From positions 1 to 64,000 of the forward strand of contig NZ_MLJJ01000001.1 of the NCBI RefSeq assembly GCF_002095575.1: a stretch of DNA of 64,000 nucleotides. Direction: 5' to 3'. The position numbers were made by a program, and so were the translations under genes. The notes under the pieces were generated by a model. That model did not search any database and was not told the DNA's origin. It saw only the letters and a list, made by a program, of their open reading frames with translations. Shown piece after piece: positions 1-64,000 of this stretch; positions within the stretch are counted from its first letter, which is position 1, and every line of letters begins with the position of its first letter. This stretch comes from Pantoea septica. Its GTDB lineage: Bacteria; Pseudomonadota; Gammaproteobacteria; Enterobacterales; Enterobacteriaceae.

Positions 1-815
1 GCGTTGAAAACGCCTGCGCAGCCGCACCTCGCCTCTTTGAGGTGGCGCAGGTGCGGCGCGGTGTCGGTGCCGAGGAAGAAGCGCGGATGGCCGCTGGCGA
101 CCACCTTGCGCAGCGCTTCCTGATGCGCGTTGCGCTTGAGGATCGGCAGGCAGTAGAGGTGCGGGCGCACGCCGCCTACCAGCATATGGTTGCGGTTGAA
201 CATCAGATGCTGCGGCGTAATGGTGGCGCCCAGCTTGTCATTGCCCGCCTCGACGTACTGCGCGGCTTCGCGCGTCGTGATGTGCTCGAAAACGACTTTG
301 AGTTCCGGGTACGTTTTGCGCAGCGGCTCCATAACGCTGTCGATAAAGCGCGCCTCGCGATCGAAAATATCGATGTCGGCGTGGGTGACCTCGCCGTGAA
401 TCAGCAGCGGCATGCCGATCTTCTGCATGCGCTCCAGCACGCTGCTGATGGCGGCGATATGGGTGACGCCGTGGCTGGAGTTGGTGGTGGCATGCGCCGG
501 ATAGAGTTTGGCGGCGGTAAACACGCCCGCGTTAAAGCCCTGTTCGATCTCATCGGGATCGAGCGAGTCGGTAAGGTAGCAGGTCATCAGCGGGGTGAAG
601 CGATGGTCCGCCGGCAGTGCGGCCAGAATGCGGTCGCGGTAGGCGACGGCGGCAGCGACGCTGGTGACCGGCGGCACCAGATTGGGCATCACGATGGCAC
701 GTCCGTTAACCGCGCTGGTATAAGGCAGAACCGTATTCAGCATCGCGTCGTCGCGCAGGTGAATATGCCAGTCGTCAGGGCGGCGGATAGTAAGTTGCTG
801 AGGGTGTGCAGTCAT
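1..815 (-). CDS. pyrC: Dihydroorotase PyrC (3' end cut by window edge)
   Basis: Hydrolytic/cyclising step of pyrimidine synthesis (carbamoyl-aspartate to dihydroorotate). The reading frame starts at the ATG at 815-813 ([20 protein letters not shown]) and stays open to the left edge, giving 271 codons of a protein normally near 347, so the C-terminal quarter is missing. The metal-binding HIHLRDD motif is near residue 17, and the [16 protein letters not shown] segment holds the lysine expected to be carbamylated. GGAG lies 9 nt before the ATG. A PurR-like box and a leader hairpin lie just upstream. The open plus-strand frame over the same bases is a shadow. Confidence 0.97.
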
Positions 816-900
816 CAGTGAAGCTCCGGCTAGTCAGGAAACGTAGAGGCGCGTTTTGGCCGGGTACAAAGCATAAGGCGTCGGGCAACCGTTTGCACTT
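816..900 (-). promoter_or_regulatory. pyrC promoter and leader with PurR-like box and RBS-hiding hairpin
   Basis: Reading the minus strand, a PurR-like palindrome GTGCAAACGGTTGCCC (898-883) precedes a -10-like TATGCT and an initiation region ACCCGGCC (866-858). CCGGC there can pair with GCCGG at 830-826, which overlaps the Shine-Dalgarno GGAG (828-825). In E. coli pyrC, start-site choice between C and G residues decides whether such a hairpin forms and blocks translation, and the same parts are visible here. The -35 is weak, as expected of a regulated promoter. Function is inferred from this resemblance. Confidence 0.6.
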
Positions 901-965
901 CTTTTCTTGCAAGAAAGGCAAAACGACATGAGGCGTGGTTGAGTTTGGGATAACGTGCAGTCGCT

Positions 966-1145
966 GGGTGACATGGCCCGATCGCAAAGACGCAAAAATC
1001 GCCATCCCTGGCGGCTCGTCCCGCGCGCTACGCACCTCATCCCTGGGTGCGCCCGTTAACGGGCCAACGCGCTGCGTTGTTCAAAAACGCTCCCGGCGTT
1101 TTTGTCCCTTGCGCGGGACGCTTTGCTCTTGGGGCCATGTCACCC
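966..1145. repeat. Copy A of a 180-bp multi-hairpin intergenic repeat
   Basis: Non-coding element ending in inverted repeats: GGGTGACATGGCCC at the left and its exact complement GGGCCATGTCACCC at the right. Inside are further palindromes: GCCCGTTAACGGGC, AACGC-GCT-GCGTT and CAAAAACGC-TCCCG-GCGTTTTTG. A second copy lies at 6640-6813, about 90% identical over the core. It resembles the MITE-like palindromic repeats of enterobacteria (ERIC, YPAL) in size and form, but I cannot assign it to a named family. It fills most of the 816-1196 gap between pyrC and yceB. Confidence 0.85.
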
Positions 1146-1196
1146 GCGTTGTGAGCTTTTCAGCTTCTTTAACGTTGCCAGGGCAAGATTCAGCTT

Positions 1197-1760
1197 TTAC
1201 TGCGTAAACGGAATCACCAGCTGGCCAGGCTCGACCTTGAGGCCCTTAGCGAATTTCTTCGCCAGCGCCTCGCCTTTGCTGCGATCGACGCTCAATACAT
1301 AGGCCGGCTTCTGATCAAAGTAGCTTTTAAGCGACTGATTCAGATAGGGCGTCAGGCTTTTCATCACCGCCGCCATCTTCTCCGGCTGCACCTGCGCGTC
1401 GACGATCTCCAGATTGCGCAGATAGACGGCGCCCTGCTGCGCGTCGAATACCGGCTGCGCCTTCATCTTCAGCTGCATATCCGCTTCCTGCGGGCCAAAC
1501 AGCGAAGTGACGTTGATTTTCGCCCTGCCGGTCAGCGTGACGCGGTCCGGCTCCTCGCGGCCAATCTGGCTGTTGAGGTCGCTCAGCAGAATATGGGCGT
1601 TCACCAGGCCGGCGACGCCGATATCTTTCTCATAATTGTTGTGCTTCGCCAGCGCCTGATTCACTTCCTGCTCGCTGACGGTGTACTGCGTAAGCTGATT
1701 GCAGCCGCTAACCAGCACGGCGAAAAACAGGGCCGTTAGCCCCAGAAATGCCTTTTTCAT
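1197..1760 (-). CDS. yceB: YceB-type lipoprotein
   Basis: Predicted lipoprotein of 187 aa of the YceB/DUF1439 family; no firm biochemical role is known. The start is the ATG at 1760 (MKKAFLGLTALFFAVLVSGC), preceded by GAGGA, rather than a longer frame beginning at 1796. The signal peptide ends in the lipobox LVSG-C, so Cys20 should be lipidated. The mature part is a mixed helical/strand domain binding a hydrophobic groove in related structures. It lies downstream of grxB in the same direction, separated by an imperfect hairpin at 1834-1863. Confidence 0.9.
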   Translation of the reverse strand: MKKAFLGLTALFFAVLVSGCNQLTQYTVSEQEVNQALAKHNNYEKDIGVAGLVNAHILLSDLNSQIGREEPDRVTLTGRAKINVTSLFGPQEADMQLKMKAQPVFDAQQGAVYLRNLEIVDAQVQPEKMAAVMKSLTPYLNQSLKSYFDQKPAYVLSVDRSKGEALAKKFAKGLKVEPGQLVIPFTQ

Positions 1761-1833
1761 TGTGTCCTCATCCGGATTGATGCTCATGCAGCGCATAGGG
1801 TGCCTGAATGCGGATGAGGTGTCATTAAGAAGG

Positions 1834-1863
1834 CGATGAGAAACGCCGGCGCGTCTCTCATCG
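1834..1863 (-). terminator. Hairpin between grxB and yceB
   Basis: CGATGAGA pairs with TCTCATCG and the stem continues inward with one mismatch (ACGC/GCGT). Read on the minus strand it follows the grxB stop by about 10 nt, but the following bases (CCTTCTT) are a poor U-tract, so it is at best a partial terminator or an mRNA-stabilising hairpin. Confidence 0.45.
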
Positions 1864-1870
1864 AACCGCG

Positions 1871-2518
1871 TCAGAGGGCGATAGAGGAGAGCAGATTGAC
1901 CTGCGTCTGCTTCGCCATGTTGTCGCGATAGTCGGCCACGCGGCTCGGCCAGTCGATGCCGGCCACCAGCGTCAGCGAACGCAGCAGCGGAAAGAGGTGG
2001 ATATCATCCTCCGACAGCTCGCCGTTGACCGCGTTGGGCTTCACGATCAGCTTGTCGAGCTGGCGCAGATCGTCGCCGATCTTTTTGATCAGGCCCGGCG
2101 CATGGCTCTTTAGCTCGGCGAAATCGCCGATCGCCGCCTCTTTCTTCTGGCGGAAATAGTCGCGCGCCTCCGGCGTGGCGAATTCGGCGAAGGCGGCGTC
2201 CGCGATGCGCGGCAGCAGCAGCTTATTAACGTAGCCGTTGACGCTGCGCAGCCAGTCGCCGATCGCCGGATTGATTTTGCCGTTCAGCAGCGGCTCCCGG
2301 TCGCTTTTATCGATAAAGCGCACAATATCGAGGCTTTCCGGCATTGCGCTGCCGTCATCTTTTTGCAGGATGGGCGCCACCTTCTGGCCCACCAGCTTTT
2401 TCGGCGTCGCTTCATCGTCGTTAAGCATCACGATGAGCTCTACCGGCAGGTTTTTCAGGCCGAAAATCATGCGCGCTTTGACGCAAAAGGGGCAGTGGTC
2501 ATAGATGTAGAGTTTCAT
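1871..2518 (-). CDS. grxB: Glutaredoxin 2
   Basis: GST-fold glutaredoxin of 215 aa, the usual length, which reduces protein-glutathione mixed disulfides in the cytosol. The N-terminal thioredoxin fold has the redox motif CPFC at residues 9-12 in MKLYIYDHCPFCVKARM; the rest is the all-helical GST-like C-terminal domain. AAGGAGACCGG stands just before the ATG. It is divergent from rimJ. Confidence 0.97.
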   Translation of the reverse strand: MKLYIYDHCPFCVKARMIFGLKNLPVELIVMLNDDEATPKKLVGQKVAPILQKDDGSAMPESLDIVRFIDKSDREPLLNGKINPAIGDWLRSVNGYVNKLLLPRIADAAFAEFATPEARDYFRQKKEAAIGDFAELKSHAPGLIKKIGDDLRQLDKLIVKPNAVNGELSEDDIHLFPLLRSLTLVAGIDWPSRVADYRDNMAKQTQVNLLSSIAL

Positions 2519-2677
2519 CCCGGTCTCCTTTGGATAGTCAGGGCGACGGGCGTCACCCTGATTGAGGGCGTGTCGGAAGTATGGAAGAGATTCGGTGCGA
2601 GGGCAAACCGACGCTGCGAGCGGGCCGGGATTTGCAAAATAAAATCAAGGCGTTTCACGCCGGTCGTTAACGAATAT

Positions 2678-2706
2678 TTTACCGCGGCAGGGGCGGCGGT
2701 TATAGT
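2678..2706 (+). promoter_or_regulatory. Candidate sigma-70 promoter of rimJ
   Basis: TTTACC (2678-2683), 17-nt spacer, TATAGT (2701-2706), lying 55 nt before the rimJ start in the 242-bp grxB/rimJ divergent region. It matches consensus at 4 of 6 and 5 of 6 positions. No other strong signal was seen in this interval. Confidence 0.55.
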
Positions 2707-2760
2707 GAAAGCAATGTTGTTGGCACCGCTTTTCTTAAGCCTCAGATTTCAGGAGTCATG

Positions 2761-3351
2761 ATGTTTGGCTATCGTTCTGCCGCGCCCAGGGTGCGATTGA
2801 CCACCGACCGACTGGTGGTGCGTCTGGTTCACGAGCGCGACGCCTGGCGACTGGCGGATTACTACGCCGAAAACCGCGCCTTCTTAAAACCCTGGGAGCC
2901 GGTGCGCGACGAGAGCCACTGTTACCCCTCCGGCTGGCAGGCGCGCCTGGGCCTGATCACCGATATGCATAAGAGCGGCTCCGCCTACTATTTCATTTTG
3001 ATGGATCCCGAAGAGTCCGAAGTGCGTGGCGTCGCCAACTTCAGCAACGTGCTGCGCGGCTCGTTCCACGCCTGCTACCTCGGCTATTCGCTGGGCGAAA
3101 AGTGGCAAGGACAAGGACTGATGTTCGAGGCGCTTCAGGCCGCCATCCGCTATATGCAACGCCAGCAGAATATCCACCGCATTATGGCGAACTACATGCC
3201 GCATAATCAGCGCAGCGGCGCGCTGCTGGCGCGTCTCGGCTTTGAGAAAGAGGGTTATGCGAAAGACTATCTGTTAATCGACGGCCGCTGGCAGGATCAT
3301 GTGTTGACCGCGCTGACTCGTCATGAGTGGACGCCGGATCGGCGCGGCTAA
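2761..3351 (+). CDS. rimJ: Ribosomal protein S5 alanine N-acetyltransferase
   Basis: GNAT-fold enzyme of 196 aa that acetylates the N-terminal alanine of ribosomal protein S5. Two ATGs stand in tandem (2758 and 2761). The second is chosen because it lies 5 nt after AGGAG and gives the conserved N-terminus MFGYRS. The acetyl-CoA loop region is visible in [13 protein letters not shown], and [19 protein letters not shown] is the conserved C-terminal GNAT block. It is the first gene of a compact rimJ-yceH-mviM run; yceH begins 13 nt after its stop. Confidence 0.96.
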
Positions 3352-3364
3352 TAAGGAGATCGGA

Positions 3365-3994
3365 ATGAAAATGGCGCTTTCGCCGCTGGCGTTGCGTGTT
3401 TTGGGTTGCCTGCTGGAGAAGCAGGTCACCACGCCGGAGCAGTATCCGCTGTCGCTGAATGCGGTGGTGACCGCCTGCAACCAGAAGTCGAACCGCGAGC
3501 CGGTGATGAACCTGACCGAAAGCGAAGTGCAGGAGGAGCTGGATCGGCTGACGAAAAAGCATCTGGCGACCGCCAACAGCGGCTTTGGCCAGCGCGTGGC
3601 GAAGTATGAGCAGCGCTTTTGCAATTCGACCTTCGGCAACCTGCAGCTCAGCAGCGCCGAGGTGGCGATTCTGACGCTGCTGTTCCTGCGCGGCGCGCAA
3701 ACGCCGGGCGAGCTGCGCACGCGCAGCGGCAGACTGCACGAGTTTGCCGACGTTGAAGAAGTGGAAAGCGTGCTGGCTGATTTAACCGCGCGCGAGATGG
3801 TGACGCGCCTGCCGCGCGAGCCGGGCAAACGCGAAAGCCGCTACCTGCATCTGTTCGGCGACGAGCAATCCGCCAGCCAGGCGGAAACGCCGCAGGAAGA
3901 TAACGGCGATCTCAGCGCGCGCGTCGCCGTGCTTGAGCAGTCGCTCGCCGTCTTACAGGCGCTGGTGCAAACGCTGCTGCATAAAGGAGGCTGA
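3365..3994 (+). CDS. yceH: YceH, DUF480 winged-helix protein
   Basis: Conserved protein of 209 aa (DUF480/UPF0502). The start is the ATG at 3365 after AAGGAGATCGG; the longer frame from 3323 would run into rimJ. Two tandem winged-helix-like domains are expected from the family ([20 protein letters not shown] in the first, [20 protein letters not shown] in the second), and the C-terminus (about 185-209) is a probable coiled coil. Its exact role is unknown; the motifs suggest nucleic-acid binding or a protein contact. The mviM ribosome binding site overlaps its stop codon. Confidence 0.93.
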
Positions 3995-3995
3995 G

Positions 3996-4916
3996 ATGAA
4001 ACTGCGAATTGGCGTTGTCGGACTGGGTTCGATTGCGCAAAAAGCATGGCTGCCGGTGCTGGCACAGGCGGAAAGCTGGACGCTGGTCGGCGGCTTCTCG
4101 CCGAATCAGCAGAAGGCGCAGACGGTGTGCGACAGCTACCGCATGACCTGTTTCTCCTCGCTGAACGCGCTGGCGGACGCCTGCGACGCGGTGTTCGTTC
4201 ACACCAGCACCGTCACCCACTACGAGATTGTCAAAGCGCTGCTGCTGGCGGGAAAAGATGTGCTGGTGGATAAGCCGCTGGCCGATAATTTCAGTCAGGC
4301 CGAGGCGCTGGTGGCGCTGGCGGAAAAGCGCGGGCGCAAACTGATGGTGGGCTTTAACCGCCGCTTTGCGCCGCGCTATCAGCAGCTGCGGCTGGCGATG
4401 CCGCAGGCTGCCAGCCTGCGCGTGGAGAAACACCGCAGCGACAGCGTCGGACCGAACGATCTGCGCTTTACGCTGCTTGACGACTATCTGCACGTGGTGG
4501 ATACCGCGCTCTGGCTGGCGGGCGATCGCGCCGTCCAGCGTCATGGCTACATCCATACCAACGAGCGTGGCGAAATGCTCTATGCCGAGCACCACTTCGC
4601 CGCCGGCACCGTGCAGATCGCCACCAGCATGCATCGCCGCGCGGGCAGCCAGCGCGAGCGCGCCAGCCTGGTCGGCGACGGCCGCTGCATCGACGTGCTG
4701 GAGATGCGCGACTGGCAGGAGGAGCGCGGCGACGGCGTGCGTATCGATCCGCCGCCCGCGTGGCAAAGCCATCTGACCCAGCGCGGCTTCAGCGGCGCGG
4801 CGCACCATTTTATCCAGTGCGTGCAAAATCAGACGATGCCTGAAACAGGCGGCGAACAGGCGCTGCTGGCGCAGCGCGTGGTGGAAAAAATGTGGCGCGA
4901 GGCGGAGAAGGAATAA
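3996..4916 (+). CDS. mviM: Gfo/Idh/MocA-family oxidoreductase MviM
   Basis: Putative NAD(P)-dependent oxidoreductase of 306 aa. The Rossmann dinucleotide motif GVVGLGSIAQ is at residues 6-15, with VDKPLADNFSQAEALV matching the conserved EKP/DKP block of Gfo/Idh/MocA enzymes. The start is the ATG at 3996, fixed by AAAGGAGG ending 5 nt upstream; its first codon lies 1 nt past the yceH stop. The substrate is unknown. The old name (mouse virulence) comes from its place before mviN/murJ, which is 120 nt downstream. Confidence 0.94.
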   Translation: MKLRIGVVGLGSIAQKAWLPVLAQAESWTLVGGFSPNQQKAQTVCDSYRMTCFSSLNALADACDAVFVHTSTVTHYEIVKALLLAGKDVLVDKPLADNFSQAEALVALAEKRGRKLMVGFNRRFAPRYQQLRLAMPQAASLRVEKHRSDSVGPNDLRFTLLDDYLHVVDTALWLAGDRAVQRHGYIHTNERGEMLYAEHHFAAGTVQIATSMHRRAGSQRERASLVGDGRCIDVLEMRDWQEERGDGVRIDPPPAWQSHLTQRGFSGAAHHFIQCVQNQTMPETGGEQALLAQRVVEKMWREAEKE

Positions 4917-5036
4917 CGCCTTGTAACACTCCGTGCTGGTCATTTCCCGCCGTGGCAGTAGACTATCGCCGGGCGCCGCTGGGCGCCCGCGCTAAGTAGC
5001 TCATTTTGCCGACTCTTTTCAGGACGTGCGCCAATT

Positions 5037-6575
5037 ATGAATCTGTTGAAATCGCTGGCAGCGGTCAGTTCCATGACCCTGTTTTCCCGCGTATTGGGTT
5101 TTGCCCGTGACGCCATTGTGGCGCGGGTGTTCGGCGCCGGGATGGCCACGGACGCCTTTTTCGTCGCCTTTAAGCTGCCTAACCTGCTGCGGCGCATCTT
5201 CGCCGAAGGCGCCTTTTCGCAAGCGTTCGTACCGATCCTCGCCGAGTATAAAAGCAAGCAGGGCGAAGAGGCGACGCGGCTCTTTATCGCCTATGTCTCA
5301 GGCCTGCTGACGCTGGCGCTGGCGCTGGTGACCATCGCGGGGATGTTCGCCGCGCCCTGGGTGATTCTGGTCACTGCGCCCGGCTTTGCCGATACCGCCG
5401 ATAAGTTCGCGCTCACCAGTGCGCTGCTGCGCGTGACCTTTCCCTATATTTTGCTGATTTCGCTGGCTTCGCTGGCGGGCGCCATCCTCAATACCTGGAA
5501 CCGCTTTTCCGTTCCCGCCTTCGCGCCCACGCTGCTGAATATCAGCATGATCGGCTTTGCGCTCTTTGCCGCGCCGCACTTTCATCCGCCGGTGATGGCG
5601 CTGGCGTGGGCGGTGGTCGCAGGCGGCGTGCTGCAGCTTTTCTACCAGCTGCCGCACCTGAAGAAGATCGGCATGCTGGTGCTGCCGCGCATTAACCTGA
5701 AAGATGCGGGCGTCTGGCGCGTGATGCGGCAGATGGGGCCGGCGATCCTCGGCGTTTCCGTCAGCCAGATTTCGCTGATCATCAATACTATTTTCGCCTC
5801 GTTTCTCGTCTCCGGCTCGGTCTCATGGATGTATTACGCCGATCGCCTGATGGAGTTCCCGTCGGGCGTGCTGGGCGTGGCGCTCGGCACCATTTTGCTG
5901 CCGTCGCTGGCGAAGAGCTTTTCCAGCGGCAATCACGATGAATATTCCCGCCTGATGGACTGGGGCCTGCGCCTCTGCTTTCTACTGGCGCTGCCGAGCG
6001 CGGTGGCGCTGGGCATTCTTTCCGGCCCGCTCACCGTCGCGCTGTTTCAGTACGGCAAGTTCACCGCCTTCGACGCTCTGATGACGCAGCGCGCGCTGAT
6101 TGCCTATTCAGTGGGGCTGATGGGGCTGATCGTGGTGAAGGTGCTGGCGCCGGGGTTCTACTCGCGTCAGGACATCAAAACGCCCGTGAAGATCGCCATG
6201 ATTACCCTGGTGATGACGCAGTTAATGAACCTGGCCTTTATCGGCCCGCTGAAGCATGCCGGGCTGTCGCTCTCTATCGGCCTGGCAGCCTGCCTTAACG
6301 CCGCGCTGCTCTACTGGCAGCTGCGTAAGAAGAAGATTTTTCAGCCGCAGCCGGGCTGGGCGAGCTTTCTGCTGCGTCTGGCGATCGCGGTAAGCGTAAT
6401 GGCGGCGGCGCTGGTGGGCATCCTTTATGTGATGCCGGCGTGGGAAGAGGGCGCGATGGTCTGGCGTCTGCTACGTCTGGCGGCGGTCTGCGCGGTGGGC
6501 GGCGGCGCCTACTTCCTGACGCTAGGGCTGCTCGGCTTCCGGCTGCGCGACTATGCGCGCCGGGCGCACGCGTAA
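5037..6575 (+). CDS. murJ: Lipid II flippase MurJ
   Basis: Inner-membrane MOP-superfamily flippase of 512 aa that carries lipid II to the periplasmic face for peptidoglycan synthesis. Fourteen hydrophobic segments are expected. The N-terminal block [19 protein letters not shown] and the central [20 protein letters not shown] are nearly identical to E. coli MurJ. It starts at [14 protein letters not shown] with AGGA about 11 nt upstream and is followed directly by an intrinsic terminator. It is convergent with flgN. Confidence 0.97.
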
Positions 6576-6582
6576 AACAGCA

Positions 6583-6616
6583 AAATCCCGCTCTGAAGGC
6601 GGGATTTTTTTTTGTC
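6583..6616 (+). terminator. Intrinsic terminator after murJ
   Basis: AAATCCCGC pairs with GCGGGATTT around a short loop, followed by nine T residues, starting 8 nt after the murJ stop. Confidence 0.9.
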
Positions 6617-6639
6617 TGCGGACTGGGTGCAGACGCGGA

Positions 6640-6813
6640 TGGTATGGCCCGATCGCAAAGACGCAAAAGCGGCATCCATGCCAGCTCGGCCCGCGTGCTA
6701 CGCACCTCATCCCTGAGGTGCGCCCGTTAACGGGCCAACGCGCTGCGTTGTTCAAAAACGCTCCCGGCGTTTTTGTCCCTTGCGCGGGACGCTTTGCTCT
6801 TCGGTCCATACCA
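6640..6813. repeat. Copy B of the multi-hairpin intergenic repeat
   Basis: Second copy of the element at 966-1145, in the same orientation. Its terminal stem reads TGGTATGG / CCATACCA where copy A reads TGACATGG / CCATGTCA: both arms changed together. The inner palindromes (GCCCGTTAACGGGC, CAAAAACGC...GCGTTTTTG) are the same. It sits between the murJ and flgN terminators, whose stems are themselves nearly identical. It contains no credible gene. Confidence 0.85.
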
Positions 6814-6841
6814 CTCGCGTTTCCACTTCCGCGTTGTCGGT

Positions 6842-6873
6842 AAAAAAATCCCGCCTTCTGGCGGGATTTTTTT
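6842..6873. terminator. Bidirectional terminator at the end of flgN
   Basis: A7, then ATCCCGCC-TTCT-GGCGGGAT, then T7. It works on paper in both directions and ends the minus-strand flgAMN transcripts. The stem core matches that of the murJ terminator at 6583. Confidence 0.88.
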
Positions 6874-6902
6874 ATGCCTTCCGGCTTAGCGTCGCCTGAC
6901 CT

Positions 6903-7304
6903 TTACCCAGCCCGTCCGGGCCATAAAAACGCCTGCGTCTGATGCGGCTTAAGCACGGTCAGCGCCTCTTCAGTAAAGCGGATCTGCTGATTGAGCAGCA
7001 AGCCGTTATGGGTATTGGCGTCGTTTAAGCGACGCGTCATCAGGCCGATACTCTGCCAGCGGCGCGTCATATCACTGTGACCAGCATAAGGCGCATGGGT
7101 GCCGAGCTGCCGCTCGGTGCTGCGGCGCATCTCGTCAAGATAGCTTAGCGTCGCCAGCAGCGCGCCTTTATCTTCGGTAATGCGCTGCAGCAGATTATTA
7201 TTAATCCTGCCTGCGGCCAGTTGGTGCTGCTCCTCTTCGAGAACGTTCGAAAGCGAGGAAAGCACTTCCTGCATCTTATCTAGTGTGGTCAACAGGTTGC
7301 TCAT
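6903..7304 (-). CDS. flgN: Flagellar export chaperone FlgN
   Basis: Cytoplasmic type III chaperone of 133 aa for the hook-filament junction proteins FlgK and FlgL, which are encoded at 15.8-18.4 kb. The protein is almost all helical (MSNLLTTLDKMQEVLSSLSN), typical of FlgN, and its poorly conserved C-terminal region should hold the substrate-binding helix. It lies 5 nt after flgM, so the two are cotranscribed. Expression is expected from both the flgA and the sigma-28 flgM promoters. Confidence 0.93.
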   Translation of the reverse strand: MSNLLTTLDKMQEVLSSLSNVLEEEQHQLAAGRINNNLLQRITEDKGALLATLSYLDEMRRSTERQLGTHAPYAGHSDMTRRWQSIGLMTRRLNDANTHNGLLLNQQIRFTEEALTVLKPHQTQAFLWPGRAG

Positions 7305-7309
7305 GGGGA

Positions 7310-7612
7310 TTATTTACCCTCTAAATACGCCTTAGTGTCGGCAATCAGCGCATCGGCGATCTTGCCGGTATCCATTTTCAGTTCGCCATTGCGAATGGCG
7401 GTTTTCAGTTGTTCGACGCGCGCCACGTTGATGTCCTGGCTGCCCGGCTGGGTCAGCTGCGACTGCGCATTGCTCAGGCTGACCTGGGCTGCGGCGGGCG
7501 TGGTTGCGGTAGCGTTCGACGCCTGGCGCGTTTTACCGGTCGTGGACTCGTTGCTTTCACGGGTTTGCACGGTCGCGACGGGCTTCAGAGGTTGCGTTCT
7601 GTCGATGCTCAT
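7310..7612 (-). CDS. flgM: Anti-sigma-28 factor FlgM
   Basis: Binds and blocks FliA (sigma-28) until the hook-basal body is complete and FlgM is exported. It has 100 aa, the usual size. The N-terminal half is polar and low in complexity, as in the unstructured export-competent region; the C-terminal half ([20 protein letters not shown]) is the conserved sigma-binding segment. The TATTCGGGCTCC complement supplies GGAG just before the ATG. It is preceded by a strong sigma-28 promoter at 7684-7710. Confidence 0.95.
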
Positions 7613-7683
7613 ATTCGGGCTCCTGTACGGTCAGGGGAAACTGCCACCTGAATCAGAATAGCGTAATCGCTTAATTGATTTCT

Positions 7684-7710
7684 CTATCGGCAGAAAAACA
7701 GCGTTCTTTA
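7684..7710 (-). promoter_or_regulatory. Sigma-28 (FliA) promoter of flgM
   Basis: Minus strand TAAAGAAC, 11-nt spacer, GCCGATAG. The consensus is TAAAGTTT-N11-GCCGATAA, so the -10 matches 7 of 8 and the spacer is exact. It ends just past the flgA stop codon, 72 nt before the flgM ATG, as expected for the class 3 flgMN promoter. Confidence 0.88.
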
Positions 7711-7715
7711 GCGCC

Positions 7716-8375
7716 TTATAGCGATATCAGAATATTCCCATCCGCATCCACTTTCCCGCTCACCACCTGACCGTTGCCCATGCGCACGCGCACCGACTGC
7801 GCCAGAATCGCATTGTTCAACGCTTTGCCTTCGCCGCTGGCGTTAAAGCCTTCGCCGCTGGCGATTACCATCACGCTCTGACCCGCCTTCACGCGCCACG
7901 GCTGGCGCATCATCGACAGCGTTACCGGCTGGCCCGGCTGAATATCGCGCAGCACCACCGCATCCGCCACCGAACCGACGTCAAGCATGGTGCGCGCCGG
8001 CAGAGTATCGAGGCGGCCACTCTGCAGGCGAAAATCGTCGGCGCTGACGGTTGAGCCGCGCGCCAGCAGACGCGTCGCCACCAGATACTGGCCGGTAACC
8101 TGCACCTGCACCTGAAGAAAACGTCGCGTATCGCCGCAGGTCGCGGCCACGCTCATGGGCCCCCACAGGCGGCTATTGCCAGGCAGGCTGAACTGCGGCG
8201 CGTCGCAGGTCGGCCACTGCGCCTGCGGCGTCTTAATCTCCACCGTCATGCCCGCCGCGTGCTGCGCGTCGCGAGCCTGGAAAAAGCCCGTTAGCTGGGC
8301 GGGAAGATCGGCGGCGCTGGCGGGCAGGGCGAACAGCGCCAGCAGGCCGGCCAACAGGGCGGTAAGGTTACGCAT
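7716..8375 (-). CDS. flgA: P-ring assembly chaperone FlgA
   Basis: Periplasmic chaperone of 219 aa needed for FlgI to polymerise into the P ring. The start is the ATG at 8375, 7 nt after AGGAG; a TTG one codon earlier is less well placed. The Sec signal peptide MRNLTALLAGLLALFALPASA ends in an ASA|AD cleavage site. The C-terminal SAF domain is marked by ARGSTVSADDF and LRDIQPGQPVTLSMM. It is first in flgAMN and divergent from flgB. Confidence 0.95.
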   Translation of the reverse strand: MRNLTALLAGLLALFALPASAADLPAQLTGFFQARDAQHAAGMTVEIKTPQAQWPTCDAPQFSLPGNSRLWGPMSVAATCGDTRRFLQVQVQVTGQYLVATRLLARGSTVSADDFRLQSGRLDTLPARTMLDVGSVADAVVLRDIQPGQPVTLSMMRQPWRVKAGQSVMVIASGEGFNASGEGKALNNAILAQSVRVRMGNGQVVSGKVDADGNILISL

Positions 8376-8528
8376 CAAATCACTCCTTGCTGCTAATGGC
8401 GACGAGTGTACTCGCGCCGCGACAAAATCAAGGCGAAAAATAGCCGTGATTTTTGCCGTTATTCAGACGATGGCTATTGCTTTTCCCCCATAAGCTGTTC
8501 TCTCGAAATTCTCATTTGCGGAGGAAGC
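8376..8528. promoter_or_regulatory. flgA/flgB divergent regulatory region
   Basis: This 153-bp region should carry the class 2 promoters driven by FlhD4C2. An AAATAGCC half-site (8438-8445) and an inverted GGCTATT (8472-8478) resemble parts of the FlhDC consensus, but the spacing between them (26 nt) is larger than the usual 10-12, so the exact box is uncertain. CATAAG at 8489 could be the flgB -10. GGAGG precedes the flgB ATG. Confidence 0.4.
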
Positions 8529-8942
8529 ATGCTCGACAAACTGGATGCTGCGCTGCAGTTCGGCACTGAAGCTCTCAATCTGCGTGCTCAACGTCAGGAG
8601 ATCCTGGCGTCAAATATTGCCAACGCCGATACCCCTGGCTATCAGGCGCGGGATATCGACTTTGCCAGCGAGCTCAGTCGGGTAATGAAAAACGGGCGCG
8701 CCGAAGGCAGCGGCATGTCGCTGAAAGTCACCTCGCCACGCCATATCGAAGCGCAGGTCAACTCGGCGGCGTCGGCCAACCTGCTCTATCGCATTCCCGA
8801 TCAGCCTGCAGCGGACGGCAACACCGTCGATATGGACCGCGAGCGTACGCAGTTCGCGGACAACAGTCTGAAGTACCAGACCGACCTCACCCTCATCAGC
8901 AGCCAGATCAAGGGCATGATGAGCGTGTTACAGGGGCAATAA
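8529..8942 (+). CDS. flgB: Flagellar proximal rod protein FlgB
   Basis: Rod subunit of 137 aa, exported by the flagellar type III apparatus. The start is the ATG at 8529 ([12 protein letters not shown]) just after GGAGGAAGC, not the longer frame from 8406. The N-terminal flagellar rod motif appears as [19 protein letters not shown], and the C-terminal helix ([19 protein letters not shown]) pairs with it in the rod coiled coil. First gene of flgBCDEFGHIJ; flgC starts 2 nt after its stop. Confidence 0.96.
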
Positions 8943-8944
8943 AC

Positions 8945-9349
8945 ATGGCATTGCTGAATATTTTTGACATTGCCGGTTCAGCGATGACCGCGCAATCCCA
9001 GCGACTCAACGTCAGCGCCAGCAACCTGGCGAACGCCGACAGCGTCACCGGCCCCGACGGCAAGCCTTACGTGGCGAAGCAGGTGGTGTTCCAGACCGAT
9101 GCGGCGCCCGGCGCGGCGACCGGCGGCGTCAAAGTGGCGCAGGTGCTGGACGATCCCTCTCCGGCGAAGCTGGTGTACGACCCAGGCAATCCGCTGGCGG
9201 ATGACAAGGGCTACGTGAAGATGCCGAACGTGGACGTGGTGGCCGAAAGCGTCAACACCATGTCGGCGTCGCGCAGCTACCAGGCCAACGTCGAGGTGCT
9301 GAACACCGTGAAATCAATGATGATGAAAACCCTGACCATGGGTTCCTAA
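8945..9349 (+). CDS. flgC: Flagellar proximal rod protein FlgC
   Basis: Rod subunit of 134 aa. It has the [19 protein letters not shown] variant of the rod motif near residue 26 and the conserved C-terminal helix ([20 protein letters not shown]). It follows flgB with a 2-nt gap and precedes flgD by 12 nt. Confidence 0.96.
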
Positions 9350-9361
9350 CGGAGAAACGAC

Positions 9362-10033
9362 ATGGGCATCGCAGTAGGCGTCAACGAGAAACTGGACCCC
9401 ACGGTCCTCAGCTCATCCAGCAGCGGCACCAGCAACAGCGCGCAGGATCTGCAGAACCAGTTTCTGACCATGCTGGTTACGCAGTTGCAGAATCAGGATC
9501 CCACTAATCCGATGGACAACAGCCAGCTCACCACGCAGCTGGCGCAGATCAACACCCTGAGCGGCATTGAAAAACTCAATACTACGCTGGGTTCGATCTC
9601 CGGCCAGATCAGCACCAGCCAGTCGCTGCAGAGTTCGACGCTGATCGGCCACGGCGTCATGGTAAACGGCACGCAGGTGCTGGTCGGCAAAGGCACCACC
9701 ACGCCGTTTGGCGTCGAGCTGGCTACCGCGTCGACCGCCACCACCGCCACGGTGAAAGACGCCGGCGGCAACGTGGTGCGCACCATCGATCTGGGGGCGC
9801 TCTCGGCCGGCGTGCATACCTTCTCGTGGGACGGCACCCTGGCGGACAGCTCCACCGCGCCGGACGGCAAATATACGGTTTCAATCGCCGCCAGCAATGG
9901 CAGCACGCAACTGGTGGCCCAGCCGCTCAACTACGCCTACATCAACGGCGTCTCGACGGCAAATAACACCACCAAACTGGATCTCGGCACCATGGGCTCC
10001 GCAACCCTTGATGAAGTACGTCAGATTCTCTGA
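9362..10033 (+). CDS. flgD: Hook-capping protein FlgD
   Basis: Scaffold of 223 aa that caps the growing hook and directs FlgE assembly, and is discarded later. The conserved N-terminal block QNQFLTMLVTQLQNQDPTNP is followed by the Tudor/Ig-like domain (residues about 85-200, with the PDGKYTVSIAAS strand motif). GGAGAAACGAC precedes the ATG. Confidence 0.96.
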   Translation: MGIAVGVNEKLDPTVLSSSSSGTSNSAQDLQNQFLTMLVTQLQNQDPTNPMDNSQLTTQLAQINTLSGIEKLNTTLGSISGQISTSQSLQSSTLIGHGVMVNGTQVLVGKGTTTPFGVELATASTATTATVKDAGGNVVRTIDLGALSAGVHTFSWDGTLADSSTAPDGKYTVSIAASNGSTQLVAQPLNYAYINGVSTANNTTKLDLGTMGSATLDEVRQIL

Positions 10034-10059
10034 TTCATCTCTAAACAGGAGAAATAAAC

Positions 10060-11277
10060 ATGTCATTTTCCCAAGCGGTGAGCGGCCTGGGCGCTGCCTC
10101 CAGCAACCTGGACGTTATCGGCAACAACATCGCCAACTCCGCGACGGCGGGCTTTAAGTCCAGCACCATCGCCTTCGCCGATATGTTCGCCGGTTCCAAC
10201 GTCGGCCTCGGCACCAAGGTGGCGGCGGTGATCCAGAACTTTAACGACGGCGCCACCACCACCACCAGCCGCGGACTCGACGTCGCGCTGAGCGGCAACG
10301 GCTTCTTTCGTATGGCGGACGCCAGCGGCGCGGTTTACTACTCGCGCAACGGCCAGCTGACGCTGGATGAGAACCGCAACCTGGTGAACACGCAGGGGCT
10401 TAAAGTCACCGGCTATCCGGTAAGCGGTACGCCGCCGACGGTGCAGACGGGTGCCAACCCGGTCGCGCTGAGCATTCCAACCACGCAGATGTCGGCGCGC
10501 GCCACCACCACCGCGACCCAGGTGGCGAACCTCAACTCCACCGACGCCATTCCGACCGTAACGCCGTTCAACGCCAGCGACGTCGGCAGCTACAACGCGA
10601 AAAGCACCATGACGGTCTATGACTCTCAAGGTAACGACCACAACCTCGACATGTATTACGTCAAAACCGCCGACAACAACTGGACGGTGCACGCGATTGA
10701 CTCCACCACCGGCACCAGCGCAGGGACTTTCACCGCGGCGTTCGACGCGAGCGGCAACCTGACTGGCCTTAACGGCGGCACGGCGTCAACCGTCAACCTG
10801 ACCATCAACGGTTCTAACGGCGCGGCGGCGGGTCAGGTCTTTTCGCTGAGCATGCTGGGCAGCCTGCAGCAGAACACCGGCACCACCACCTTCGGCAACC
10901 CGGCGCAGGACGGCTACGCGCCGGGCGATCTGACCAGCTACGCGATTAACGACGACGGCACCATTACCGGCAGCTACTCCAACAAAAAGACCCAGCTGCT
11001 GGGCCAGATCGTGCTGGCCAGCTTCTCTAACCCGGAAGGGTTGCAGTCGCAGGGCGACAACGTCTGGTCCGCTACCAGCTCCTCTGGTCAGGCGGCGATC
11101 GGTCTGGCGAACACCGGCACCTACGGTTCGCTGACCTCCGGCGCGCTGGAAGCGTCGAACGTCGATATGAGCAAAGAGCTGGTGAACATGATCGTGGCGC
11201 AGCGCAACTATCAGGCGAACGCCCAGACCATCAAAACTCAGGACCAGATTCTCAACACCCTGGTTAACTTGCGTTAA
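10060..11277 (+). CDS. flgE: Flagellar hook protein FlgE
   Basis: Forms the universal joint between rod and filament. It has 405 aa, close to the enterobacterial norm. The rod/hook N-terminal motif is NNIANSATAGFKSSTIAFAD, the surface-exposed D1/D2 region lies in the middle, and the C-terminal helix NMIVAQRNYQANAQTIKTQ closes the coiled-coil core. AGGAG precedes the start by 8 nt. The middle region is Thr/Asn/Gly-rich, as usual for exported axial proteins. Confidence 0.97.
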   Translation: MSFSQAVSGLGAASSNLDVIGNNIANSATAGFKSSTIAFADMFAGSNVGLGTKVAAVIQNFNDGATTTTSRGLDVALSGNGFFRMADASGAVYYSRNGQLTLDENRNLVNTQGLKVTGYPVSGTPPTVQTGANPVALSIPTTQMSARATTTATQVANLNSTDAIPTVTPFNASDVGSYNAKSTMTVYDSQGNDHNLDMYYVKTADNNWTVHAIDSTTGTSAGTFTAAFDASGNLTGLNGGTASTVNLTINGSNGAAAGQVFSLSMLGSLQQNTGTTTFGNPAQDGYAPGDLTSYAINDDGTITGSYSNKKTQLLGQIVLASFSNPEGLQSQGDNVWSATSSSGQAAIGLANTGTYGSLTSGALEASNVDMSKELVNMIVAQRNYQANAQTIKTQDQILNTLVNLR

Positions 11278-11297
11278 TTCACTAACGGGATTGCTTT

Positions 11298-12056
11298 ATG
11301 GATCACGCGATATATACCGCAATGGGCGCGGCCAGCCAGACGCTGGATCAGCAGGCCGTCACGGCCAGCAACCTCGCCAACGCCTCAACGCCGGGCTTTC
11401 GCGCGCAGCTCAATGCGCTGCGCGCGGTGCCGGTCAGCGGCTGGTCGCTGCCGACGCGCACCCTGGTCGCCGCCTCGACGCCCGGCGCCGATATGAGCCA
11501 GGGCGCAATGGACAATACCGGACGCACGCTGGACGTGGCGATGGGGCAGGACGGCTGGCTGGCGGTGCGCACCGCTGACGGCAGCGAAGCCTATACCCGC
11601 AACGGCAATATGCAGATCAGCTCGACCGGCATTCTGACCGTCCAGGGCAATCCCGTCATGGGCGATGGCGGCCCTATCGCGGTGCCGCAGGGCGCCGAGC
11701 TGACCATCGCGGCGGACGGCACCATCACCTCGCGCAACGCGGGCGATGCGCCAAACGCCACGGTGCAGATCGGCCGTCTGAAGCTGGTGAAAGCCACCGG
11801 CAAAGAGATGCAGCGCGGCGACGACGGCATGTTCCGTCCGAACCAGCAGACCCAGGCGACGCGCGGCGCGGCGCTGGCCGCCGACGCCACGGTGCAGGTG
11901 ATGCCGGGCGTGCTGGAGGGCAGCAACGTCAAGCCGGTAGAGACCATGGTCGATATGATCGCCAACGCCCGACGTTTCGAGATGCAGATGAAAGTCATCA
12001 CCAACGTCGACGAAAACGAACAAAAAGCCAACCAGCTGCTGAACATGAGCAGCTAA
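11298..12056 (+). CDS. flgF: Flagellar distal rod protein FlgF
   Basis: Rod subunit of 252 aa. It carries the ASNLANASTPGFRAQ rod motif near residue 25 and the FlgE/F/G C-terminal helix (DMIANARRFEMQMKVITNVD). The start MDHAIYTAMGAASQTLDQQA matches E. coli FlgF. It lies 20 nt after flgE and 15 nt before flgG. Confidence 0.96.
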   Translation: MDHAIYTAMGAASQTLDQQAVTASNLANASTPGFRAQLNALRAVPVSGWSLPTRTLVAASTPGADMSQGAMDNTGRTLDVAMGQDGWLAVRTADGSEAYTRNGNMQISSTGILTVQGNPVMGDGGPIAVPQGAELTIAADGTITSRNAGDAPNATVQIGRLKLVKATGKEMQRGDDGMFRPNQQTQATRGAALAADATVQVMPGVLEGSNVKPVETMVDMIANARRFEMQMKVITNVDENEQKANQLLNMSS

Positions 12057-12071
12057 GGCAGAGGAAAACAG

Positions 12072-12854
12072 ATGATTCGTTCCTTATGGATCGCCAAAAC
12101 CGGTCTTGACGCCCAGCAAACCAATATGGACGTCATCTCCAACAACCTGGCGAACGTCAGCACCAACGGCTTTAAACGTTCGCGCGCGGTGTTTGAAGAT
12201 TTGATGTACCAGACCCTGCGTCAGCCGGGCACCCAGTCTTCCGAACAGACTACGCTGCCGTCGGGCCTGCAGATCGGTACCGGCGTGCGTCCGGTCACCA
12301 CCGAGCGCCTGCATACCCAGGGCAACCTGTCGCAGACCAGCAACTCCAAAGATGTGGCGATCAACGGCCAGGGTTATTTTGAAGTGCAGCTGCCGGACGG
12401 CACTTCCGCCTACACCCGCGACGGCTCGTTCCAGGTGGACCAGAACGGTCAGCTGGTCAACAACGCCGGCTATCCGGTGCAGCCGGGCATCACGATCCCG
12501 GCCAACGCCACCAGCATCACCATCTCGCGCGACGGCGTGGTGAGCGTGACGCAGCAGGGCCAGACCAATCCGGCGCAGGTCGGACAGCTCACTATCAGCA
12601 CCTTTATTAACGATGCCGGTCTCGACAGCATGGGCGAAAACCTCTACCAGGAAACCCAGGCATCAGGCGCGCCGACCCAGAGCACGCCGGGCCAGAACGG
12701 CGCGGGCCTGCTCTACCAGGGCTATGTGGAAACCTCTAACGTCAACGTGGCGGAAGAGCTGGTCACCATGATCCAGACGCAGCGCGCCTATGAAATCAAC
12801 AGCAAGGCGATCAGCACCTCCGATCAAATGCTGCAGAAGTTAACGCAGATTTAA
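12072..12854 (+). CDS. flgG: Flagellar distal rod protein FlgG
   Basis: Main distal rod subunit, 260 aa as in E. coli. The motif [20 protein letters not shown] is near residue 22, and the C-terminus [20 protein letters not shown] is the conserved rod helix. Start [20 protein letters not shown], with AGAGGAAAAC upstream. Confidence 0.97.
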
Positions 12855-12917
12855 TTTCGGTTATCAGGGCCAGCGCTGGCTGGCCTGAAGTCAACACATC
12901 TATAAGGTCGTGACTCC

Positions 12918-13628
12918 GTGGCGAAGCAACTGAACATAAAGCCTGGACATTGGTTGGTGGCGACAATGCTGCTGACCCTTAACGGTTGTGCGTTAGTGCC
13001 GCGCACGCCGCTGGTGGAAGGGGCAACGACGGCGCAGCCGCTGCCTTCCGCGCCGCCGGTGGTCAACGGCTCTATTTTTCAGGGCGTCGCGCCGCTCAAC
13101 TACGGCTACCAGCCGCTGTTTGAGGATCGCCGCCCGCGCAATATCGGCGATACGCTCACTATCGTCCTGCAGGAAAACGTCAGCGCCAGCAAGAGCTCTT
13201 CAGCCAACGCGACGCGCGACGGCAGCGCCAGCTTCGGCCTCGACGCTATTCCGACCGGCCTGAACGGCCTGGTGGGCGCAGACGGCTCGAAGGCCAATGT
13301 GGGCGCCAACGGCAAAAACGATTTCGCTGGCAAAGGCGGCGCAACCGCCAACAACACCTTCACCGGCACCATTACCGTCACCGTGAATCAGGTTCTGTCG
13401 AACGGCAACCTGCGCGTGGTCGGCGAGAAGCAGATCGAGATCAACCAGGGCACCGAGTTTATTCGCTTCTCCGGCGTCGTGAACCCGCGCACCATCAGCG
13501 CCAGCAACTCGGTACTGTCGACGGCGGTGGCCGACGCCCGCATCGAATATGTCGGCAATGGATATATTAATGAAGCGCAGACCATGGGCTGGTTCCAGCG
13601 TTTCTTCCTGAACATCTCGCCGATGTAA
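12918..13628 (+). CDS. flgH: Flagellar L-ring lipoprotein FlgH
   Basis: Outer-membrane ring around the rod, 236 aa. It starts with GTG at 12918 (AAGG about 10 nt upstream). The lipoprotein signal ends at LTLNG-C, so Cys25 should be lipidated and held in the outer membrane. Conserved blocks [20 protein letters not shown] and [16 protein letters not shown] are present. Between them lies a Gly/Asn-rich insert that differs from E. coli. Confidence 0.95.
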
Positions 13629-13638
13629 TGAGGTCATG

Positions 13639-14748
13639 ATGAAAAGTGTGAAAAGTTTACTGCTCGGCCTGAGCCTGACGCTCGGCCTCTGCCTGAGCGC
13701 CCACGCGGATCGCATTCGCGATCTGGCCAGCGTGCAGGGCGTGCGCGACAACCAGCTGATCGGCTACGGCCTGGTCGTGGGCCTCGACGGCACCGGCGAC
13801 CAGACCACCCAGACGCCGTTTACCACGCAAACCGTCAGCAACATGCTCTCCCAGCTCGGCATTACCGTGCCGCAGGGCACCAACATGCAGCTGAAAAACG
13901 TCGCGGCGGTCATGGTGACGGCGCAGCTGCCTGCCTTCGCCCGTCAGGGGCAGACCATCGACGTCGTGGTCTCCTCGCTGGGCAATGCCAAAAGCCTGCG
14001 CGGCGGCACCCTGGTGATGACGCCGATGAAAGGCGTCGACAATCAGGTCTACGCGCTGGCGCAGGGCAACATTCTGGTCGGCGGCGCGGGCGCGTCGGCA
14101 GGCGGCAGCAGCGTGCAGGTCAACCAGCTTAACGGCGGCCGCATCACCGGCGGCGCCACCGTCGAGCGCGAACTGCAAAGCAACTTCGGCAGCCAGAACA
14201 CCCTCAACCTGCAGCTGAACAATGAAGATTTCTCGATGGCGCAGCGTATCGCCGACGCCATCAACGGACGCGGCGGCTACGGCCAGGCGACGGCGCTTGA
14301 CGCCCGCACCGTACAGGTGCGCGTTTCGCCGAACAACAGCTCTCAGGTGCGCCTGCTGGCGGAGATCCTCAACATCGACGTCTCGATTCCGATTGAAGAC
14401 GCCAAAGTGATCATCAACTCGCGCACCGGGTCGGTGGTGATGAACCGCGAAGTGACGCTGAGCACCTGTGCGGTGGCGCAGGGCAACCTGTCGGTCACGG
14501 TCAACCAGTCGCAGAACGTCAGCCAGCCGAATACGCCGTTTGGCGGCGGCCAGACGGTGGTGACGCCGCAGACGCAGATCGATCTGCGCCAGAGCGGCGG
14601 CGCGCTGCAGCGCGTCAGCGCCAGCGCCAACCTGAACAACGTGGTGCGAGCGCTCAACGCCTTAGGCGCCTCGCCGATCGAGCTGATGTCGATTCTGCAA
14701 TCGATGGAGAGCGCGGGCTGCCTGCGCGCCAAACTGGAAATTATCTGA
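13639..14748 (+). CDS. flgI: Flagellar P-ring protein FlgI
   Basis: Periplasmic ring subunit of 369 aa, assembled with FlgA help. Two ATGs are in tandem (13636, 13639); the second is preferred because it lies 5 nt after GAGG. The Sec signal peptide ends SAHA|DRIRD. The first mature stretch ([20 protein letters not shown]) and the C-terminus ([10 protein letters not shown]) match E. coli FlgI closely. The two conserved cysteines (STCAVAQ and AGCLR) can form the known structural disulfide. Confidence 0.96.
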
Positions 14749-14750
14749 CG

Positions 14751-15689
14751 ATGGATACGCAATCGCTGATGAAAGCGGCTTTTGACAGCCGCTCGCTGAA
14801 CGACCTGAAGCGCGAAGCCAGTACCGATCCGAAAGGCAAGGCGCTGCAGGTGGCGAAGCAGGTCGAGGGAATGTTTGTGCAGATGATGATGAAGAGCATG
14901 CGCGAAGCGCTGCCGCAGGACGGCATCTTCAGCAACGAATCGACCAAAATGTTTACCTCGATGTACGATCAGCAGATTGCGCAGGAGATCGGCAAGCGCG
15001 GTCTGGGCATGGCCGACCTTATCGTCAGGCAGATGCAGCCGGCGCAGGAGCCCGACGAGCGCGCCGGTACCGTGCCGATGCCGCTCGACGACAGCTTTAT
15101 CTACAGCGCGGCGGCCTCCAGCCAGCTGGAGCAGATGGTGCGCAAGGCGGTGCCGCGCCTGCCGGTCTCGCCGACCAACCTGCCTGCCGACAGCAGCGAA
15201 TTTATCGCCCAGCTGGCGCAGCCTGCGCAGGCCGCCAGCGCCGAAAGCGGCATTCCGCACCACCTGATTCTGGCGCAGGCGGCGCTGGAGTCGGGCTGGG
15301 GCCAGCGCCAGATCCTGACCCGCGACGGCAAGCCGAGCTACAACGTCTTCGGCATCAAGGCGAGCGGCAACTGGAAGGGCGAAACCACCGATATCATGAC
15401 CACGGAGTATGACCAGGGCGAGGCGAAGAAGGTGCGCGCCAGCTTCCGCGTCTACCACTCCTATTTCGAAGCGCTAAACGATTACGTCAAACTCCTCTCG
15501 AACAACCCGCGCTACGCCGCCGTCACCAGCGCGCAGACCGCCGAGCAGGGCGCGCATGCGCTGCAGGCCGCCGGTTACGCCACCGACCCAAAATATGCGC
15601 AGAAGCTGGTGGGAATGATCCAGCAATTCAAAAACATGGGCGAGAAAGTGGTGAAGGCGTACAGCAAAGATTTAAACGATCTCTTCTAG
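14751..15689 (+). CDS. flgJ: Rod cap and peptidoglycan hydrolase FlgJ
   Basis: Two-domain protein of 312 aa: an N-terminal rod-scaffolding half (GMFVQMMMKSMREALPQDGI) and a C-terminal GH73 glucosaminidase half that opens the wall for the rod. The catalytic glutamate is in the motif ILAQAALESGWGQRQI, and the YNVFGIKASGNWKG block follows. The ATG lies 2 nt after the flgI stop, indicating translational coupling. It is the last gene of the class 2 flgB operon; the flgK sigma-28 promoter begins just 11 nt past its stop. Confidence 0.96.
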   Translation: MDTQSLMKAAFDSRSLNDLKREASTDPKGKALQVAKQVEGMFVQMMMKSMREALPQDGIFSNESTKMFTSMYDQQIAQEIGKRGLGMADLIVRQMQPAQEPDERAGTVPMPLDDSFIYSAAASSQLEQMVRKAVPRLPVSPTNLPADSSEFIAQLAQPAQAASAESGIPHHLILAQAALESGWGQRQILTRDGKPSYNVFGIKASGNWKGETTDIMTTEYDQGEAKKVRASFRVYHSYFEALNDYVKLLSNNPRYAAVTSAQTAEQGAHALQAAGYATDPKYAQKLVGMIQQFKNMGEKVVKAYSKDLNDLF

Positions 15690-15699
15690 CGGCCCAGCC

Positions 15700-15726
15700 T
15701 CAAGTTTCACTCAGGCGCGCCGATAA
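15700..15726 (+). promoter_or_regulatory. Sigma-28 (FliA) promoter of flgKL
   Basis: TCAAGTTT, 11-nt spacer, GCCGATAA: an exact -10 and a 7-of-8 -35 match to the FliA consensus. It lies between flgJ and flgK, 85 nt before the flgK start, as in E. coli. Confidence 0.92.
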
Positions 15727-15810
15727 TATCAGCAGATGCCAGACGCGTTTTCGCGCACGGGCGAGCATTGATGAGTGCGAGCCCGCTTAACGGGAAAGAA
15801 AGGAACCGAA

Positions 15811-17451
15811 ATGTCCAGCATAATAAACTCTGCGATGAGTGGGCTGAGCGCCGCACAGGCGGCGCTCAGCACCACCAGCAACAACATCACCAACTATACG
15901 GTCGCAGGCTACTCGCGGCAGACGATTCTGCTGTCTCAGGCGAACAGCACCCTGCAGGGCAGCAGCTATTACGGCAACGGCGTGAACGTTACCGGCGTGC
16001 AGCGCGAGTATGATGAGTTCATCACAGCCCAGCTGCGCAGCTCCAGCGCCACCTACAGCGCGGCCAATACCCAGTACTCGCAAATCTCCAACATCGACGA
16101 TCTGCTTTCAACCTCAACGACCAGTCTCTCGACGTCGATTCAGGGCTTCTTTACCAACCTGCAGAACGTGGTGAGCAACGCGAACGATCCCTCTGCGCGT
16201 CAGTCGATGCTGAGCAACGCTCAGGGGCTGGTGAACCAGTTCCAGACCACCGCGCAGTATCTGACCAATATGCAGAGCAGCGTCAATACCGATGTTGCCT
16301 CAAACATTGACCAGATCAACACCTTTACCAGCCAGATCGCCGATCTCAACAAGCAGATCGGCAAGCTGAGCACCGCAAGCGGCGCGCAGCCGAACGATCT
16401 GCTGGATCAGCGCGATCAGCTGGTCAATAACCTGAATAATATCGTCGGCGTCAGCGTCTCTAAGCAGGACGGCAACTATATCGTCTCCATGGGCAGCGTA
16501 ACGCTGGTCAACGGCAACAAATCCACCAGCCTGGTCGCGATGCCCTCCAGCAGCGATCCGACGCGTACCGCTGTCGGCTATGTGGATAACAGCGCCGGCA
16601 ACGTCGAGATTGCTGAAAAGAACATCAGCACCGGCTCGCTGGGCGGCCTGCTGGCTTTCCGCTCGCAGGACCTGGACAGCGCGCAAAACCAGCTCGGCCA
16701 GCTGGCAGCCGCCTTTACCACCAGCTTCAACGCGGTGCATAAGCAGGGCTACGACAGCAACGGCGATCAGGGCACGGACTTTTTCACCATCGGCAGCCCA
16801 ACGGTGCAGAGCAACAGTAAAAACAGCTCCGCCACGACCGTGACGGCGAGCTGGACCGATACCAGCGCGCTGAAAGCTTCTAACTATACCGTCAGCTATG
16901 ACGGCGCGAACTGGAACGTCACGCGCGCGTCCGACAATGTGAAAATTACCGCCACCGCCGGCACCGACGCCTCGGGCAACGCCACGCTGAGCTTCGACGG
17001 CGTGCAGCTGACCGTGAACGGCACGCCGAACGCGCAGGACAGCTTCCTGGTGAAGCCGGTGCAGAACGTCATCAGCGGCATGTCGGTCGCCATTACCAAG
17101 GAGTCGCAGATCGCTGCGGCGGGCGCGACGGGCGGCGAGAGCGACAACCGCAACGCCCAGAAGCTGCTGGCGCTGCAGGATGCGAAGCTGGTAAACGGCA
17201 ACGCGACGCTGTCGCAGGCTTACGCCAGCATCGTCAGCACCGTCGGCAACAAAACCAGCACGCTGGAAACCGCCAGCACCACGCAGAAAAACGTCGTGAC
17301 GCAGCTGACCGATCGCCAGCAGTCGGTCTCTGGCGTCAACCTCGATGAAGAGTACGCCAACCTGACCAAGTATCAGCAGTACTACATGGCGAACGCGCAG
17401 GTGCTGCAAACCGCCAGCTCGATTTTCGACGCGCTGCTCAATATCCGCTAA
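15811..17451 (+). CDS. flgK: Hook-filament junction protein FlgK (HAP1)
   Basis: First junction protein between hook and filament, 546 aa. The start is the ATG at 15811 (MSSIINSAMSGLSAAQAALS) after AAAGGAACCG; the frame itself stays open from 15775. The rod-type motif TSNNITNYTVAGYSRQTIL is near residue 26 and the C-terminal helix (YQQYYMANAQVLQTASSIFD) closes the core. Exported with FlgN as chaperone. Confidence 0.96.
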   Translation: MSSIINSAMSGLSAAQAALSTTSNNITNYTVAGYSRQTILLSQANSTLQGSSYYGNGVNVTGVQREYDEFITAQLRSSSATYSAANTQYSQISNIDDLLSTSTTSLSTSIQGFFTNLQNVVSNANDPSARQSMLSNAQGLVNQFQTTAQYLTNMQSSVNTDVASNIDQINTFTSQIADLNKQIGKLSTASGAQPNDLLDQRDQLVNNLNNIVGVSVSKQDGNYIVSMGSVTLVNGNKSTSLVAMPSSSDPTRTAVGYVDNSAGNVEIAEKNISTGSLGGLLAFRSQDLDSAQNQLGQLAAAFTTSFNAVHKQGYDSNGDQGTDFFTIGSPTVQSNSKNSSATTVTASWTDTSALKASNYTVSYDGANWNVTRASDNVKITATAGTDASGNATLSFDGVQLTVNGTPNAQDSFLVKPVQNVISGMSVAITKESQIAAAGATGGESDNRNAQKLLALQDAKLVNGNATLSQAYASIVSTVGNKTSTLETASTTQKNVVTQLTDRQQSVSGVNLDEEYANLTKYQQYYMANAQVLQTASSIFDALLNIR

Positions 17452-17462
17452 GGAAAAGAACT

Positions 17463-18428
17463 ATGCGACTCAGTACCAATATGATTTTCAACCAGCAGGT
17501 GCGCGGCATCAGCGATTCGCAAGCCTCCTGGCTGAAAGTGGGCGAGCAGCTCTCCAGCGGCCGCCGCGTCAACAATCCCTCTGACGATCCTATCGCCGCG
17601 TCGCGCTCGGTGGTGCTGGCGCAGACTCAGGCACAGAGCAGCCAGTACTCACTGGCGCGCACCTTTGCGACTCAGGGATTGTCGATGGAAGAGAACACGC
17701 TCACCGGCGTGACCAGCACCATCCAGGATGCGCAGACGCTGATCGTAAACGGCTCGACCGGCACGCTGAGCGACGACGACCGTGGCTCTATCGCCACCCA
17801 GCTGGAGGGCCTGCGCTCGCAGCTGCTGAACCTGGCGAACAGCAAAGATGGCAACGGCCGCTATATTTTCGCCGGCTATAAAACCGACAGCGCGCCTTTC
17901 GTCGATAACGGCAGCGGCGCGGTCACCTATGCAGGCGGCAGCGACGCCATTACGCAGAAGGTTGATACCAGTCGCACCATGACCGTGGGGCACACCGGCG
18001 ACGACATCTTTATGTCGATCACCGGCAACGCCAAAAAAGAGCCGGACGGCAGCGCCAGCGAAACCAATATCTTCAATATGCTCGACAGCGCCATCGCCGC
18101 GCTGAAGACGCCGCTGGCGGACGCCGACGACGCCGCTAAAAAGACGTTTCAGGATGCGATGGATAAAACTAACCGCGGCCTTGGCAACGCGCTGAACAAT
18201 GTTCTGACCGTGCGCTCCGAGATCGGCACTCAGCTCTCTGAACTGAGCACGCTGGATGGGCAGGGCGGCAACCGCGACGTTATCCTGAGCAGCGAAATGA
18301 GCGACCTGGTCGACACCGACTATACCTCGGCGATTTCCAGCTATACCATGCAGCAGACGGCGCTTCAGGCCTCCTATAAAACCTTTACCGACATGTCCAA
18401 GATGTCGCTGTTCCAGCTCAACGCCTGA
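17463..18428 (+). CDS. flgL: Hook-filament junction protein FlgL (HAP3)
   Basis: Second junction protein, 321 aa, flagellin-like fold. The N-terminal flagellin signature MRLSTNMIFNQQ and GRRVNNPSDDPIAASRSVVL are clear, and the C-terminus (AISSYTMQQTALQASYKTFT) gives the matching helix. Lies 11 nt after flgK; followed by two hairpins. Confidence 0.96.
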   Translation: MRLSTNMIFNQQVRGISDSQASWLKVGEQLSSGRRVNNPSDDPIAASRSVVLAQTQAQSSQYSLARTFATQGLSMEENTLTGVTSTIQDAQTLIVNGSTGTLSDDDRGSIATQLEGLRSQLLNLANSKDGNGRYIFAGYKTDSAPFVDNGSGAVTYAGGSDAITQKVDTSRTMTVGHTGDDIFMSITGNAKKEPDGSASETNIFNMLDSAIAALKTPLADADDAAKKTFQDAMDKTNRGLGNALNNVLTVRSEIGTQLSELSTLDGQGGNRDVILSSEMSDLVDTDYTSAISSYTMQQTALQASYKTFTDMSKMSLFQLNA

Positions 18429-18441
18429 CAAAACCTGATTC

Positions 18442-18508
18442 GAGCATGCCTGAACCGGACATGCTCATTTTTGTCCCACGACCCTGACCGGCATCGTGGG
18501 ATTTTTTT
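18442..18508 (+). terminator. Double terminator after flgL
   Basis: Two hairpins in series: GAGCATG / CATGCTC (18442-18466) then ATTTTT, and CCCACGA / TCGTGGG (18475-18500) then ATTTTTTT. Together they should end flgKL transcripts before the convergent rne. Confidence 0.85.
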
Positions 18509-18521
18509 ATCCTTAGGAAAT

Positions 18522-18549
18522 AAAAAACCCCGGCAAGCCGGGGTTTTTT
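18522..18549. terminator. Bidirectional terminator between flgL and rne
   Basis: A6, CCCCGGC-AA-GCCGGGG, T6. It is symmetrical, so it can end rne (minus) as well as any read-through from flgL. Confidence 0.9.
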
Positions 18550-18567
18550 GTAGGTCGCGTCAGGTGA

Positions 18568-21500
18568 TTACGCGCTTTCAGGTCGGGTCGCCGGAGCGGT
18601 GGCCTGATGCGTCGCGCTGTGACCGCCCGCTGCGCCTTTGCCTTCGAAGTCGAACGGCGCGCGCACCCAGTCGCTGTGGCGTGCTGGCTCCGGCTGCCAG
18701 GCTGGCGCCGGGGCTTTCGTCATCGGCGCGGAGGCGTGATGCGTAAAGCGGACGGCGGCTTCCTGCGGCGCGGCGTCGCGAGCCGGAACGGGCGCATGCG
18801 GCTCGCTAATCGGCTCAGGCGCGCTCGCTGCCGCAACCGGCGCGTTCAGCACTTCCTCAACCTGCGCTTCTGCTTCCGGCGTCACGTCGTGCGCTGATTC
18901 AGCGGCGATCTCGGTGGCGTCGGCGGCTGGCGTCGCTTTTTCAACAACTGGCGCGGCTGGAACAGCCTGCTCGGCGATCGCTTCCGCTACGGCTTCGTCG
19001 GCGGCCGGGATAACGGCAGGTTCATGGTTTACCGGAGCCTCGATCGGCGCGGTGTTATCCGTATTCACCAGCGTGACCGGCGTTTCCGCCTGAGGTTGAG
19101 CCGGCTGCACGTCATCAGCCTGTTGCGCTTCAGCGGCATTGACCTGCGGCGCGACGTCAGCCTGTTGGGCTTCAGCGGCATTGGTTTGCGGCGCGACGTC
19201 AGCCTGCGGCGCGGCTTCGACAGCGGCAACCGGCAGGGCGATAGCGCCTGCGGTCTCTTGCTGGCTGTAGTCCGGCGCTTCCTGCTGTGGCTCCTGCATC
19301 TCTACCGGCTGAGCGACCGGATAGCGTACCCAGACCTTGCCGGAAGCCATTTCAGGCGAGGCGGCGGCGGCAGCCAGCGGCATTGCCGACTCGGTCGGAT
19401 AACGCTCGTCGCGATAGCGACGGCGACGCTGCCCGCTGACGCGCAGGTGGCGCGGCGAACGGCGCGAGCGGCGCGGCATATTGCCGTTGTCGCGGTTTTC
19501 CGTCTCATCCTGTTCGAACTGGGCTGGCTCTTCGATCTGCGGCGCGTTGCGTACGGTCGCTGGCTGCGTTTCCACCGCTTCCGCTGTCGGCTGCTCAGTC
19601 TCGCCGGCGATACGCACTTTCTGCGTCAGCTGGCGCGGCTTGCGGCGCGGCATAACCTGAACGCGCTCATCTTCCTGCGCTTCCGGGGTCTCGACGACGT
19701 CAGCGGCGGCGGCGGTTTCAACGGCTTTGCTCGCTTCCTGCTGCGCGCGCTTCTCTTCCTGACGACGACGCTGGCGCTCGGCGCGCTGTTCGCGACGCTG
19801 CTGCTGTTGCTCTTCGCGCTGCTGGCGCGCTTCGTCGCTCAGAACCGGGCTACGCTCTTCGCGCGCTTCGTTCTGCGGCGACTGGCGCTTGTTGCGACGC
19901 GAATCGGCGTTGTCGCGCGGCTCGCGGCTCTCGCGACTTTCACGCGGCTCGCGGCTTTCGCGCGGTTCGCGATTCTCACGCGGCTCGCGGCTTTCGCGCG
20001 GTTCACGGTTTTCACGCGGCTCGCGGCTGTCGCCGTTGCGCGGCGTACGCTCGCGACGGTTGTTGTTGCGGCGATTGTTGCGACGATCGCCGCGCTCTTT
20101 GGCGCCGCTGTCGTTTTCGCTCTCTTCGCTGCTGGCCTGCGGCGCCGGCGTAGCTTCCGCGGCAGGTGCTGGGGTAGGCTCGTCGCCGCCGAACAGTTTT
20201 TTCAGCAGACGGCTAAAGAAGCCGCTACCGCTGGCGGCGGCTGGCGCTGCGGCGGCCGGTTTGGCTGCAGGCTGCGGCTCAACGGCTTTAGGCTGCTCGG
20301 CTGGGGTCTCGGCCGGCGCCGGCGGCGCGTCAGGCATGACGAAGGCGGCCAGCGCGGGTTGCTCAGGACGACGGCGCTCGGCGTGTTCCTCTTCCGACGG
20401 CATCGCCATTTCGGCTTCATGCAGCTTCGGCAGGTGATAGCTGAGGGTCTGCGTCTCTTCGCCTTTGCGCACGCGCAGCACCGAGTAGTGCGGCGTTTCC
20501 ATGCGATCGTCCGGCACGATAATCGCGCGAACGCCGCCCTGGCGCTTCTCAATGGCGTTCACCGCTTCACGTTTTTCGTTCAGCAGGTAAGAGGCGATCT
20601 GCACCGGAACAATGGCGTGCACCTCTTTGGTATTGTCTTTCAGCGCCTCTTCTTCAATCAGGCGAAGAATCGACAGCGACAGCGATTCATTGTCGCGGAT
20701 GGTGCCGGTGCCACTACAGCGCGGGCAAACGTGATGGCTCGACTCACCCAGCGACGGGCTGAGGCGCTGACGCGACATCTCCAGCAGGCCGAAGCGCGAA
20801 ATATGACTGATCTGAATGCGCGCGCGATCCTGACGCACCGCTTCGCGCAGGCGATTTTCCACCGCGCGCTGGTGACGCACCGGCGTCATATCGATAAAGT
20901 CGATAACGATCAGGCCGCCCAGGTCGCGCAGGCGCAGCTGACGCGCGATCTCATCGGCCGCTTCCAGGTTGGTGTTGAATGCGGTCTCTTCGATATCGCC
21001 GCCGCGCGTGGCGCGCGCCGAGTTAATGTCGATAGCGGTCAGCGCTTCGGTGCTGTCGATAACGATCGAGCCGCCCGACGGCAGGCGCACTTCGCGCTGG
21101 AAGGCGGACTCGATCTGCGATTCGATCTGATAGTGGCTGAACAGCGGGATCTCGCCGGTGTAGAGCTTGATTTTGCTGCTGAAATCGGGACGTCCGAGGG
21201 CGGCGATATGCTGGCGCGCCAGCTCGAGCACTTTCGGGTTGTCGATCAGGATTTCGCCGATGTCCTGGCGCAGATAGTCGCGGAAGGCGCGCACGATAAC
21301 GTTGCTTTCCTGGTGGATCAGGAAAGGAGCAGGGCGGTTTTCAGCGGCTTTTTTGATCGCTCCCCAGTGTTTCAGACGGAAGCTCAGGTCCCACTGCAGC
21401 GCCTCGGCGGATTTGCCTACGCCTGCGGTGCGTACGATCAGGCCCATGCCGTCCGGCAGCTCCAGCGATGAGAGGGCCTCTTTCAGCTCGGTGCGATCGT

Positions 21501-21936
21501 CGCCTTCAATGCGGCGGGAGATGCCGCCCGCGCGCGGATTATTCGGCATTAGCACCAGATAGCTGCCCGCCAGAGAGATAAAGGTGGTCAGCGCTGCGCC
21601 TTTGTTGCCGCGCTCTTCTTTATCGATCTGAACGATCACTTCCTGACCTTCGCGCAGCACCTCTTTGATATTCGGACGGCCTTGCGAGTTGTAGCTGGCG
21701 GGGAAGTATTCGCGGGAGATTTCTTTCAGGGGGAGAAAACCGTGGCGCTCAGCGCCGTAATCGACAAACGCAGCTTCGAGGCTGGGTTCAATGCGGGTGA
21801 TCTTACCTTTGTAGATGTTGGCTTTTTTCTGTTCGTGTCCGGGGCTTTCAATATCCAGATCGTACAGACGTTGTCCATCAACCAGGGCAACGCGCAACTC
21901 CTCCTGCTGAGTTGCATTAATTAACATTCTTTTCAT
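18568..21936 (-). CDS. rne: Ribonuclease E
   Basis: Essential endoribonuclease and degradosome scaffold, 1122 aa against 1061 in E. coli. The catalytic half is conserved: S1 domain (about 39-120), Asp303 in AIDINSARA and Asp346 in VIDFIDM, and the Zn-link CPRC at 404-407. The C-terminal half holds the membrane helix [12 protein letters not shown] (571-582), Arg-rich RNA-binding regions, the enolase-binding stretch near [14 protein letters not shown] (860-873), and a PNPase-binding end ([20 protein letters not shown]). Unusual are a run of EPRE(N/S)R units at 637-675 and a 14-residue repeat at 911-943. These repeats account for part of the extra length. A long structured leader lies upstream. 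Confidence 0.98.
19912..20028 (-). repeat. EPRE(N/S)R tandem hexapeptide repeat inside rne
   Basis: Codons 637-675 of rne repeat the 18-bp unit for (S/N)REPRE about six times with small changes. The charge pattern (alternating Arg and Glu) fits the disordered RNA-binding region, where E. coli has a less regular Arg/Asp-rich stretch. Such arrays are prone to copy-number change. Confidence 0.85.
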
Positions 21937-22506
21937 CGTTTCTGACTCGTTATTCTCACATGAGTGATAAAGCTGCGGGCATAGTTACCCTGGACGAGTT
22001 CTGACCGATGGCCCCGTGACTAAGTGCCTTACGTCAACCTCCCGGTTGTCGACTGCGCGAGGGGCGCAAATAACGTCGGTGGCCTGTTTTTCATAAGGAA
22101 AAACAGCGCCGTTGCGCTGAAATGCCTGAGAGAAATTGATAACTCCTGCATTTCAAACTTCCGTCCAGGCTGCAACCCGCAGCCCGCTAAGTGCCTGAAT
22201 AAACATCACGTCTTACGCCATTGCTGCGTGTGCGTTTCATTCGGCAAAATGACTAATTAGCTCTTTTTCTGGCCTGAAATGCATCAGACGAGAAACTCAA
22301 GCATTATTCCATTGCTAACCTTCATATAGCAAGGCGACTTTTACCGCCGGATGAAGATTAGTGATGCATAACACCTTAATATGTCGGACGAATGAGCAGG
22401 CTGCTGAAAAAGCCAGCGCACGCTGCGCTTTTTCGCGCGACAAGAGGAGAGTTAAGCACAGAAAAAGGGGTGGCGCTATCACAGGACACTATTTAGAATC
22501 GCCGCC
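21937..22506. promoter_or_regulatory. rne 5' leader and rne/rluC divergent region
   Basis: This 570-bp gap mostly holds the long rne leader (minus), known in E. coli to bind RNase E and feed back on its own mRNA stability. The hairpin CAACC-GGGA-GGTTG (22035-22048) next to the CGCCCCTCGCGCAG block matches the E. coli hp2/hp3 zone as I remember it. A stem AAAAAGC...GCTTTTT lies at 22407-22433, nearer rluC. The rne start site was not pinned down; AATAAT near 22300 on minus is a possible -10. The small plus-strand frame at 22024-22260 is not called. Confidence 0.65.
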
Positions 22507-23463
22507 ATGAAAACAGAGAATCCTGGCGTACAGCTTGTCGCCATTTCGGCTGAAAATGCCGGACAACGCATCGATAACTTTTTACGCACCCAGCTTAAAG
22601 GTGTGCCGAAAAGCATGATTTATCGCATCCTGCGCAAAGGCGAGGTGCGGGTGAATAAAAAACGCATTAAGCCGGAATATAAGCTGGAAGAGGGCGACGA
22701 AGTGCGCATCCCGCCGGTGCGCGTCGCCGAGCGCGAAGAGCAGGCGGTGTCGCCGAAGCTGGAGAAAGTCGCGGCGCTGGCCGAGGCGATCATTTTTGAA
22801 GACGATCATATTCTGGTGCTCAACAAGCCGTCTGGTACGGCGGTGCATGGCGGCAGCGGGCTGAGCTTCGGCGTGATCGAAGGGCTGCGCGCGCTGCGTC
22901 CTGAGGCGCGCTTCCTTGAACTGGTGCATCGCCTCGATCGCGACACCTCCGGCCTGCTGCTGGTCGCCAAAAAGCGGTCGGCGCTGCGCTCGCTGCATGA
23001 GCAGCTGCGCGAAAAGGGGATGCAGAAGGATTATCTGGCGCTGGTGCGCGGCAGCTGGCCGTCGCATCTCAAGAGCGTACAGGCGCCGCTGCTGAAGAAT
23101 ATCCTCCAGAGCGGCGAGCGCGTGGTGCGCGTCAGCAGCGAAGGGAAACCGTCGGAAACGCGCTTTAAAGTGGAAGAGCGCTTCGCCTTCGCCACGCTGG
23201 TCAAGGCGAGCCCCGTCACGGGCCGAACCCATCAGATCCGCGTGCATACCCTGCATGCCGGTCATCCTATCGCCTTCGACGATCGCTACGGCGAGCGGGA
23301 GTTCGACAGCCAGCTGGCCCCAACCGGACTGCGTCGTCTGTTCCTGCACGCCGCCGCCCTGACCTTTACCCATCCCGGCAGCGGCGAAACGCTGCGCTTA
23401 GAGGCGCCGCTCGATAACGAGCTCAAGCGCTGCCTGCAGGCACTGCGTCAGCAAAAAAGCTGA
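22507..23463 (+). CDS. rluC: 23S rRNA pseudouridine(955/2504/2580) synthase RluC
   Basis: Makes three pseudouridines in 23S rRNA. It has 318 aa: an N-terminal S4 domain ([20 protein letters not shown]) and the RluA-type catalytic domain with [12 protein letters not shown], whose Asp is the nucleophile. There is no alternative start: an in-frame TAA at 22453 is followed by no ATG, GTG or TTG before 22507. No Shine-Dalgarno is visible, and a -10-like TAGAAT ends 7 nt before the ATG, so the message may be leaderless or nearly so. Convergent with maf. Confidence 0.96.
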
Positions 23464-23476
23464 CGCGCGTTTGGCG

Positions 23477-24061
23477 TCATTCCAGCGGATTGATGCCGAC
23501 CGCCCGCAACATGCCGCTGAGCGCTATCAGCGGCAGCCCGACCAGCGTATTCGGATCGCGCCCCTCCAGCCGCTCGAACAGGCAAATGCCAAGCCCCTCG
23601 CTCTTAAAGCTCCCGGCGCACTGCAGAGGCTGCTCCTTCTCTATATAGGCGTTGATCTCCGCATCGCTGAGAGAGCGGAAGTGCACCACAAAGGGTTCGC
23701 AGCACTGCATCAGCGTCCCGCTACGCGGCTGGTAAAGCGCCAGCCCGGTATAAAAGGTAACGGCGTTGCCGCTCGCCTGACGCAGCTGCGCGAAGGCGCG
23801 TTCGGGCGTGTGCGGCTTGCCGGTGATGACTCCGTCGAGCACGCACACCTGATCCGAGCCGATAATCCAGCTGTCGGGATAGTCGGCGGCCAGCGCCTGC
23901 GCTTTGGCGACGGCGAGGCGCGTCACCAGGGCGTCGGCAGCTTCGCCTGCATGCGGCGTTTCGTCAACGTCGGGCGCAGCGGTAATAAAAGGAAGGCTGA
24001 GTTTGCCCAGCAGCGCCTGACGAAACGGCGAGGTTGAAGCTAAAAGAAGAGAGACAGGCAT
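23477..24061 (-). CDS. yceF: Maf-family nucleotide pyrophosphatase YceF
   Basis: House-cleaning pyrophosphatase of 194 aa; E. coli YceF is reported to prefer 7-methyl-GTP. The start is the ATG at 24061 ([20 protein letters not shown]), aligned with the family; a GTG at 24094 would add 11 residues not seen in homologues. Motifs: LASTSPFR (phosphate binding), DVDET, and [10 protein letters not shown] with the catalytic Asp. The SD is weak. It ends 13 nt from the convergent rluC. Confidence 0.94.
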
Positions 24062-24163
24062 TTTTTCACAATAGTAATGGCGAATTGGTGACACTCATTT
24101 TAAACTGTGCGCCGCACTGGATGCGAATAACTGGTGAAAGATGCTGTGAAACGGCCTTTTTCT

Positions 24164-24192
24164 TTGACTCTATGACGTTACAAAGTTAATAT
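24164..24192 (+). promoter_or_regulatory. Strong sigma-70 promoter of yceD-rpmF
   Basis: TTGACT (24164-24169), exact 17-nt spacer, TAATAT (24187-24192). The predicted start, about 7 nt after the -10, is near 24199, only about 3 nt before the yceD ATG at 24202. The yceD message should therefore be nearly leaderless. Confidence 0.8.
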
Positions 24193-24201
24193 GCGCGCCC
24201 T

Positions 24202-24723
24202 ATGCAAAAGGTAAAATTACCCCTGACGCTGGATCCGGTCCGCGCCGCTCAAAAACGCCTGGATTATCAGGGCGTTTACACCCCTGAACAGGTGGAGCGC
24301 GTAGCCGAATCAGTTGTTAGTGTGGACAGTGACGTGGAATGTACCATGTCGTTTGCGGTTGACAGCCAGCGCCTCGCCGTACTGCAAGGTACAGCGGACG
24401 TGCAGGTTACATTGCGCTGTCAGCGCTGCAACCAGACATTCCCTCATGCTGTCCACTTAAGCTATTGCTTCAGTCCTGTCTCAACCGATGAGCAGGCCGA
24501 GGCACTGCCGGAAGCCTACGAGCCGATCGACGTCGATGATTTTGGCGAAGTCGATCTGCTGGCGGTGATAGAGGATGAAATCATTCTCGCGCTGCCGGTC
24601 GTTCCGGTGCATGATTCTGAACACTGTGAAGTGTCCGAGGCGGACATGGTCTTTGGCAAATTGCCTGCAGAGGCGGAAAAACCAAACCCATTTGCCGTAT
24701 TAGCCAGTTTAAAGCGTAAGTAA
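24202..24723 (+). CDS. yceD: YceD, DUF177 23S rRNA accumulation protein
   Basis: Conserved 173-aa protein linked in E. coli and plants (DUF177) to 23S rRNA levels. A CRQRCN-type pair ([10 protein letters not shown]) gives a possible metal or RNA contact near residue 75. Start [20 protein letters not shown] is conserved, but lacks a Shine-Dalgarno because the promoter runs up to the ATG. It is followed 14 nt later by rpmF. Confidence 0.93.
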
Positions 24724-24737
24724 TAGGAGTAAGGTCC

Positions 24738-24908
24738 ATGGCCGTACAACAGAATAAACCCACCCGTTCTAAGCGTGGCATGCGTCGTTCGCACGATGCC
24801 CTGACCACTGCAACTCTGTCTGTAGATAAAGTTTCTGGCGAAACGCATCTGCGTCACCACATCACTGCGGACGGTTACTACCGCGGTCGCAAGGTTATCA
24901 CCAAGTAA
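24738..24908 (+). CDS. rpmF: 50S ribosomal protein L32
   Basis: Small basic ribosomal protein of 56 aa (E. coli 57 with Met), translating as [20 protein letters not shown] and ending GRKVITK. The ATG follows AGGAGTAAGGTCC. It sits in the usual place between yceD and plsX, linking ribosome and lipid synthesis genes in one transcript. Confidence 0.98.
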
Positions 24909-24933
24909 GACTTGCGCTTAGCAAGGTGATACT

Positions 24934-25974
24934 TTGACACGTTTGACCCTGGCTATTGATGCCATGGGCGGGGATTTCGGTCCCTGCGTGACAGTGCCTG
25001 CAGCTTTGCAGGCACTGGCCTCTCATTCGCATCTCAATCTTCTTCTGGTCGGCATTCCCGACGACATCACTCCATTGCTTGCCAAAGCGGATTCCTCGTT
25101 GACAGAACGTGTGCAGGTCATTCCTGCGGAGTCAGTTATTGCAAGCGATGCGCGGCCCTCTCAGGCTATCCGCGCCAGTCGCGGCAGCTCAATGCGTATT
25201 GCGCTGGAGCTGGTAAAAGAGGGACGAGCGCAGGCCTGCGTCAGCGCTGGCAACACCGGCGCCCTGATGGGGCTAGCGAAATTAATGATAAAACCGCTGG
25301 ACGGCATTGAGCGCCCGGCGTTAATGACCGTGCTGCCGCATCAGCAGCGCGGCAAAACGGTGGTGCTCGATTTAGGCGCCAACGTGGACTCCGACAGCGA
25401 GATGCTGGTGCAGTTTGCCGTAATGGGCGCGGTGATGGCGGAAGAGGTGTTAGCGATCCCCAATCCCCGCGTCGCGCTGCTCAATATTGGTCAGGAAGAG
25501 ACCAAAGGGCTGGAGAGCATACGCGGCGCCGCCAACATGCTGAAAGCGTCCGGGCAGATTAACTATATTGGTTACCTGGAAGGCAACGACCTGCTTACCG
25601 GCAAGACAGATGTGCTGGTGTGTGACGGTTTCGTCGGCAACGTCACGCTGAAAACCATGGAAGGCGTGGTAAGAATGTTCCTTTCCCTGCTGAAGTCTTC
25701 AGGGGAGGGAAAAAAACGGTCATGGTGGCTCAAGCTGCTGGGGCGCTGGATTCAGAAACGTCTGGCGCAGCGCTTCGGACATCTCAACCCCGACCAGTAC
25801 AATGGCGCTTGTCTGTTAGGATTGCGCGGAACAGTGATCAAAAGCCATGGCGCGGCCAACCAACGCGCCTTTGCCGTGGCGATAGAACAGGCAGAGCAGG
25901 CGGTGCGACGGCAGGTTCCCGAACGAATCGCCGCGCGTCTTGATGCTGTATTAGCCAGGAGTGACAAAGCCTAG
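24934..25974 (+). CDS. plsX: Phosphate acyltransferase PlsX
   Basis: Converts acyl-ACP to acyl-phosphate in membrane phospholipid synthesis; 346 aa. It uses a TTG start (24934), giving [17 protein letters not shown], as in E. coli. AGGTGA lies upstream. Conserved blocks include [10 protein letters not shown] and [20 protein letters not shown]. The stop TAG is followed directly by the fabH ATG, so translation is coupled. Confidence 0.96.
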
Positions 25975-26928
25975 ATGTTTACCAAAATTATCGGTACGGG
26001 CAGCTATTTGCCTAGCCAGGTGCGTTCGAATGCGGATCTGGAAAAAATGGTGGAGACGTCGGACGAGTGGATCGTGACCCGCACCGGCATCCGCGAGCGC
26101 CGCATTGCCGCGCCGGATGAAACCGTGGCCAGCATGGGCTTCGCGGCCGCGCAGCGCGCGCTGGAGATGGCGGGCGTAGAGGCAGGCGACATCGGACTGA
26201 TTATCGTCGCTACCACGTCGTCCAGCCACGCTTTTCCCAGCTCGGCCTGCATGATCCAGCAGATGCTGGGCATCAACGACTGCGCCGCCTTCGACCTCGC
26301 GGCCGCCTGCGCAGGCTTTACCTATGCGCTGAGCGTCGCGGACCAGTACATTAAAAACGGCGCGGTGAAGCATGCGCTGGTGATTGGCTCCGACGTGCTG
26401 GCGCGCACCCTCGATCCCAACGATCGCGGCACCATTATTCTGTTCGGCGACGGCGCGGGCGCGGTGGTATTAGGCGCGAGCGAGGAGCAGGGCATTATCT
26501 CTACGCATCTGCACGCCGACGGCCGCTATGGTCAGTTGTTGACGCTGCCTTACCAGGATCGCGCCAACCAGGACGAGCCAGCCTATCTCACCATGGCCGG
26601 TAACGAAGTGTTCAAGGTGGCGGTAACCGAGCTGGCGCATATCGTTGACGAAACCCTCCAGGCTAATAATCTCGATCGCGAAATGCTCGACTGGCTGGTG
26701 CCGCATCAGGCTAACCTGCGCATCATCAGCGCGACGGCGAAAAAACTCGGCATGGGCATGGATAAAGTGGTGGTCACGCTGGACCGTCACGGCAATACCT
26801 CGGCGGCGTCGGTGCCCAGCGCGCTGGATGAAGCCGTGCGCGACGGCCGTATCAAACCCGGACAACTGATTCTGCTGGAAGCCTTTGGTGGCGGGTTCAC
26901 CTGGGGTTCCGCACTGGTTCGCTTTTGA
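25975..26928 (+). CDS. fabH: 3-oxoacyl-ACP synthase III (KAS III)
   Basis: Starts fatty acid synthesis by condensing acetyl-CoA with malonyl-ACP. It has 317 aa with the full catalytic triad: Cys112 (LAAACAGF), His in VPHQANLRI near 244, and Asn in [10 protein letters not shown] near 274. The ATG abuts the plsX stop. Confidence 0.98.
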
Positions 26929-26944
26929 TTCACAGGAAAGGAAG

Positions 26945-27877
26945 ATGACGCAATTTGCATTTGTTTTTCCCGGTCAGGGATCACAGACCGTCGGCATGCT
27001 CTCAGAGCTGGCGGCGACCTATCCGCTGGTGGAAGCGACCTTCCGCGAAGCGTCTGACGCGCTGGGATACGATCTGTGGCAGCTGGTCAGCGCTGGCCCG
27101 GCTGAAGAACTGAACAAGACCTGGCAGACGCAGCCTGCGCTGCTGGCCGCCTCCGTGGCGATCTATCGCGTCTGGCAGCAGCAGGGCGGCGCGCAGCCGG
27201 CGCTGATGGCCGGCCATAGTCTTGGCGAATACTCCGCGCTGGTTTGCGCCGGCGTGCTTGATTTCGCCGACGCCATCAAGCTGGTGGAGCTGCGCGGCAA
27301 GCTGATGCAGGAAGCGGTGCCGGAAGGCACCGGCGCGATGCAGGCGATTATCGGCCTCGACGACGCGTCGATTCGCAAAGCCTGCGAAGAGAGCGCGCAG
27401 GGCCAGGTGGTCTCGCCGGTTAACTTTAACTCGCCGGGCCAGGTGGTCATCGCTGGAAATAAAGAAGCGGTCGAACGCGCGGGCGCAGCCTGTAAAGCGG
27501 CGGGCGCCAAGCGCGCGCTGCCGCTGCCGGTCAGCGTGCCGTCGCACTGCGCGCTGATGAAGCCCGCCGCAGACAAGCTGGCGGTAGCGCTGGAAGAGAT
27601 TGCGTTCAATGCGCCGTCTGTTCCGGTGGTCAATAACGTTGACGTAAAATGCGAAAGCGACGCGGCGGCGATCCGCCACGCGCTGGTGCGCCAGCTCTAT
27701 AGCCCGGTTCGCTGGACCGAGAGCGTAGAATTTATGGCGTCGCAGGGCGTTACCCAGCTGCTGGAAATGGGGCCGGGCAAAGTGCTGACGGGTCTGACCA
27801 AACGCATTGTGGACAGCCTGACGGCGGCAGCGGTAAACGACCCGACGTCGCTTTCTGCAGCACTTGAACAGGAATAA
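26945..27877 (+). CDS. fabD: Malonyl-CoA:ACP transacylase
   Basis: Loads malonate on ACP; 310 aa. The nucleophile Ser92 lies in GHSLGEYSAL, and His in VPSHCALM (near 201) completes the pair. The start is the ATG at 26945 (MTQFAFVFPGQGSQTVGML) after AGGAAAGGAAG; a longer in-frame extension from 26885 runs into fabH and is rejected. Confidence 0.98.
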   Translation: MTQFAFVFPGQGSQTVGMLSELAATYPLVEATFREASDALGYDLWQLVSAGPAEELNKTWQTQPALLAASVAIYRVWQQQGGAQPALMAGHSLGEYSALVCAGVLDFADAIKLVELRGKLMQEAVPEGTGAMQAIIGLDDASIRKACEESAQGQVVSPVNFNSPGQVVIAGNKEAVERAGAACKAAGAKRALPLPVSVPSHCALMKPAADKLAVALEEIAFNAPSVPVVNNVDVKCESDAAAIRHALVRQLYSPVRWTESVEFMASQGVTQLLEMGPGKVLTGLTKRIVDSLTAAAVNDPTSLSAALEQE

Positions 27878-27887
27878 GAGGATAAAC

Positions 27888-28622
27888 ATGAGCTTTGAAG
27901 GTAAAGTTGCGCTGGTAACAGGCGCGAGCCGCGGCATCGGCCGCGCGATCGCTGAAACGCTGGTCGCGCGCGGCGCTAAAGTTATCGGCACCGCGACCAG
28001 CGAAAGCGGCGCAGAAGCCATCAGCGCTTACCTCGGCGATAACGGCAAAGGTCTGCTGCTGAATGTGACCGATCCCGCATCGATCGACAGCGTGCTGGAG
28101 AAGGTTCGCGCAGAATTTGGCGAAGTAGACATTTTGGTCAATAATGCAGGCATTACGCGTGACAATCTGTTGATGCGCATGAAAGACGACGAGTGGGCGG
28201 ATATCCTTGATACCAACCTGACGTCGGTCTTCCGTCTTTCAAAGGCGGTATTGCGCGCCATGATGAAAAAGCGCGTGGGTCGTATCATTACCATTGGTTC
28301 CGTTGTTGGCACCATGGGCAACGCGGGCCAGGCAAACTACGCAGCAGCCAAGGCGGGTTTGATTGGCTTTAGCAAATCACTGGCGCGCGAAGTTGCGTCA
28401 CGTGGCATTACCGTAAACGTCGTGGCTCCGGGCTTTATCGAGACGGACATGACGCGTGCACTGAGCGAAGATCAACGTTCCGGCATTTTGACGCAGGTTC
28501 CTGCAGGTCGTCTAGGCGACGCGCAGGAAATTGCCAATGCTGTTGCATTCTTAGCCTCTGACGAAGCAGCCTACATCACGGGTGAAACGCTGCACGTCAA
28601 TGGCGGCATGTACATGGTCTGA
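27888..28622 (+). CDS. fabG: 3-oxoacyl-ACP reductase FabG
   Basis: NADPH-dependent short-chain reductase of 244 aa for the first reduction in fatty acid elongation. It shows the TGASRGIGRA cofactor motif, the NNAG block, and the YAAAKAG catalytic Tyr/Lys pair. The start is MSFEGKVALVTGASRGIGRA at 27888 after AAGAGGATAAAC; the earlier in-frame ATG at 27864 lies in fabD. Confidence 0.98.
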   Translation: MSFEGKVALVTGASRGIGRAIAETLVARGAKVIGTATSESGAEAISAYLGDNGKGLLLNVTDPASIDSVLEKVRAEFGEVDILVNNAGITRDNLLMRMKDDEWADILDTNLTSVFRLSKAVLRAMMKKRVGRIITIGSVVGTMGNAGQANYAAAKAGLIGFSKSLAREVASRGITVNVVAPGFIETDMTRALSEDQRSGILTQVPAGRLGDAQEIANAVAFLASDEAAYITGETLHVNGGMYMV

Positions 28623-28629
28623 TAATCAC

Positions 28630-28700
28630 GAAATCATTTGCATTGTTTGCGGTAAAAACCGCAAAATAGCGTAAAATCGTGGTTCGACCAGCCGGGATTT
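28630..28700 (+). promoter_or_regulatory. Probable acpP promoter region
   Basis: The 153-bp fabG/acpP gap holds a TTGCGGT-AAAA-ACCGCAA inverted repeat (28648-28664) and a -10-like TAAAAT (28673-28678). The matching -35 is ambiguous. A dedicated strong promoter is expected here, as acpP is one of the most highly expressed genes. Confidence 0.45.
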
Positions 28701-28775
28701 TGTTGCATCTTTTTCAACATTTTATACACTACGAAAACCATCGCGAAAGCGAGTTTTGATAGGAAATTAAATAGT

Positions 28776-29012
28776 ATGAGCGATATCGAACAACGCGTTA
28801 AGAAAATCATTGCTGAGCAGCTGGGTGTGAAAGAGGACGAAGTAACAAACTCTGCATCTTTCGTTGAAGACCTGGGTGCTGATTCTCTTGACACCGTTGA
28901 GCTGGTAATGGCTCTGGAAGAAGAGTTTGATACTGAAATTCCAGACGAAGAAGCTGAGAAAATCACTACCGTTCAGGCAGCGATCGACTACATCAATAGC
29001 CACCAAGGCTAA
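28776..29012 (+). CDS. acpP: Acyl carrier protein
   Basis: Carrier of growing acyl chains, 78 aa. The phosphopantetheine site is Ser37 (counting Met) in the [17 protein letters not shown] motif. It is very acidic and four-helical, and almost identical to E. coli AcpP. TAGGAAAT stands upstream. Confidence 0.99.
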
Positions 29013-29022
29013 TGAATATCTT

Positions 29023-29050
29023 CAGGCGGTCGCTCGACCGCCTGAGTTTT
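29023..29050 (+). terminator. Hairpin after acpP
   Basis: CAGGCGGTCG-CT-CGACCGCCTG followed by AG and TTTT. It is a stable stem with a short T-run. In related bacteria it gives a short abundant acpP mRNA, with some read-through to fabF. Confidence 0.75.
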
Positions 29051-29057
29051 ATGCTAG

Positions 29058-30338
<1,281 letters not shown>

Positions 30339-30354
30339 CGATTCACGTTCTGGC

Positions 30355-30383
30355 AAAAGGCCCGCACATGCGGGCCTTTTTTT
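30355..30383 (+). terminator. Terminator after fabF
   Basis: AAAAGGCCCGC-ACAT-GCGGGCC followed by seven T residues, 17 nt after the fabF stop. Confidence 0.93.
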
Positions 30384-30459
30384 CTATCTGGAAAGGCTCT
30401 GAAACGGATTATCACACCACAACGCGCTACCATAGCGCTTTTGCTTGCGGGAGAGCCCC

Positions 30460-31272
30460 ATGTGGATAAATGGAACGGAGCAGCGCACGCTGCCTGTCAG
30501 CGATCGCGCGACGCAGTTCGGCGACGGCTGTTTTACCACGGCAGCGGTGCATAACGGCCGCATTCAGCTGCTGGCGGCGCACCTGCGCCGTCTGCGCGAG
30601 GGATGCGAACGCCTGATGATGCCCGACGTCGACTGGTCGCAGCTGGAAAAAGAGATGCGCGCAGCCGCACAGCCGCACGCCCAGGCGGTTCTGAAAGTCA
30701 TCCTCAGCGCCGGCGCTGGCGGGCGCGGCTACAGCCGCAAAGGCGGCAGCGGCGCCACGCGCATCGTCTCGGTTGCGCCCTGGCCGCACCACTATCAGCC
30801 GCTGCAAACGCTGGGCGTCAGGCTGCGTACCAGCCCGGTGCGGCTGGCGCAGAGCCCGTTGCTGGCGGGCATCAAACACCTGAATCGCCTGGAGCAGGTG
30901 ATGATCCGGGCGCATCTCGACCAGAGCGACGCCGACGAGGCGCTGGTGCTTGACACTTCGGGCTACGTGGTGGAATGCTGTGCGGCCAATTTATTCTGGC
31001 GGCAGGGCGAACGCGTTTTTACGCCTGATTTGACGCACGCTGGCGTCGACGGCGTAATGCGGCGCTATCTGATGGAGCAAATGGCCGCCGCAGGCCTGCA
31101 CTGCGATGTGGTGCGCTGTGAAGCGACGCAGCTGCAGGCGGCCGACGAAATTGTCATCTGCAATGCCCTGATGCCGGTTTTGCCGGTACGACAGCTGGAC
31201 GACAGGACGTTCAGCGAGCGCGCGCTCTACCAACGGTTTCAGCACAGCTGCTATTTAATGGAAGCAAAATGA
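30460..31272 (+). CDS. pabC: Aminodeoxychorismate lyase
   Basis: PLP enzyme of the branched-chain aminotransferase fold IV that releases p-aminobenzoate for folate; 270 aa. The start is the ATG at 30460 ([20 protein letters not shown]) after GGGAG. Motifs: [23 protein letters not shown] (PLP-binding Lys) and [10 protein letters not shown]. First in an overlapping set: the mltG ATG overlaps its TGA. Confidence 0.95.
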
Positions 31273-32288
31273 GTCGAACGAAAAAATTTTTCGCCGTCGT
31301 CGCGGCGATTCTGGCCCTGGCGGCGGCCTTCAGCTACTGGCAAATCCAGCGCTTCGCCGCGACGCCCTTAACCATTGACCAGGAAACGATCTATACCTTG
31401 CCAGCGGGCACCGGCCGGGTGGCGCTGGAGGCGCAGCTGGAGAGCCAGCATCTGATCCCGCAAAGCGTCTGGTTCGGTGCGCTGCTGAAGCTCGAGCCGG
31501 ACCTGGCGCGCTTTAAAGCGGGTACCTACCGGCTAGAGAAGGGGATGACGGTGCGCGCGCTGCTGCAGCTGCTCGCCAGCGGCAAAGAGGCGCAGTTCCC
31601 GCTGCGGCTGGTAGAGGGCCAACGCCTGATCGACTGGCTTGCTGAGCTGCGCGCCGCGCCCTATATCAAACACCAGCTGAAAGATGACCAGTTCGCCACG
31701 CTGGCGAAGACGCTGAACATCGACCCGCTGGCGCTGGAAGGCAGTTTTTATCCCGATACCTATCTTTATACCGCCAACACCAGCGATATCGCGCTGCTGC
31801 AGCGCGCGCACGTCCGTATGACGGCGCTGGTGGATCAGATCTGGAAAAATCGCATGCCGGACCTGCCCTATAAAAATCCGCAGGAGATGGTAACCATGGC
31901 CTCGGTGATTGAAAAAGAGACCGCCGTCAGCGCTGAGCGCGCGCGCGTCGCCTCGGTGTTTATCAACCGGCTGCGCACCGGCATGAAGCTGCAAACCGAT
32001 CCGACGGTGATTTACGGCATGGGCGAGAAGTATACGGGCACGCTGACGCGTAAAGACCTTGAGACGCCGACCGATTACAATACCTATACCATAAACGGCC
32101 TGCCGCCTGGCCCTATTGCCGCGCCGAGCAAAGCCTCTCTGGAAGCGGCCGCGCATCCCGAAAAAACCGATTACCTCTATTTTGTTGCCGACGGCAAGGG
32201 CGGTCATACCTTTACCACCAACCTTGCCAGCCATAACCAGGCGGTACAGGCCTACCGGCAAACGCTGAAGGAAAAAGATGAAAAGTAA
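31269..32288 (+). CDS. mltG: Endolytic murein transglycosylase MltG
   Basis: Inner-membrane-anchored enzyme (339 aa) that cuts nascent glycan strands. One N-terminal membrane helix (residues 7-25) is followed by LysM-like and YceG domains. The catalytic glutamate is Glu215 in ASVIEKET (Glu218 in E. coli). The [19 protein letters not shown] block is typical. ATGA overlap with pabC, and 11-bp overlap with tmk. Confidence 0.96.
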
Positions 32289-32910
32289 GTTTATCGTCAT
32301 TGAAGGCCTGGAAGGCGCCGGAAAAACCACGGCGCGCGAGGCGGTGGTCGAAACGCTGCGCGAGCGGGGCGTTCAGGATATCGTCTTCACCCGCGAGCCG
32401 GGCGGCACGCCGCTGGCGGAGCAGCTGCGCGTACTGGTGAAGCAGGGCATTGAGGGCGAACAGGTCACGGACAAAGCGGAGCTGCTGATGCTCTACGCCG
32501 CCCGTGTACAGCTGGTGGATACCGTGATTAAACCCGCGCTGGCGCGCGGCGCCTGGGTCATCGGCGACCGGCACGACCTCTCTTCGCAGGCCTATCAGGG
32601 CGGCGGACGCGGGCTGGACGCCGCGCTGATGCGCACGCTGCGCGACGCCGTGCTGGGCGATTTTCGCCCCGATCTTCAACTCTACCTCGACGTCACGCCG
32701 GAAATCGGCCTGCAGCGCGCCCGCGCCCGCGGCGAGCTGGATCGCATTGAGCAGGAGTCGCTACGCTTTTTCGAGCGCACTCGCGAGCGCTATCTGGCGC
32801 TGGCTGCCGAAGACGCGCGCATCCTGACCGTGGATGCCACGCAGCCGCTTGAGAGCGTCACGCAGGCGATCAAAGCGACCCTGGCGGACTGGCTGGATCG
32901 GCAGGCATGA
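32278..32910 (+). CDS. tmk: Thymidylate kinase
   Basis: Phosphorylates dTMP; 210 aa. P-loop [10 protein letters not shown] at 10-19, DR motif [16 protein letters not shown], and the LID region [14 protein letters not shown], which lacks P-loop arginines as in the E. coli type. It overlaps mltG and holB, so it is translated in coupling with both. Confidence 0.97.
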
Positions 32911-33896
32911 ACTGGTATCCATGGCTGAATCAGCCTTACCGCTACATTATCGGCCAGCATCAGGCAGGACGCGCGCATCACGCGCTGCTGATCCAGGCGA
33001 TTGACGGAATGGGTGAAGAGGCGCTGGTATGGGGCGTCAGCCGCTGGCTGATGTGCCAGCAGAAGGATGGACTGAAGAGCTGCGGCCAGTGCCACGGCTG
33101 TCAGCTGATGCAGGCGCAAACGCATCCCGACTGGTACCGCCTGGAGGCGGAGAAGGGCAAAAGCACGCTGGGTATTGACGCGGTGCGCCAGGTGACCGAG
33201 AAACTCTACCATTTCGCCCAGCAGGGCGGCGCGAAAGTGGTCTGGCTGCCTGATGCCGCGCAGCTGAGCGAATCGGCGGCTAACGCGCTGCTGAAAACCC
33301 TGGAAGAGCCGCCGGCCAACAGCTGGTTCTTCTTAGGCAGCCGCGAATCGTCGCGTCTGCTGGCCACGCTGCGCAGCCGGTGTATGGCGCTCTCGCTGGC
33401 GCCGCCGGATGAGGCGCAGAGCCTGCAGTGGTTGGGCAAGCAGCTGCCGCACGAGTCTGTCGCGCTGCAGACCGCGCTGCGCCTCAGCGCGGGCGCGCCT
33501 GCGGCGGCGCTACAGCTGCTGGAGCCGGCGCGCTGGCAGGCGCGCCAGAACCTGTGCGACGGGCTGCCCGCCGCGCTGCGGCAGGATATTTTGCTGCTGC
33601 TGCCGCTGCTTAATGCCGAAGATGTCGCCGCGCGCATCAGCTGGCTGATGGCGCTGCTGGTGGATGCGATCAAATGGCAGCAGGGCGCCGTGCGCTGGTT
33701 AAGCAACCCCGACCGTCAGGATGTGGTCGCGCTGCTGGCGGAGACCTTTTCCGCCCGTGCGCTGGATGAGAGCGCGCGCGCGTGGATGCAGTGCCGGGAA
33801 GAGCTGATCCACGTGGCCGCCGTCAACCGCGAACTTCTGTTAACCGACCGACTTCTGAGCTGGGCCGATCAACGCAAGCCCGGCGTAGTCGCTTAA
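32907..33896 (+). CDS. holB: DNA polymerase III subunit delta prime
   Basis: Clamp-loader subunit of 329 aa. The N-terminal domain has a zinc module (CGQCHGC with an upstream Cys in [12 protein letters not shown]). It keeps the AAA+ fold but lacks a working P-loop, and SRC in [10 protein letters not shown] is the conserved sensor-1 region motif. Start overlaps the tmk TGA (ATGA). Confidence 0.96.
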
Positions 33897-33915
33897 CGAC
33901 AAAACGAGACACCTT

Positions 33916-34707
33916 ATGTTTATTGTGGATTCACACTGCCATCTTGATGGCCTGGATTATGAAAAGAACCATCGCGATCTTGACGATGTGCTGGCCAAAG
34001 CCGCCGCGCGCGACGTGAAGTTTATGCTGGCGATTGCCACCACGCTGCCGGGTTTTCATACCCTGAAGGCGCTGGTGGGCGACCGTGAAAATATCGCGCT
34101 CTCGGTCGGCGTGCACCCGCTGAATCAGGAAGAGCCGTACGACGTCGAGGAGTTTCGTCGTCTGGCCGCCGATCCGCGCGTAGTGGCGCTGGGCGAAACC
34201 GGACTCGACTACTATTATCAACAGGAAACCAAAGCACAGCAGCAGGCGTCGTTCCGCGAGCATATCCGCACCGGCATCGCGCTGAACAAGCCGATTATCG
34301 TGCATACCCGCGACGCGCGCGACGATACGCTGGCGATTCTGCGCGAAGAGCAGGTCGAGCGCTGCGGCGGCGTGCTGCACTGTTTTACCGAGGATCAGGC
34401 GACGGCGGCGAAGCTGCTCGATATGGGCTTCTATATCTCGTTTTCCGGTATCGTCACCTTCCGCAACGCCGAACAGCTGCGTGAAGCGGCGCGCTATGTG
34501 CCGCTGGATCGCATGCTGGTGGAGACCGACTCTCCCTATCTGGCGCCGGTGCCGTATCGCGGCAAAGAGAACCAGCCAGCCTATACGCGCGACGTGGCGG
34601 AATACCTCGCCGTGCTGAAAGGGGTCGATATCGAGACGCTGGCCGCCGCCACCACGCGAAACTTCTCGACGCTTTTCCAGGTGCCGTTGAGCCGGCTCGG
34701 CGGTTAA
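33916..34707 (+). CDS. ycfH: TatD-family metal-dependent hydrolase YcfH
   Basis: Predicted metal-dependent DNase/hydrolase of 263 aa. Metal ligands: HCHLDGLDY near the N-terminus, [22 protein letters not shown] and ETDSPYLAP, all present. The exact natural substrate is uncertain for this paralogue of TatD. Last gene of the pabC-mltG-tmk-holB run, followed by a terminator. Confidence 0.94.
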
Positions 34708-34752
34708 GGTTTTATTTCAAAGCCTGTAATAATTCGGTAATACCGACTGATT

Positions 34753-34783
34753 GCCCTGCTTTTTATCGCAGGGCTACTGTTTT
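34753..34783 (+). terminator. Terminator after ycfH
   Basis: GCCCTGC / GCAGGGC around a T-rich loop, then TACTGTTTTA. The stem is good and the T-run broken, 45 nt past the stop. Confidence 0.7.
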
Positions 34784-34846
34784 ATGGGGTAAAAATAGCG
34801 CTGTCAGTCAGAATATACTGATATAAGAGCGAGGCGATCCAGGAAA

Positions 34847-34983
34847 CGTGATAGTCGTCAAAGTAACGCCGGATGATTTATTTTACCCTTCGTAATAATT
34901 AAAAGGCGGTCACCGTCAAACGGGTTGCGGATCCTCCCCCGCGACCCAGCGCACTGCGCGAAATCGCACTCATACTCAGGAGC
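34847..34983 (+). promoter_or_regulatory. ptsG control region: CRP, Mlc and SgrS sites
   Basis: CGTGATAGTCGTCAAA (34847-34862) fits a CRP site and closely follows the E. coli ptsG site. TTATTTTAC-CCTTCG-TAATAA (34878-34898) matches the Mlc operator palindrome over the start region. CATACTCAGGAGC (34971-34983) includes the ribosome binding site and is the stretch to which the small RNA SgrS pairs in E. coli. Together they predict glucose induction through Mlc, cAMP dependence, and sugar-phosphate stress repression. Confidence 0.75.
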
Positions 34984-34991
34984 TTCAGGCT

Positions 34992-36425
34992 ATGTTCAAG
35001 AACGCATTTGCGAACCTGCAAAAGGTCGGTAAATCGCTCATGCTGCCGGTATCGGTTCTGCCGATCGCCGGCATTTTATTAGGTGTTGGTTCGGCAAACT
35101 TTAGCTGGCTGCCGGCCGTCGTTTCCCACGTGATGGCGGAAGCGGGCGGTTCGGTGTTTGCTAATATGCCGCTTATCTTCGCTATCGGCGTGGCGCTCGG
35201 CTTTACCAACAACGACGGCGTCTCCGCGCTGGCGTCAGTGGTGGCGTACGGCATCATGGTGAAAACCATGGCGGTGGTCGCGCCGCTGGTGCTGCATCTC
35301 TCCGCTGAGGAGATTGCCGCGCACCATCTGGCGGATACCGGCGTACTGGGCGGCATTATCGCCGGTGCGATAGCGGCCTATATGTTCAACCGCTTCTACC
35401 GTATCAAGCTGCCAGAATATCTCGGCTTCTTCGCCGGTAAGCGCTTTGTGCCGATTATCTCCGGCCTGGCGGCGATCGTGCTGGGCGTGCTGCTCTCCTT
35501 TATCTGGCCGCCGATTGGCTCGGCGATTCAGGAGTTCTCGCAGTGGGCTGCCTATCAGAACCCGGTTGTGGCGTTCGGCATTTACGGCGTGGTTGAGCGT
35601 GCGCTGGTGCCTTTCGGCCTGCACCATATCTGGAACGTACCTTTCCAGATGCAGATCGGCGAGTTCACCAACGCGGCGGGTCAGGTGTTCCACGGCGATA
35701 TTCCGCGCTATATGGCGGGCGATCCGACCGCGGGCAAACTCTCTGGCGGCTTCCTGTTCAAAATGTACGGCCTGCCGGCGGCAGCCATCGCCATCTGGCA
35801 TTCGGCGAAGCCTGAAAACCGCGCCAAAGTGGGCGGCATCATGATCTCCGCCGCGCTCACCGCGTTCCTGACCGGTATTACCGAGCCGATCGAGTTCTCG
35901 TTCATGTTCGTTGCGCCGATCCTCTACGTGATCCACGCGATTCTGGCCGGTCTGGCGTTCCCGATCTGTATCCTGCTCGGCATGCGCGACGGCACCAGCT
36001 TCTCGCACGGCCTGATCGACTTTATCGTGCTGAGCGGCAACAGCAGCAAAATCTGGCTCTTCCCGGTCGTCGGCATTATCTACGGTCTGGTTTACTACAC
36101 CATTTTCCGCGTGCTGATTGTGAAGCTGAACCTGAAAACCCCAGGCCGTGAAGAGACGACTACCGAGTCCTCTTCAGCCACCGGCAGCGAAATGGCGGGC
36201 AAGCTGGTTTCTGCCTTCGGCGGCAAAGAGAACATCACCAACCTGGATGCCTGTATTACTCGTCTGCGCGTCAGCGTGGCGGACGTCAGCAAGGTTAACC
36301 AGAACGAGCTGAAAAACCTCGGCGCCCGTGGCGTGGTGGTGGCAGGCTCTGGCGTTCAGGCGATTTTCGGCACCAGGTCCGATAACCTGAAAACCGATAT
36401 GGATGAATATATCCGCAGCATGTAA
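34992..36425 (+). CDS. ptsG: PTS glucose-specific transporter EIICB
   Basis: Imports and phosphorylates glucose; 477 aa, same as E. coli. The EIIC membrane domain (about 1-385) includes [12 protein letters not shown] and [12 protein letters not shown]. The EIIB domain (about 395-477) has the phosphorylated Cys421 in [11 protein letters not shown] terminator follows at once. It is convergent with rhiN. Confidence 0.97.
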
Positions 36426-36435
36426 TGCGCGATAA

Positions 36436-36468
36436 GAAAAAAGCCCCGCACAAGCGGGGCTTTTTTTT
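36436..36468. terminator. Bidirectional terminator, ptsG/rhiN
   Basis: A6, AGCCCCGC-ACAA-GCGGGGCT, T8. It serves ptsG on plus and could act on rhiN on minus. Confidence 0.9.
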
Positions 36469-36538
36469 GGGCGCAGAGGCGTCGCGGATGAGAGGGCCCG
36501 ACGCCAGCCGGGGCTATTGTTCAACCGCAATCAAGGGA

Positions 36539-37678
36539 TCAGAGATAGGCCCGCAGGTATTCCGTCAGACACAGCAGCGCCATCGCCTGACCGTAGGGCA
36601 TGGAGGTCAGCGGCACGTTGCGGTAGTAGTCGAGATCGCTGCCCATCGCGGTGCCGAATGAAACCTGTTTCAGTTCGCCGTCCTCGTCGATATTGGCGAT
36701 CACGCCGCGCAGCGCGTTCAGGCCGGTGGGCAGATAATCCGCGCTGAGGTAGCGCTTGCGCACCGCCTTGATAATGCCGTAGGCGAAGCCTGCGGTCGCC
36801 GACGCTTCCAGATAGCTATCTGGATCGTCCAGCAGCGTATGCCACAGGCCGCTCGGATGCTGGCAGGCGCGTAGCGCTTTCACCTGGCTCTCCAGCACCT
36901 GCAGCAAAAAGCGACGCGTCGCATGCTGTTCCGGCCAGTTCATCATCTCCAGGAAGTCGGGAATGACGATGGTGAGCCAGCTGTTGCCACGCGCCCAGCG
37001 CGCATTGGCGAAATTATGGCGTCCTTCAAAGTTCCAGCCGTGGAACCAGAGCCCGGTCTGGCGATCCATCAGATATTGCGTATGCAGCAGGAACTGATAG
37101 CTCGCCTCTTCGATAAATTCCTGACGATTCAGCAGCTGGCCGATTTTCGCCAGCGCCATTACGCTCATCATCAGCGTATCGTCCCAGAGCTGCTGATGGT
37201 TTTCATTGTTGTAGACGATATGCTGCAGGCCGCCCTGTTCGGTGCGCGGCATCTCATACATCACCCATTCCGCCCAGCGCTCCAGCACCGCCCGCCAGGC
37301 GGGGTTGCCGGTCTCTTCGTAGCGCCAGGCGAGCGTCAGGAAGGGCGCGACGGTATTCACGTTCTTGGTTGGGGTGCCTTCTGCAAGGCGCGCGGCAAAC
37401 CACTGGTCGATAATGCTCAGCGTCTGCTGGTCACCGGTTTGCTGGTAATAGTGCAGCATGCCGTAGAGCCCGATGCCGTGAGTCCACTCCCAGCCAGCCC
37501 AGCCTTTGGTGTCAATTACCCGCCCGTCATCGAGATGCAGCAAAAATTCTCCCGTCTCGTCGGTGATATTCACCAGGTTTTGCGTCAGCTTGTGAATCAG
37601 TTGCAACAGTTCCTGGCGCGGCAGTAGAAATTCTGGTTGGCACAAAAGCGCACTCTGTTTCACAGGAAATACAGTCAT
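36539..37678 (-). CDS. rhiN: GH105 unsaturated rhamnogalacturonyl hydrolase, RhiN-like
   Basis: Predicted intracellular enzyme of 379 aa that removes the unsaturated galacturonyl end from rhamnogalacturonan oligomers. The GH105/YteR signature blocks are WEWTHGIGLYGMLHYYQQT, WDDTLMMSVMALAKIG (with the catalytic Asp) and ANARWARGNSWL. No signal peptide is seen, so it acts on imported fragments. It lies 9 nt after a GPH-type sugar symporter gene, which supports the RhiTN assignment; another glycuronyl hydrolase specificity is possible. Confidence 0.82.
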   Translation of the reverse strand: MTVFPVKQSALLCQPEFLLPRQELLQLIHKLTQNLVNITDETGEFLLHLDDGRVIDTKGWAGWEWTHGIGLYGMLHYYQQTGDQQTLSIIDQWFAARLAEGTPTKNVNTVAPFLTLAWRYEETGNPAWRAVLERWAEWVMYEMPRTEQGGLQHIVYNNENHQQLWDDTLMMSVMALAKIGQLLNRQEFIEEASYQFLLHTQYLMDRQTGLWFHGWNFEGRHNFANARWARGNSWLTIVIPDFLEMMNWPEQHATRRFLLQVLESQVKALRACQHPSGLWHTLLDDPDSYLEASATAGFAYGIIKAVRKRYLSADYLPTGLNALRGVIANIDEDGELKQVSFGTAMGSDLDYYRNVPLTSMPYGQAMALLCLTEYLRAYL

Positions 37679-37687
37679 GGTTCATTC

Positions 37688-39280
37688 CTATCGTTTCAAG
37701 GTCGTAGTAAGGGAAGAGGCGATCGGACGCGCAGTCTTGAGCGGCGGCGCGGCCGGTTTATGACGGTTAAGGAAGCCGATATTGTTGTTGCCCCAGAGAT
37801 TCTCATACGGCATGCCGGCCAGGGTTTCGACGATGTCGCGCGCTTCCGGCGTGAGGCGCTCTGGCAGGACGCGGTCAGCTTCGCGCATTTTCAGCGTCTC
37901 TTCGCGCAGCACGGTGTGGGTCTGCAAATTGAGCTTAAAGCGAAGCGAAACCAGAAAGCCGCAGGCCAGCACGCACAGCGTGCCGAGACTAAGGATGCCG
38001 AGAATGGTATGGCTGACGCCCGGCGGCTGCGTCGCCTGCCCGGAGACGAAGCCGGAGAGCTGCAGCACGATGCCGACCAGCATGACCGCGCCCGCCTGAG
38101 AGGCTTTGCGGGTCAGGGTCATAATACCGGCGAAAATTCCCTCGCGGCGCTGGCCGGTAATCACCTCGTCGACGTCGGCGATATAGGTGTAGATATTCCA
38201 GGGCACATAGTTGATCCCGCCGCGTCCCAGACCTGCCAGCGCGGAGATCAGCAGCAACAGCGAGAAGCTGTCATTCATGCCCGCATACCAGAGGCCGGCG
38301 TAGGAGAGGGCCGCGAGGCCGAACAGCATGACCACCAGACGGTAGGCTGGCGCCGGTCCCATGCGGATGCAGAGCGGGATCATGCCCATCACGGCGATAA
38401 ACTGCAGCACCGCCATGGTGCCCATCAGATTGGAAGCGATCTGCGCGCTCTGCATCAGTACGAACACCACATACCAGGTAAAGACGGCGTTAAAGACATC
38501 CTGCGCGATATAGCCGCCCAGATACATGCCGAGGTGCTGACGGAAAATGCGGATGCGCAGCGTAGAGGCGAGTTCGACATAGAGGCGCTTCAGGCTCTGC
38601 ATCAGCGACAGCTGCCGCTTCTCCTCTTCGGCGCGGCGCGACTCCTCGGAAAAATCGCCGGGATCGCGCTCCCAGGTAAAAAGCCAGACCAGCGTCAGCA
38701 CCAGCGCGCAGATAACCGAAAACACCAGGCTGGCGTAGAAAAAAGAGAGCGGATTATCTTTGCCCAGCGCGCCAATTAAGACGCCTGGCAGGAAGGCGGC
38801 AAGGATCGCCGAGAGCTGGGCCAGCGCGATGCGCGCGCCGGAGAAGCGGGTCTTCTGTTTGAAATCGTCGGTCATTTCCGGCACCAGCGTTTCATAGGGC
38901 ACCAGAATCATGGTGTAGACCATATCGAACAGCAGATAGGTGGCGAGATACCACCAGAAACCCATATCGCTCAGCCACATCAGGCTGTAGCTGAAGACGC
39001 AGGGAATGCCGAGCAGAATAAAGAATTTGCGGCGGCCGAAGCGCTTGCCCAGCCAGGTCGAGCCGAAGTTATCGGTCAGGAAGCCCATCAGCGGACTAAC
39101 CACCGCGTCCAGCACGCGCGCGGCGGCGAAGATAAAGGTCGCTTCGATAGGCGTCAGGCCGCAGAAGGTAGTATAAAAATAGAGCAGCCAGGCGGCGGTA
39201 AGCGCCGTGGTGCCCGCGCCGAGGAAATCCCCAGAACCGTAAGCCAGATAGTGGCCAAAACCAATTTTACGTGAGCGCAT
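37688..39280 (-). CDS. rhiT: GPH-family oligosaccharide:cation symporter, RhiT-like
   Basis: Twelve-helix sugar symporter of the glycoside-pentoside-hexuronide family, 530 aa, longer than MelB-type members because of a C-terminal tail (from about 455). Family motifs: YGSGDFLGAG near the start, DAVVSPLMGFLTDN and GKRFGRRKFFI. Its coupling with a GH105 enzyme and a KdgR-like box upstream points to rhamnogalacturonan or oligogalacturonide uptake, as for Dickeya RhiT. The substrate is an inference. Confidence 0.78.
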   Translation of the reverse strand: MRSRKIGFGHYLAYGSGDFLGAGTTALTAAWLLYFYTTFCGLTPIEATFIFAAARVLDAVVSPLMGFLTDNFGSTWLGKRFGRRKFFILLGIPCVFSYSLMWLSDMGFWWYLATYLLFDMVYTMILVPYETLVPEMTDDFKQKTRFSGARIALAQLSAILAAFLPGVLIGALGKDNPLSFFYASLVFSVICALVLTLVWLFTWERDPGDFSEESRRAEEEKRQLSLMQSLKRLYVELASTLRIRIFRQHLGMYLGGYIAQDVFNAVFTWYVVFVLMQSAQIASNLMGTMAVLQFIAVMGMIPLCIRMGPAPAYRLVVMLFGLAALSYAGLWYAGMNDSFSLLLLISALAGLGRGGINYVPWNIYTYIADVDEVITGQRREGIFAGIMTLTRKASQAGAVMLVGIVLQLSGFVSGQATQPPGVSHTILGILSLGTLCVLACGFLVSLRFKLNLQTHTVLREETLKMREADRVLPERLTPEARDIVETLAGMPYENLWGNNNIGFLNRHKPAAPPLKTARPIASSLTTTLKR

Positions 39281-39633
39281 ACGGATGCTCCTTTATAGCC
39301 ATAGTCAGTACATCCTTTGTTATCCGGACGACACACTCGGAATAGATAGAAAGTAGAGCCGCAGCGCGGGGCAAACCTTCGCAATTTCGACAGGCGTCGC
39401 CCCTGGCTGGCAATCATGCAAAGAAAAGGGCGGTGCGTTTCTAATTTATGAAACGGCGTTTCATTTTAACTTCAGGCAGTGCGGGCGTTTGCGAAGCGGC
39501 GCACAGTTAAAAGAAGCGGCGAAAATGGCGCAAAGGCAGGCAGTTAATTGGCGAAAAGTGGTCCTGAGCTTGAAAGAAAACAAATTCCTCACGCATACTG
39601 ATTGACTGTCCATCAGGCTTAAGGAAATGCACC
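39281..39633. promoter_or_regulatory. rhiT/hinT divergent region
   Basis: This 353-bp interval separates rhiT (minus) and hinT (plus). It holds a KdgR-like palindrome (39448-39464) and a hinT promoter candidate: TTGAAA (39570-39575), 18-nt spacer, CATACT (39594-39599). A frame running from rhiT to 39417 on minus is not convincing as coding. No further genes seen. Confidence 0.6.
39448..39464. promoter_or_regulatory. KdgR-type operator upstream of rhiTN
   Basis: ATGAAAC-GGC-GTTTCAT is a perfect 7+7 palindrome with a 3-nt centre, flanked by T- and A-rich bases. The KdgR box known from pectinolytic enterobacteria is built on GAAAC-N3-GTTTC within TGAAA...TTTCA. It lies 168 nt before the rhiT ATG. 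Confidence 0.72.
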
Positions 39634-39984
39634 ATGGCTGAAGAAACGATTTTCAGTAAAATCATCCGTCGCGAAATCCCTGCCGACGTGGTGTATCAGG
39701 ACGAACTGGTCACTGCGTTTCGCGATATCTCTCCCAAAGCGCCGACGCATATTTTGATTGTCCCCAACGTGTTGATCCCCACCGCTAACGACGCGCTGCC
39801 CGCCCACGAGCAGGCGCTGGGCCGTCTGTTTACCGTCGCCGCGAAAATCGCGCGTGCCGAAGGCATCGATCAAGACGGCTATCGCCTGATCGTTAACTGC
39901 AATCGTCACGGCGGTCAGGAGGTTTATCACATTCATATGCATTTACTCGGCGGACGTCCGCTGGGTCCAATGCTGGCCGACTGA
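39634..39984 (+). CDS. hinT: HIT-family purine nucleoside phosphoramidase HinT
   Basis: Hydrolyses adenosine phosphoramidates; 116 aa. The histidine triad is H99-I-H101-M-H103-LL. Start [20 protein letters not shown] after AAGGAAATGCACC. It heads the hinT-ycfL-lpoB-thiK-nagZ-ycfP run as in E. coli. Confidence 0.96.
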
Positions 39985-40005
39985 TCCTCCATACGGAAGC
40001 GAGTT

Positions 40006-40374
40006 ATGCGTCAATGGCTGACAGGCCTGCCGCTCCTGCTGACTCTGGCAGGCTGCAGCAGCGATAAACCAATGATCGACACGTCGCAGTCGCTGGTGAT
40101 GGAGTCCTCTGTGCTCTCTGCCGGCATCATCACCGACGAGCCGGTGGTGGACGAGGAAGATGGGCAGCAGCGCGCGCGCAGCGTGCTCTATAATCAGCGC
40201 GAGACGCCGGTAGTGATCCACTATCGTTATTACTGGTACGACGACAAAGGGCTGGAAATTATGCCGGGCGAACCGGCGCAGCGGGTCACCGTTCCGGCGC
40301 ACGGCAGCATTGTCGCCGCTTCCCAAATGGGCAACCTGACGGCCAGCAAGGTTCGTCTCTACCTTTATCTCTGA
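40006..40374 (+). CDS. ycfL: YcfL-type lipoprotein
   Basis: DUF1425 lipoprotein of 122 aa of unknown function. The signal peptide ends in LTLAG-C (lipidated Cys18), and a single Ig-like beta domain follows (VVIHYRYYWYDDKGLEIMPG). Always found next to lpoB in enterobacteria, so a cell-envelope role is likely. Confidence 0.9.
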   Translation: MRQWLTGLPLLLTLAGCSSDKPMIDTSQSLVMESSVLSAGIITDEPVVDEEDGQQRARSVLYNQRETPVVIHYRYYWYDDKGLEIMPGEPAQRVTVPAHGSIVAASQMGNLTASKVRLYLYL

Positions 40375-40384
40375 GGATTGTTAA

Positions 40385-40990
40385 GTGATTCGCCGACTCC
40401 CTCGTTCCGGAGCGCTCCTGATGGCGCTCATTCTTTCCGGCTGCGTAATTAAACAGCAGCAGCCTGCGCCCGTTGAACCGACGCAGCCCGCCGAACCCAC
40501 CCAGCCGCAGCCCGTGCCGCAGCCGCAGCCGGTGCCGGAGCCGACGCAGCCTGTGCCGCAGCCGCCGAAGCTGAAAACCATTAACTGGGACGCCAGCGTG
40601 CAGCCGCTGGTGGCGCAGATGCTGCGTTCCGCCAACGGCGTCGCGCCGGGCAGCGTGCTGATGGTCGATCGCATTAAAAACAGCACCAACGGCGCGTTGC
40701 AAAGCGAAAAAGCCACCGACGCGATTCAAAACGCGCTGGCCAACAACGGCAAGTTTACGCTGGTGACCAACGATCAGCTGGCGCAGGCTAAGCAGACGCT
40801 GGGCCTGTCGCCGGACGACAGCCTGAACTCGCGCAGCAAGGCCATTGGCCTGGCCCGCACCCTGAACGCGCAGTATGTGCTTTACAGTACGGCGCAGGGC
40901 GACGTGAAAACCCCGACGCTGCAAATGCAGCTGATGCTGGTGCAGACCGGCGAGATCGTCTGGTCAGGCAAAGGTGTCGCCCAGAATTGA
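40385..40990 (+). CDS. lpoB: Penicillin-binding protein activator LpoB
   Basis: Outer-membrane lipoprotein of 201 aa that reaches through the wall to activate PBP1b. GTG start at 40385; lipobox ILSG-C (Cys20). A Pro/Gln-rich linker (about 24-62) supplies the reach. The globular domain follows from INWDASVQPLVAQML. Its last 17 bases overlap thiK. Confidence 0.95.
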   Translation: MIRRLPRSGALLMALILSGCVIKQQQPAPVEPTQPAEPTQPQPVPQPQPVPEPTQPVPQPPKLKTINWDASVQPLVAQMLRSANGVAPGSVLMVDRIKNSTNGALQSEKATDAIQNALANNGKFTLVTNDQLAQAKQTLGLSPDDSLNSRSKAIGLARTLNAQYVLYSTAQGDVKTPTLQMQLMLVQTGEIVWSGKGVAQN

Positions 40991-41789
40991 TCCCTCGCTG
41001 CTGGCGCGCATAGAAAAGCGGCTGCCGGGCGTCGCGCTGGAGAGGGCTGTGCCGCTTCAGGGGCTCACCGGACACAGCTGTAAACTGGAAAGCGCGCAGG
41101 GCGCGTTTATCGCGCGCCCTGCGCCGCAGCCGCCGATCCCCTTTGTCGATCGCCAGCGCGAAGCCCGCCTGCTGCGCAAACTCTATCCCAGCGGCCTGAC
41201 GCCGCGCCCGTTGCTCGGCGACGCGCAATTGCTGCTGCTGGCATGGCGCGCGGGCGAACCGCTGTCGCCACAGACGTTTCACCAGCGGCGCGACGAGGTG
41301 GTGGCGCTGCTGCTGCGGCTGCATCGGCAGCCGCAGACGGGCTATCGCCTGCAGCTGCTGCCGCTGCTGCAGCGCTACTGGCAGCTTTGCCGACAGCGGC
41401 ATTCGGGCTGGCAGCGCGCCCTGCGTCGGCTGGCGCGTGCGGGCGAACCCGCGCCGCTGCGGCTGGCGCCGCTGCATATGGATGTCCATGCCGGCAACCT
41501 GATTGCAGGCGCGGAAGGGCTGCACCTGATCGACTGGGAGTATGCCGCCGATGGCGACGTGGCGCTGGAGCTGGCGGCGCTGTGCGCCGCCGATCCCGAG
41601 CGGGCTGAGAGCTGGCTGGCGGCCTATGCCGAGGCGGCGCGCCTGCCATTAGCGGCGCTGACGCGGCAGGTTGCGCGCTGGCAGCCCTGGCTGCGGCTGC
41701 TGATGGCCAGCTGGTATCAGCTGCGCGCCGAGCAGAGCGATGAGGCGGAACTGCGCCAGCTGGCGCGGCAGAGCTGGCAAACCCTTTAA
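40974..41789 (+). CDS. thiK: Thiamine kinase ThiK
   Basis: Salvage kinase making thiamine phosphate; 271 aa, aminoglycoside-phosphotransferase fold. GTG start at 40974 inside the end of lpoB. The catalytic loop is LHMDVHAGN and the metal site [11 protein letters not shown]. Sequence outside these motifs is far from E. coli ThiK, as is usual for the gene. Very high GC and Leu/Arg/Ala-rich. Confidence 0.9.
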
Positions 41790-41824
41790 TTCGCGCGGCG
41801 AGAGCGCCGCGCCAGGAACAGATT

Positions 41825-42868
41825 ATGACGACACAACTTCCCGGCCCGCTGATGCTGGATGTCGAAAGTTTTGAACTGGACGCCGAAGAGCGCGAGATCC
41901 TGCGGCATCCTACCGTCGGCGGCGTGATCCTTTTCGCGCGCAACTACCACGATCCGGCGCAGCTGGCTGAACTGGTGCGCCAGATCCGCAGCGCGTCGCG
42001 CTCGCGGCTGGTGGTCGCGGTCGACCAGGAGGGCGGACGCGTCCAGCGCTTCCGCGACGGCTTTACCACGCTGCCCGCGATGCAGTCTTTCGCGGCGCTG
42101 CACGATGCGCAAAGCGGCGGCGAGCTGGCGCAGCAGGCAGGCTGGCAGATGGCAGCGGAGATGATCGCCATGGATATCGACATCAGCTTCGCGCCGGTGC
42201 TGGACCTCGGCCATATCAGCGCGGCGATCGGCGACCGCTCCTTCCATGAAGATCCGCAGATTGCGCTGGCGATGGCGCGCCGCTTTATCGCCGGCATGCA
42301 TGAAGCCGGCATGAAAACCACCGGCAAGCACTTCCCGGGCCACGGCGCGGTTAGCGCCGACTCGCACAAAGAGACGCCGCGCGACCCGCGCGATCTGGAG
42401 ACGCTGCGTCGTCACGACATGGCAATTTTCCAGGCGCTTTTCGACGAAGGCGCGCTGGATGCGGTTATGCCGGCGCACGTTATCTATACTGAAGTCGATC
42501 CGCTGCCCGCCAGCGGTTCGCCTTACTGGCTGAAGAGGGTGCTGCGGGAAGAGCTGGGCTTTGACGGCGTCATCTTCTCTGACGATCTGTCGATGGAAGG
42601 CGCCGCGATTATGGGCAGCTATGCCGAGCGCGCGCAGCAGTCGCTGTCGGCCGGGTGCGACATGATCCTGGTCTGCAACCACCGCGCAGGCGCGATCAGC
42701 GTGCTGGATAATTTGATCGCGATCGGCGCCGAGCGCGTGCCGCGGCTGTACCATCGGGGAACCTTCACCCGTCAGAGCCTGCAGCAGAGCACGCGCTGGA
42801 GGCAGAACGCGCAGCAGCTCAGCAACCTGCAGGCGCGCTGGCTGGAACACAAAGCGTCAGGGATGTAA
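41825..42868 (+). CDS. nagZ: Beta-N-acetylglucosaminidase NagZ
   Basis: Cytosolic GH3 enzyme of muropeptide recycling, which also makes the signals for AmpC induction; 347 aa. The flexible loop [14 protein letters not shown] holds the acid/base dyad and the nucleophile Asp is in [11 protein letters not shown]. An 8-bp hairpin GCGCGGCG/CGCCGCGC (41793-41812) stands just before the AGGAAC ribosome binding site. Confidence 0.97.
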
Positions 42869-42871
42869 TCT

Positions 42872-42900
42872 CTCCTCCCGGCGCGCACAGCGCTGAGGAG
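42872..42900 (+). promoter_or_regulatory. Hairpin hiding the ycfP ribosome binding site
   Basis: CTCCTC (42872-42877) can pair exactly with GAGGAG (42895-42900), with an inner GCGC/GCGC stem. GAGGAG is the Shine-Dalgarno of ycfP (4 nt from ATG 42905). This would lower ycfP translation unless ribosomes arriving from nagZ, whose stop is at 42866-42868, open it. Confidence 0.55.
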
Positions 42901-42904
42901 TGTC

Positions 42905-43447
42905 ATGATTATCTATCTGCACGGTTTCGATTCCAACAGTCCGGGCAACCATGAAAAGGTGCTGCAGCTGCAGTTTATCGATCCTGACGTCAGGATGATC
43001 GGCTACAGCACCCGCCACCCTAAACACGATATGCAGTTCCTGCTGAAAGAGACCGACAAGCTGCTGACGCGCGGCGGCGGCGTCCAGCCGCTGATATGCG
43101 GCGTCGGGCTGGGCGGCTACTGGGCGGAGCGCATCGGCTTTCTCTGCGGCATCCGTCAGGCGATTTTCAATCCCAATCTCTTTCCCTCTGAAAATATGGA
43201 GGGAAAAATCGACCGGCCGGAAGAGTATCTCGACATCGCCACCAAATGCGTCAGCGACTTTCGCGAAAAGAACCGCGATCGCTGTCTGGTTTTTCTGTCG
43301 CGCCGCGACGAGGCCCTGGACAGCCAGCGCAGCGCAGAGATCCTGCACCCGTTCTACGAAATTGTCTGGGATGAGAGCGAAGGCCATAAGTTCAGGAACA
43401 TCTCACCGCATCTTCAACGGATTAACGCTTTTAAAACATTAGGTTAA
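42905..43447 (+). CDS. ycfP: YcfP, UPF0227 alpha/beta-hydrolase-like protein
   Basis: Conserved 180-aa protein with alpha/beta-hydrolase features ([20 protein letters not shown]). The usual nucleophile elbow GxSxG reads GVGLGGYW: the Ser is replaced by Leu, as also in E. coli YcfP, so it is not a normal serine hydrolase. Function unknown. Followed by a GC-rich hairpin. Confidence 0.93.
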
Positions 43448-43480
43448 GCATGGGGGCGCCAGCCAGGCGCCCGCATGCTT
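43447..43480 (+). terminator. GC-rich hairpin after ycfP
   Basis: AGCATG-GGGGCGCC / GGCGCCC-GCATGCT with loop AGCCA, beginning at the ycfP stop. Very stable, but followed by only a short T-run. Confidence 0.6.
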
Positions 43481-43511
43481 TACGTAATAATCCGAGTTAT
43501 CCGCCGAGTAA

Positions 43512-43525
43512 TTGATGTAAATCAA
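43512..43525. promoter_or_regulatory. FNR site upstream of ndh
   Basis: TTGAT-GTAA-ATCAA matches the FNR consensus exactly. A -10-like TATTCT at 43556 would put its centre near -50, the position of the repressing FNR site at E. coli ndh (-50.5). Anaerobic repression is predicted. Confidence 0.85.
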
Positions 43526-43657
43526 TTTTGGTATGACCATCTTCCCTGCCCATGCTATTCTGCCGTTAGCAGCGATTTTAACTTCGCCAACCCTATGTTT
43601 ATTAAGGTTTAATTTAACCATTGATTAACTATTGGTTCACATTTTGAGGGGGTCTTG

Positions 43658-44962
43658 TTGACTACATCCATGAAAAAAATCGTTATTGTCGGTGGCGGCG
43701 CGGGCGGGCTGGAGATGGCAACGCAGCTCGGTCACAAGCTGGGCCGCAGGAAAAAGGCCGAGATTATTCTTGTGGATCGCAACCACAGCCACCTGTGGAA
43801 GCCGCTGCTGCACGAAGTGGCGACCGGATCGATGGACGAAGGCATCGACGCGCTGAGCTATCTGGCGCATGCGCGCAATCATGGCTTTCAGTTCCAGCTC
43901 GGTTCGCTGACCAACATCAATCGCGAGCGCAAAACCATCGAGCTGGCTGAGATGCGCGACGACAACGGCGAAGTGCTGGTGCCGCAGCGCGAGGTGGCCT
44001 ACGACACCCTGGTGATGGCGCTTGGCAGCACCTCGAACGATTTCGGCACGCCGGGCGTAAAAGATCACTGCATCTTCCTCGACAACCCACACCAGGCGCA
44101 GCGTTTCCACAATGAGATGCTGAACCAGTTCCTGAAATTCTCCGCCAGCGAAGGCCGGCTGGAGAAGGTCAATATCGCTATCGTCGGCGGCGGGGCGACC
44201 GGCGTCGAGCTGTCAGCCGAGCTGCACAACGCGGTCAAACAGCTGCACAGCTACGGCTATAAAGGTTTGAGCAGCCAGGCGCTCAACGTGACGCTGGTGG
44301 AGGCGGGCGAGCGTATTCTGCCTGCGCTGCCGCCGCGCATCTCTGCCGCGGCGCACAGCGAGCTGACCAGGCTGGGCGTACGGGTGCTAACGCAAACAAT
44401 GGTAACCAGCGCCGATAAAAACGGCCTGCACACCAAAGGCGGCGAATTTATCGAGGCGGATCTGATGGTATGGGCGGCGGGTATTAAAGCGCCGGACTTC
44501 CTGAAAGAAATTGGCGGGCTGGAGACCAACCGCATTAACCAGCTGGTGGTGAAAGAGACGCTGCAAACCACGCTGGACGATGATATCTACGCCATCGGCG
44601 ACTGCGCCTCCTGCGCGCTGCCGTCAGGGGGCTTCGTGCCGCCGCGCGCCCAGTCGGCGCACCAGATGGCGTCGCGCGCGATGGAGAATATCCTCGCCCA
44701 GCGTAGCGGCAAGCCGCTGAAAGCCTACGTATATAAAGATCACGGCTCGCTGGTGTCGCTGTCGCGCTTCAGTACCGTGGGCAGCCTGATGGGCAACCTG
44801 ATGCGCGGCTCCATGATGGTAGAGGGCCGCATCGCGCGCTTTGTCTACATCTCTTTATATCGCATGCATCAGGTTGCGCTCCACGGCTATTTCAAGACCG
44901 GCCTGATGATGCTGGTAGGCAGCCTTAACCGCGTGATCCGTCCGCGCCTCAAGCTGCACTAA
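43658..44962 (+). CDS. ndh: NADH dehydrogenase II (non-proton-pumping)
   Basis: Peripheral membrane flavoprotein that passes electrons from NADH to quinone; 434 aa. The start is the TTG at 43658 (5 nt after GAGGGGG), giving [14 protein letters not shown], as E. coli ndh also uses TTG; a downstream ATG at 43670 is possible. FAD motif [12 protein letters not shown] motif GGGATGVE, and the C-terminal membrane-binding amphipathic region ([18 protein letters not shown]) are present. Confidence 0.97.
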
Positions 44963-44970
44963 TGATTCCC

Positions 44971-44996
44971 AGGCGGCGCAAGCCGCCTTTTCTTTT
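44971..44996 (+). terminator. Terminator after ndh
   Basis: AGGCGGC-GCAA-GCCGCCT followed by TTTCTTTT, 8 nt past the ndh stop. Confidence 0.85.
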
Positions 44997-45255
44997 CTCA
45001 GGCGCTCGTTAAGCCGCTGACACATAACACAAATTAATTAAACTTCCGCCGTCTGCCCTGCTCAGAACTCTCCGAAAAGCTGGCCCTGATCCGCTTCCGG
45101 TGCGTTTTCCTCCATTAATCTGATGTTGCAATTTCGGGCCATCTGCAAAACTTCCTGCAACGATACGGCGGGTCGTGCACGCCGTTCTGTGCCATAGCGA
45201 CAGGGGACATCGTCGCGGCACGCATGCACGGTAACAACTTCAGGAGGACAATCCT

Positions 45256-45798
45256 GTGAATAAATCAATGTTAGCGGGTATCGGTATCGGCGTTGCAGCA
45301 GCTTTGGGTGTGGCCGCCGTTGCCAGCATGGATGTATTTGACCGTGGTCCGCAGTATGCGCAGGTGCTTTCAGCGACGCCAATCAAAGAGAGCATTAAGC
45401 AGCCGCGTCAGGAATGTCGCAACGTGACGCTGACCCATCGTCGCGCGGTACAGGATGAGAACCGCATCGCCGGTTCGGTGCTGGGCGCGGTAGCAGGCGG
45501 CGTGCTGGGTCATCAGTTCGGCGGCGGACGTGGACGCGATGTGGCGACGGTCGCAGGCGCGCTGGCGGGCGGCTATGCCGGCAACCAGGTGCAGGGCGGT
45601 TTGCAGGATCGCGACACCTACACCACCTCAGAGCAGCGCTGCAAAACGGTATACGATAAGCAAGAAAAGATGCTGGGTTATGACGTGACCTATAAAATAG
45701 GCGACCAGCAGGGCAAAATCCGCATGGAAAACGACCCTGGCACCCGCATTCCGCTGGACCGTAACGGCCAGCTCATCCTGAACAGCAATCAGGCTTAA
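45256..45798 (+). CDS. ycfJ: YcfJ, glycine-zipper envelope protein
   Basis: Protein of 180 aa with an N-terminal hydrophobic segment (MLAGIGIGVAAALGVAAVAS) and a glycine zipper (GAVAGGVLGHQFGGGRGRD then GALAGGYAGNQVQGG, about 76-116). GTG start at 45256 is placed 8 nt after AGGAGG. Likely in the envelope; in E. coli it is linked to stress and biofilm. The 293-nt gap before it shows no clear gene. Confidence 0.92.
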   Translation: MNKSMLAGIGIGVAAALGVAAVASMDVFDRGPQYAQVLSATPIKESIKQPRQECRNVTLTHRRAVQDENRIAGSVLGAVAGGVLGHQFGGGRGRDVATVAGALAGGYAGNQVQGGLQDRDTYTTSEQRCKTVYDKQEKMLGYDVTYKIGDQQGKIRMENDPGTRIPLDRNGQLILNSNQA

Positions 45799-45832
45799 CT
45801 GGGCAAAGATTCCCACACAGCACACACATAGT

Positions 45833-45865
45833 AAAAAGGCACATCTTGCGATGTGCCTTTTTTTT
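45833..45865. terminator. Bidirectional terminator, ycfJ/putA
   Basis: A5, GGCACATC-TTGC-GATGTGCC, T8. It ends ycfJ on plus and probably the convergent putA on minus. Confidence 0.93.
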
Positions 45866-45906
45866 AGCCTTGCTCTTTGAGGCGTCTTATCCCTCGGCGA
45901 GGGTGA

Positions 45907-48900
45907 TCAGCCGATGGTCATCAGGCTGGCGTTGCCGCCGGCCGCCGCGGTGTTGACGCTCAGCGAACGCTCAATCAGCAGACGCTCCAGCAGCAGTTGA
46001 GTATCGCCGCGGGCGAAGCCCTGCACCGACACAATCGCGCCGTCGCGCGCCGCGATCTGCTCGCACAGCGTGCGCAGCTGATCGGCGTCGCCGTGGTAGA
46101 TCACCGCATCGAAGTGGGTGGCGAACAGATCCTTCGCCAGCGCGATGCGCCCCTGTACCGCCTGCGGCAGCGCCTGGCGCAGCTTGCGGTGCAGCTCATC
46201 GTCCGGCCAGAGCGCCTGACTGCCGACGCTGGTCACCGCCGCCAGCTGCACCAGCGCGTCCTGCTCGTTGTCGGCGAGGCAGAGCACGCGTTCGCGCGGC
46301 AGCAGCGAGAAGGTGTTGCGCTCGCCGGTCGGACCGGTCAGCAGCCGCACGGTGCCCGCCTGCGCCAGCGTGGCGTAGCGCTGACAGATCGCGGCCAGTT
46401 CCGGCTTGTCCTGCTGCGCCCAGGCCGTCAGGGCTTTATGCGGCTCCAGCAGCGCCTCGCGCAGCGTGCCGTCCGCCGGGCGTTCGGCATCCTGGCGATC
46501 GAAAGTGGCGCTCAGCGCCGTTTCCGGACGGCTGGAGAGCAGGCGGTAGAGATAGAGCGGACCGCCCGCTTTCGGACCGGTACCGGACAGTCCTTCGCCG
46601 CCGAACGGCTGCACGCCGACCACGGCGCCCACCATATTGCGGTTAACGTAGAGGTTGCCGACTTTCGCGCTGGCGGTGACCTGCGCGATGGTTTCATCGA
46701 TGCGGGTATGCACGCCCAGCGTCAGGCCGTAGCCGCCAGCGTTGATCTGGTCGATCAGCTGCGGCAGCGCGTTGCGCGCGAAGCGCACCACGTGCAGCAC
46801 CGGACCGAAGATCTCTTTGTCGAGGTCGCTGACCTGATCGAGCTCGATCAGCGTCGGCTTGATAAAGGTGCCGCTTTGCCACTCCGCGCGATCCTGCGGA
46901 TGCTCCTGCACCGCCTGATAAACGGCATTGCCTTTGTTGCGCATCGCCTGAATGTGACGTTCGATATTGGCCTTCGCCTCGGCGTCGATTACCGGGCCGA
47001 TATCGGTAGAGAGGCGCTCCGGATTGCCCATGCGGCATTCGGCCATCGCGCCGCGCAGCATTTTCAGCGTGTGATCCGCCACATCCTCCTGGATGCAGAG
47101 CAGACGCAGGGCGGAACAGCGCTGTCCGGCGCTGTCGAACGCCGAAGCGAGAATATCGACCACTACCTGTTCGGTGAGCGCGGAAGAGTCGACGATCATC
47201 GCGTTAAGCCCGCCGGTTTCGGCGATAAGCGGCGTCGGACGGCCCTGGGGATCGAGGCGGCCGGCCAGGTTGCGCTGCAGCAGCGTCGCTACCGCGGTAG
47301 AGCCGGTAAACATGACGCCGCGCACGCGCGCGTCGCGCGTCAGCTGTGCGCCGACGGTTTCGCCGTCGCCCGGGAGCAGCTGCAGCACGCCCGCAGGCAC
47401 GCCAGCGTCTAGCAGGATGCGCACCGCCTGCGCGGCGATCAGCGGGGTCTGTTCCGCCGGCTTGGCCAACACGCTGTTGCCTGCCGCCAGCGCGGCCGCG
47501 ATCTGGCCGGTAAAAATTGCCAGCGGGAAGTTCCAGGGGCTGATACAGACCACCGGGCCAAGCGGGCGATGCGTTTCATTATCGAAATCGTCACGCACCA
47601 TGCCGGCGTAGTAGCGCAGGAAATCGACCGCTTCACGCACTTCGGCGATGGCGTTGTTATAGGTCTTGCCCGCTTCACGCACCAGGATGCCGATCAACTG
47701 CTGCATGCCGTCTTCCATATGCTGCGCGGCGCGATCGAGGATCGCCGCGCGCTCGTCCGGCGGCGTCGCGAACCAGATTGGACCGGCGTTCACCGCCGCA
47801 TCCAGCGCCAGCGACACTTCCGCTTCGCTCGCTTCACGCACCTGACCGACGATATCGCCCGGCGCGGCCGGGTTGATGACCGGGCGGGTTTCGCCGTCGC
47901 CCAGCTCGCCGTCGATAATCGGCTGCGCCAGCCAGGGCTGCGCGGCGCTGCTCAGCAGGGCGCTGGAGAGCGACGCCAGACGATGTTCGTTGGCCATATC
48001 GATGCCCGCCGAGTTGCTGCGTCCCGCGCCGTAGAGATCGCGCGGCAGCGGGATCCTCGGATGCGGCAGGCCAATCGCCCCTTCGCTCGCGCCCAGTTTT
48101 TCCACTGCCGCCACCGGATCGGCCACCAGCTCGTCAATCGGCAGCGTGGTATCGGCGATACGGTTAACGAAAGAGGTATTGGCGCCGTTTTCCAGCAGGC
48201 GACGCACCAGATAGGCAAGCAGGGTTTCATGGGTGCCGACCGGCGCATAGATGCGGCACGGACGATTGAGCTTGCCGTCCGCCACTTTGCCGACCACCTG
48301 CTCATAGAGCGGTTCGCCCATGCCGTGCAGACACTGGAACTCATACTGGCCAGGATAGTAGTTATTGCCCGCCAGCTGGTAGATAGCCGCCAGCGTATGG
48401 GCGTTGTGAGTCGCGAACTGCGGATAGATCAGATTAGGCACCGCCAGCAGCTTGCGCGCGCAGGCGAGGTAAGAGATGTCGGTGTAGACCTTGCGGGTAT
48501 AGACCGGATAGCCTTCGAGGCCTTCCACCTGAGCGCGTTTGATTTCGCTGTCCCAGTAGGCGCCTTTCACCAGACGGATCATCAGGCGGCGACGGCTGCG
48601 CTGCGCCAGATCGATTAGCGCGTCGATCACGAACGGGCAACGCTTCATATAGGCCTGGATCACGAAGCCGATGCCGTTCCAGCCCTCCAGTTCCGGCTCA
48701 AAGCAGAGCTTTTCCAGCAGATCGAGCGACAGCTCGAGGCGGTCCGCCTCTTCGGCGTCGATATTGATGCCGATGTCGTAAGAGCGCGCCAGCAGCGTCA
48801 GGGATTTCAGGATAGGGTAGAGCTCCTCCATCACGCGATCGTACTGCGCGCGGCTGTAGCGCGGGTGCAGGGCGGAAAGTTTGATAGAGATGCCCGGTCC

Positions 48901-49857
48901 TTCATAAATGCCGCGCCCGTTGGAGGCTTTGCCGATAGCGTGGATCGCCTGCTGGTAGGAGACCAGGTAGGCTTTGGCGTCGCTGGCGGTCAGCGCCGCT
49001 TCGCCCAGCATATCGTAGGAGTAGCGGAAGCCTTTCTCTTCCAGCTTGCGCGCGTTCGCCAGCGCTTCGGCGATGGTTTCGCCGGTGACGAACTGTTCGC
49101 CCATCAGGCGCATCGCCATATCGACGCCTTTGCGCACCAGCGGCTCGCCGCTTTTGCCGATAATGCGGTTCAGCGAGCGCGACAGATTGGCTTCGTTGTG
49201 CGTAGAGACCAGACGTCCGGTAAACAGCAGACCCCAGGTGGCGGCGTTAACGAACAGCGAAGGGCTGCGGCCAAGATGCGACTGCCAGTTGCCGTTGCTG
49301 ATTTTGTCGCGGATGAGCGCGTCGCGCGTCGGCTTATCGGGAATGCGCAGCAGCGCTTCCGCCAGGCACATTAGCGCTACGCCTTCCTGAGAGGAGAGCG
49401 AGAACTCCTGCAGCAGGCTTTGCACCATGCCGGCGCGTCCGGTTGCCCCTTTCTGGTGCCGCAGCTTGTCGGCGAGGCTGTAGGCGAGCTGATGCGTTTT
49501 TTCCGCCAGCGCCGCCGGCAGCCGCGCCTGCTCCAGCAGCATCGGCACCACGTCGGTCTCGGGACGACGCCAGGCGGCGGTAATCGCGGCGCGCGCCACC
49601 GACTGCGGCAGAATATGCTCGGCGAAATCGAGGAAGGGCTGATGCGTCTCTTCCGGGGCGATCTCTTCCTGCTCTACCTGCGCGCCCGCCGTCATGGGGA
49701 TCTCCGGCAGGGCGTCGCCGCTCTCCAGCTGGCCAAGGTAGTTGAAAATTGCCTGCTTAATCAGCCAGTGCGGCGTGCGGTCGATCTTCTGCGCCGCCAG
49801 TTTAATGCGTTCGCGGGTGGCTTCATCCAGCTTCACCCCCATCGTTGTCGTGCCCAT
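45907..49857 (-). CDS. putA: Trifunctional PutA: repressor, proline dehydrogenase, P5C dehydrogenase
   Basis: Oxidises proline to glutamate and represses put genes when proline is absent; 1316 aa (E. coli 1320). N-terminal ribbon-helix-helix DNA-binding domain (GTTTMGVKLDEATRERIK, 2-19, through about 47), proline dehydrogenase barrel (about 260-610, with RLVKGAYWDSEIKRAQ), and aldehyde dehydrogenase (about 650-1120) with AETGG and catalytic Cys in SAGQRCSALR. All three functions look intact. Divergent from putP across a GTTGCA-rich region. Confidence 0.97.
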   Translation of the reverse strand: MGTTTMGVKLDEATRERIKLAAQKIDRTPHWLIKQAIFNYLGQLESGDALPEIPMTAGAQVEQEEIAPEETHQPFLDFAEHILPQSVARAAITAAWRRPETDVVPMLLEQARLPAALAEKTHQLAYSLADKLRHQKGATGRAGMVQSLLQEFSLSSQEGVALMCLAEALLRIPDKPTRDALIRDKISNGNWQSHLGRSPSLFVNAATWGLLFTGRLVSTHNEANLSRSLNRIIGKSGEPLVRKGVDMAMRLMGEQFVTGETIAEALANARKLEEKGFRYSYDMLGEAALTASDAKAYLVSYQQAIHAIGKASNGRGIYEGPGISIKLSALHPRYSRAQYDRVMEELYPILKSLTLLARSYDIGINIDAEEADRLELSLDLLEKLCFEPELEGWNGIGFVIQAYMKRCPFVIDALIDLAQRSRRRLMIRLVKGAYWDSEIKRAQVEGLEGYPVYTRKVYTDISYLACARKLLAVPNLIYPQFATHNAHTLAAIYQLAGNNYYPGQYEFQCLHGMGEPLYEQVVGKVADGKLNRPCRIYAPVGTHETLLAYLVRRLLENGANTSFVNRIADTTLPIDELVADPVAAVEKLGASEGAIGLPHPRIPLPRDLYGAGRSNSAGIDMANEHRLASLSSALLSSAAQPWLAQPIIDGELGDGETRPVINPAAPGDIVGQVREASEAEVSLALDAAVNAGPIWFATPPDERAAILDRAAQHMEDGMQQLIGILVREAGKTYNNAIAEVREAVDFLRYYAGMVRDDFDNETHRPLGPVVCISPWNFPLAIFTGQIAAALAAGNSVLAKPAEQTPLIAAQAVRILLDAGVPAGVLQLLPGDGETVGAQLTRDARVRGVMFTGSTAVATLLQRNLAGRLDPQGRPTPLIAETGGLNAMIVDSSALTEQVVVDILASAFDSAGQRCSALRLLCIQEDVADHTLKMLRGAMAECRMGNPERLSTDIGPVIDAEAKANIERHIQAMRNKGNAVYQAVQEHPQDRAEWQSGTFIKPTLIELDQVSDLDKEIFGPVLHVVRFARNALPQLIDQINAGGYGLTLGVHTRIDETIAQVTASAKVGNLYVNRNMVGAVVGVQPFGGEGLSGTGPKAGGPLYLYRLLSSRPETALSATFDRQDAERPADGTLREALLEPHKALTAWAQQDKPELAAICQRYATLAQAGTVRLLTGPTGERNTFSLLPRERVLCLADNEQDALVQLAAVTSVGSQALWPDDELHRKLRQALPQAVQGRIALAKDLFATHFDAVIYHGDADQLRTLCEQIAARDGAIVSVQGFARGDTQLLLERLLIERSLSVNTAAAGGNASLMTIG

Positions 49858-50308
49858 GACCTGTCTGCTCCTGTCTTTAACGCCTATTCTGCGTGGCCAG
49901 CACTATCTCTGATGTTGCAACTTTGTGCAACCGTGTTAAGTGTGACCTGCTTAACAGCCTTTTTAATGATTAATTTGTTAACCCGATAAAAGGCGGCATG
50001 AAACTTGCTGCAAGAATCTCGCCACAATTGCGCGGCGCTAACTTACTGCATTAACGACGGTTTACCGGAGTGCAACTGTTGAACTGTGAGCGAGTGCAAC
50101 CTGTTAGCAAAATTTAGCGTTTAACAGGTGAAATCGCTGTAATGCCTGTGTTAAATCCATTGTGCGCATCGCGCCTTTCCGGCAGGATACCGCGCCTCAG
50201 GAAAGAGCAGGCGCCTGAATCTGGAAAAAACCTGCGGCCCCGTCCCGTTCCGACGCGGCCACAGCGTGCGGTTTCTCTCGGGAAATCAACTATAAAGTGG
50301 AGAGACGA
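49858..50308. promoter_or_regulatory. putA/putP control region with GTTGCA operators
   Basis: A 451-bp divergent region. The PutA half-operator GTTGCA (or TGCAAC) occurs at 49914-49919, 49926-49931, 50071-50076 and 50095-50100: two near putA and two more central. In E. coli PutA binds five GTTGCA operators in this gap. The first two form GTTGCA-N6-TGCAAC. No gene seen; promoters were not pinned down. Confidence 0.75.
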
Positions 50309-51794
50309 ATGAGTGTAAGCACACCGATGCTGGTGACTTTTGTAATTTATATCCTTGGGATGGTGCTGATAGGCTTCATCGCCTACCGTTCCACCAAAAA
50401 CTTCGACGATTACATTCTGGGCGGCCGCAGCCTCGGCAGCGTGGTTACCGCGCTGTCAGCGGGCGCCTCCGACATGAGCGGCTGGCTGCTGATGGGGCTG
50501 CCGGGCGCGATTTTTCTCTCCGGCATTTCGGAAAGCTGGATCGCCATCGGGCTGACGATCGGCGCCTGGCTGAACTGGAAGATTGTGGCGGGGCGTCTGC
50601 GCGTACAGACCGAGCATCATGATAACGCCCTGACGCTGCCCGACTTTTTCACCAGCCGCTTCGAAGATAAAAGCAAAATCCTGCGCGTCATCTCCGCGCT
50701 GGTAATCCTGATTTTCTTTACCATCTACTGCGCTTCGGGTGTAGTGGCGGGCGCGCGCCTGTTTGAAAGCACCTTCGGCATGAGCTATGAAACTGCGCTG
50801 TGGGCCGGCGCGGCGGCAACTATCCTCTATACCCTGGTGGGCGGCTTCCTGGCAGTCAGCTGGACCGATACCGTGCAGGCGAGCCTGATGATTTTCGCGC
50901 TGATCCTGACGCCGATTATCGTGATTGTCGCGGTAGGCGGCCTGGACGACTCGCTGGCGGTCATCGAGGCGAAGAGCATTGAAAAACCTCAATATGCTGA
51001 AGGGGCTGGACTTCGTCGCGGTGATTTCGCTGCTGGGCTGGGGCCTCGGCTACTTCGGCCAGCCGCACATCCTGGCGCGCTTTATGGCGGCGGATTCGCA
51101 TCGCTCGATCCGCACCGCGCGCCGTATCGGCATGGCCTGGATGGTGCTCTGCCTGGCGGGCGCGGTGGGGGTCGGCTTCTTCGGCATCGCCTACTTCCAG
51201 AATCACCCGGACCAGGCGGTCAACGTCAGCGGCAACGGCGAACGCGTCTTTATCGAGCTGGCGCGCATTCTGTTCAACCCGTGGATCGCCGGCGTTCTGC
51301 TCTCGGCCATTCTGGCGGCGGTGATGTCGACCCTTAGCTGTCAGCTGCTGGTCTGCTCCAGCGCGCTGACCGAAGATCTTTATAAAGGCTTCCTGCGCAA
51401 AAACGCCAGCCAGAAAGAGCTGGTGTGGTTTGGCCGCGCCATGGTGCTGCTGGTGGCGCTGATCGCCATCGCACTCGCCTCGAACCCGGATAACCGCGTG
51501 CTGGGGCTGGTAAGCTACGCCTGGGCCGGTTTCGGCGCCGCTTTTGGTCCGGTGGTGCTGTTCGGCGTCTGCTGGAAGCGCATGACCCGCAACGGCGCGC
51601 TGGCGGGTATGGTTATCGGCGCGGCGACGGTGCTGATCTGGAAACAGTATGGCTGGCTGGGCCTGTACGAAATCATTCCGGGCTTCGCCTTCTCCAGCAT
51701 CGCGATCGTGCTCTTCAGCCTGCTGGGACGCGAGCCCTCCGCCGCTGCGCAGCAGCGCTTCGATGCCGCCGAGGCGGAATACCTGACCAAATAA
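50309..51794 (+). pseudogene. putP: Sodium/proline symporter PutP, split by a +1 frameshift
   Basis: Homologue of the 502-aa Na+/proline symporter. The first frame (ATG 50309, SD GGAGAG) is normal from MSVSTPMLVTFVIYILGMV to LAVIEAKSIE, about residue 225, then runs out of frame to 51337. The rest of the protein (NLNMLKGLDFVAVISLLGWG to AEAEYLTK) continues in the next frame up to 51794. Dropping one A from the five at 50982-50986 (GAAAAACCTC) restores a single 494-aa protein. Everything else, including the downstream half, is well conserved, so this is either a very recent mutation or a sequencing error in a homopolymer. Confidence 0.9.
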
Positions 51795-51810
51795 TTCATT
51801 ACAACATACA

Positions 51811-51845
51811 AGCCCGCTTCCCGTAGGGGAGCGGGCTTTTTTGCA
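51811..51845 (+). terminator. Terminator after putP
   Basis: AGCCCGCTTCCC-GTA-GGGGAGCGGGCT followed by TTTTT. Confidence 0.92.
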
Positions 51846-51893
51846 TTTTCAGGCAGGAAATAATTTCGCCGCATTACTTGTTTTTTCCTCCGC

Positions 51894-51912
51894 GATAATG
51901 ATAATCGGTATC
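51894..51912. promoter_or_regulatory. Fur box of efeUOB
   Basis: GATAATGATAATCGGTATC matches the 19-bp Fur consensus at 17 positions and lies 60 nt before efeU. Iron-replete repression of the operon is expected. Confidence 0.85.
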
Positions 51913-51972
51913 GTTCGCATTTTACCTAACTTTACCTGCGATTGACGCTGCTTAACATTCAAGAGGTCGGCG

Positions 51973-52806
51973 ATGTTTGTTCCCTTTCTTATCATGCTGC
52001 GCGAAGGCCTGGAAGCGGCGCTGATCGTCAGCCTGATCGCCAGCTATCTGAAGCGTACCGGCCGTACCCGCTGGTTTCCCGCGCTCTGGGCGGGCGTCTT
52101 TATCGCGGCGGCGCTCTGCCTGGCGCTCGGCATTATCATTAACCAGACCACCGGCGAATTCCCGCAGAAGCAGCAGGAGCTGTTCGAGGGCATTGTGGCC
52201 GTGGTCGCGGTGGCCATCCTGACCTCAATGGTGTTCTGGATGCGCAAAGTGGCGCGCAATATGCGCGTGCAGCTTGAGCAGGCGGTCGATCAGGCGCTCA
52301 ATCAGAGCGGTCGCGGCGGAGTGGCGCTGGTGCTGATGGTGTTTCTCGCCGTGGCGCGTGAAGGGCTGGAGTCGGTGTTCTTTCTGCTGGCGGCCTTTAC
52401 CCAGGATGTCGGCTACGCGCCGCCTGTGGGCGCCGTCCTTGGACTGGCGACGGCGGTGGTGCTGGGCATGCTGCTCTACTGGGGCGGCGTGCGCCTGAAT
52501 ATGGCGCACTTCTTCCGCTGGAGCAGCCTGTTTATTCTGTTCGTCGCCGCCGGGCTGGCGGCGGGCGCTGTGCGCGCCTTTCATGAGGCGGGCCTGTGGA
52601 ACCATTTTCAGACGGTCGCTTTCGACCTGAGCAACGTGCTCTCCACCCACTCGCTGGCGGGCACGCTGCTTGAGGGCGTGCTGGGCTATCAGGAGACGCC
52701 GAGCGTCAGCGAAGTGGCGGCCTATTTTCTCTATCTTATTCCGGCGCTGCTGCTGTTTTTACTGCCGGCGCGACCGGCGCGCCAACTCTCGACTAAACAG
52801 GGATAA
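51973..52806 (+). CDS. efeU: Ferrous iron permease EfeU
   Basis: Inner-membrane iron channel of the Ftr1/OFeT family, 277 aa, with seven membrane segments. The two iron-binding REGLE motifs are present ([10 protein letters not shown] near residue 10 and [10 protein letters not shown] near 132). The gene is intact here, unlike the frameshifted copy of E. coli K-12. First of efeUOB; efeO starts 4 nt after its stop. Confidence 0.96.
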
Positions 52807-52810
52807 CTCT

Positions 52811-53932
52811 ATGATGATTCGCTTTCGCCGCAAAACCCTGCTGGCTTCGCTGCTGGCGCTGACGGGAACCGCCGCGGCCGCCGATATTCCGCAGGTCGCC
52901 GTTAGCGTAACGGATACCCAGTGCGAACCGATGCAGTTGACGGTCAAGCCAGGCAAAACCCAGTTCCTGATCAAGAACAACAGCCAGAAAGCGCTGGAGT
53001 GGGAGATTTTGAAAGGCGTACTGGTGGTGGAAGAGCGCGAAAATATCGCGCCGGGCTTCAGCCAGAAGCTCACCGCTAACCTTGAGCCAGGCGAGTATGA
53101 GATGACCTGCGGCCTGCTGAGCAATCCGAAAGGCAAGCTGACCGTGCAGGGCGAAGCGTCGCCAGCTGCGAAAGCGGGCAAATCCGACGTGCTGGCGCTG
53201 GCCGGTCCCATCACCGCCTATAAAGCCTGGGTGACGCAGGAAGTGGCGCAGCTGGCGGCGAGCACCGAAGCATTTACCCATGCGGTGAAAGCGGGCGATA
53301 TCGAGAAAGCGAGAGCGCTCTATGCGCCGACCCGTCAGCACTATGAGCGTATCGAGCCTATTGCCGAGCTTTTCTCCGATCTCGACGGCAGCATCGACGC
53401 GCGCGAAGACGACTACGAGAAAAAAGCGGAAGATCCGAAATTCACCGGTTTCCATCGCCTGGAGAAAGCGCTGTTCAGCGATAACAGCACAAAAGGCATG
53501 GAGGGCTACGCCACTCAGCTCAATCGCGACGTGCAGGATCTGCAGACCCGTATCAGCGAGCTGGCGTTCCCGCCGGTGAAAGTGGTCGGCGGCGCCGCCG
53601 GCCTTATCGAAGAGATCGCCTCCAGTAAAATCTCCGGCGAAGAAGATCGCTACAGCCGCACCGACCTGTGGGATTTCCAGGCGAACATCGACGGCGCGCA
53701 AAAGATTGTCGATCTGCTGCGTCCGCAGCTGCAGCAGGCGAATCCGCAGCTGCTGGCGAAAGTCGACGGCAACTTCAAAAAAGTCGACGCCATTCTGGGC
53801 AAGTATCGCGAGGGAGAGGGCTTCTCCTCCTACGAAAAACTCACCAGCGCGGATCGCAATGCGCTGAAAGGTCCGGTTACCGCGCTGGCGGAAGATCTCT
53901 CTTTACTGCGCGGTACCTTAGGTCTCGATTGA
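52811..53932 (+). CDS. efeO: Periplasmic iron-uptake protein EfeO
   Basis: Delivers iron to EfeU; 373 aa. The start is the ATG at 52811 (tandem ATGATG; SD AGGGA); a longer frame from 52670 overlaps efeU and is rejected. Signal peptide cleaves near TAAAA|DIPQ. The N-terminal cupredoxin-like domain (about 25-125) is followed by the M75 imelysin-like domain with the HxxE iron motif in FHRLEKALF. Confidence 0.95.
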
Positions 53933-53933
53933 T

Positions 53934-55208
53934 ATGAGTCGTCAACAGGATGAGGCGCAGCCCGCAAGGCGGCGCCTGTTAAAAGGGCTGGGACTGTTGG
54001 GCGGCGCGGCCGCCCTGAGCGGCGGCTGCCCGTTCCACGCGGCGGCCGACAGCTTCTCTCCCGGTACGGTTGCGCCCGACGCGCGACGCCAGGTGCACCC
54101 CTTCTACGGAGAGCATCAGGCAGGCATTATCACGCCGCAGCAGGCGTCGATGATGCTGGTCGCCTTTGACGTGCTGGCCAGCGATAAGGCCGATCTGGTG
54201 CGCTTGTTTCAGCTGCTCACCGCGCGCATCGCCTTTTTGACCAGCGGCGGTCCGGCGCCGGCGGTGACCAATCCTAAGCTGCCGCCGATGGATTCAGGTA
54301 TTTTGGGTGCGCAGATCGCGCCGGACAATCTGACGATCACGGTTTCGGTAGGCGCGTCGCTGTTCGATGAGCGTTTTGGCCTGCAGGCGCTGAAGCCGAA
54401 GAAGCTGCAAAGCATGACGCGCTTTCCCAACGATTCGCTGGATGCCGCCCAGTGCCATGGCGATCTGCTGCTGCAGATCTGCGCCAACACCCAGGACACG
54501 GTGATCCACGCGCTGCGCGATATCGTGAAATACACGCCCGATCTGCTGGGCGTGCGCTGGCGGCGCGAAGGCTTTATCGCCGATCACGCCGCGCGCAGCC
54601 AGGGGAAAGAGACGCCCATCAACCTGCTGGGCTTCAAGGACGGCACGGCCAATCCCGACACGCAGGATAAGCCGCTGATGGATAAGCTGCTGTGGATAAC
54701 GGCGGATCAGGACGAGCCGGCGTGGACGCGCAGCGGCTGCTATCAGGCGGCGCGGATTATCCGTTTCCGCGTAGAGATGTGGGACCGCACCCCGCTCGGC
54801 GAACAGCAGGCCATTTTCGGCCGCGACAAGCTGAGCGGCGCGCCGCTGGGCATGCAGCACGAGCGTGACGTGCCGGACTATACGAAAGATCCGGAGGGTG
54901 AGGTTATCGCGCTGGACGCCCATATCCGCCTTGCCAATCCCCGTACGCCCGAGACGGAGAGCAGCCTGATGCTGCGCCGCGGCTACAGCTATTCGGCGGG
55001 CACCACCGCATCGGGGCAGCTTGATATGGGACTGCTGTTCGTTTGCTATCAGCACGACCTCGAAAAAGGCTTTATCACGGTACAGAAGCGGCTTAACGGC
55101 GAAGCGCTGGAGGAGTATGTACGTCCCATCGGCGGCGGCTACTTCTTTGTTTTGCCGGGCGTTCCCGACGCTAAGCACTATCTGGCGCAGCCGCTGCTGG
55201 AAGCCTGA
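53934..55208 (+). CDS. efeB: Dye-decolourising haem peroxidase EfeB
   Basis: Tat-exported DyP-type peroxidase of 424 aa that works with EfeO/EfeU. The twin-arginine signal is [17 protein letters not shown]. The GxxDG motif is GFKDGTANP, and the proximal haem ligand is probably the His in DAHIRLANP. The ATG lies 1 nt past the efeO stop, so it is coupled. Confidence 0.96.
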
Positions 55209-55216
55209 CGCCCTCT

Positions 55217-55243
55217 GCGCCGCCGCATCAGCGGCGCGGTTTC
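55217..55243 (+). terminator. Weak terminator after efeB
   Basis: GCGCCGC / GCGGCGC stem followed by GGTTT; good stem, poor T-run, 9 nt after the efeB stop. Confidence 0.5.
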
Positions 55244-55713
55244 TGCGCGCTGCGCAAAATATTTGTTGCCCGCCTGAAAATCTAATCCCCTGATTGTTAT
55301 AAGAAAGGCTTTTTGTACCGGCCTGCCGGCTGCTGTTATTTCTGAATTCTGGGCTTAGTCGTAAAATTAATGTTGCCAACTCTGTTAAAATTAGTGCAGT
55401 TTAATGGATAAGCGTGTTGTATCGCAGACTGGAGTCGCGCATGGGAAGGTCCTTTACAGGACAGACAGTTTCACCTCAGGTTCCACACTCTTCAGCGAGG
55501 GCATGCGCGCCTTCGACAGCCTCTTCTTCTTTATCAAATTGTTTCTCTATCTTCGATTTTACCGGTGTGCCTTTGCGCCTCGGCGCGGCGACACATCTTT
55601 ATCAACGGTACGTCATGGCTCGAAAGGAAGCCAATCAAACCTCTAAAGCGTTCAGTTAATCGTGGCGGGCAGCGGCCCAACGCGAAAAATGAAACCAACT
55701 GTAAGGTGCGACT
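55244..55713. other. Upstream region of phoH without a confident gene
   Basis: About 470 bp. Short frames of about 80 codons (from 55404 and 55414) lack a ribosome binding site and their composition is not protein-like. AT-rich stretches near 55360-55395 may hold a promoter. I looked for a Pho box (CTGTCAT repeats) and found no convincing one. E. coli phoH also has a long upstream region with two promoters. Confidence 0.5.
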
Positions 55714-56502
55714 ATGGGAAGACAGAAAGCAGTGATCAAAGCGCGTCGCGAAGCCAGAAGGGTGCTTCGTAGTGACTCTCGCAGTCATCGTCAGCGCGAA
55801 GAAGAATCGGTCACTTCGCTGGTGCAGATGAGTGGGCTGGATGCAATCGGTATGGCGCGCGACGTGCGCGACCGTTCGCCGATCGCCGCCAGGAACGATG
55901 CTCAGGCGCACTATCTCCAGGCCATAGAATCGAAGCAGCTGATCTTTGCAACCGGCGAAGCTGGATGCGGTAAAACCTGGATCAGCGCCGCGAAAGCGGC
56001 AGAGGCCCTGATACATAAGGATATCGACAGGATTATCGTCACGCGTCCGGTGCTACAGGCCGATGAAGATCTGGGATTCCTGCCAGGGGATATCTCAGAA
56101 AAATTCGCCCCGTACTTCCGGCCGGTCTACGACGTTCTGGTTAAACGTCTTGGCGCTTCCTTTATGCAGTACTGTCTGCGACCCGAAATCGGCAAGGTGG
56201 AAATCGCGCCTTTTGCCTATATGCGCGGTCGTACCTTTGAAAACGCGGTGGTGATCCTCGATGAGGCGCAAAACGTGACCGCGGCCCAGATGAAGATGTT
56301 CCTGACGCGCCTTGGCGAAAACGTCACGGTGATTGTTAACGGCGATATTACCCAGTGCGACTTGCCCGCTGGGGTCTCTTCCGGTCTCGCGGACGCGCTG
56401 GCGCGATTCGAAGAGGACGAGATGGTCGGCATTGTCCGCTTCGGCAAAGATGACTGCGTGCGTTCGGCGCTTTGTCAGCGCACGCTGCATGCGTATGGTT
56501 GA
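55714..56502 (+). CDS. phoH: PhoH, phosphate-starvation ATPase
   Basis: P-loop ATPase of 262 aa, start MGRQKAVIKARREARRVLRS after TAAGGTGCGACT. Walker A GEAGCGKTW near 82-90 and Walker B VVILDEAQNV. E. coli PhoH was long annotated as 354 aa; the short form beginning here is the conserved part. Nucleotide-binding with a suggested RNA link; role not firmly known. Followed by a strong terminator. Confidence 0.95.
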   Translation: MGRQKAVIKARREARRVLRSDSRSHRQREEESVTSLVQMSGLDAIGMARDVRDRSPIAARNDAQAHYLQAIESKQLIFATGEAGCGKTWISAAKAAEALIHKDIDRIIVTRPVLQADEDLGFLPGDISEKFAPYFRPVYDVLVKRLGASFMQYCLRPEIGKVEIAPFAYMRGRTFENAVVILDEAQNVTAAQMKMFLTRLGENVTVIVNGDITQCDLPAGVSSGLADALARFEEDEMVGIVRFGKDDCVRSALCQRTLHAYG

Positions 56503-56530
56503 TTAATTTAAGTAAGTCTGTGTAGCAAGC

Positions 56531-56557
56531 AAAACCCGGCGCAAGCCGGGTTTTTTT
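56531..56557 (+). terminator. Terminator after phoH
   Basis: AAAACCCGGC-GCAA-GCCGGG followed by T7. Confidence 0.93.
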
Positions 56558-56685
56558 ATGGTTACCTTTCCAAATGACGCTTTGTTTTATTTTACAAGGG
56601 GTATCACTCAGGCAAAAGCAGAATGCGATAACGCTTTCTGGTTTGGTAAAATCCCCAGTCTGATAACGCCTGGAGAAAGAGATTG

Positions 56686-57672
56686 ATGGAAGGAAACTTA
56701 ATTTTCTGTTCAGATGCCATACTGCGGTTTCAGTCTACTTACGATGAAACATCGGCGGTTCCCTTGCTCTCCATACAGAACGCAGTAGCCAGCGCTGATC
56801 CTTTCTTTCTTCTTCGTTTTTTCCGCCACGATGTTCTGATAGAAGAAGGAACAACGCTGGCAAGCATTTTTCTGGCGATAGAGCCCTGGAAAGCATTGTT
56901 AGCCGCTTTCCTTGATAGAAATATTGGCGCTTATATCGATGAAGTCAGAAAACCGTCGGGAACCGCTACATGGGATATAGAATGGATTGGAATCGACCGC
57001 CATAGTTCAGTTTACCGCGCTTACCAGTATCAGGACCGGGAAGAAGAGGATCTTACAAGCTATTTCAACCGTGAGCGCATTCCGACCGAGGAGTTTGAGA
57101 TAGAGACGAGTTGTAATGCTTCCGGCTTCATTAAGGGGGATGAAGAGCGCTGGAGCATCAGCGGCGACATTCATGAAGTTAAAAATCTGCCTGTCATCCT
57201 TTATACCAAACAGGTGTTAATTGATTTCGCAAAAGATAAATTGCTGAACAAAAATGTATCAGGTGTGAAAAATGCAGGGCATAGCAGCTTCGTTTATGGC
57301 GACACCTCTTTTTGTTTTAGTGAAGTCATGGAAGCTATTTTCATTAACGGCCTCTTTTTTTATGCGCCTGAGGATGGCGCCAGCAGTCTTAATGAACTTA
57401 AAGCCAGCCTGGCTGGATTGGAATACGAACTGACTAAAGAATCTGACGTAGCTATGGTCGATAACAAATCGGATAATGAGCCTGCCATCATTATTGCCGA
57501 GGGTGCTTTCGACTCGGTTACTACGCATATAGAATCAGAAACTGAAGAGTGGCACTCCATTAAGAATGTATGCCAGCGCGAGGGGACATTACCTGTACGT
57601 ATTGGGCGTATCAAAATGGCAGAGCCTCCAGAGCTACGTCTGTGCGGTGAAATCCTTAACATAAAGAAATGA
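56686..57672 (+). CDS. Unrecognised soluble protein, first gene of a low-GC cassette
   Basis: A 328-aa acidic protein I do not recognise. The start is the ATG at 56686 after GGAGAAAGAG; a TTG one codon earlier is less likely. No signal peptide or membrane helix is visible. It has no known motif that I can name; there are aromatic-rich strand-like stretches (DPFFLLRFFRHDVLI, TATWDIEWIGIDRH) and a C-terminal segment ending in VRIGRIKMAEPPELRLCGEI. Base composition is plainly more AT-rich than all neighbours. Its stop overlaps the ATG of the next gene (ATGA), so the two form an operon. Possible phage-defence or immunity cargo, but this is a guess from location. Confidence 0.8.
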   Translation: MEGNLIFCSDAILRFQSTYDETSAVPLLSIQNAVASADPFFLLRFFRHDVLIEEGTTLASIFLAIEPWKALLAAFLDRNIGAYIDEVRKPSGTATWDIEWIGIDRHSSVYRAYQYQDREEEDLTSYFNRERIPTEEFEIETSCNASGFIKGDEERWSISGDIHEVKNLPVILYTKQVLIDFAKDKLLNKNVSGVKNAGHSSFVYGDTSFCFSEVMEAIFINGLFFYAPEDGASSLNELKASLAGLEYELTKESDVAMVDNKSDNEPAIIIAEGAFDSVTTHIESETEEWHSIKNVCQREGTLPVRIGRIKMAEPPELRLCGEILNIKK

Positions 57673-58394
57673 ATATAATGAATATCACAGATACTATTAA
57701 AGATTTTTGGTTGTTCGATGACCACTTGAAAGCTATTACGGGGCCTTTACTTGTTGCTGCTGCTTTATGGCTGGCTCGCTTAATAAAGCGTCTTTGCTTT
57801 CCTTTTTTCTTCATTTTCAAAATAAACCTTTCATCTGGTTTTATTAGTCTACCTGTAGAAGATAAAGTGAGTGCGCTGCAGATAATTAGTGAATTTAATG
57901 ATGCTGATGGAAAATATAATATTTTAATGAAGGAGCTAAAACTTAAGCAGTATGGGCTGTTTTATCCGCTGCCTATATTGAGGGTGGTATTTGACTATAT
58001 TTATGATAATAATGTTCGAATGAACAGTACAGGTTTTTTATCCTTCCTTGACTGCAATCAAATTTTCAATTATAACCGGGAGGAAATGCCTGTTTGTTCA
58101 TTAAAAAAATTGACGGTTCACATAGTTTCTTATACTCTGTTTCTTGCTTTTTTGGCGTGGTATAGTGTTGGTGTTTTTAATTCAATTGTTACCCTTTATC
58201 ACTCCACTGTGAATTTCATAAATATATCCACAATAATTTTAATGTTCATCATTATCATTATGATATTATGGTTTTCCTATATTTTTATTGAAAGTTTCGT
58301 TTCTCTTTTTTGGGCAGTATCTTTTTCAAAAAAATTGAGAAGATATGCTGTTTTAAGAGAGCAAGTGAAACTCATTAAAAAATATGAGCAATAA
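57669..58394 (+). CDS. Unrecognised membrane protein, second gene of the cassette
   Basis: A 241-aa protein (or 238 from the ATG at 57678) with very AT-rich codons. A hydrophobic segment lies at about 23-50, a central soluble part at 55-148, and two long membrane helices at about 150-172 and 184-216, followed by a basic tail (KKLRRYAVLREQVKLIKKYE). The layout resembles small exclusion or effector membrane proteins partnered with a soluble gene, but no family could be assigned. It ends 28 nt before the outermost tRNA-Ser 3'-end fragment. Confidence 0.78.
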   Translation: MNIMNITDTIKDFWLFDDHLKAITGPLLVAAALWLARLIKRLCFPFFFIFKINLSSGFISLPVEDKVSALQIISEFNDADGKYNILMKELKLKQYGLFYPLPILRVVFDYIYDNNVRMNSTGFLSFLDCNQIFNYNREEMPVCSLKKLTVHIVSYTLFLAFLAWYSVGVFNSIVTLYHSTVNFINISTIILMFIIIIMILWFSYIFIESFVSLFWAVSFSKKLRRYAVLREQVKLIKKYEQ

Positions 58395-58421
58395 AATTTC
58401 GTGCCCATATTTTTTTATTTA

Positions 58422-58597
58422 TGGCGGTGAGAGGGGGATTGACTCGCTGCGCTCGCCCTGCGGGCAGCGTCGCAGGCTCCGCTGTCCAACGGGCTGCGCC
58501 CGTTGTCGAACCCCGGCGGGGGTTCTCATACCCCTCTCATCAAGGAATATGCAAAAAAAAATGCCTGAACATCAGTTCAGGCATTTTCTTGAATTTG
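58422..58597 (-). repeat. tRNA-Ser-derived tandem repeat, distal unit (176 bp)
   Basis: Begins on plus with TGGCGGTGAGAGGGGGATT, the complement of the tRNA-Ser 3' end, then a GC-rich palindromic block (CAACGGGC-GCA-GCCCGTTG among others), and a hairpin terminator copy at 58553-58584. It repeats almost base for base in the next unit. Confidence 0.92.
58553..58584 (-). terminator. Second terminator copy in the tRNA-Ser repeats
   Basis: On minus, ATGCCTGAAC-TGAT-GTTCAGGCAT then T8. A duplicate of the one that directly follows tRNA-Ser. Confidence 0.85.
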
Positions 58598-58771
58598 TGG
58601 CGGTGAGAGGGGGATTGACTCGCTGCGCTCGCCCTGCGGGCAGCGTCGCAGGCTCCGCTGTCCAACGGGCTGCGCCCGTTGTCGAACCCCGGCGGGGGTG
58701 CTCATACCCCTCTCATCGAGGAATATGCAAAAAAATGCCTGAACATCAGTTCAGGCATTTCCTTGAATTTG
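58598..58771 (-). repeat. tRNA-Ser-derived tandem repeat, proximal unit (174 bp)
   Basis: Directly follows tRNA-Ser in the direction of transcription. Same build as the distal unit: a 19-base copy of the tRNA 3' end, GC-rich palindromes with a T-loop-like GGTTCGAC, and a terminator hairpin. Differences between units are a few bases in the loop and A-run length. Confidence 0.92.
58729..58758 (-). terminator. Terminator of tRNA-Ser
   Basis: On minus, ATGCCTGAAC-TGAT-GTTCAGGCAT followed by T6, beginning 14 nt after the tRNA CCA end. Confidence 0.93.
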
Positions 58772-58859
58772 TGGCGGTGAGAGGGGGATTCGAACCCCCG
58801 ATACGTTGCCGTATACACACTTTCCAGGCGTGCTCCTTCAGCCACTCGGACACCTCACC
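58772..58859 (-). tRNA. tRNA-Ser (anticodon GGA)
   Basis: An 88-nt class II tRNA beginning GGTGAGGTGTCCGAGTGG and ending with an encoded CCA. Acceptor GGTGAGG pairs with the 3' side, the anticodon GGA is at 58825-58823 (CTGGAAA loop), a long variable arm TATACGGCAACGTA follows, and the T-loop is GTTCGAATC. It matches E. coli serW/serX, reading UCC/UCU codons. Confidence 0.98.
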
Positions 58860-58896
58860 ACATTTTCCGCTGACCTTGCTGGGTCAACGGGGCGCT

Positions 58897-58925
58897 ACTA
58901 TAGGGAGTCGGCCCAAAAGGGTCAA
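58897..58925 (-). promoter_or_regulatory. Sigma-70 promoter of tRNA-Ser
   Basis: On minus, TTGACC, exact 17-nt spacer, TATAGT, then a GC-rich discriminator GCGCCCC, typical of stringently controlled stable-RNA promoters. It lies 38 nt upstream of the mature tRNA. Confidence 0.9.
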
Positions 58926-58999
58926 GCACTATTTTTCTCTTTTTTTCTATCCGCTTAAGCTCTGTTCGAATCGATTTATCCCTGCGCATTACGGCCAGA

Positions 59000-59050
59000 T
59001 TGTCATCAAAAAGAAATCTTGCAGCCACAAAAATGTCACCAAAGCATCAC
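59000..59050 (+). promoter_or_regulatory. Possible Pho boxes upstream of phoA
   Basis: TTGTCAT (59000-59006), ATGTCAC (59033-59039) and GCATCAC (59044-59050) resemble the 7-bp PhoB repeat CTGTCAT and fall on one 11-bp register. The second and third form a standard repeat pair with a 4-nt gap. No good -10 stands 10 nt further on, so assignment is tentative. Confidence 0.45.
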
Positions 59051-59101
59051 AGACTTAACCCCTGAAACTTCTGGTAAATTTTTCTCATAAAGGAATACAA
59101 G

Positions 59102-60526
59102 ATGAAACCGATGCGCCTTTTTACCTTTTCGCTGCTCGCCTCGCTGGTTAGCTTATCCGTGCACGCTGAAACCGCCGGCGCGCCTGCAGACGCAGGCTAC
59201 TCGCGTGCCGCCGCGGGCGACATTACCCAGCATGGCGGGGCGCGTCGCCTGACCGGCGATCAGACCGAGGCGCTGAAAGCGTCGCTGCGCAACACTACGG
59301 CGAAAAACGTCATTCTGCTGATTGGCGACGGCATGGGCGACTCGGAAATCACCGCGGCGCGTAACCTGGCGGAGGGCGCAGGCGGCTTCTTTAAAGGCAT
59401 TGATGCGCTGCCGCTTACCGGCCAGTACACCCATTACTCGCTGGACAAGAAAACCCATAAGCCGGATTACGTGACCGATTCCGCCGCATCCGCCACCGCC
59501 TGGGCCACCGGCACCAAAAGCTATAACGGCGCCATCGGCGTTGACGTCAACGGCAAGGATCAGCAAACCCTGCTTGAGATCGCCAAAGCGGCAGGCAAAG
59601 CGACCGGCAACGTCTCCACCGCAGAGCTGCAGGACGCCACGCCCGCCGCGCTGATGGCGCACGTCACCAGCCGTAAATGCTACGGCCCGGAAAAAACCAG
59701 CGAGCTATGCGCCGGCAACGCGCTGGAGCAGGGCGGTAAAGGCTCGATTAGCGAACAGATACTGAAAACCCGCGCCGACGTGGTACTGGGCGGCGGCGCG
59801 AAATCCTTTAACGAGGTGGCGAAAGCGGGCGACTATCAGGGGAAAACCCTGCGCGAGCAGGCGCAGGCGCTGGGGTATCAGCTGGTGAGCGACTGGCAGG
59901 GACTGAGCGCCGTTACCGTAGCCGACCAGGACAAACCGCTGCTCGGCCTGTTTGCTGAGGGCAATATGCCGGTGCGCTGGAAAGGGCCGAAGGCGAGTCA
60001 CTATGGCAATATTGATCAAGCGGCGGTGACCTGCGAGGTGAATAAAGATCGCCCGGTCGCCACCCCGACGCTGTCGCAGATGACCGCCAAAGCGATCGAT
60101 CTGCTCAAGAGCAATCCGAACGGATTCTTCCTGCAGGTCGAAGGCGCGTCGATAGATAAAGAGGATCACGCGGCGAACCCGTGCGGCCAAATCGGTGAAA
60201 CCGTGGATCTCGACGAAGCGGTGCAGCAGGCGCTCGCGTTTGCGCGTGCAGAGGGCAATACGCTGGTGGTAGTGACGGCAGATCATGCGCACAGCAGCCA
60301 GATCATCGCCAATGGGACGAAGGCGCCCGGCCTGACGCAGGCGCTAAACACCAAAGACGGCGCGGTGATGACCATCAGCTACGGCAACTCCGATACCGAT
60401 TCGCAGGGCCACACCGGCACGCAGCTGCGCGTCGCGGCCTACGGCCCCTGGGCGGCTAACGTGGTGGGGCTGACCGATCAGACCGATCTCTTCTTTACGC
60501 TGCGCGATGCGATGGCGCTGAAGTAA
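59102..60526 (+). CDS. phoA: Alkaline phosphatase PhoA
   Basis: Periplasmic phosphomonoesterase induced in phosphate starvation; 474 aa. Signal peptide [20 protein letters not shown] with cleavage HA|ETAG. The catalytic Ser is in [13 protein letters not shown]; metal ligands in [31 protein letters not shown] and DSQGHTGTQ. The four Cys in [14 protein letters not shown] and VTCEV...NPCG give the usual two disulfides. Start after AAAGGAATACAAG. Confidence 0.97.
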
Positions 60527-60533
60527 GAAAAGG

Positions 60534-60559
60534 AACGTCTCCCGCTCGCGGGAGACGTT
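60534..60559. terminator. Hairpin between convergent phoA and mfd
   Basis: AACGTCTCCCG-CTCG-CGGGAGACGTT. A stable 11-bp stem lacking a good T-run on either side; probably serves both genes weakly. Confidence 0.6.
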
Positions 60560-60568
60560 GTCGCATCG

Positions 60569-63500
60569 TTAAATGCGGTTTTCTCGCAGCTGCGCCATAA
60601 AGTTCTGCACCCACTCCATACGCAACTTGCGCTCGGCCAGATCGCGCGTAAAGCGCAGTCGGGTCGGGCCATCGAGCTTCCACTGCTGCGGATCTTTCTG
60701 TAACAGGCTAATCAACCAGCCGGGATCGACGCTGTTCTGCGGCGCAAAGTCGAAGAAGCCGCCTTTGTCGCTGACCTCTATCTTGCGAATGCCGAGGGTG
60801 CGCGCCACCAGCCGCAGCGTGGCGATATCCAGCAGATTGCGCGCCGCGTCCGGCAGCACGCCGAAGCGGTCGATCATCTCCACCTTCAGCTCCTGCAGCT
60901 CCTCTTCGCTGTCGGCGCTGGCGATGCGCTTGTAGAGCGACAATCGGGTATTAACGTCGGGGATAAACTCCTCCGGCAGCAGCGCGGGCATGCGCAGCTC
61001 GATTTCGGTCTGATTGCTGGTGAGATCCTCCAGCGACGGCTCGCGCCCCGCCTTCAGCGCCTCTACCGCATTCTCCAGCAGCTCCATATAGAGCGAAAAG
61101 CCCAGCGTTTCCATCTGGCCGCTCTGCTCTTCGCCCAGCAGCTCGCCCGCACCGCGGATCTCTAGATCGTGCGTGGCCAGCGCGAAGCCCGCGCCGAGAT
61201 CCTCCAGTGAGGCGATCGCCTCCAGGCGCTTCTGCGCGTCGCTGGTCATCGCCTTGGGATGCGGCGTTAGCAGCCAGGCGTAGGCCTGATGGTGCGACCG
61301 CCCGACGCGGCCGCGCAGCTGATGCAGCTGCGCCAGGCCGAAGTGGTCGGCGCGCTCGATGATGATGGTGTTGGCGGTCGGAATATCGATGCCGGTCTCA
61401 ATAATGGTGGTGCAGACCAGCACGTTGAAACGCTGATGGTGGAAGTCGTTCATCACCCGCTCAAGGTCGCGCTCGCGCATCTGGCCGTGGCCGATGGCGA
61501 CACGCGCCTCCGGCACCAGTTCCGTCAGTCGCTGCGCCGCCTTTTCGATATTCTCGACGTCGTTATAGAGGTAGTAAACCTGACCGCCGCGCAGCACTTC
61601 GCGCAGGATCGCCTCGCGCACCACCAGCGCGTCGTACTCGCGCACGAAAGTCTTCACCGCCAGGCGGCGCGCCGGCGGTGTGGCGATAATTGACAGGTCG
61701 CGCATGCCGCTCATCGCCATGTTCAGGGTGCGCGGGATCGGCGTCGCGGTGAGCGTCAGAATATCGACGTCGGCGCGCATCGCCTTGATGCGCTCTTTAT
61801 GGCGCACGCCGAAGCGGTGCTCTTCATCGACGATCAGCAGCCCTAAGTCGTGCCACTTCAGATCGCTCATCAGCAGCTTGTGGGTGCCGATCAGGATATC
61901 GATCTTGCCTTCGCTCGCTGCCTGCAGCACCTGCGTCTGCTCTTTGGCGCTGCGGAAGCGCGACAGCATTTCGATGCGCACCGGCCAGTTGGCGAAGCGG
62001 TCGCGGAAGTTGTCGTAGTGCTGCTGCGCCAGCAGCGTGGTCGGCACCAGCACCGCCACCTGTTTATGGTTCTCTACCGCCAGGAAAGCGGCGCGCATCG
62101 CCACTTCGGTTTTGCCGAAGCCGACGTCGCCACACACCAGACGATCCATTGCCAGCGGCTGGCACATGTCGCTCAGCACCGCGTTGATCGCCTGCGCCTG
62201 ATCCGGCGTGGTTTCAAACGGGAAGCTCTCGCAGAAAAGCTGATACTGCTCGCGATCGTGCTTAAAGGCGTAGCCCGCTTTCGCCGCGCGCTGGGCGTAG
62301 ATATCCAGCAGTTCGGCGGCGACGTCGCGCACTTTCTCCGCCGCTTTCTGCCGCGCGCGCGTCCAGGCGTCGCTGCCCAGCTTGTGCAGCGGGGCGTTTT
62401 CATCCGCGCCGCCGGCGTAGCGGCTGATGAGATGCAGCGAGGAGACCGGCACGTAGAGTTTGGCGTCGTTAGCGTAAGAGAGCATCAGATACTCCGCCAT
62501 GATGCCGCCCGCTTCCAGCGTGGTCAGGCCGATATAGCGTCCGACACCGTGCTCCAGATGCACCACCGGCTGTCCGGGCGTCAGCTCGGCCAGGTTGCGG
62601 ATCAGAATATCGGGGTTGATGGTGCGGCGCGTATCCTGGCGGCGGCGGCTGACGCGTTCGCCCAGCAGATCGCTTTCGCAGATCAGGGCGCGGTCGCGCT
62701 GCGTATCGATAAAGCCGCGCTCGCTGGCGCCGATCATCAGGGTATAGCGCTCGCCGTTCGTCTCATCGAAGCGCCTTACCGTCTGCGGACGCAGCTTAAT
62801 GCGCGCCAGCAGCTCCTGCAGGCTTTCGCGGCGGCCTTCGCTCTCGACCGAGAAGGTCACCTGACCGCTGAAGTCGTCGAGGAACTGGCGGAGCGGATCG
62901 AGCGGCGCTTTGGCCTGCGCCTGCACGGCGATATCGGGCAGCGGCTGGTAGCCGAGACTGGTGTTGCCCGCTTTCTCAGGCAGCGCCTCGTTGGTCATCT
63001 GCATGCGCGGCCAGCGGTTCAGCTCGCCCAGCAGCGCATCCGGCCGCAGCCAGAGCGCGGTCGGCGTCAGCAGCGGCCGCATGGGATCGACGCGGCGGTT
63101 TTCATAGCGCGCCTCTACGTCCTGCCAGAAGCGCTCCGCGCTGCCGTTAAGATCGCCGCAGTTCACCACCAGCGTATTGTCGGGCAGATAGCTGAACAGC
63201 GTCGGCAGCTCCTGCTCGAAGAAGAGCGGCTGCCAGTATTCAATGCCGGCGGGCAGGGTCCCTTTGCTCACCTGCTGATAGATATGCTCCGGCTCGCGGC
63301 GCACGTCGAACAGCTCGCGCCAGCGAGTGCGGAACAGCTCGATCGCCGCTTTGTCGGTAGGGAACTCGTGAGCCGGCAGCAGATTAATCGCCGGCACCGC
63401 TTCCAGCGTGCGCTGGCTGTCGACGTCGAACAGCCGCAGGCTGTCGATCTCGTCGTCGAAAAAGTCGATGCGGTAGGGCTGCTCGCTGCCCATTGGAAAG

Positions 63501-64000
63501 AGATCGAGCAGCGCGCCGCGCGTAGCGTATTCACCATGCTCCATCACCTGGTCGACGTGGCGATAGCCCGCCTGTTCCAGCTGGTCGCGCAGGCGATCGC
63601 GCGACAGCTTCTGTCCCTGTTTCATCACCAGCGCGTGGCCGTGTAAAAAAGGGTGCGGACAGACGCGCTGCATCAGGGTGTTCACCGGCATAATCAGCAT
63701 GCCGCGCGTCATGGTCGGCAGCTGGTAAAGCGTCGACAGACGCGCCGAAATAATGTCCTGATGAGGCGAGAAGCTGTCGTAGGGCAGCGTTTCCCAGTCG
63801 GCGAGATGGCTGACGGGGAGATCGGTGAACTGGCGGATCTCGTCCAGCAGGCGCAGCGCGGTTTGCATATCGGGGGTAATCATCAGCACCGGACCGGCGT
63901 GGCGCTCGGTAATGCTGGCGCACTCCACCGCGTGCGCGGCGCCGATCAGCTGACCGAGCTGGCGACGATCGCCGGGTTTTACGGGCAGGGCATAGCGGGT
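60569..64000 (-). CDS. mfd: Transcription-repair coupling factor Mfd (first few residues cut by window edge)
   Basis: Removes RNA polymerase stalled at lesions and recruits UvrA. The frame is open to the right edge, beginning RYALPVKPGDRR, which corresponds to about residue 6 of E. coli Mfd, so only some five codons are missing. Domains in order: UvrB-like N-terminal region (YDSFSPHQDIISARLSTLYQ), RNA polymerase interaction domain (HLEHGVGRYIGLTTLEAGG), and a superfamily 2 translocase with GFGKTEVAMRA and DEEHRFG, ending in the C-terminal D7 domain. A GTG at 63928 is internal, not the start. Confidence 0.97.
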   Translation of the reverse strand, partial: TRYALPVKPGDRRQLGQLIGAAHAVECASITERHAGPVLMITPDMQTALRLLDEIRQFTDLPVSHLADWETLPYDSFSPHQDIISARLSTLYQLPTMTRGMLIMPVNTLMQRVCPHPFLHGHALVMKQGQKLSRDRLRDQLEQAGYRHVDQVMEHGEYATRGALLDLFPMGSEQPYRIDFFDDEIDSLRLFDVDSQRTLEAVPAINLLPAHEFPTDKAAIELFRTRWRELFDVRREPEHIYQQVSKGTLPAGIEYWQPLFFEQELPTLFSYLPDNTLVVNCGDLNGSAERFWQDVEARYENRRVDPMRPLLTPTALWLRPDALLGELNRWPRMQMTNEALPEKAGNTSLGYQPLPDIAVQAQAKAPLDPLRQFLDDFSGQVTFSVESEGRRESLQELLARIKLRPQTVRRFDETNGERYTLMIGASERGFIDTQRDRALICESDLLGERVSRRRQDTRRTINPDILIRNLAELTPGQPVVHLEHGVGRYIGLTTLEAGGIMAEYLMLSYANDAKLYVPVSSLHLISRYAGGADENAPLHKLGSDAWTRARQKAAEKVRDVAAELLDIYAQRAAKAGYAFKHDREQYQLFCESFPFETTPDQAQAINAVLSDMCQPLAMDRLVCGDVGFGKTEVAMRAAFLAVENHKQVAVLVPTTLLAQQHYDNFRDRFANWPVRIEMLSRFRSAKEQTQVLQAASEGKIDILIGTHKLLMSDLKWHDLGLLIVDEEHRFGVRHKERIKAMRADVDILTLTATPIPRTLNMAMSGMRDLSIIATPPARRLAVKTFVREYDALVVREAILREVLRGGQVYYLYNDVENIEKAAQRLTELVPEARVAIGHGQMRERDLERVMNDFHHQRFNVLVCTTIIETGIDIPTANTIIIERADHFGLAQLHQLRGRVGRSHHQAYAWLLTPHPKAMTSDAQKRLEAIASLEDLGAGFALATHDLEIRGAGELLGEEQSGQMETLGFSLYMELLENAVEALKAGREPSLEDLTSNQTEIELRMPALLPEEFIPDVNTRLSLYKRIASADSEEELQELKVEMIDRFGVLPDAARNLLDIATLRLVARTLGIRKIEVSDKGGFFDFAPQNSVDPGWLISLLQKDPQQWKLDGPTRLRFTRDLAERKLRMEWVQNFMAQLRENRI

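What the first reader, a model, noticed from the sequence alone, without database searches (positions are those of the whole stretch)
58422..58859. tRNA-Ser followed by tandem repeats of its own 3' end, like rtT of tyrT
Two units of 176 and 174 bp follow tRNA-Ser. Each carries a 19-nt copy of the tRNA 3' end, a GC-rich palindromic block with a T-loop-like GGTTCGAC, and a full terminator. E. coli tyrT has a similar layout (178-bp repeats with tRNA 3' pieces, giving rtT RNA). Here a different tRNA shows it. The units could yield small RNAs by tRNA-type 3' processing, act as integration targets, or record past integration events.
Basis: partly seen in the sequence, partly recalled or inferred. 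Interest (0 to 1): 0.65.

Follow-up and report, generated by a model that had tools for sequence, protein, structure and literature searches.

The report
RtT RNA repeats behind a tRNA-Ser
Two tandem copies of a known but poorly understood RNA element (RtT) sit behind a serine tRNA gene, each built from a direct and an inverted copy of that tRNA's own end; E. coli K-12 has the same arrangement at the same gene, so the occurrence is ordinary while the way the copies track their host tRNA is the interesting part.

Summary
tRNA-Ser(GGA) (58859-58772, minus strand) is followed by units of 174 and 176 bp, each ending in the tRNA's last 19 nt. They belong to the known Rfam family RtT, RF00391: 46.1 bits for one unit (cut-off 45), 41.4 for the other. 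The locus is the Pantoea counterpart of E. coli serX, where K-12 has three units. "A different tRNA shows it" is not new: RtT follows Tyr, Pro, Lys, Ser and Gln tRNAs. New, as far as my paper searches reach, is the building rule: a copy of the host tRNA's 3' end, split in the T-loop by a conserved core and preceded by an inverted T-arm copy. Of 35 fetched model hits outside the training family, 33 have a same-strand tRNA just upstream (two lie at contig starts); the last 18 nt equal that tRNA's in 25 of the 33. Cores cluster by host tRNA and copies within a genome's locus are alike: vertical inheritance with concerted evolution, not jumping. In two Pantoea relatives an island starts at a unit's tail. 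Function remains inferred.

The parts
58897..58925 (-). sigma-70-like promoter (TTGACC / 17 / TATAGT) for tRNA-Ser
   Evidence: consensus scan, (10 of 12); not evidence of function on its own
58772..58859 (-). tRNA-Ser(GGA), serX counterpart
   Evidence: ARAGORN; Rfam tRNA; neighbours read by me as DyP peroxidase and PhoH, as efeB and phoH in E. coli strains
58598..58771 (-). RtT unit 1 (174 nt)
   Evidence: repeat; RF00391 41.4 bits, below the cut-off of 45
58729..58760 (-). hairpin plus T-run (terminator-like) in unit 1
   Evidence: sequence; stretch 58724-58771 folds at -23.8 kcal/mol, z -6.95; the scan lists this hairpin on the + strand only
58693..58717 (-). imperfect inverted copy of the tRNA-Ser T-arm and part of the acceptor strand, unit 1
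   Evidence: sequence against the reverse complement of the tRNA 3' end; host-specificity over many units
58682..58690 (-). sense T-arm 5' strand and T-loop start (GGGGTTCGA), unit 1
   Evidence: sequence
58617..58681 (-). RtT core hairpins, unit 1
   Evidence: RF00391 alignment; covarying stems in related Ser units
58598..58616 (-). 19-nt tail identical to the tRNA-Ser 3' end, unit 1
   Evidence: 0 mismatches
58422..58597 (-). RtT unit 2 (176 nt)
   Evidence: repeat; RF00391 46.1 bits, cut-off 45
58558..58587 (-). hairpin plus T-run (terminator-like) in unit 2
   Evidence: sequence; one search lists this hairpin on the + strand only
58517..58541 (-). imperfect inverted copy of the tRNA-Ser T-arm and part of the acceptor strand, unit 2
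   Evidence: sequence
58506..58514 (-). sense T-arm 5' strand and T-loop start (GGGGTTCGA), unit 2
   Evidence: sequence
58441..58505 (-). RtT core hairpins, unit 2
   Evidence: RF00391
58422..58440 (-). 19-nt tail identical to the tRNA-Ser 3' end, unit 2
   Evidence: 0 mismatches

Best explanation
The locus is the serX-type tRNA-Ser(GGA) gene followed by a tandem array of two RtT elements. Shown from sequence: each unit is [trailer with terminator-like hairpin] + [inverted copy of the host tRNA T-arm] + [T-arm 5' strand, GGTTCGA] + [conserved hairpin core] + [AATCC...CCA, the rest of the host tRNA]. It is a tRNA 3' end with an RNA core in its T-loop, facing an inverted copy of itself. Shown by comparison: the arrangement stays with its tRNA across genera, copies at one tRNA in one genome are kept alike, and copy number changes by whole units (0 to 8 tail copies in Pantoea, 0 to 5 in the E. 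coli strains looked at), as unequal recombination between the tail-plus-terminator repeats would give. Inferred: the unit is part of the tRNA transcript. In read-through transcripts the inverted arm pairs with the tail to form a helix that ends in the tRNA's own CCA end, so tRNA 3' maturation releases a roughly 170-nt RNA as annotated for E. coli rttR. That RNA would act at the level of tRNA processing or tRNA-based signalling.
For: RF00391 match of both units (46.1 and 41.4 bits). E. coli K-12: 3 units at serX (46.3, 46.3 and 36.1 bits) and matches at tyrTV, proK and among the lys tRNAs; rttR annotated as 171 nt ending at a unit's tail beside tyrV. Fetched model hits outside the training family: 33 of 35 have a same-strand tRNA upstream, at most 234 nt away; tail identity to it 18/18 in 25 of the 33, 17 in 3, 16 in 3, 14 in 1, 9 in 1. 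The inverted arm fits its own host better than every host of another amino acid in 132 of 178 units, 26 ties, 20 worse. It tracks host alleles above all 1000 permutations for Tyr, Ser and Gln. Three Pantoea loci (L113, L116, L119) keep an inverted T-arm with the T-loop TTCGAA intact. Host-faithful cores: nearest core in another genus has the same host in Tyr 57 of 61, Pro 24 of 25, Lys 11 of 13 (the 2 Ser units of that set had no other Ser genome to match); cores of different hosts are no more alike within a genome (0.646) than between genomes (0.638); same genome and host 0.96-0.98. The tree needs 16 host changes against a shuffled mean of 60. O157 strain 611 has 0 serX units with the same far flank as K-12 with 3. 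Covarying stems; fold z -2.3 and -3.3. Papers (passages read): rtT RNA as a 175-bp VNTR in Salmonella (PMC2658671); RtT sRNA up at 10 C in Thioalkalivibrio (PMC8092127).
Against: No transcript data for this locus. In Ser, Pro and some Lys units a terminator-like hairpin precedes the core, so little core RNA may be made. G-U pairs hardly exceed A-C mismatches in Tyr (58 to 54) and Pro (36 to 26), so selection on RNA rather than DNA structure is not shown. The inverted arm does not track host alleles in Pro (199 against permutation mean 197) and only marginally in Lys (114, permutation maximum 115). 32 of 59 Pantoea tRNA-Ser loci have no tail copy within 1.5 kb (at least three of these are cut by a contig end and some have displaced or damaged arrays), so the array is dispensable. 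The tree of 68 columns is poorly resolved and Gln rows scatter (7 changes for 9 rows). The MFE folds of the window units hold only about 1.5% of the ensemble.
Confidence: 0.62

Rival explanations
1. The array is a by-product without a function of its own. Tandem duplication and template switching at the T-arm palindrome make and correct the copies, and covarying stems reflect such correction, not selection.
For: Copy number 0 to 8 within one genus and frequent absence; homogenised copies; no clear G-U excess in Tyr and Pro; an inverted T-arm alone in L113, L116, L119.
Against: Core features (GGTTCGA, hairpins closed over GNA loops such as CCCGNAGGG) recur behind five tRNA families and in another class of the phylum (alignment; sequences); neutral copies would not be expected to keep them.
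Confidence: 0.17
2. The tail copies work as spare attachment sites: integrases that target the tRNA 3' end can use a unit's tail, which spares the tRNA.
For: In Pantoea G146 and G136 an island whose left end resembles the sequence directly behind tRNA-Ser in L135 and L138 starts behind a unit's tail (motif 180 and 95 nt from the tRNA; sequences), and its far end carries the tRNA tail plus terminator again.
Against: In G146 that tail is diverged and in G136 the unit has lost its core. Other islands used the tRNA's own end and pushed the array away: Pantoea G142, G122, G157 and E. coli L153, L154, L155, and L150, which has a displaced tail but no units (these E. coli hits were picked for lacking the tRNA). 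So tails do not clearly protect, and this does not explain the core or the inverted arm.
Confidence: 0.12
3. RtT is a mobile element that inserts into T-loops and copies its target to both sides, so the arms match because each insertion copies a new tRNA.
For: One core behind five tRNA families with host-matched direct and inverted arms.
Against: Cores follow the host tRNA, not the genome; no match of the window array in 50,697 phage records; 16 plasmid records match, several of chromosome size, and the one looked at is a chromosomal piece.
Confidence: 0.05

Closest known systems
RtT RNA, Rfam RF00391 (rttR of E. coli tyrTV)
   Same: Position behind a tRNA on the same strand, unit length near 175 bp, 3' copy of the tRNA end, core sequence and stems, tandem array; both units match the model (one above, one just below the cut-off).
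   Different: Host is tRNA-Ser(GGA), not tRNA-Tyr; arms carry the Ser sequence; a terminator-like hairpin precedes each core; some core hairpins differ in length from Tyr units (alignment).
RtT units at E. coli K-12 serX
   Same: Same tRNA, three 181-bp units with the same architecture; in other E. coli strains the serX array is flanked by phoH and efeB, as here.
   Different: Copy number and stem sequences; K-12 itself has ycdU beside the array.
3'ETS of glyW-cysT-leuZ (tRNA trailer that pairs with RyhB; PMC6191717 passages)
   Same: An RNA released from the 3' side of a tRNA transcript.
   Different: From general knowledge it has no tRNA-end copy and no RtT core; no sRNA target was tested here.
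REP/BIME repeats
   Same: Palindromic, GC-rich; PMC2965389 (passage) notes rtT-like similarity in BIME-type attenuators and PMC12306157 (table passage) lists rttR among REP-bearing sRNAs.
   Different: RtT lies behind tRNA genes and copies the tRNA end; in K-12 proK a REP-type (naRNA4) element interrupts an RtT unit as a separate thing.

Membership tests
RtT RNA (RF00391) | Covariance model score at or above the gathering cut-off (45 bits) | tested here: met
   Unit 2: 46.1 bits; unit 1: 41.4 bits, below the cut-off but 95% identical to unit 2 over 154 nt.
RtT RNA (RF00391) | Directly downstream of a tRNA gene on the same strand | tested here: met
   also 33 of 35 fetched hits outside the training family.
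RtT RNA (RF00391) | Unit ends in a copy of the upstream tRNA's 3' end | tested here: met
   19 of 19 nt in both units.
RtT RNA (RF00391) | Conserved stems with compensatory changes | tested here: met
   46 distinct Ser units of the genus show several standard pair types per position, e.g. GC 16, AT 13, CG 4, TA 3 with 7 listed non-pairs at one pair.
RtT RNA (RF00391) | A discrete RNA is released from the tRNA transcript | not testable with these tools
   No expression data; strong hairpin before the core.
Attachment site of tRNA-targeting integrative elements | An element flanked by direct repeats of the site | tested here: inconclusive
   Not in the window; in relatives G146 and G136 an island lies at a unit's tail, but the order of events is inferred and the tail or unit is damaged.
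Mobile element (MITE-like) | Near-identical cores at unrelated sites in one genome | tested here: not met
   Cores of different hosts in one genome 0.646 identical (38 pairs), much as between genomes, 0.638.
REP/BIME | Dispersed between unrelated genes | tested here: not met
   Own genome: 7 RtT matches below E = 1e-4, 5 beside a tRNA and 2 at contig ends with tRNA-Lys tails; an eighth match at E 0.086 in coding-like sequence was set aside.

The most novel reading that the evidence does not exclude
RtT elements are tRNA companions of Pseudomonadota whose two flanks are repeatedly re-copied from the host tRNA, one directly and one inverted. That would mean a copying process (template switching at the T-arm, or copying from the tRNA itself, with a boundary at A58/A59 in the T-loop) keeps a structured RNA matched to its tRNA over evolutionary time, so that it folds into a tRNA-acceptor mimic with a genuine CCA end.
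Probability: 0.2. Interest if true: 0.7.

Novelty: new member of a known kind. Interest (0 to 1): 0.4.

Why it matters
RtT is annotated to this day as processed from the tyrT transcript (note). The comparison here shows one rule for Tyr, Ser, Pro, Lys and Gln tRNAs over many genera: the element is a split copy of its own tRNA's end plus an inverted copy, inherited with that tRNA and kept uniform inside a genome's locus. That makes the old question of what rtT RNA does testable at several loci in E. coli K-12 at once, and warns that counting tRNA tails or attachment sites near such tRNAs can mislead.

Tried and rejected
Mobile element reading: rejected as a current process because cores follow the host tRNA, phage records gave no match and the one plasmid hit looked at is a chromosomal piece. 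G-U against A-C test for RNA-level selection: inconclusive (Tyr 58/54, Pro 36/26, Lys 21/5, Ser 199/69; the Ser count is inflated by the terminator T-run). Model R1 got only 18 base pairs from the automatic structure; I kept it because the tRNA context checks its hits independently. Its columns include the tail, so a tail as such is selected for, but not identity to the neighbouring tRNA. Host-allele tracking failed for Pro and was marginal for Lys. Rows dropped before counts: one search used 178 units (length and CCA filters, duplicates removed); one search used 168 of these 178; one unit per locus and host, 115 rows; one search used all 35 fetched loci outside the family, which are the best hits and not all hits; one search left out duplicates L109 and L140 and kept 59 tRNA-Ser(GGA) loci. 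A text pattern used to count E. coli unit tails misses some units (0 for L154, where two RtT are annotated). An earlier count said 14 of 20 loci reach the Rfam cut-off; recounted, it is 13 of 20, and 10 of 13. G166 (L157) has an insertion at a unit tail without clean repeats and was not counted as an integration. The nine answered paper searches gave no description of host-matched or inverted arms in the listings and passages I saw; the library lacks most subscription journals, and the original rtT papers were not read (recalled, or cited through PMC4986893). Passages of PMC4891358 on islands at tRNA-Asn genes were seen and not used.

Full report
Observation. On the minus strand the window carries tRNA-Ser(GGA) at 58859-58772, followed by two units of 174 and 176 nt (58771-58598, 58597-58422). 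Each ends in the 19 nt AATCCCCCTCTCACCGCCA, identical to the tRNA 3' end; a 154-nt stretch is 95% identical between the units.

What it is. Rfam family RF00391 (RtT RNA) matches unit 2 at 46.1 bits (cut-off 45) and unit 1 at 41.4. The own genome has seven RtT matches below E = 1e-4: behind tRNA-Tyr, tRNA-Pro(CGG), tRNA-Pro(TGG), the two window units, and two at contig ends whose tails are the tRNA-Lys end; an eighth match (E 0.086) lies in coding-like sequence and was set aside. In E. coli K-12 the model finds four units at tyrTV, one at proK, five matches among the lys tRNAs (four of them overlap a tRNA gene) and three units 181 bp apart behind serX, tRNA-Ser(GGA), at 46.3, 46.3 and 36.1 bits. 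In the K-12 stretches fetched only rttR at tyrV is annotated, but NCBI's pipeline labels 'RtT sRNA' beside tRNA-Pro and tRNA-Ser in other E. coli. The window neighbours, which I read as a DyP peroxidase and PhoH, match efeB and phoH beside the serX array of E. coli strains. The window locus is thus the counterpart of E. coli serX.

How a unit is built. Read 5' to 3': trailer with hairpin and T-run; an imperfect inverted copy of the T-arm (for unit 2, GATGAGAGGGGTATGAGAACCCCCG against the reverse complement GGTGAGAGGGGGATTCGAACCCCCG); the sense T-arm 5' strand and GGTTCGA; the hairpin core; then AATCC...CCA. The tRNA 3' end is split in the T-loop at A58/A59 (numbering from general knowledge; in the window A58 stands on both sides). 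The inverted copy is plainest in relatives: L113, L116 and L119 (Pantoea) hold GAGGGGGATTCGAAYCCCCG downstream of the terminator, and L191 (tRNA-Gln) matches the inverted tRNA end over 22 positions with one mismatch.

The arms follow the host. Over 178 units of Tyr, Ser, Pro, Lys and Gln tRNAs, the inverted arm scores higher with its own host than with any host of another amino acid in 132, ties in 26 and is worse in 20. Within an amino acid, arms track host alleles beyond 1000 permutations for Tyr (621, permutation maximum 614), Ser (537, 528) and Gln (82, 80), not beyond them for Lys (114, 115) and not for Pro (199, mean 197). Units are related, so these are not independent counts.

Distribution. 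RF00391 is found in 68 of 119 genomes, one per genus, sampled from the family. A model built from 22 units (R1) hits 64 of 369 genomes of the class, own genome included, in 53 of 272 genera, and 40 of 398 of the phylum sample, among them 19 genomes of one family outside the class. All 35 fetched hits outside the training family were checked: 33 have a same-strand tRNA at most 234 nt upstream (Gln, Ser, Tyr, Lys) and two lie at contig starts; the last 18 nt agree with that tRNA in 18 of 18 (25 loci), 17 (3), 16 (3), 14 (1) and 9 (1). These loci are the best hits, not all. Rfam's own cut-off is reached in 13 of 20 and 10 of 13 of such loci, so the spread is largely within the known family.

How it is inherited. 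With arms and tails removed, the nearest core in another genus belongs to the same tRNA in Tyr 57 of 61, Pro 24 of 25 and Lys 11 of 13; the two Ser units of that set, from one genome, had no Ser partner and fell to Lys. Cores of different tRNAs in one genome (mean identity 0.646) are no closer than in different genomes (0.638), while copies with the same host in one genome are 0.96-0.98 alike. A tree of 115 cores needs 16 host changes against a shuffled mean of 60, though with only 68 columns and many open forks. This is vertical descent with the tRNA plus concerted evolution. Copy number is labile: among 59 Pantoea tRNA-Ser(GGA) loci 32 have no tail copy within 1.5 kb and 27 have 1 to 8; some of the 32 are cut by contig ends or have displaced or damaged arrays. 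E. coli O157 strain 611 has no unit where K-12 has three, with the same far flank and one copy of the roughly 80-bp tail-plus-terminator left; strain 0H23 has five tails by a text pattern. PMC2658671 (one passage read) lists rtT RNA as a 175-bp VNTR.

Integration. In Pantoea G142, G122 and G157 islands have split the tRNA from its array; the array side keeps a tRNA-end copy with CGGGTTCGAA. In E. coli L153, L154 and L155 a tyrosine recombinase gene lies just before the displaced array, and in L150 (no units) before the displaced tail; these were picked because the hit lacked the tRNA. In G146 and G136 an island begins behind a unit's tail, its left-end motif 180 and 95 nt from the tRNA, and the tail plus terminator recurs at its far end. 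In G146 that tail is diverged, and in G136 the unit has lost its core. The G146 stretch holds phage-like reading frames (my reading). So a unit tail can probably serve as an attachment site, but the tRNA's own end is used too, and the order of events is inferred.

How it most likely works. In K-12 the annotated rttR RNA spans a unit and ends at its tail. Both window units fold with the inverted arm paired to the tail and the CCA end free (MFE -58.6 and -61.1 kcal/mol, z -2.3 and -3.3), and stems covary among Ser units. I infer that read-through transcripts are trimmed by the tRNA 3' pathway to RNAs with a tRNA-like end. Against this, a hairpin of -23.8 kcal/mol with a T-run precedes the core of unit 1, and unit 2 has the like, and G-U pairs do not clearly exceed A-C mismatches in Tyr and Pro units. 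Expression elsewhere is reported: RtT sRNA rises at 10 C in Thioalkalivibrio (PMC8092127, passages). A tRNA trailer with a known role is the leuZ 3'ETS (PMC6191717, passages).

Known or new. [quoted passage not shown] PMC7657543 (one passage) names a tandem GA motif in RtT. My nine answered paper searches showed no account of host-matched arms or of the inverted T-arm in the listings and passages seen. Verdict: a new member of a known family; ordinary as an occurrence, with a general building rule worth reporting.

Noticed in passing
L146 4276-4360 (E. coli K-12, behind proK): The second RtT unit behind proK is interrupted by a REP-type element that matches Rfam naRNA4.
   Followed up: no
L021 (genome G002), tRNA-Tyr unit of 319 nt: A nested insert of roughly 140 bp with inverted ends (CATTTACTGTTGAAAAC ... 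GTTTTCAACAATAAATG) sits in the first core hairpin of an RtT unit.
   Followed up: no
L149 (CP073296.1, Klebsiella pneumoniae p4_135077, 3085 bp): A record deposited as a plasmid carries tRNA-Ser(GGA), an RtT unit, a pirin and an isochorismatase gene and no replication gene in its table; it looks like a chromosomal piece.
   Followed up: partly
window 56304-56497 (-): Rfam Ysr251 match antisense to the PhoH-like reading frame 55714-56502.
   Followed up: no
window 21961-22293 (-): rne 5' UTR element (RF00040).
   Followed up: no
L170 1599-1807 (-): Rfam sX4 (RF02223) scores 105.8 bits over a tRNA-Ser plus the following stretch, so that family seems to include tRNA-Ser sequence.
   Followed up: no
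Pro(CGG) units in several genera, e.g. L049, L051, L062, L064: Some units end in GGCACCGACCA where the host tRNA ends in ATCACCGACCA, perhaps the trace of another tRNA-Pro allele.
   Followed up: no
L148 (E. coli K-12 lys tRNA operon): Four of the five RtT model matches there overlap a tRNA-Lys gene, so the short spacer units between lys tRNAs may be reduced forms.
   Followed up: no
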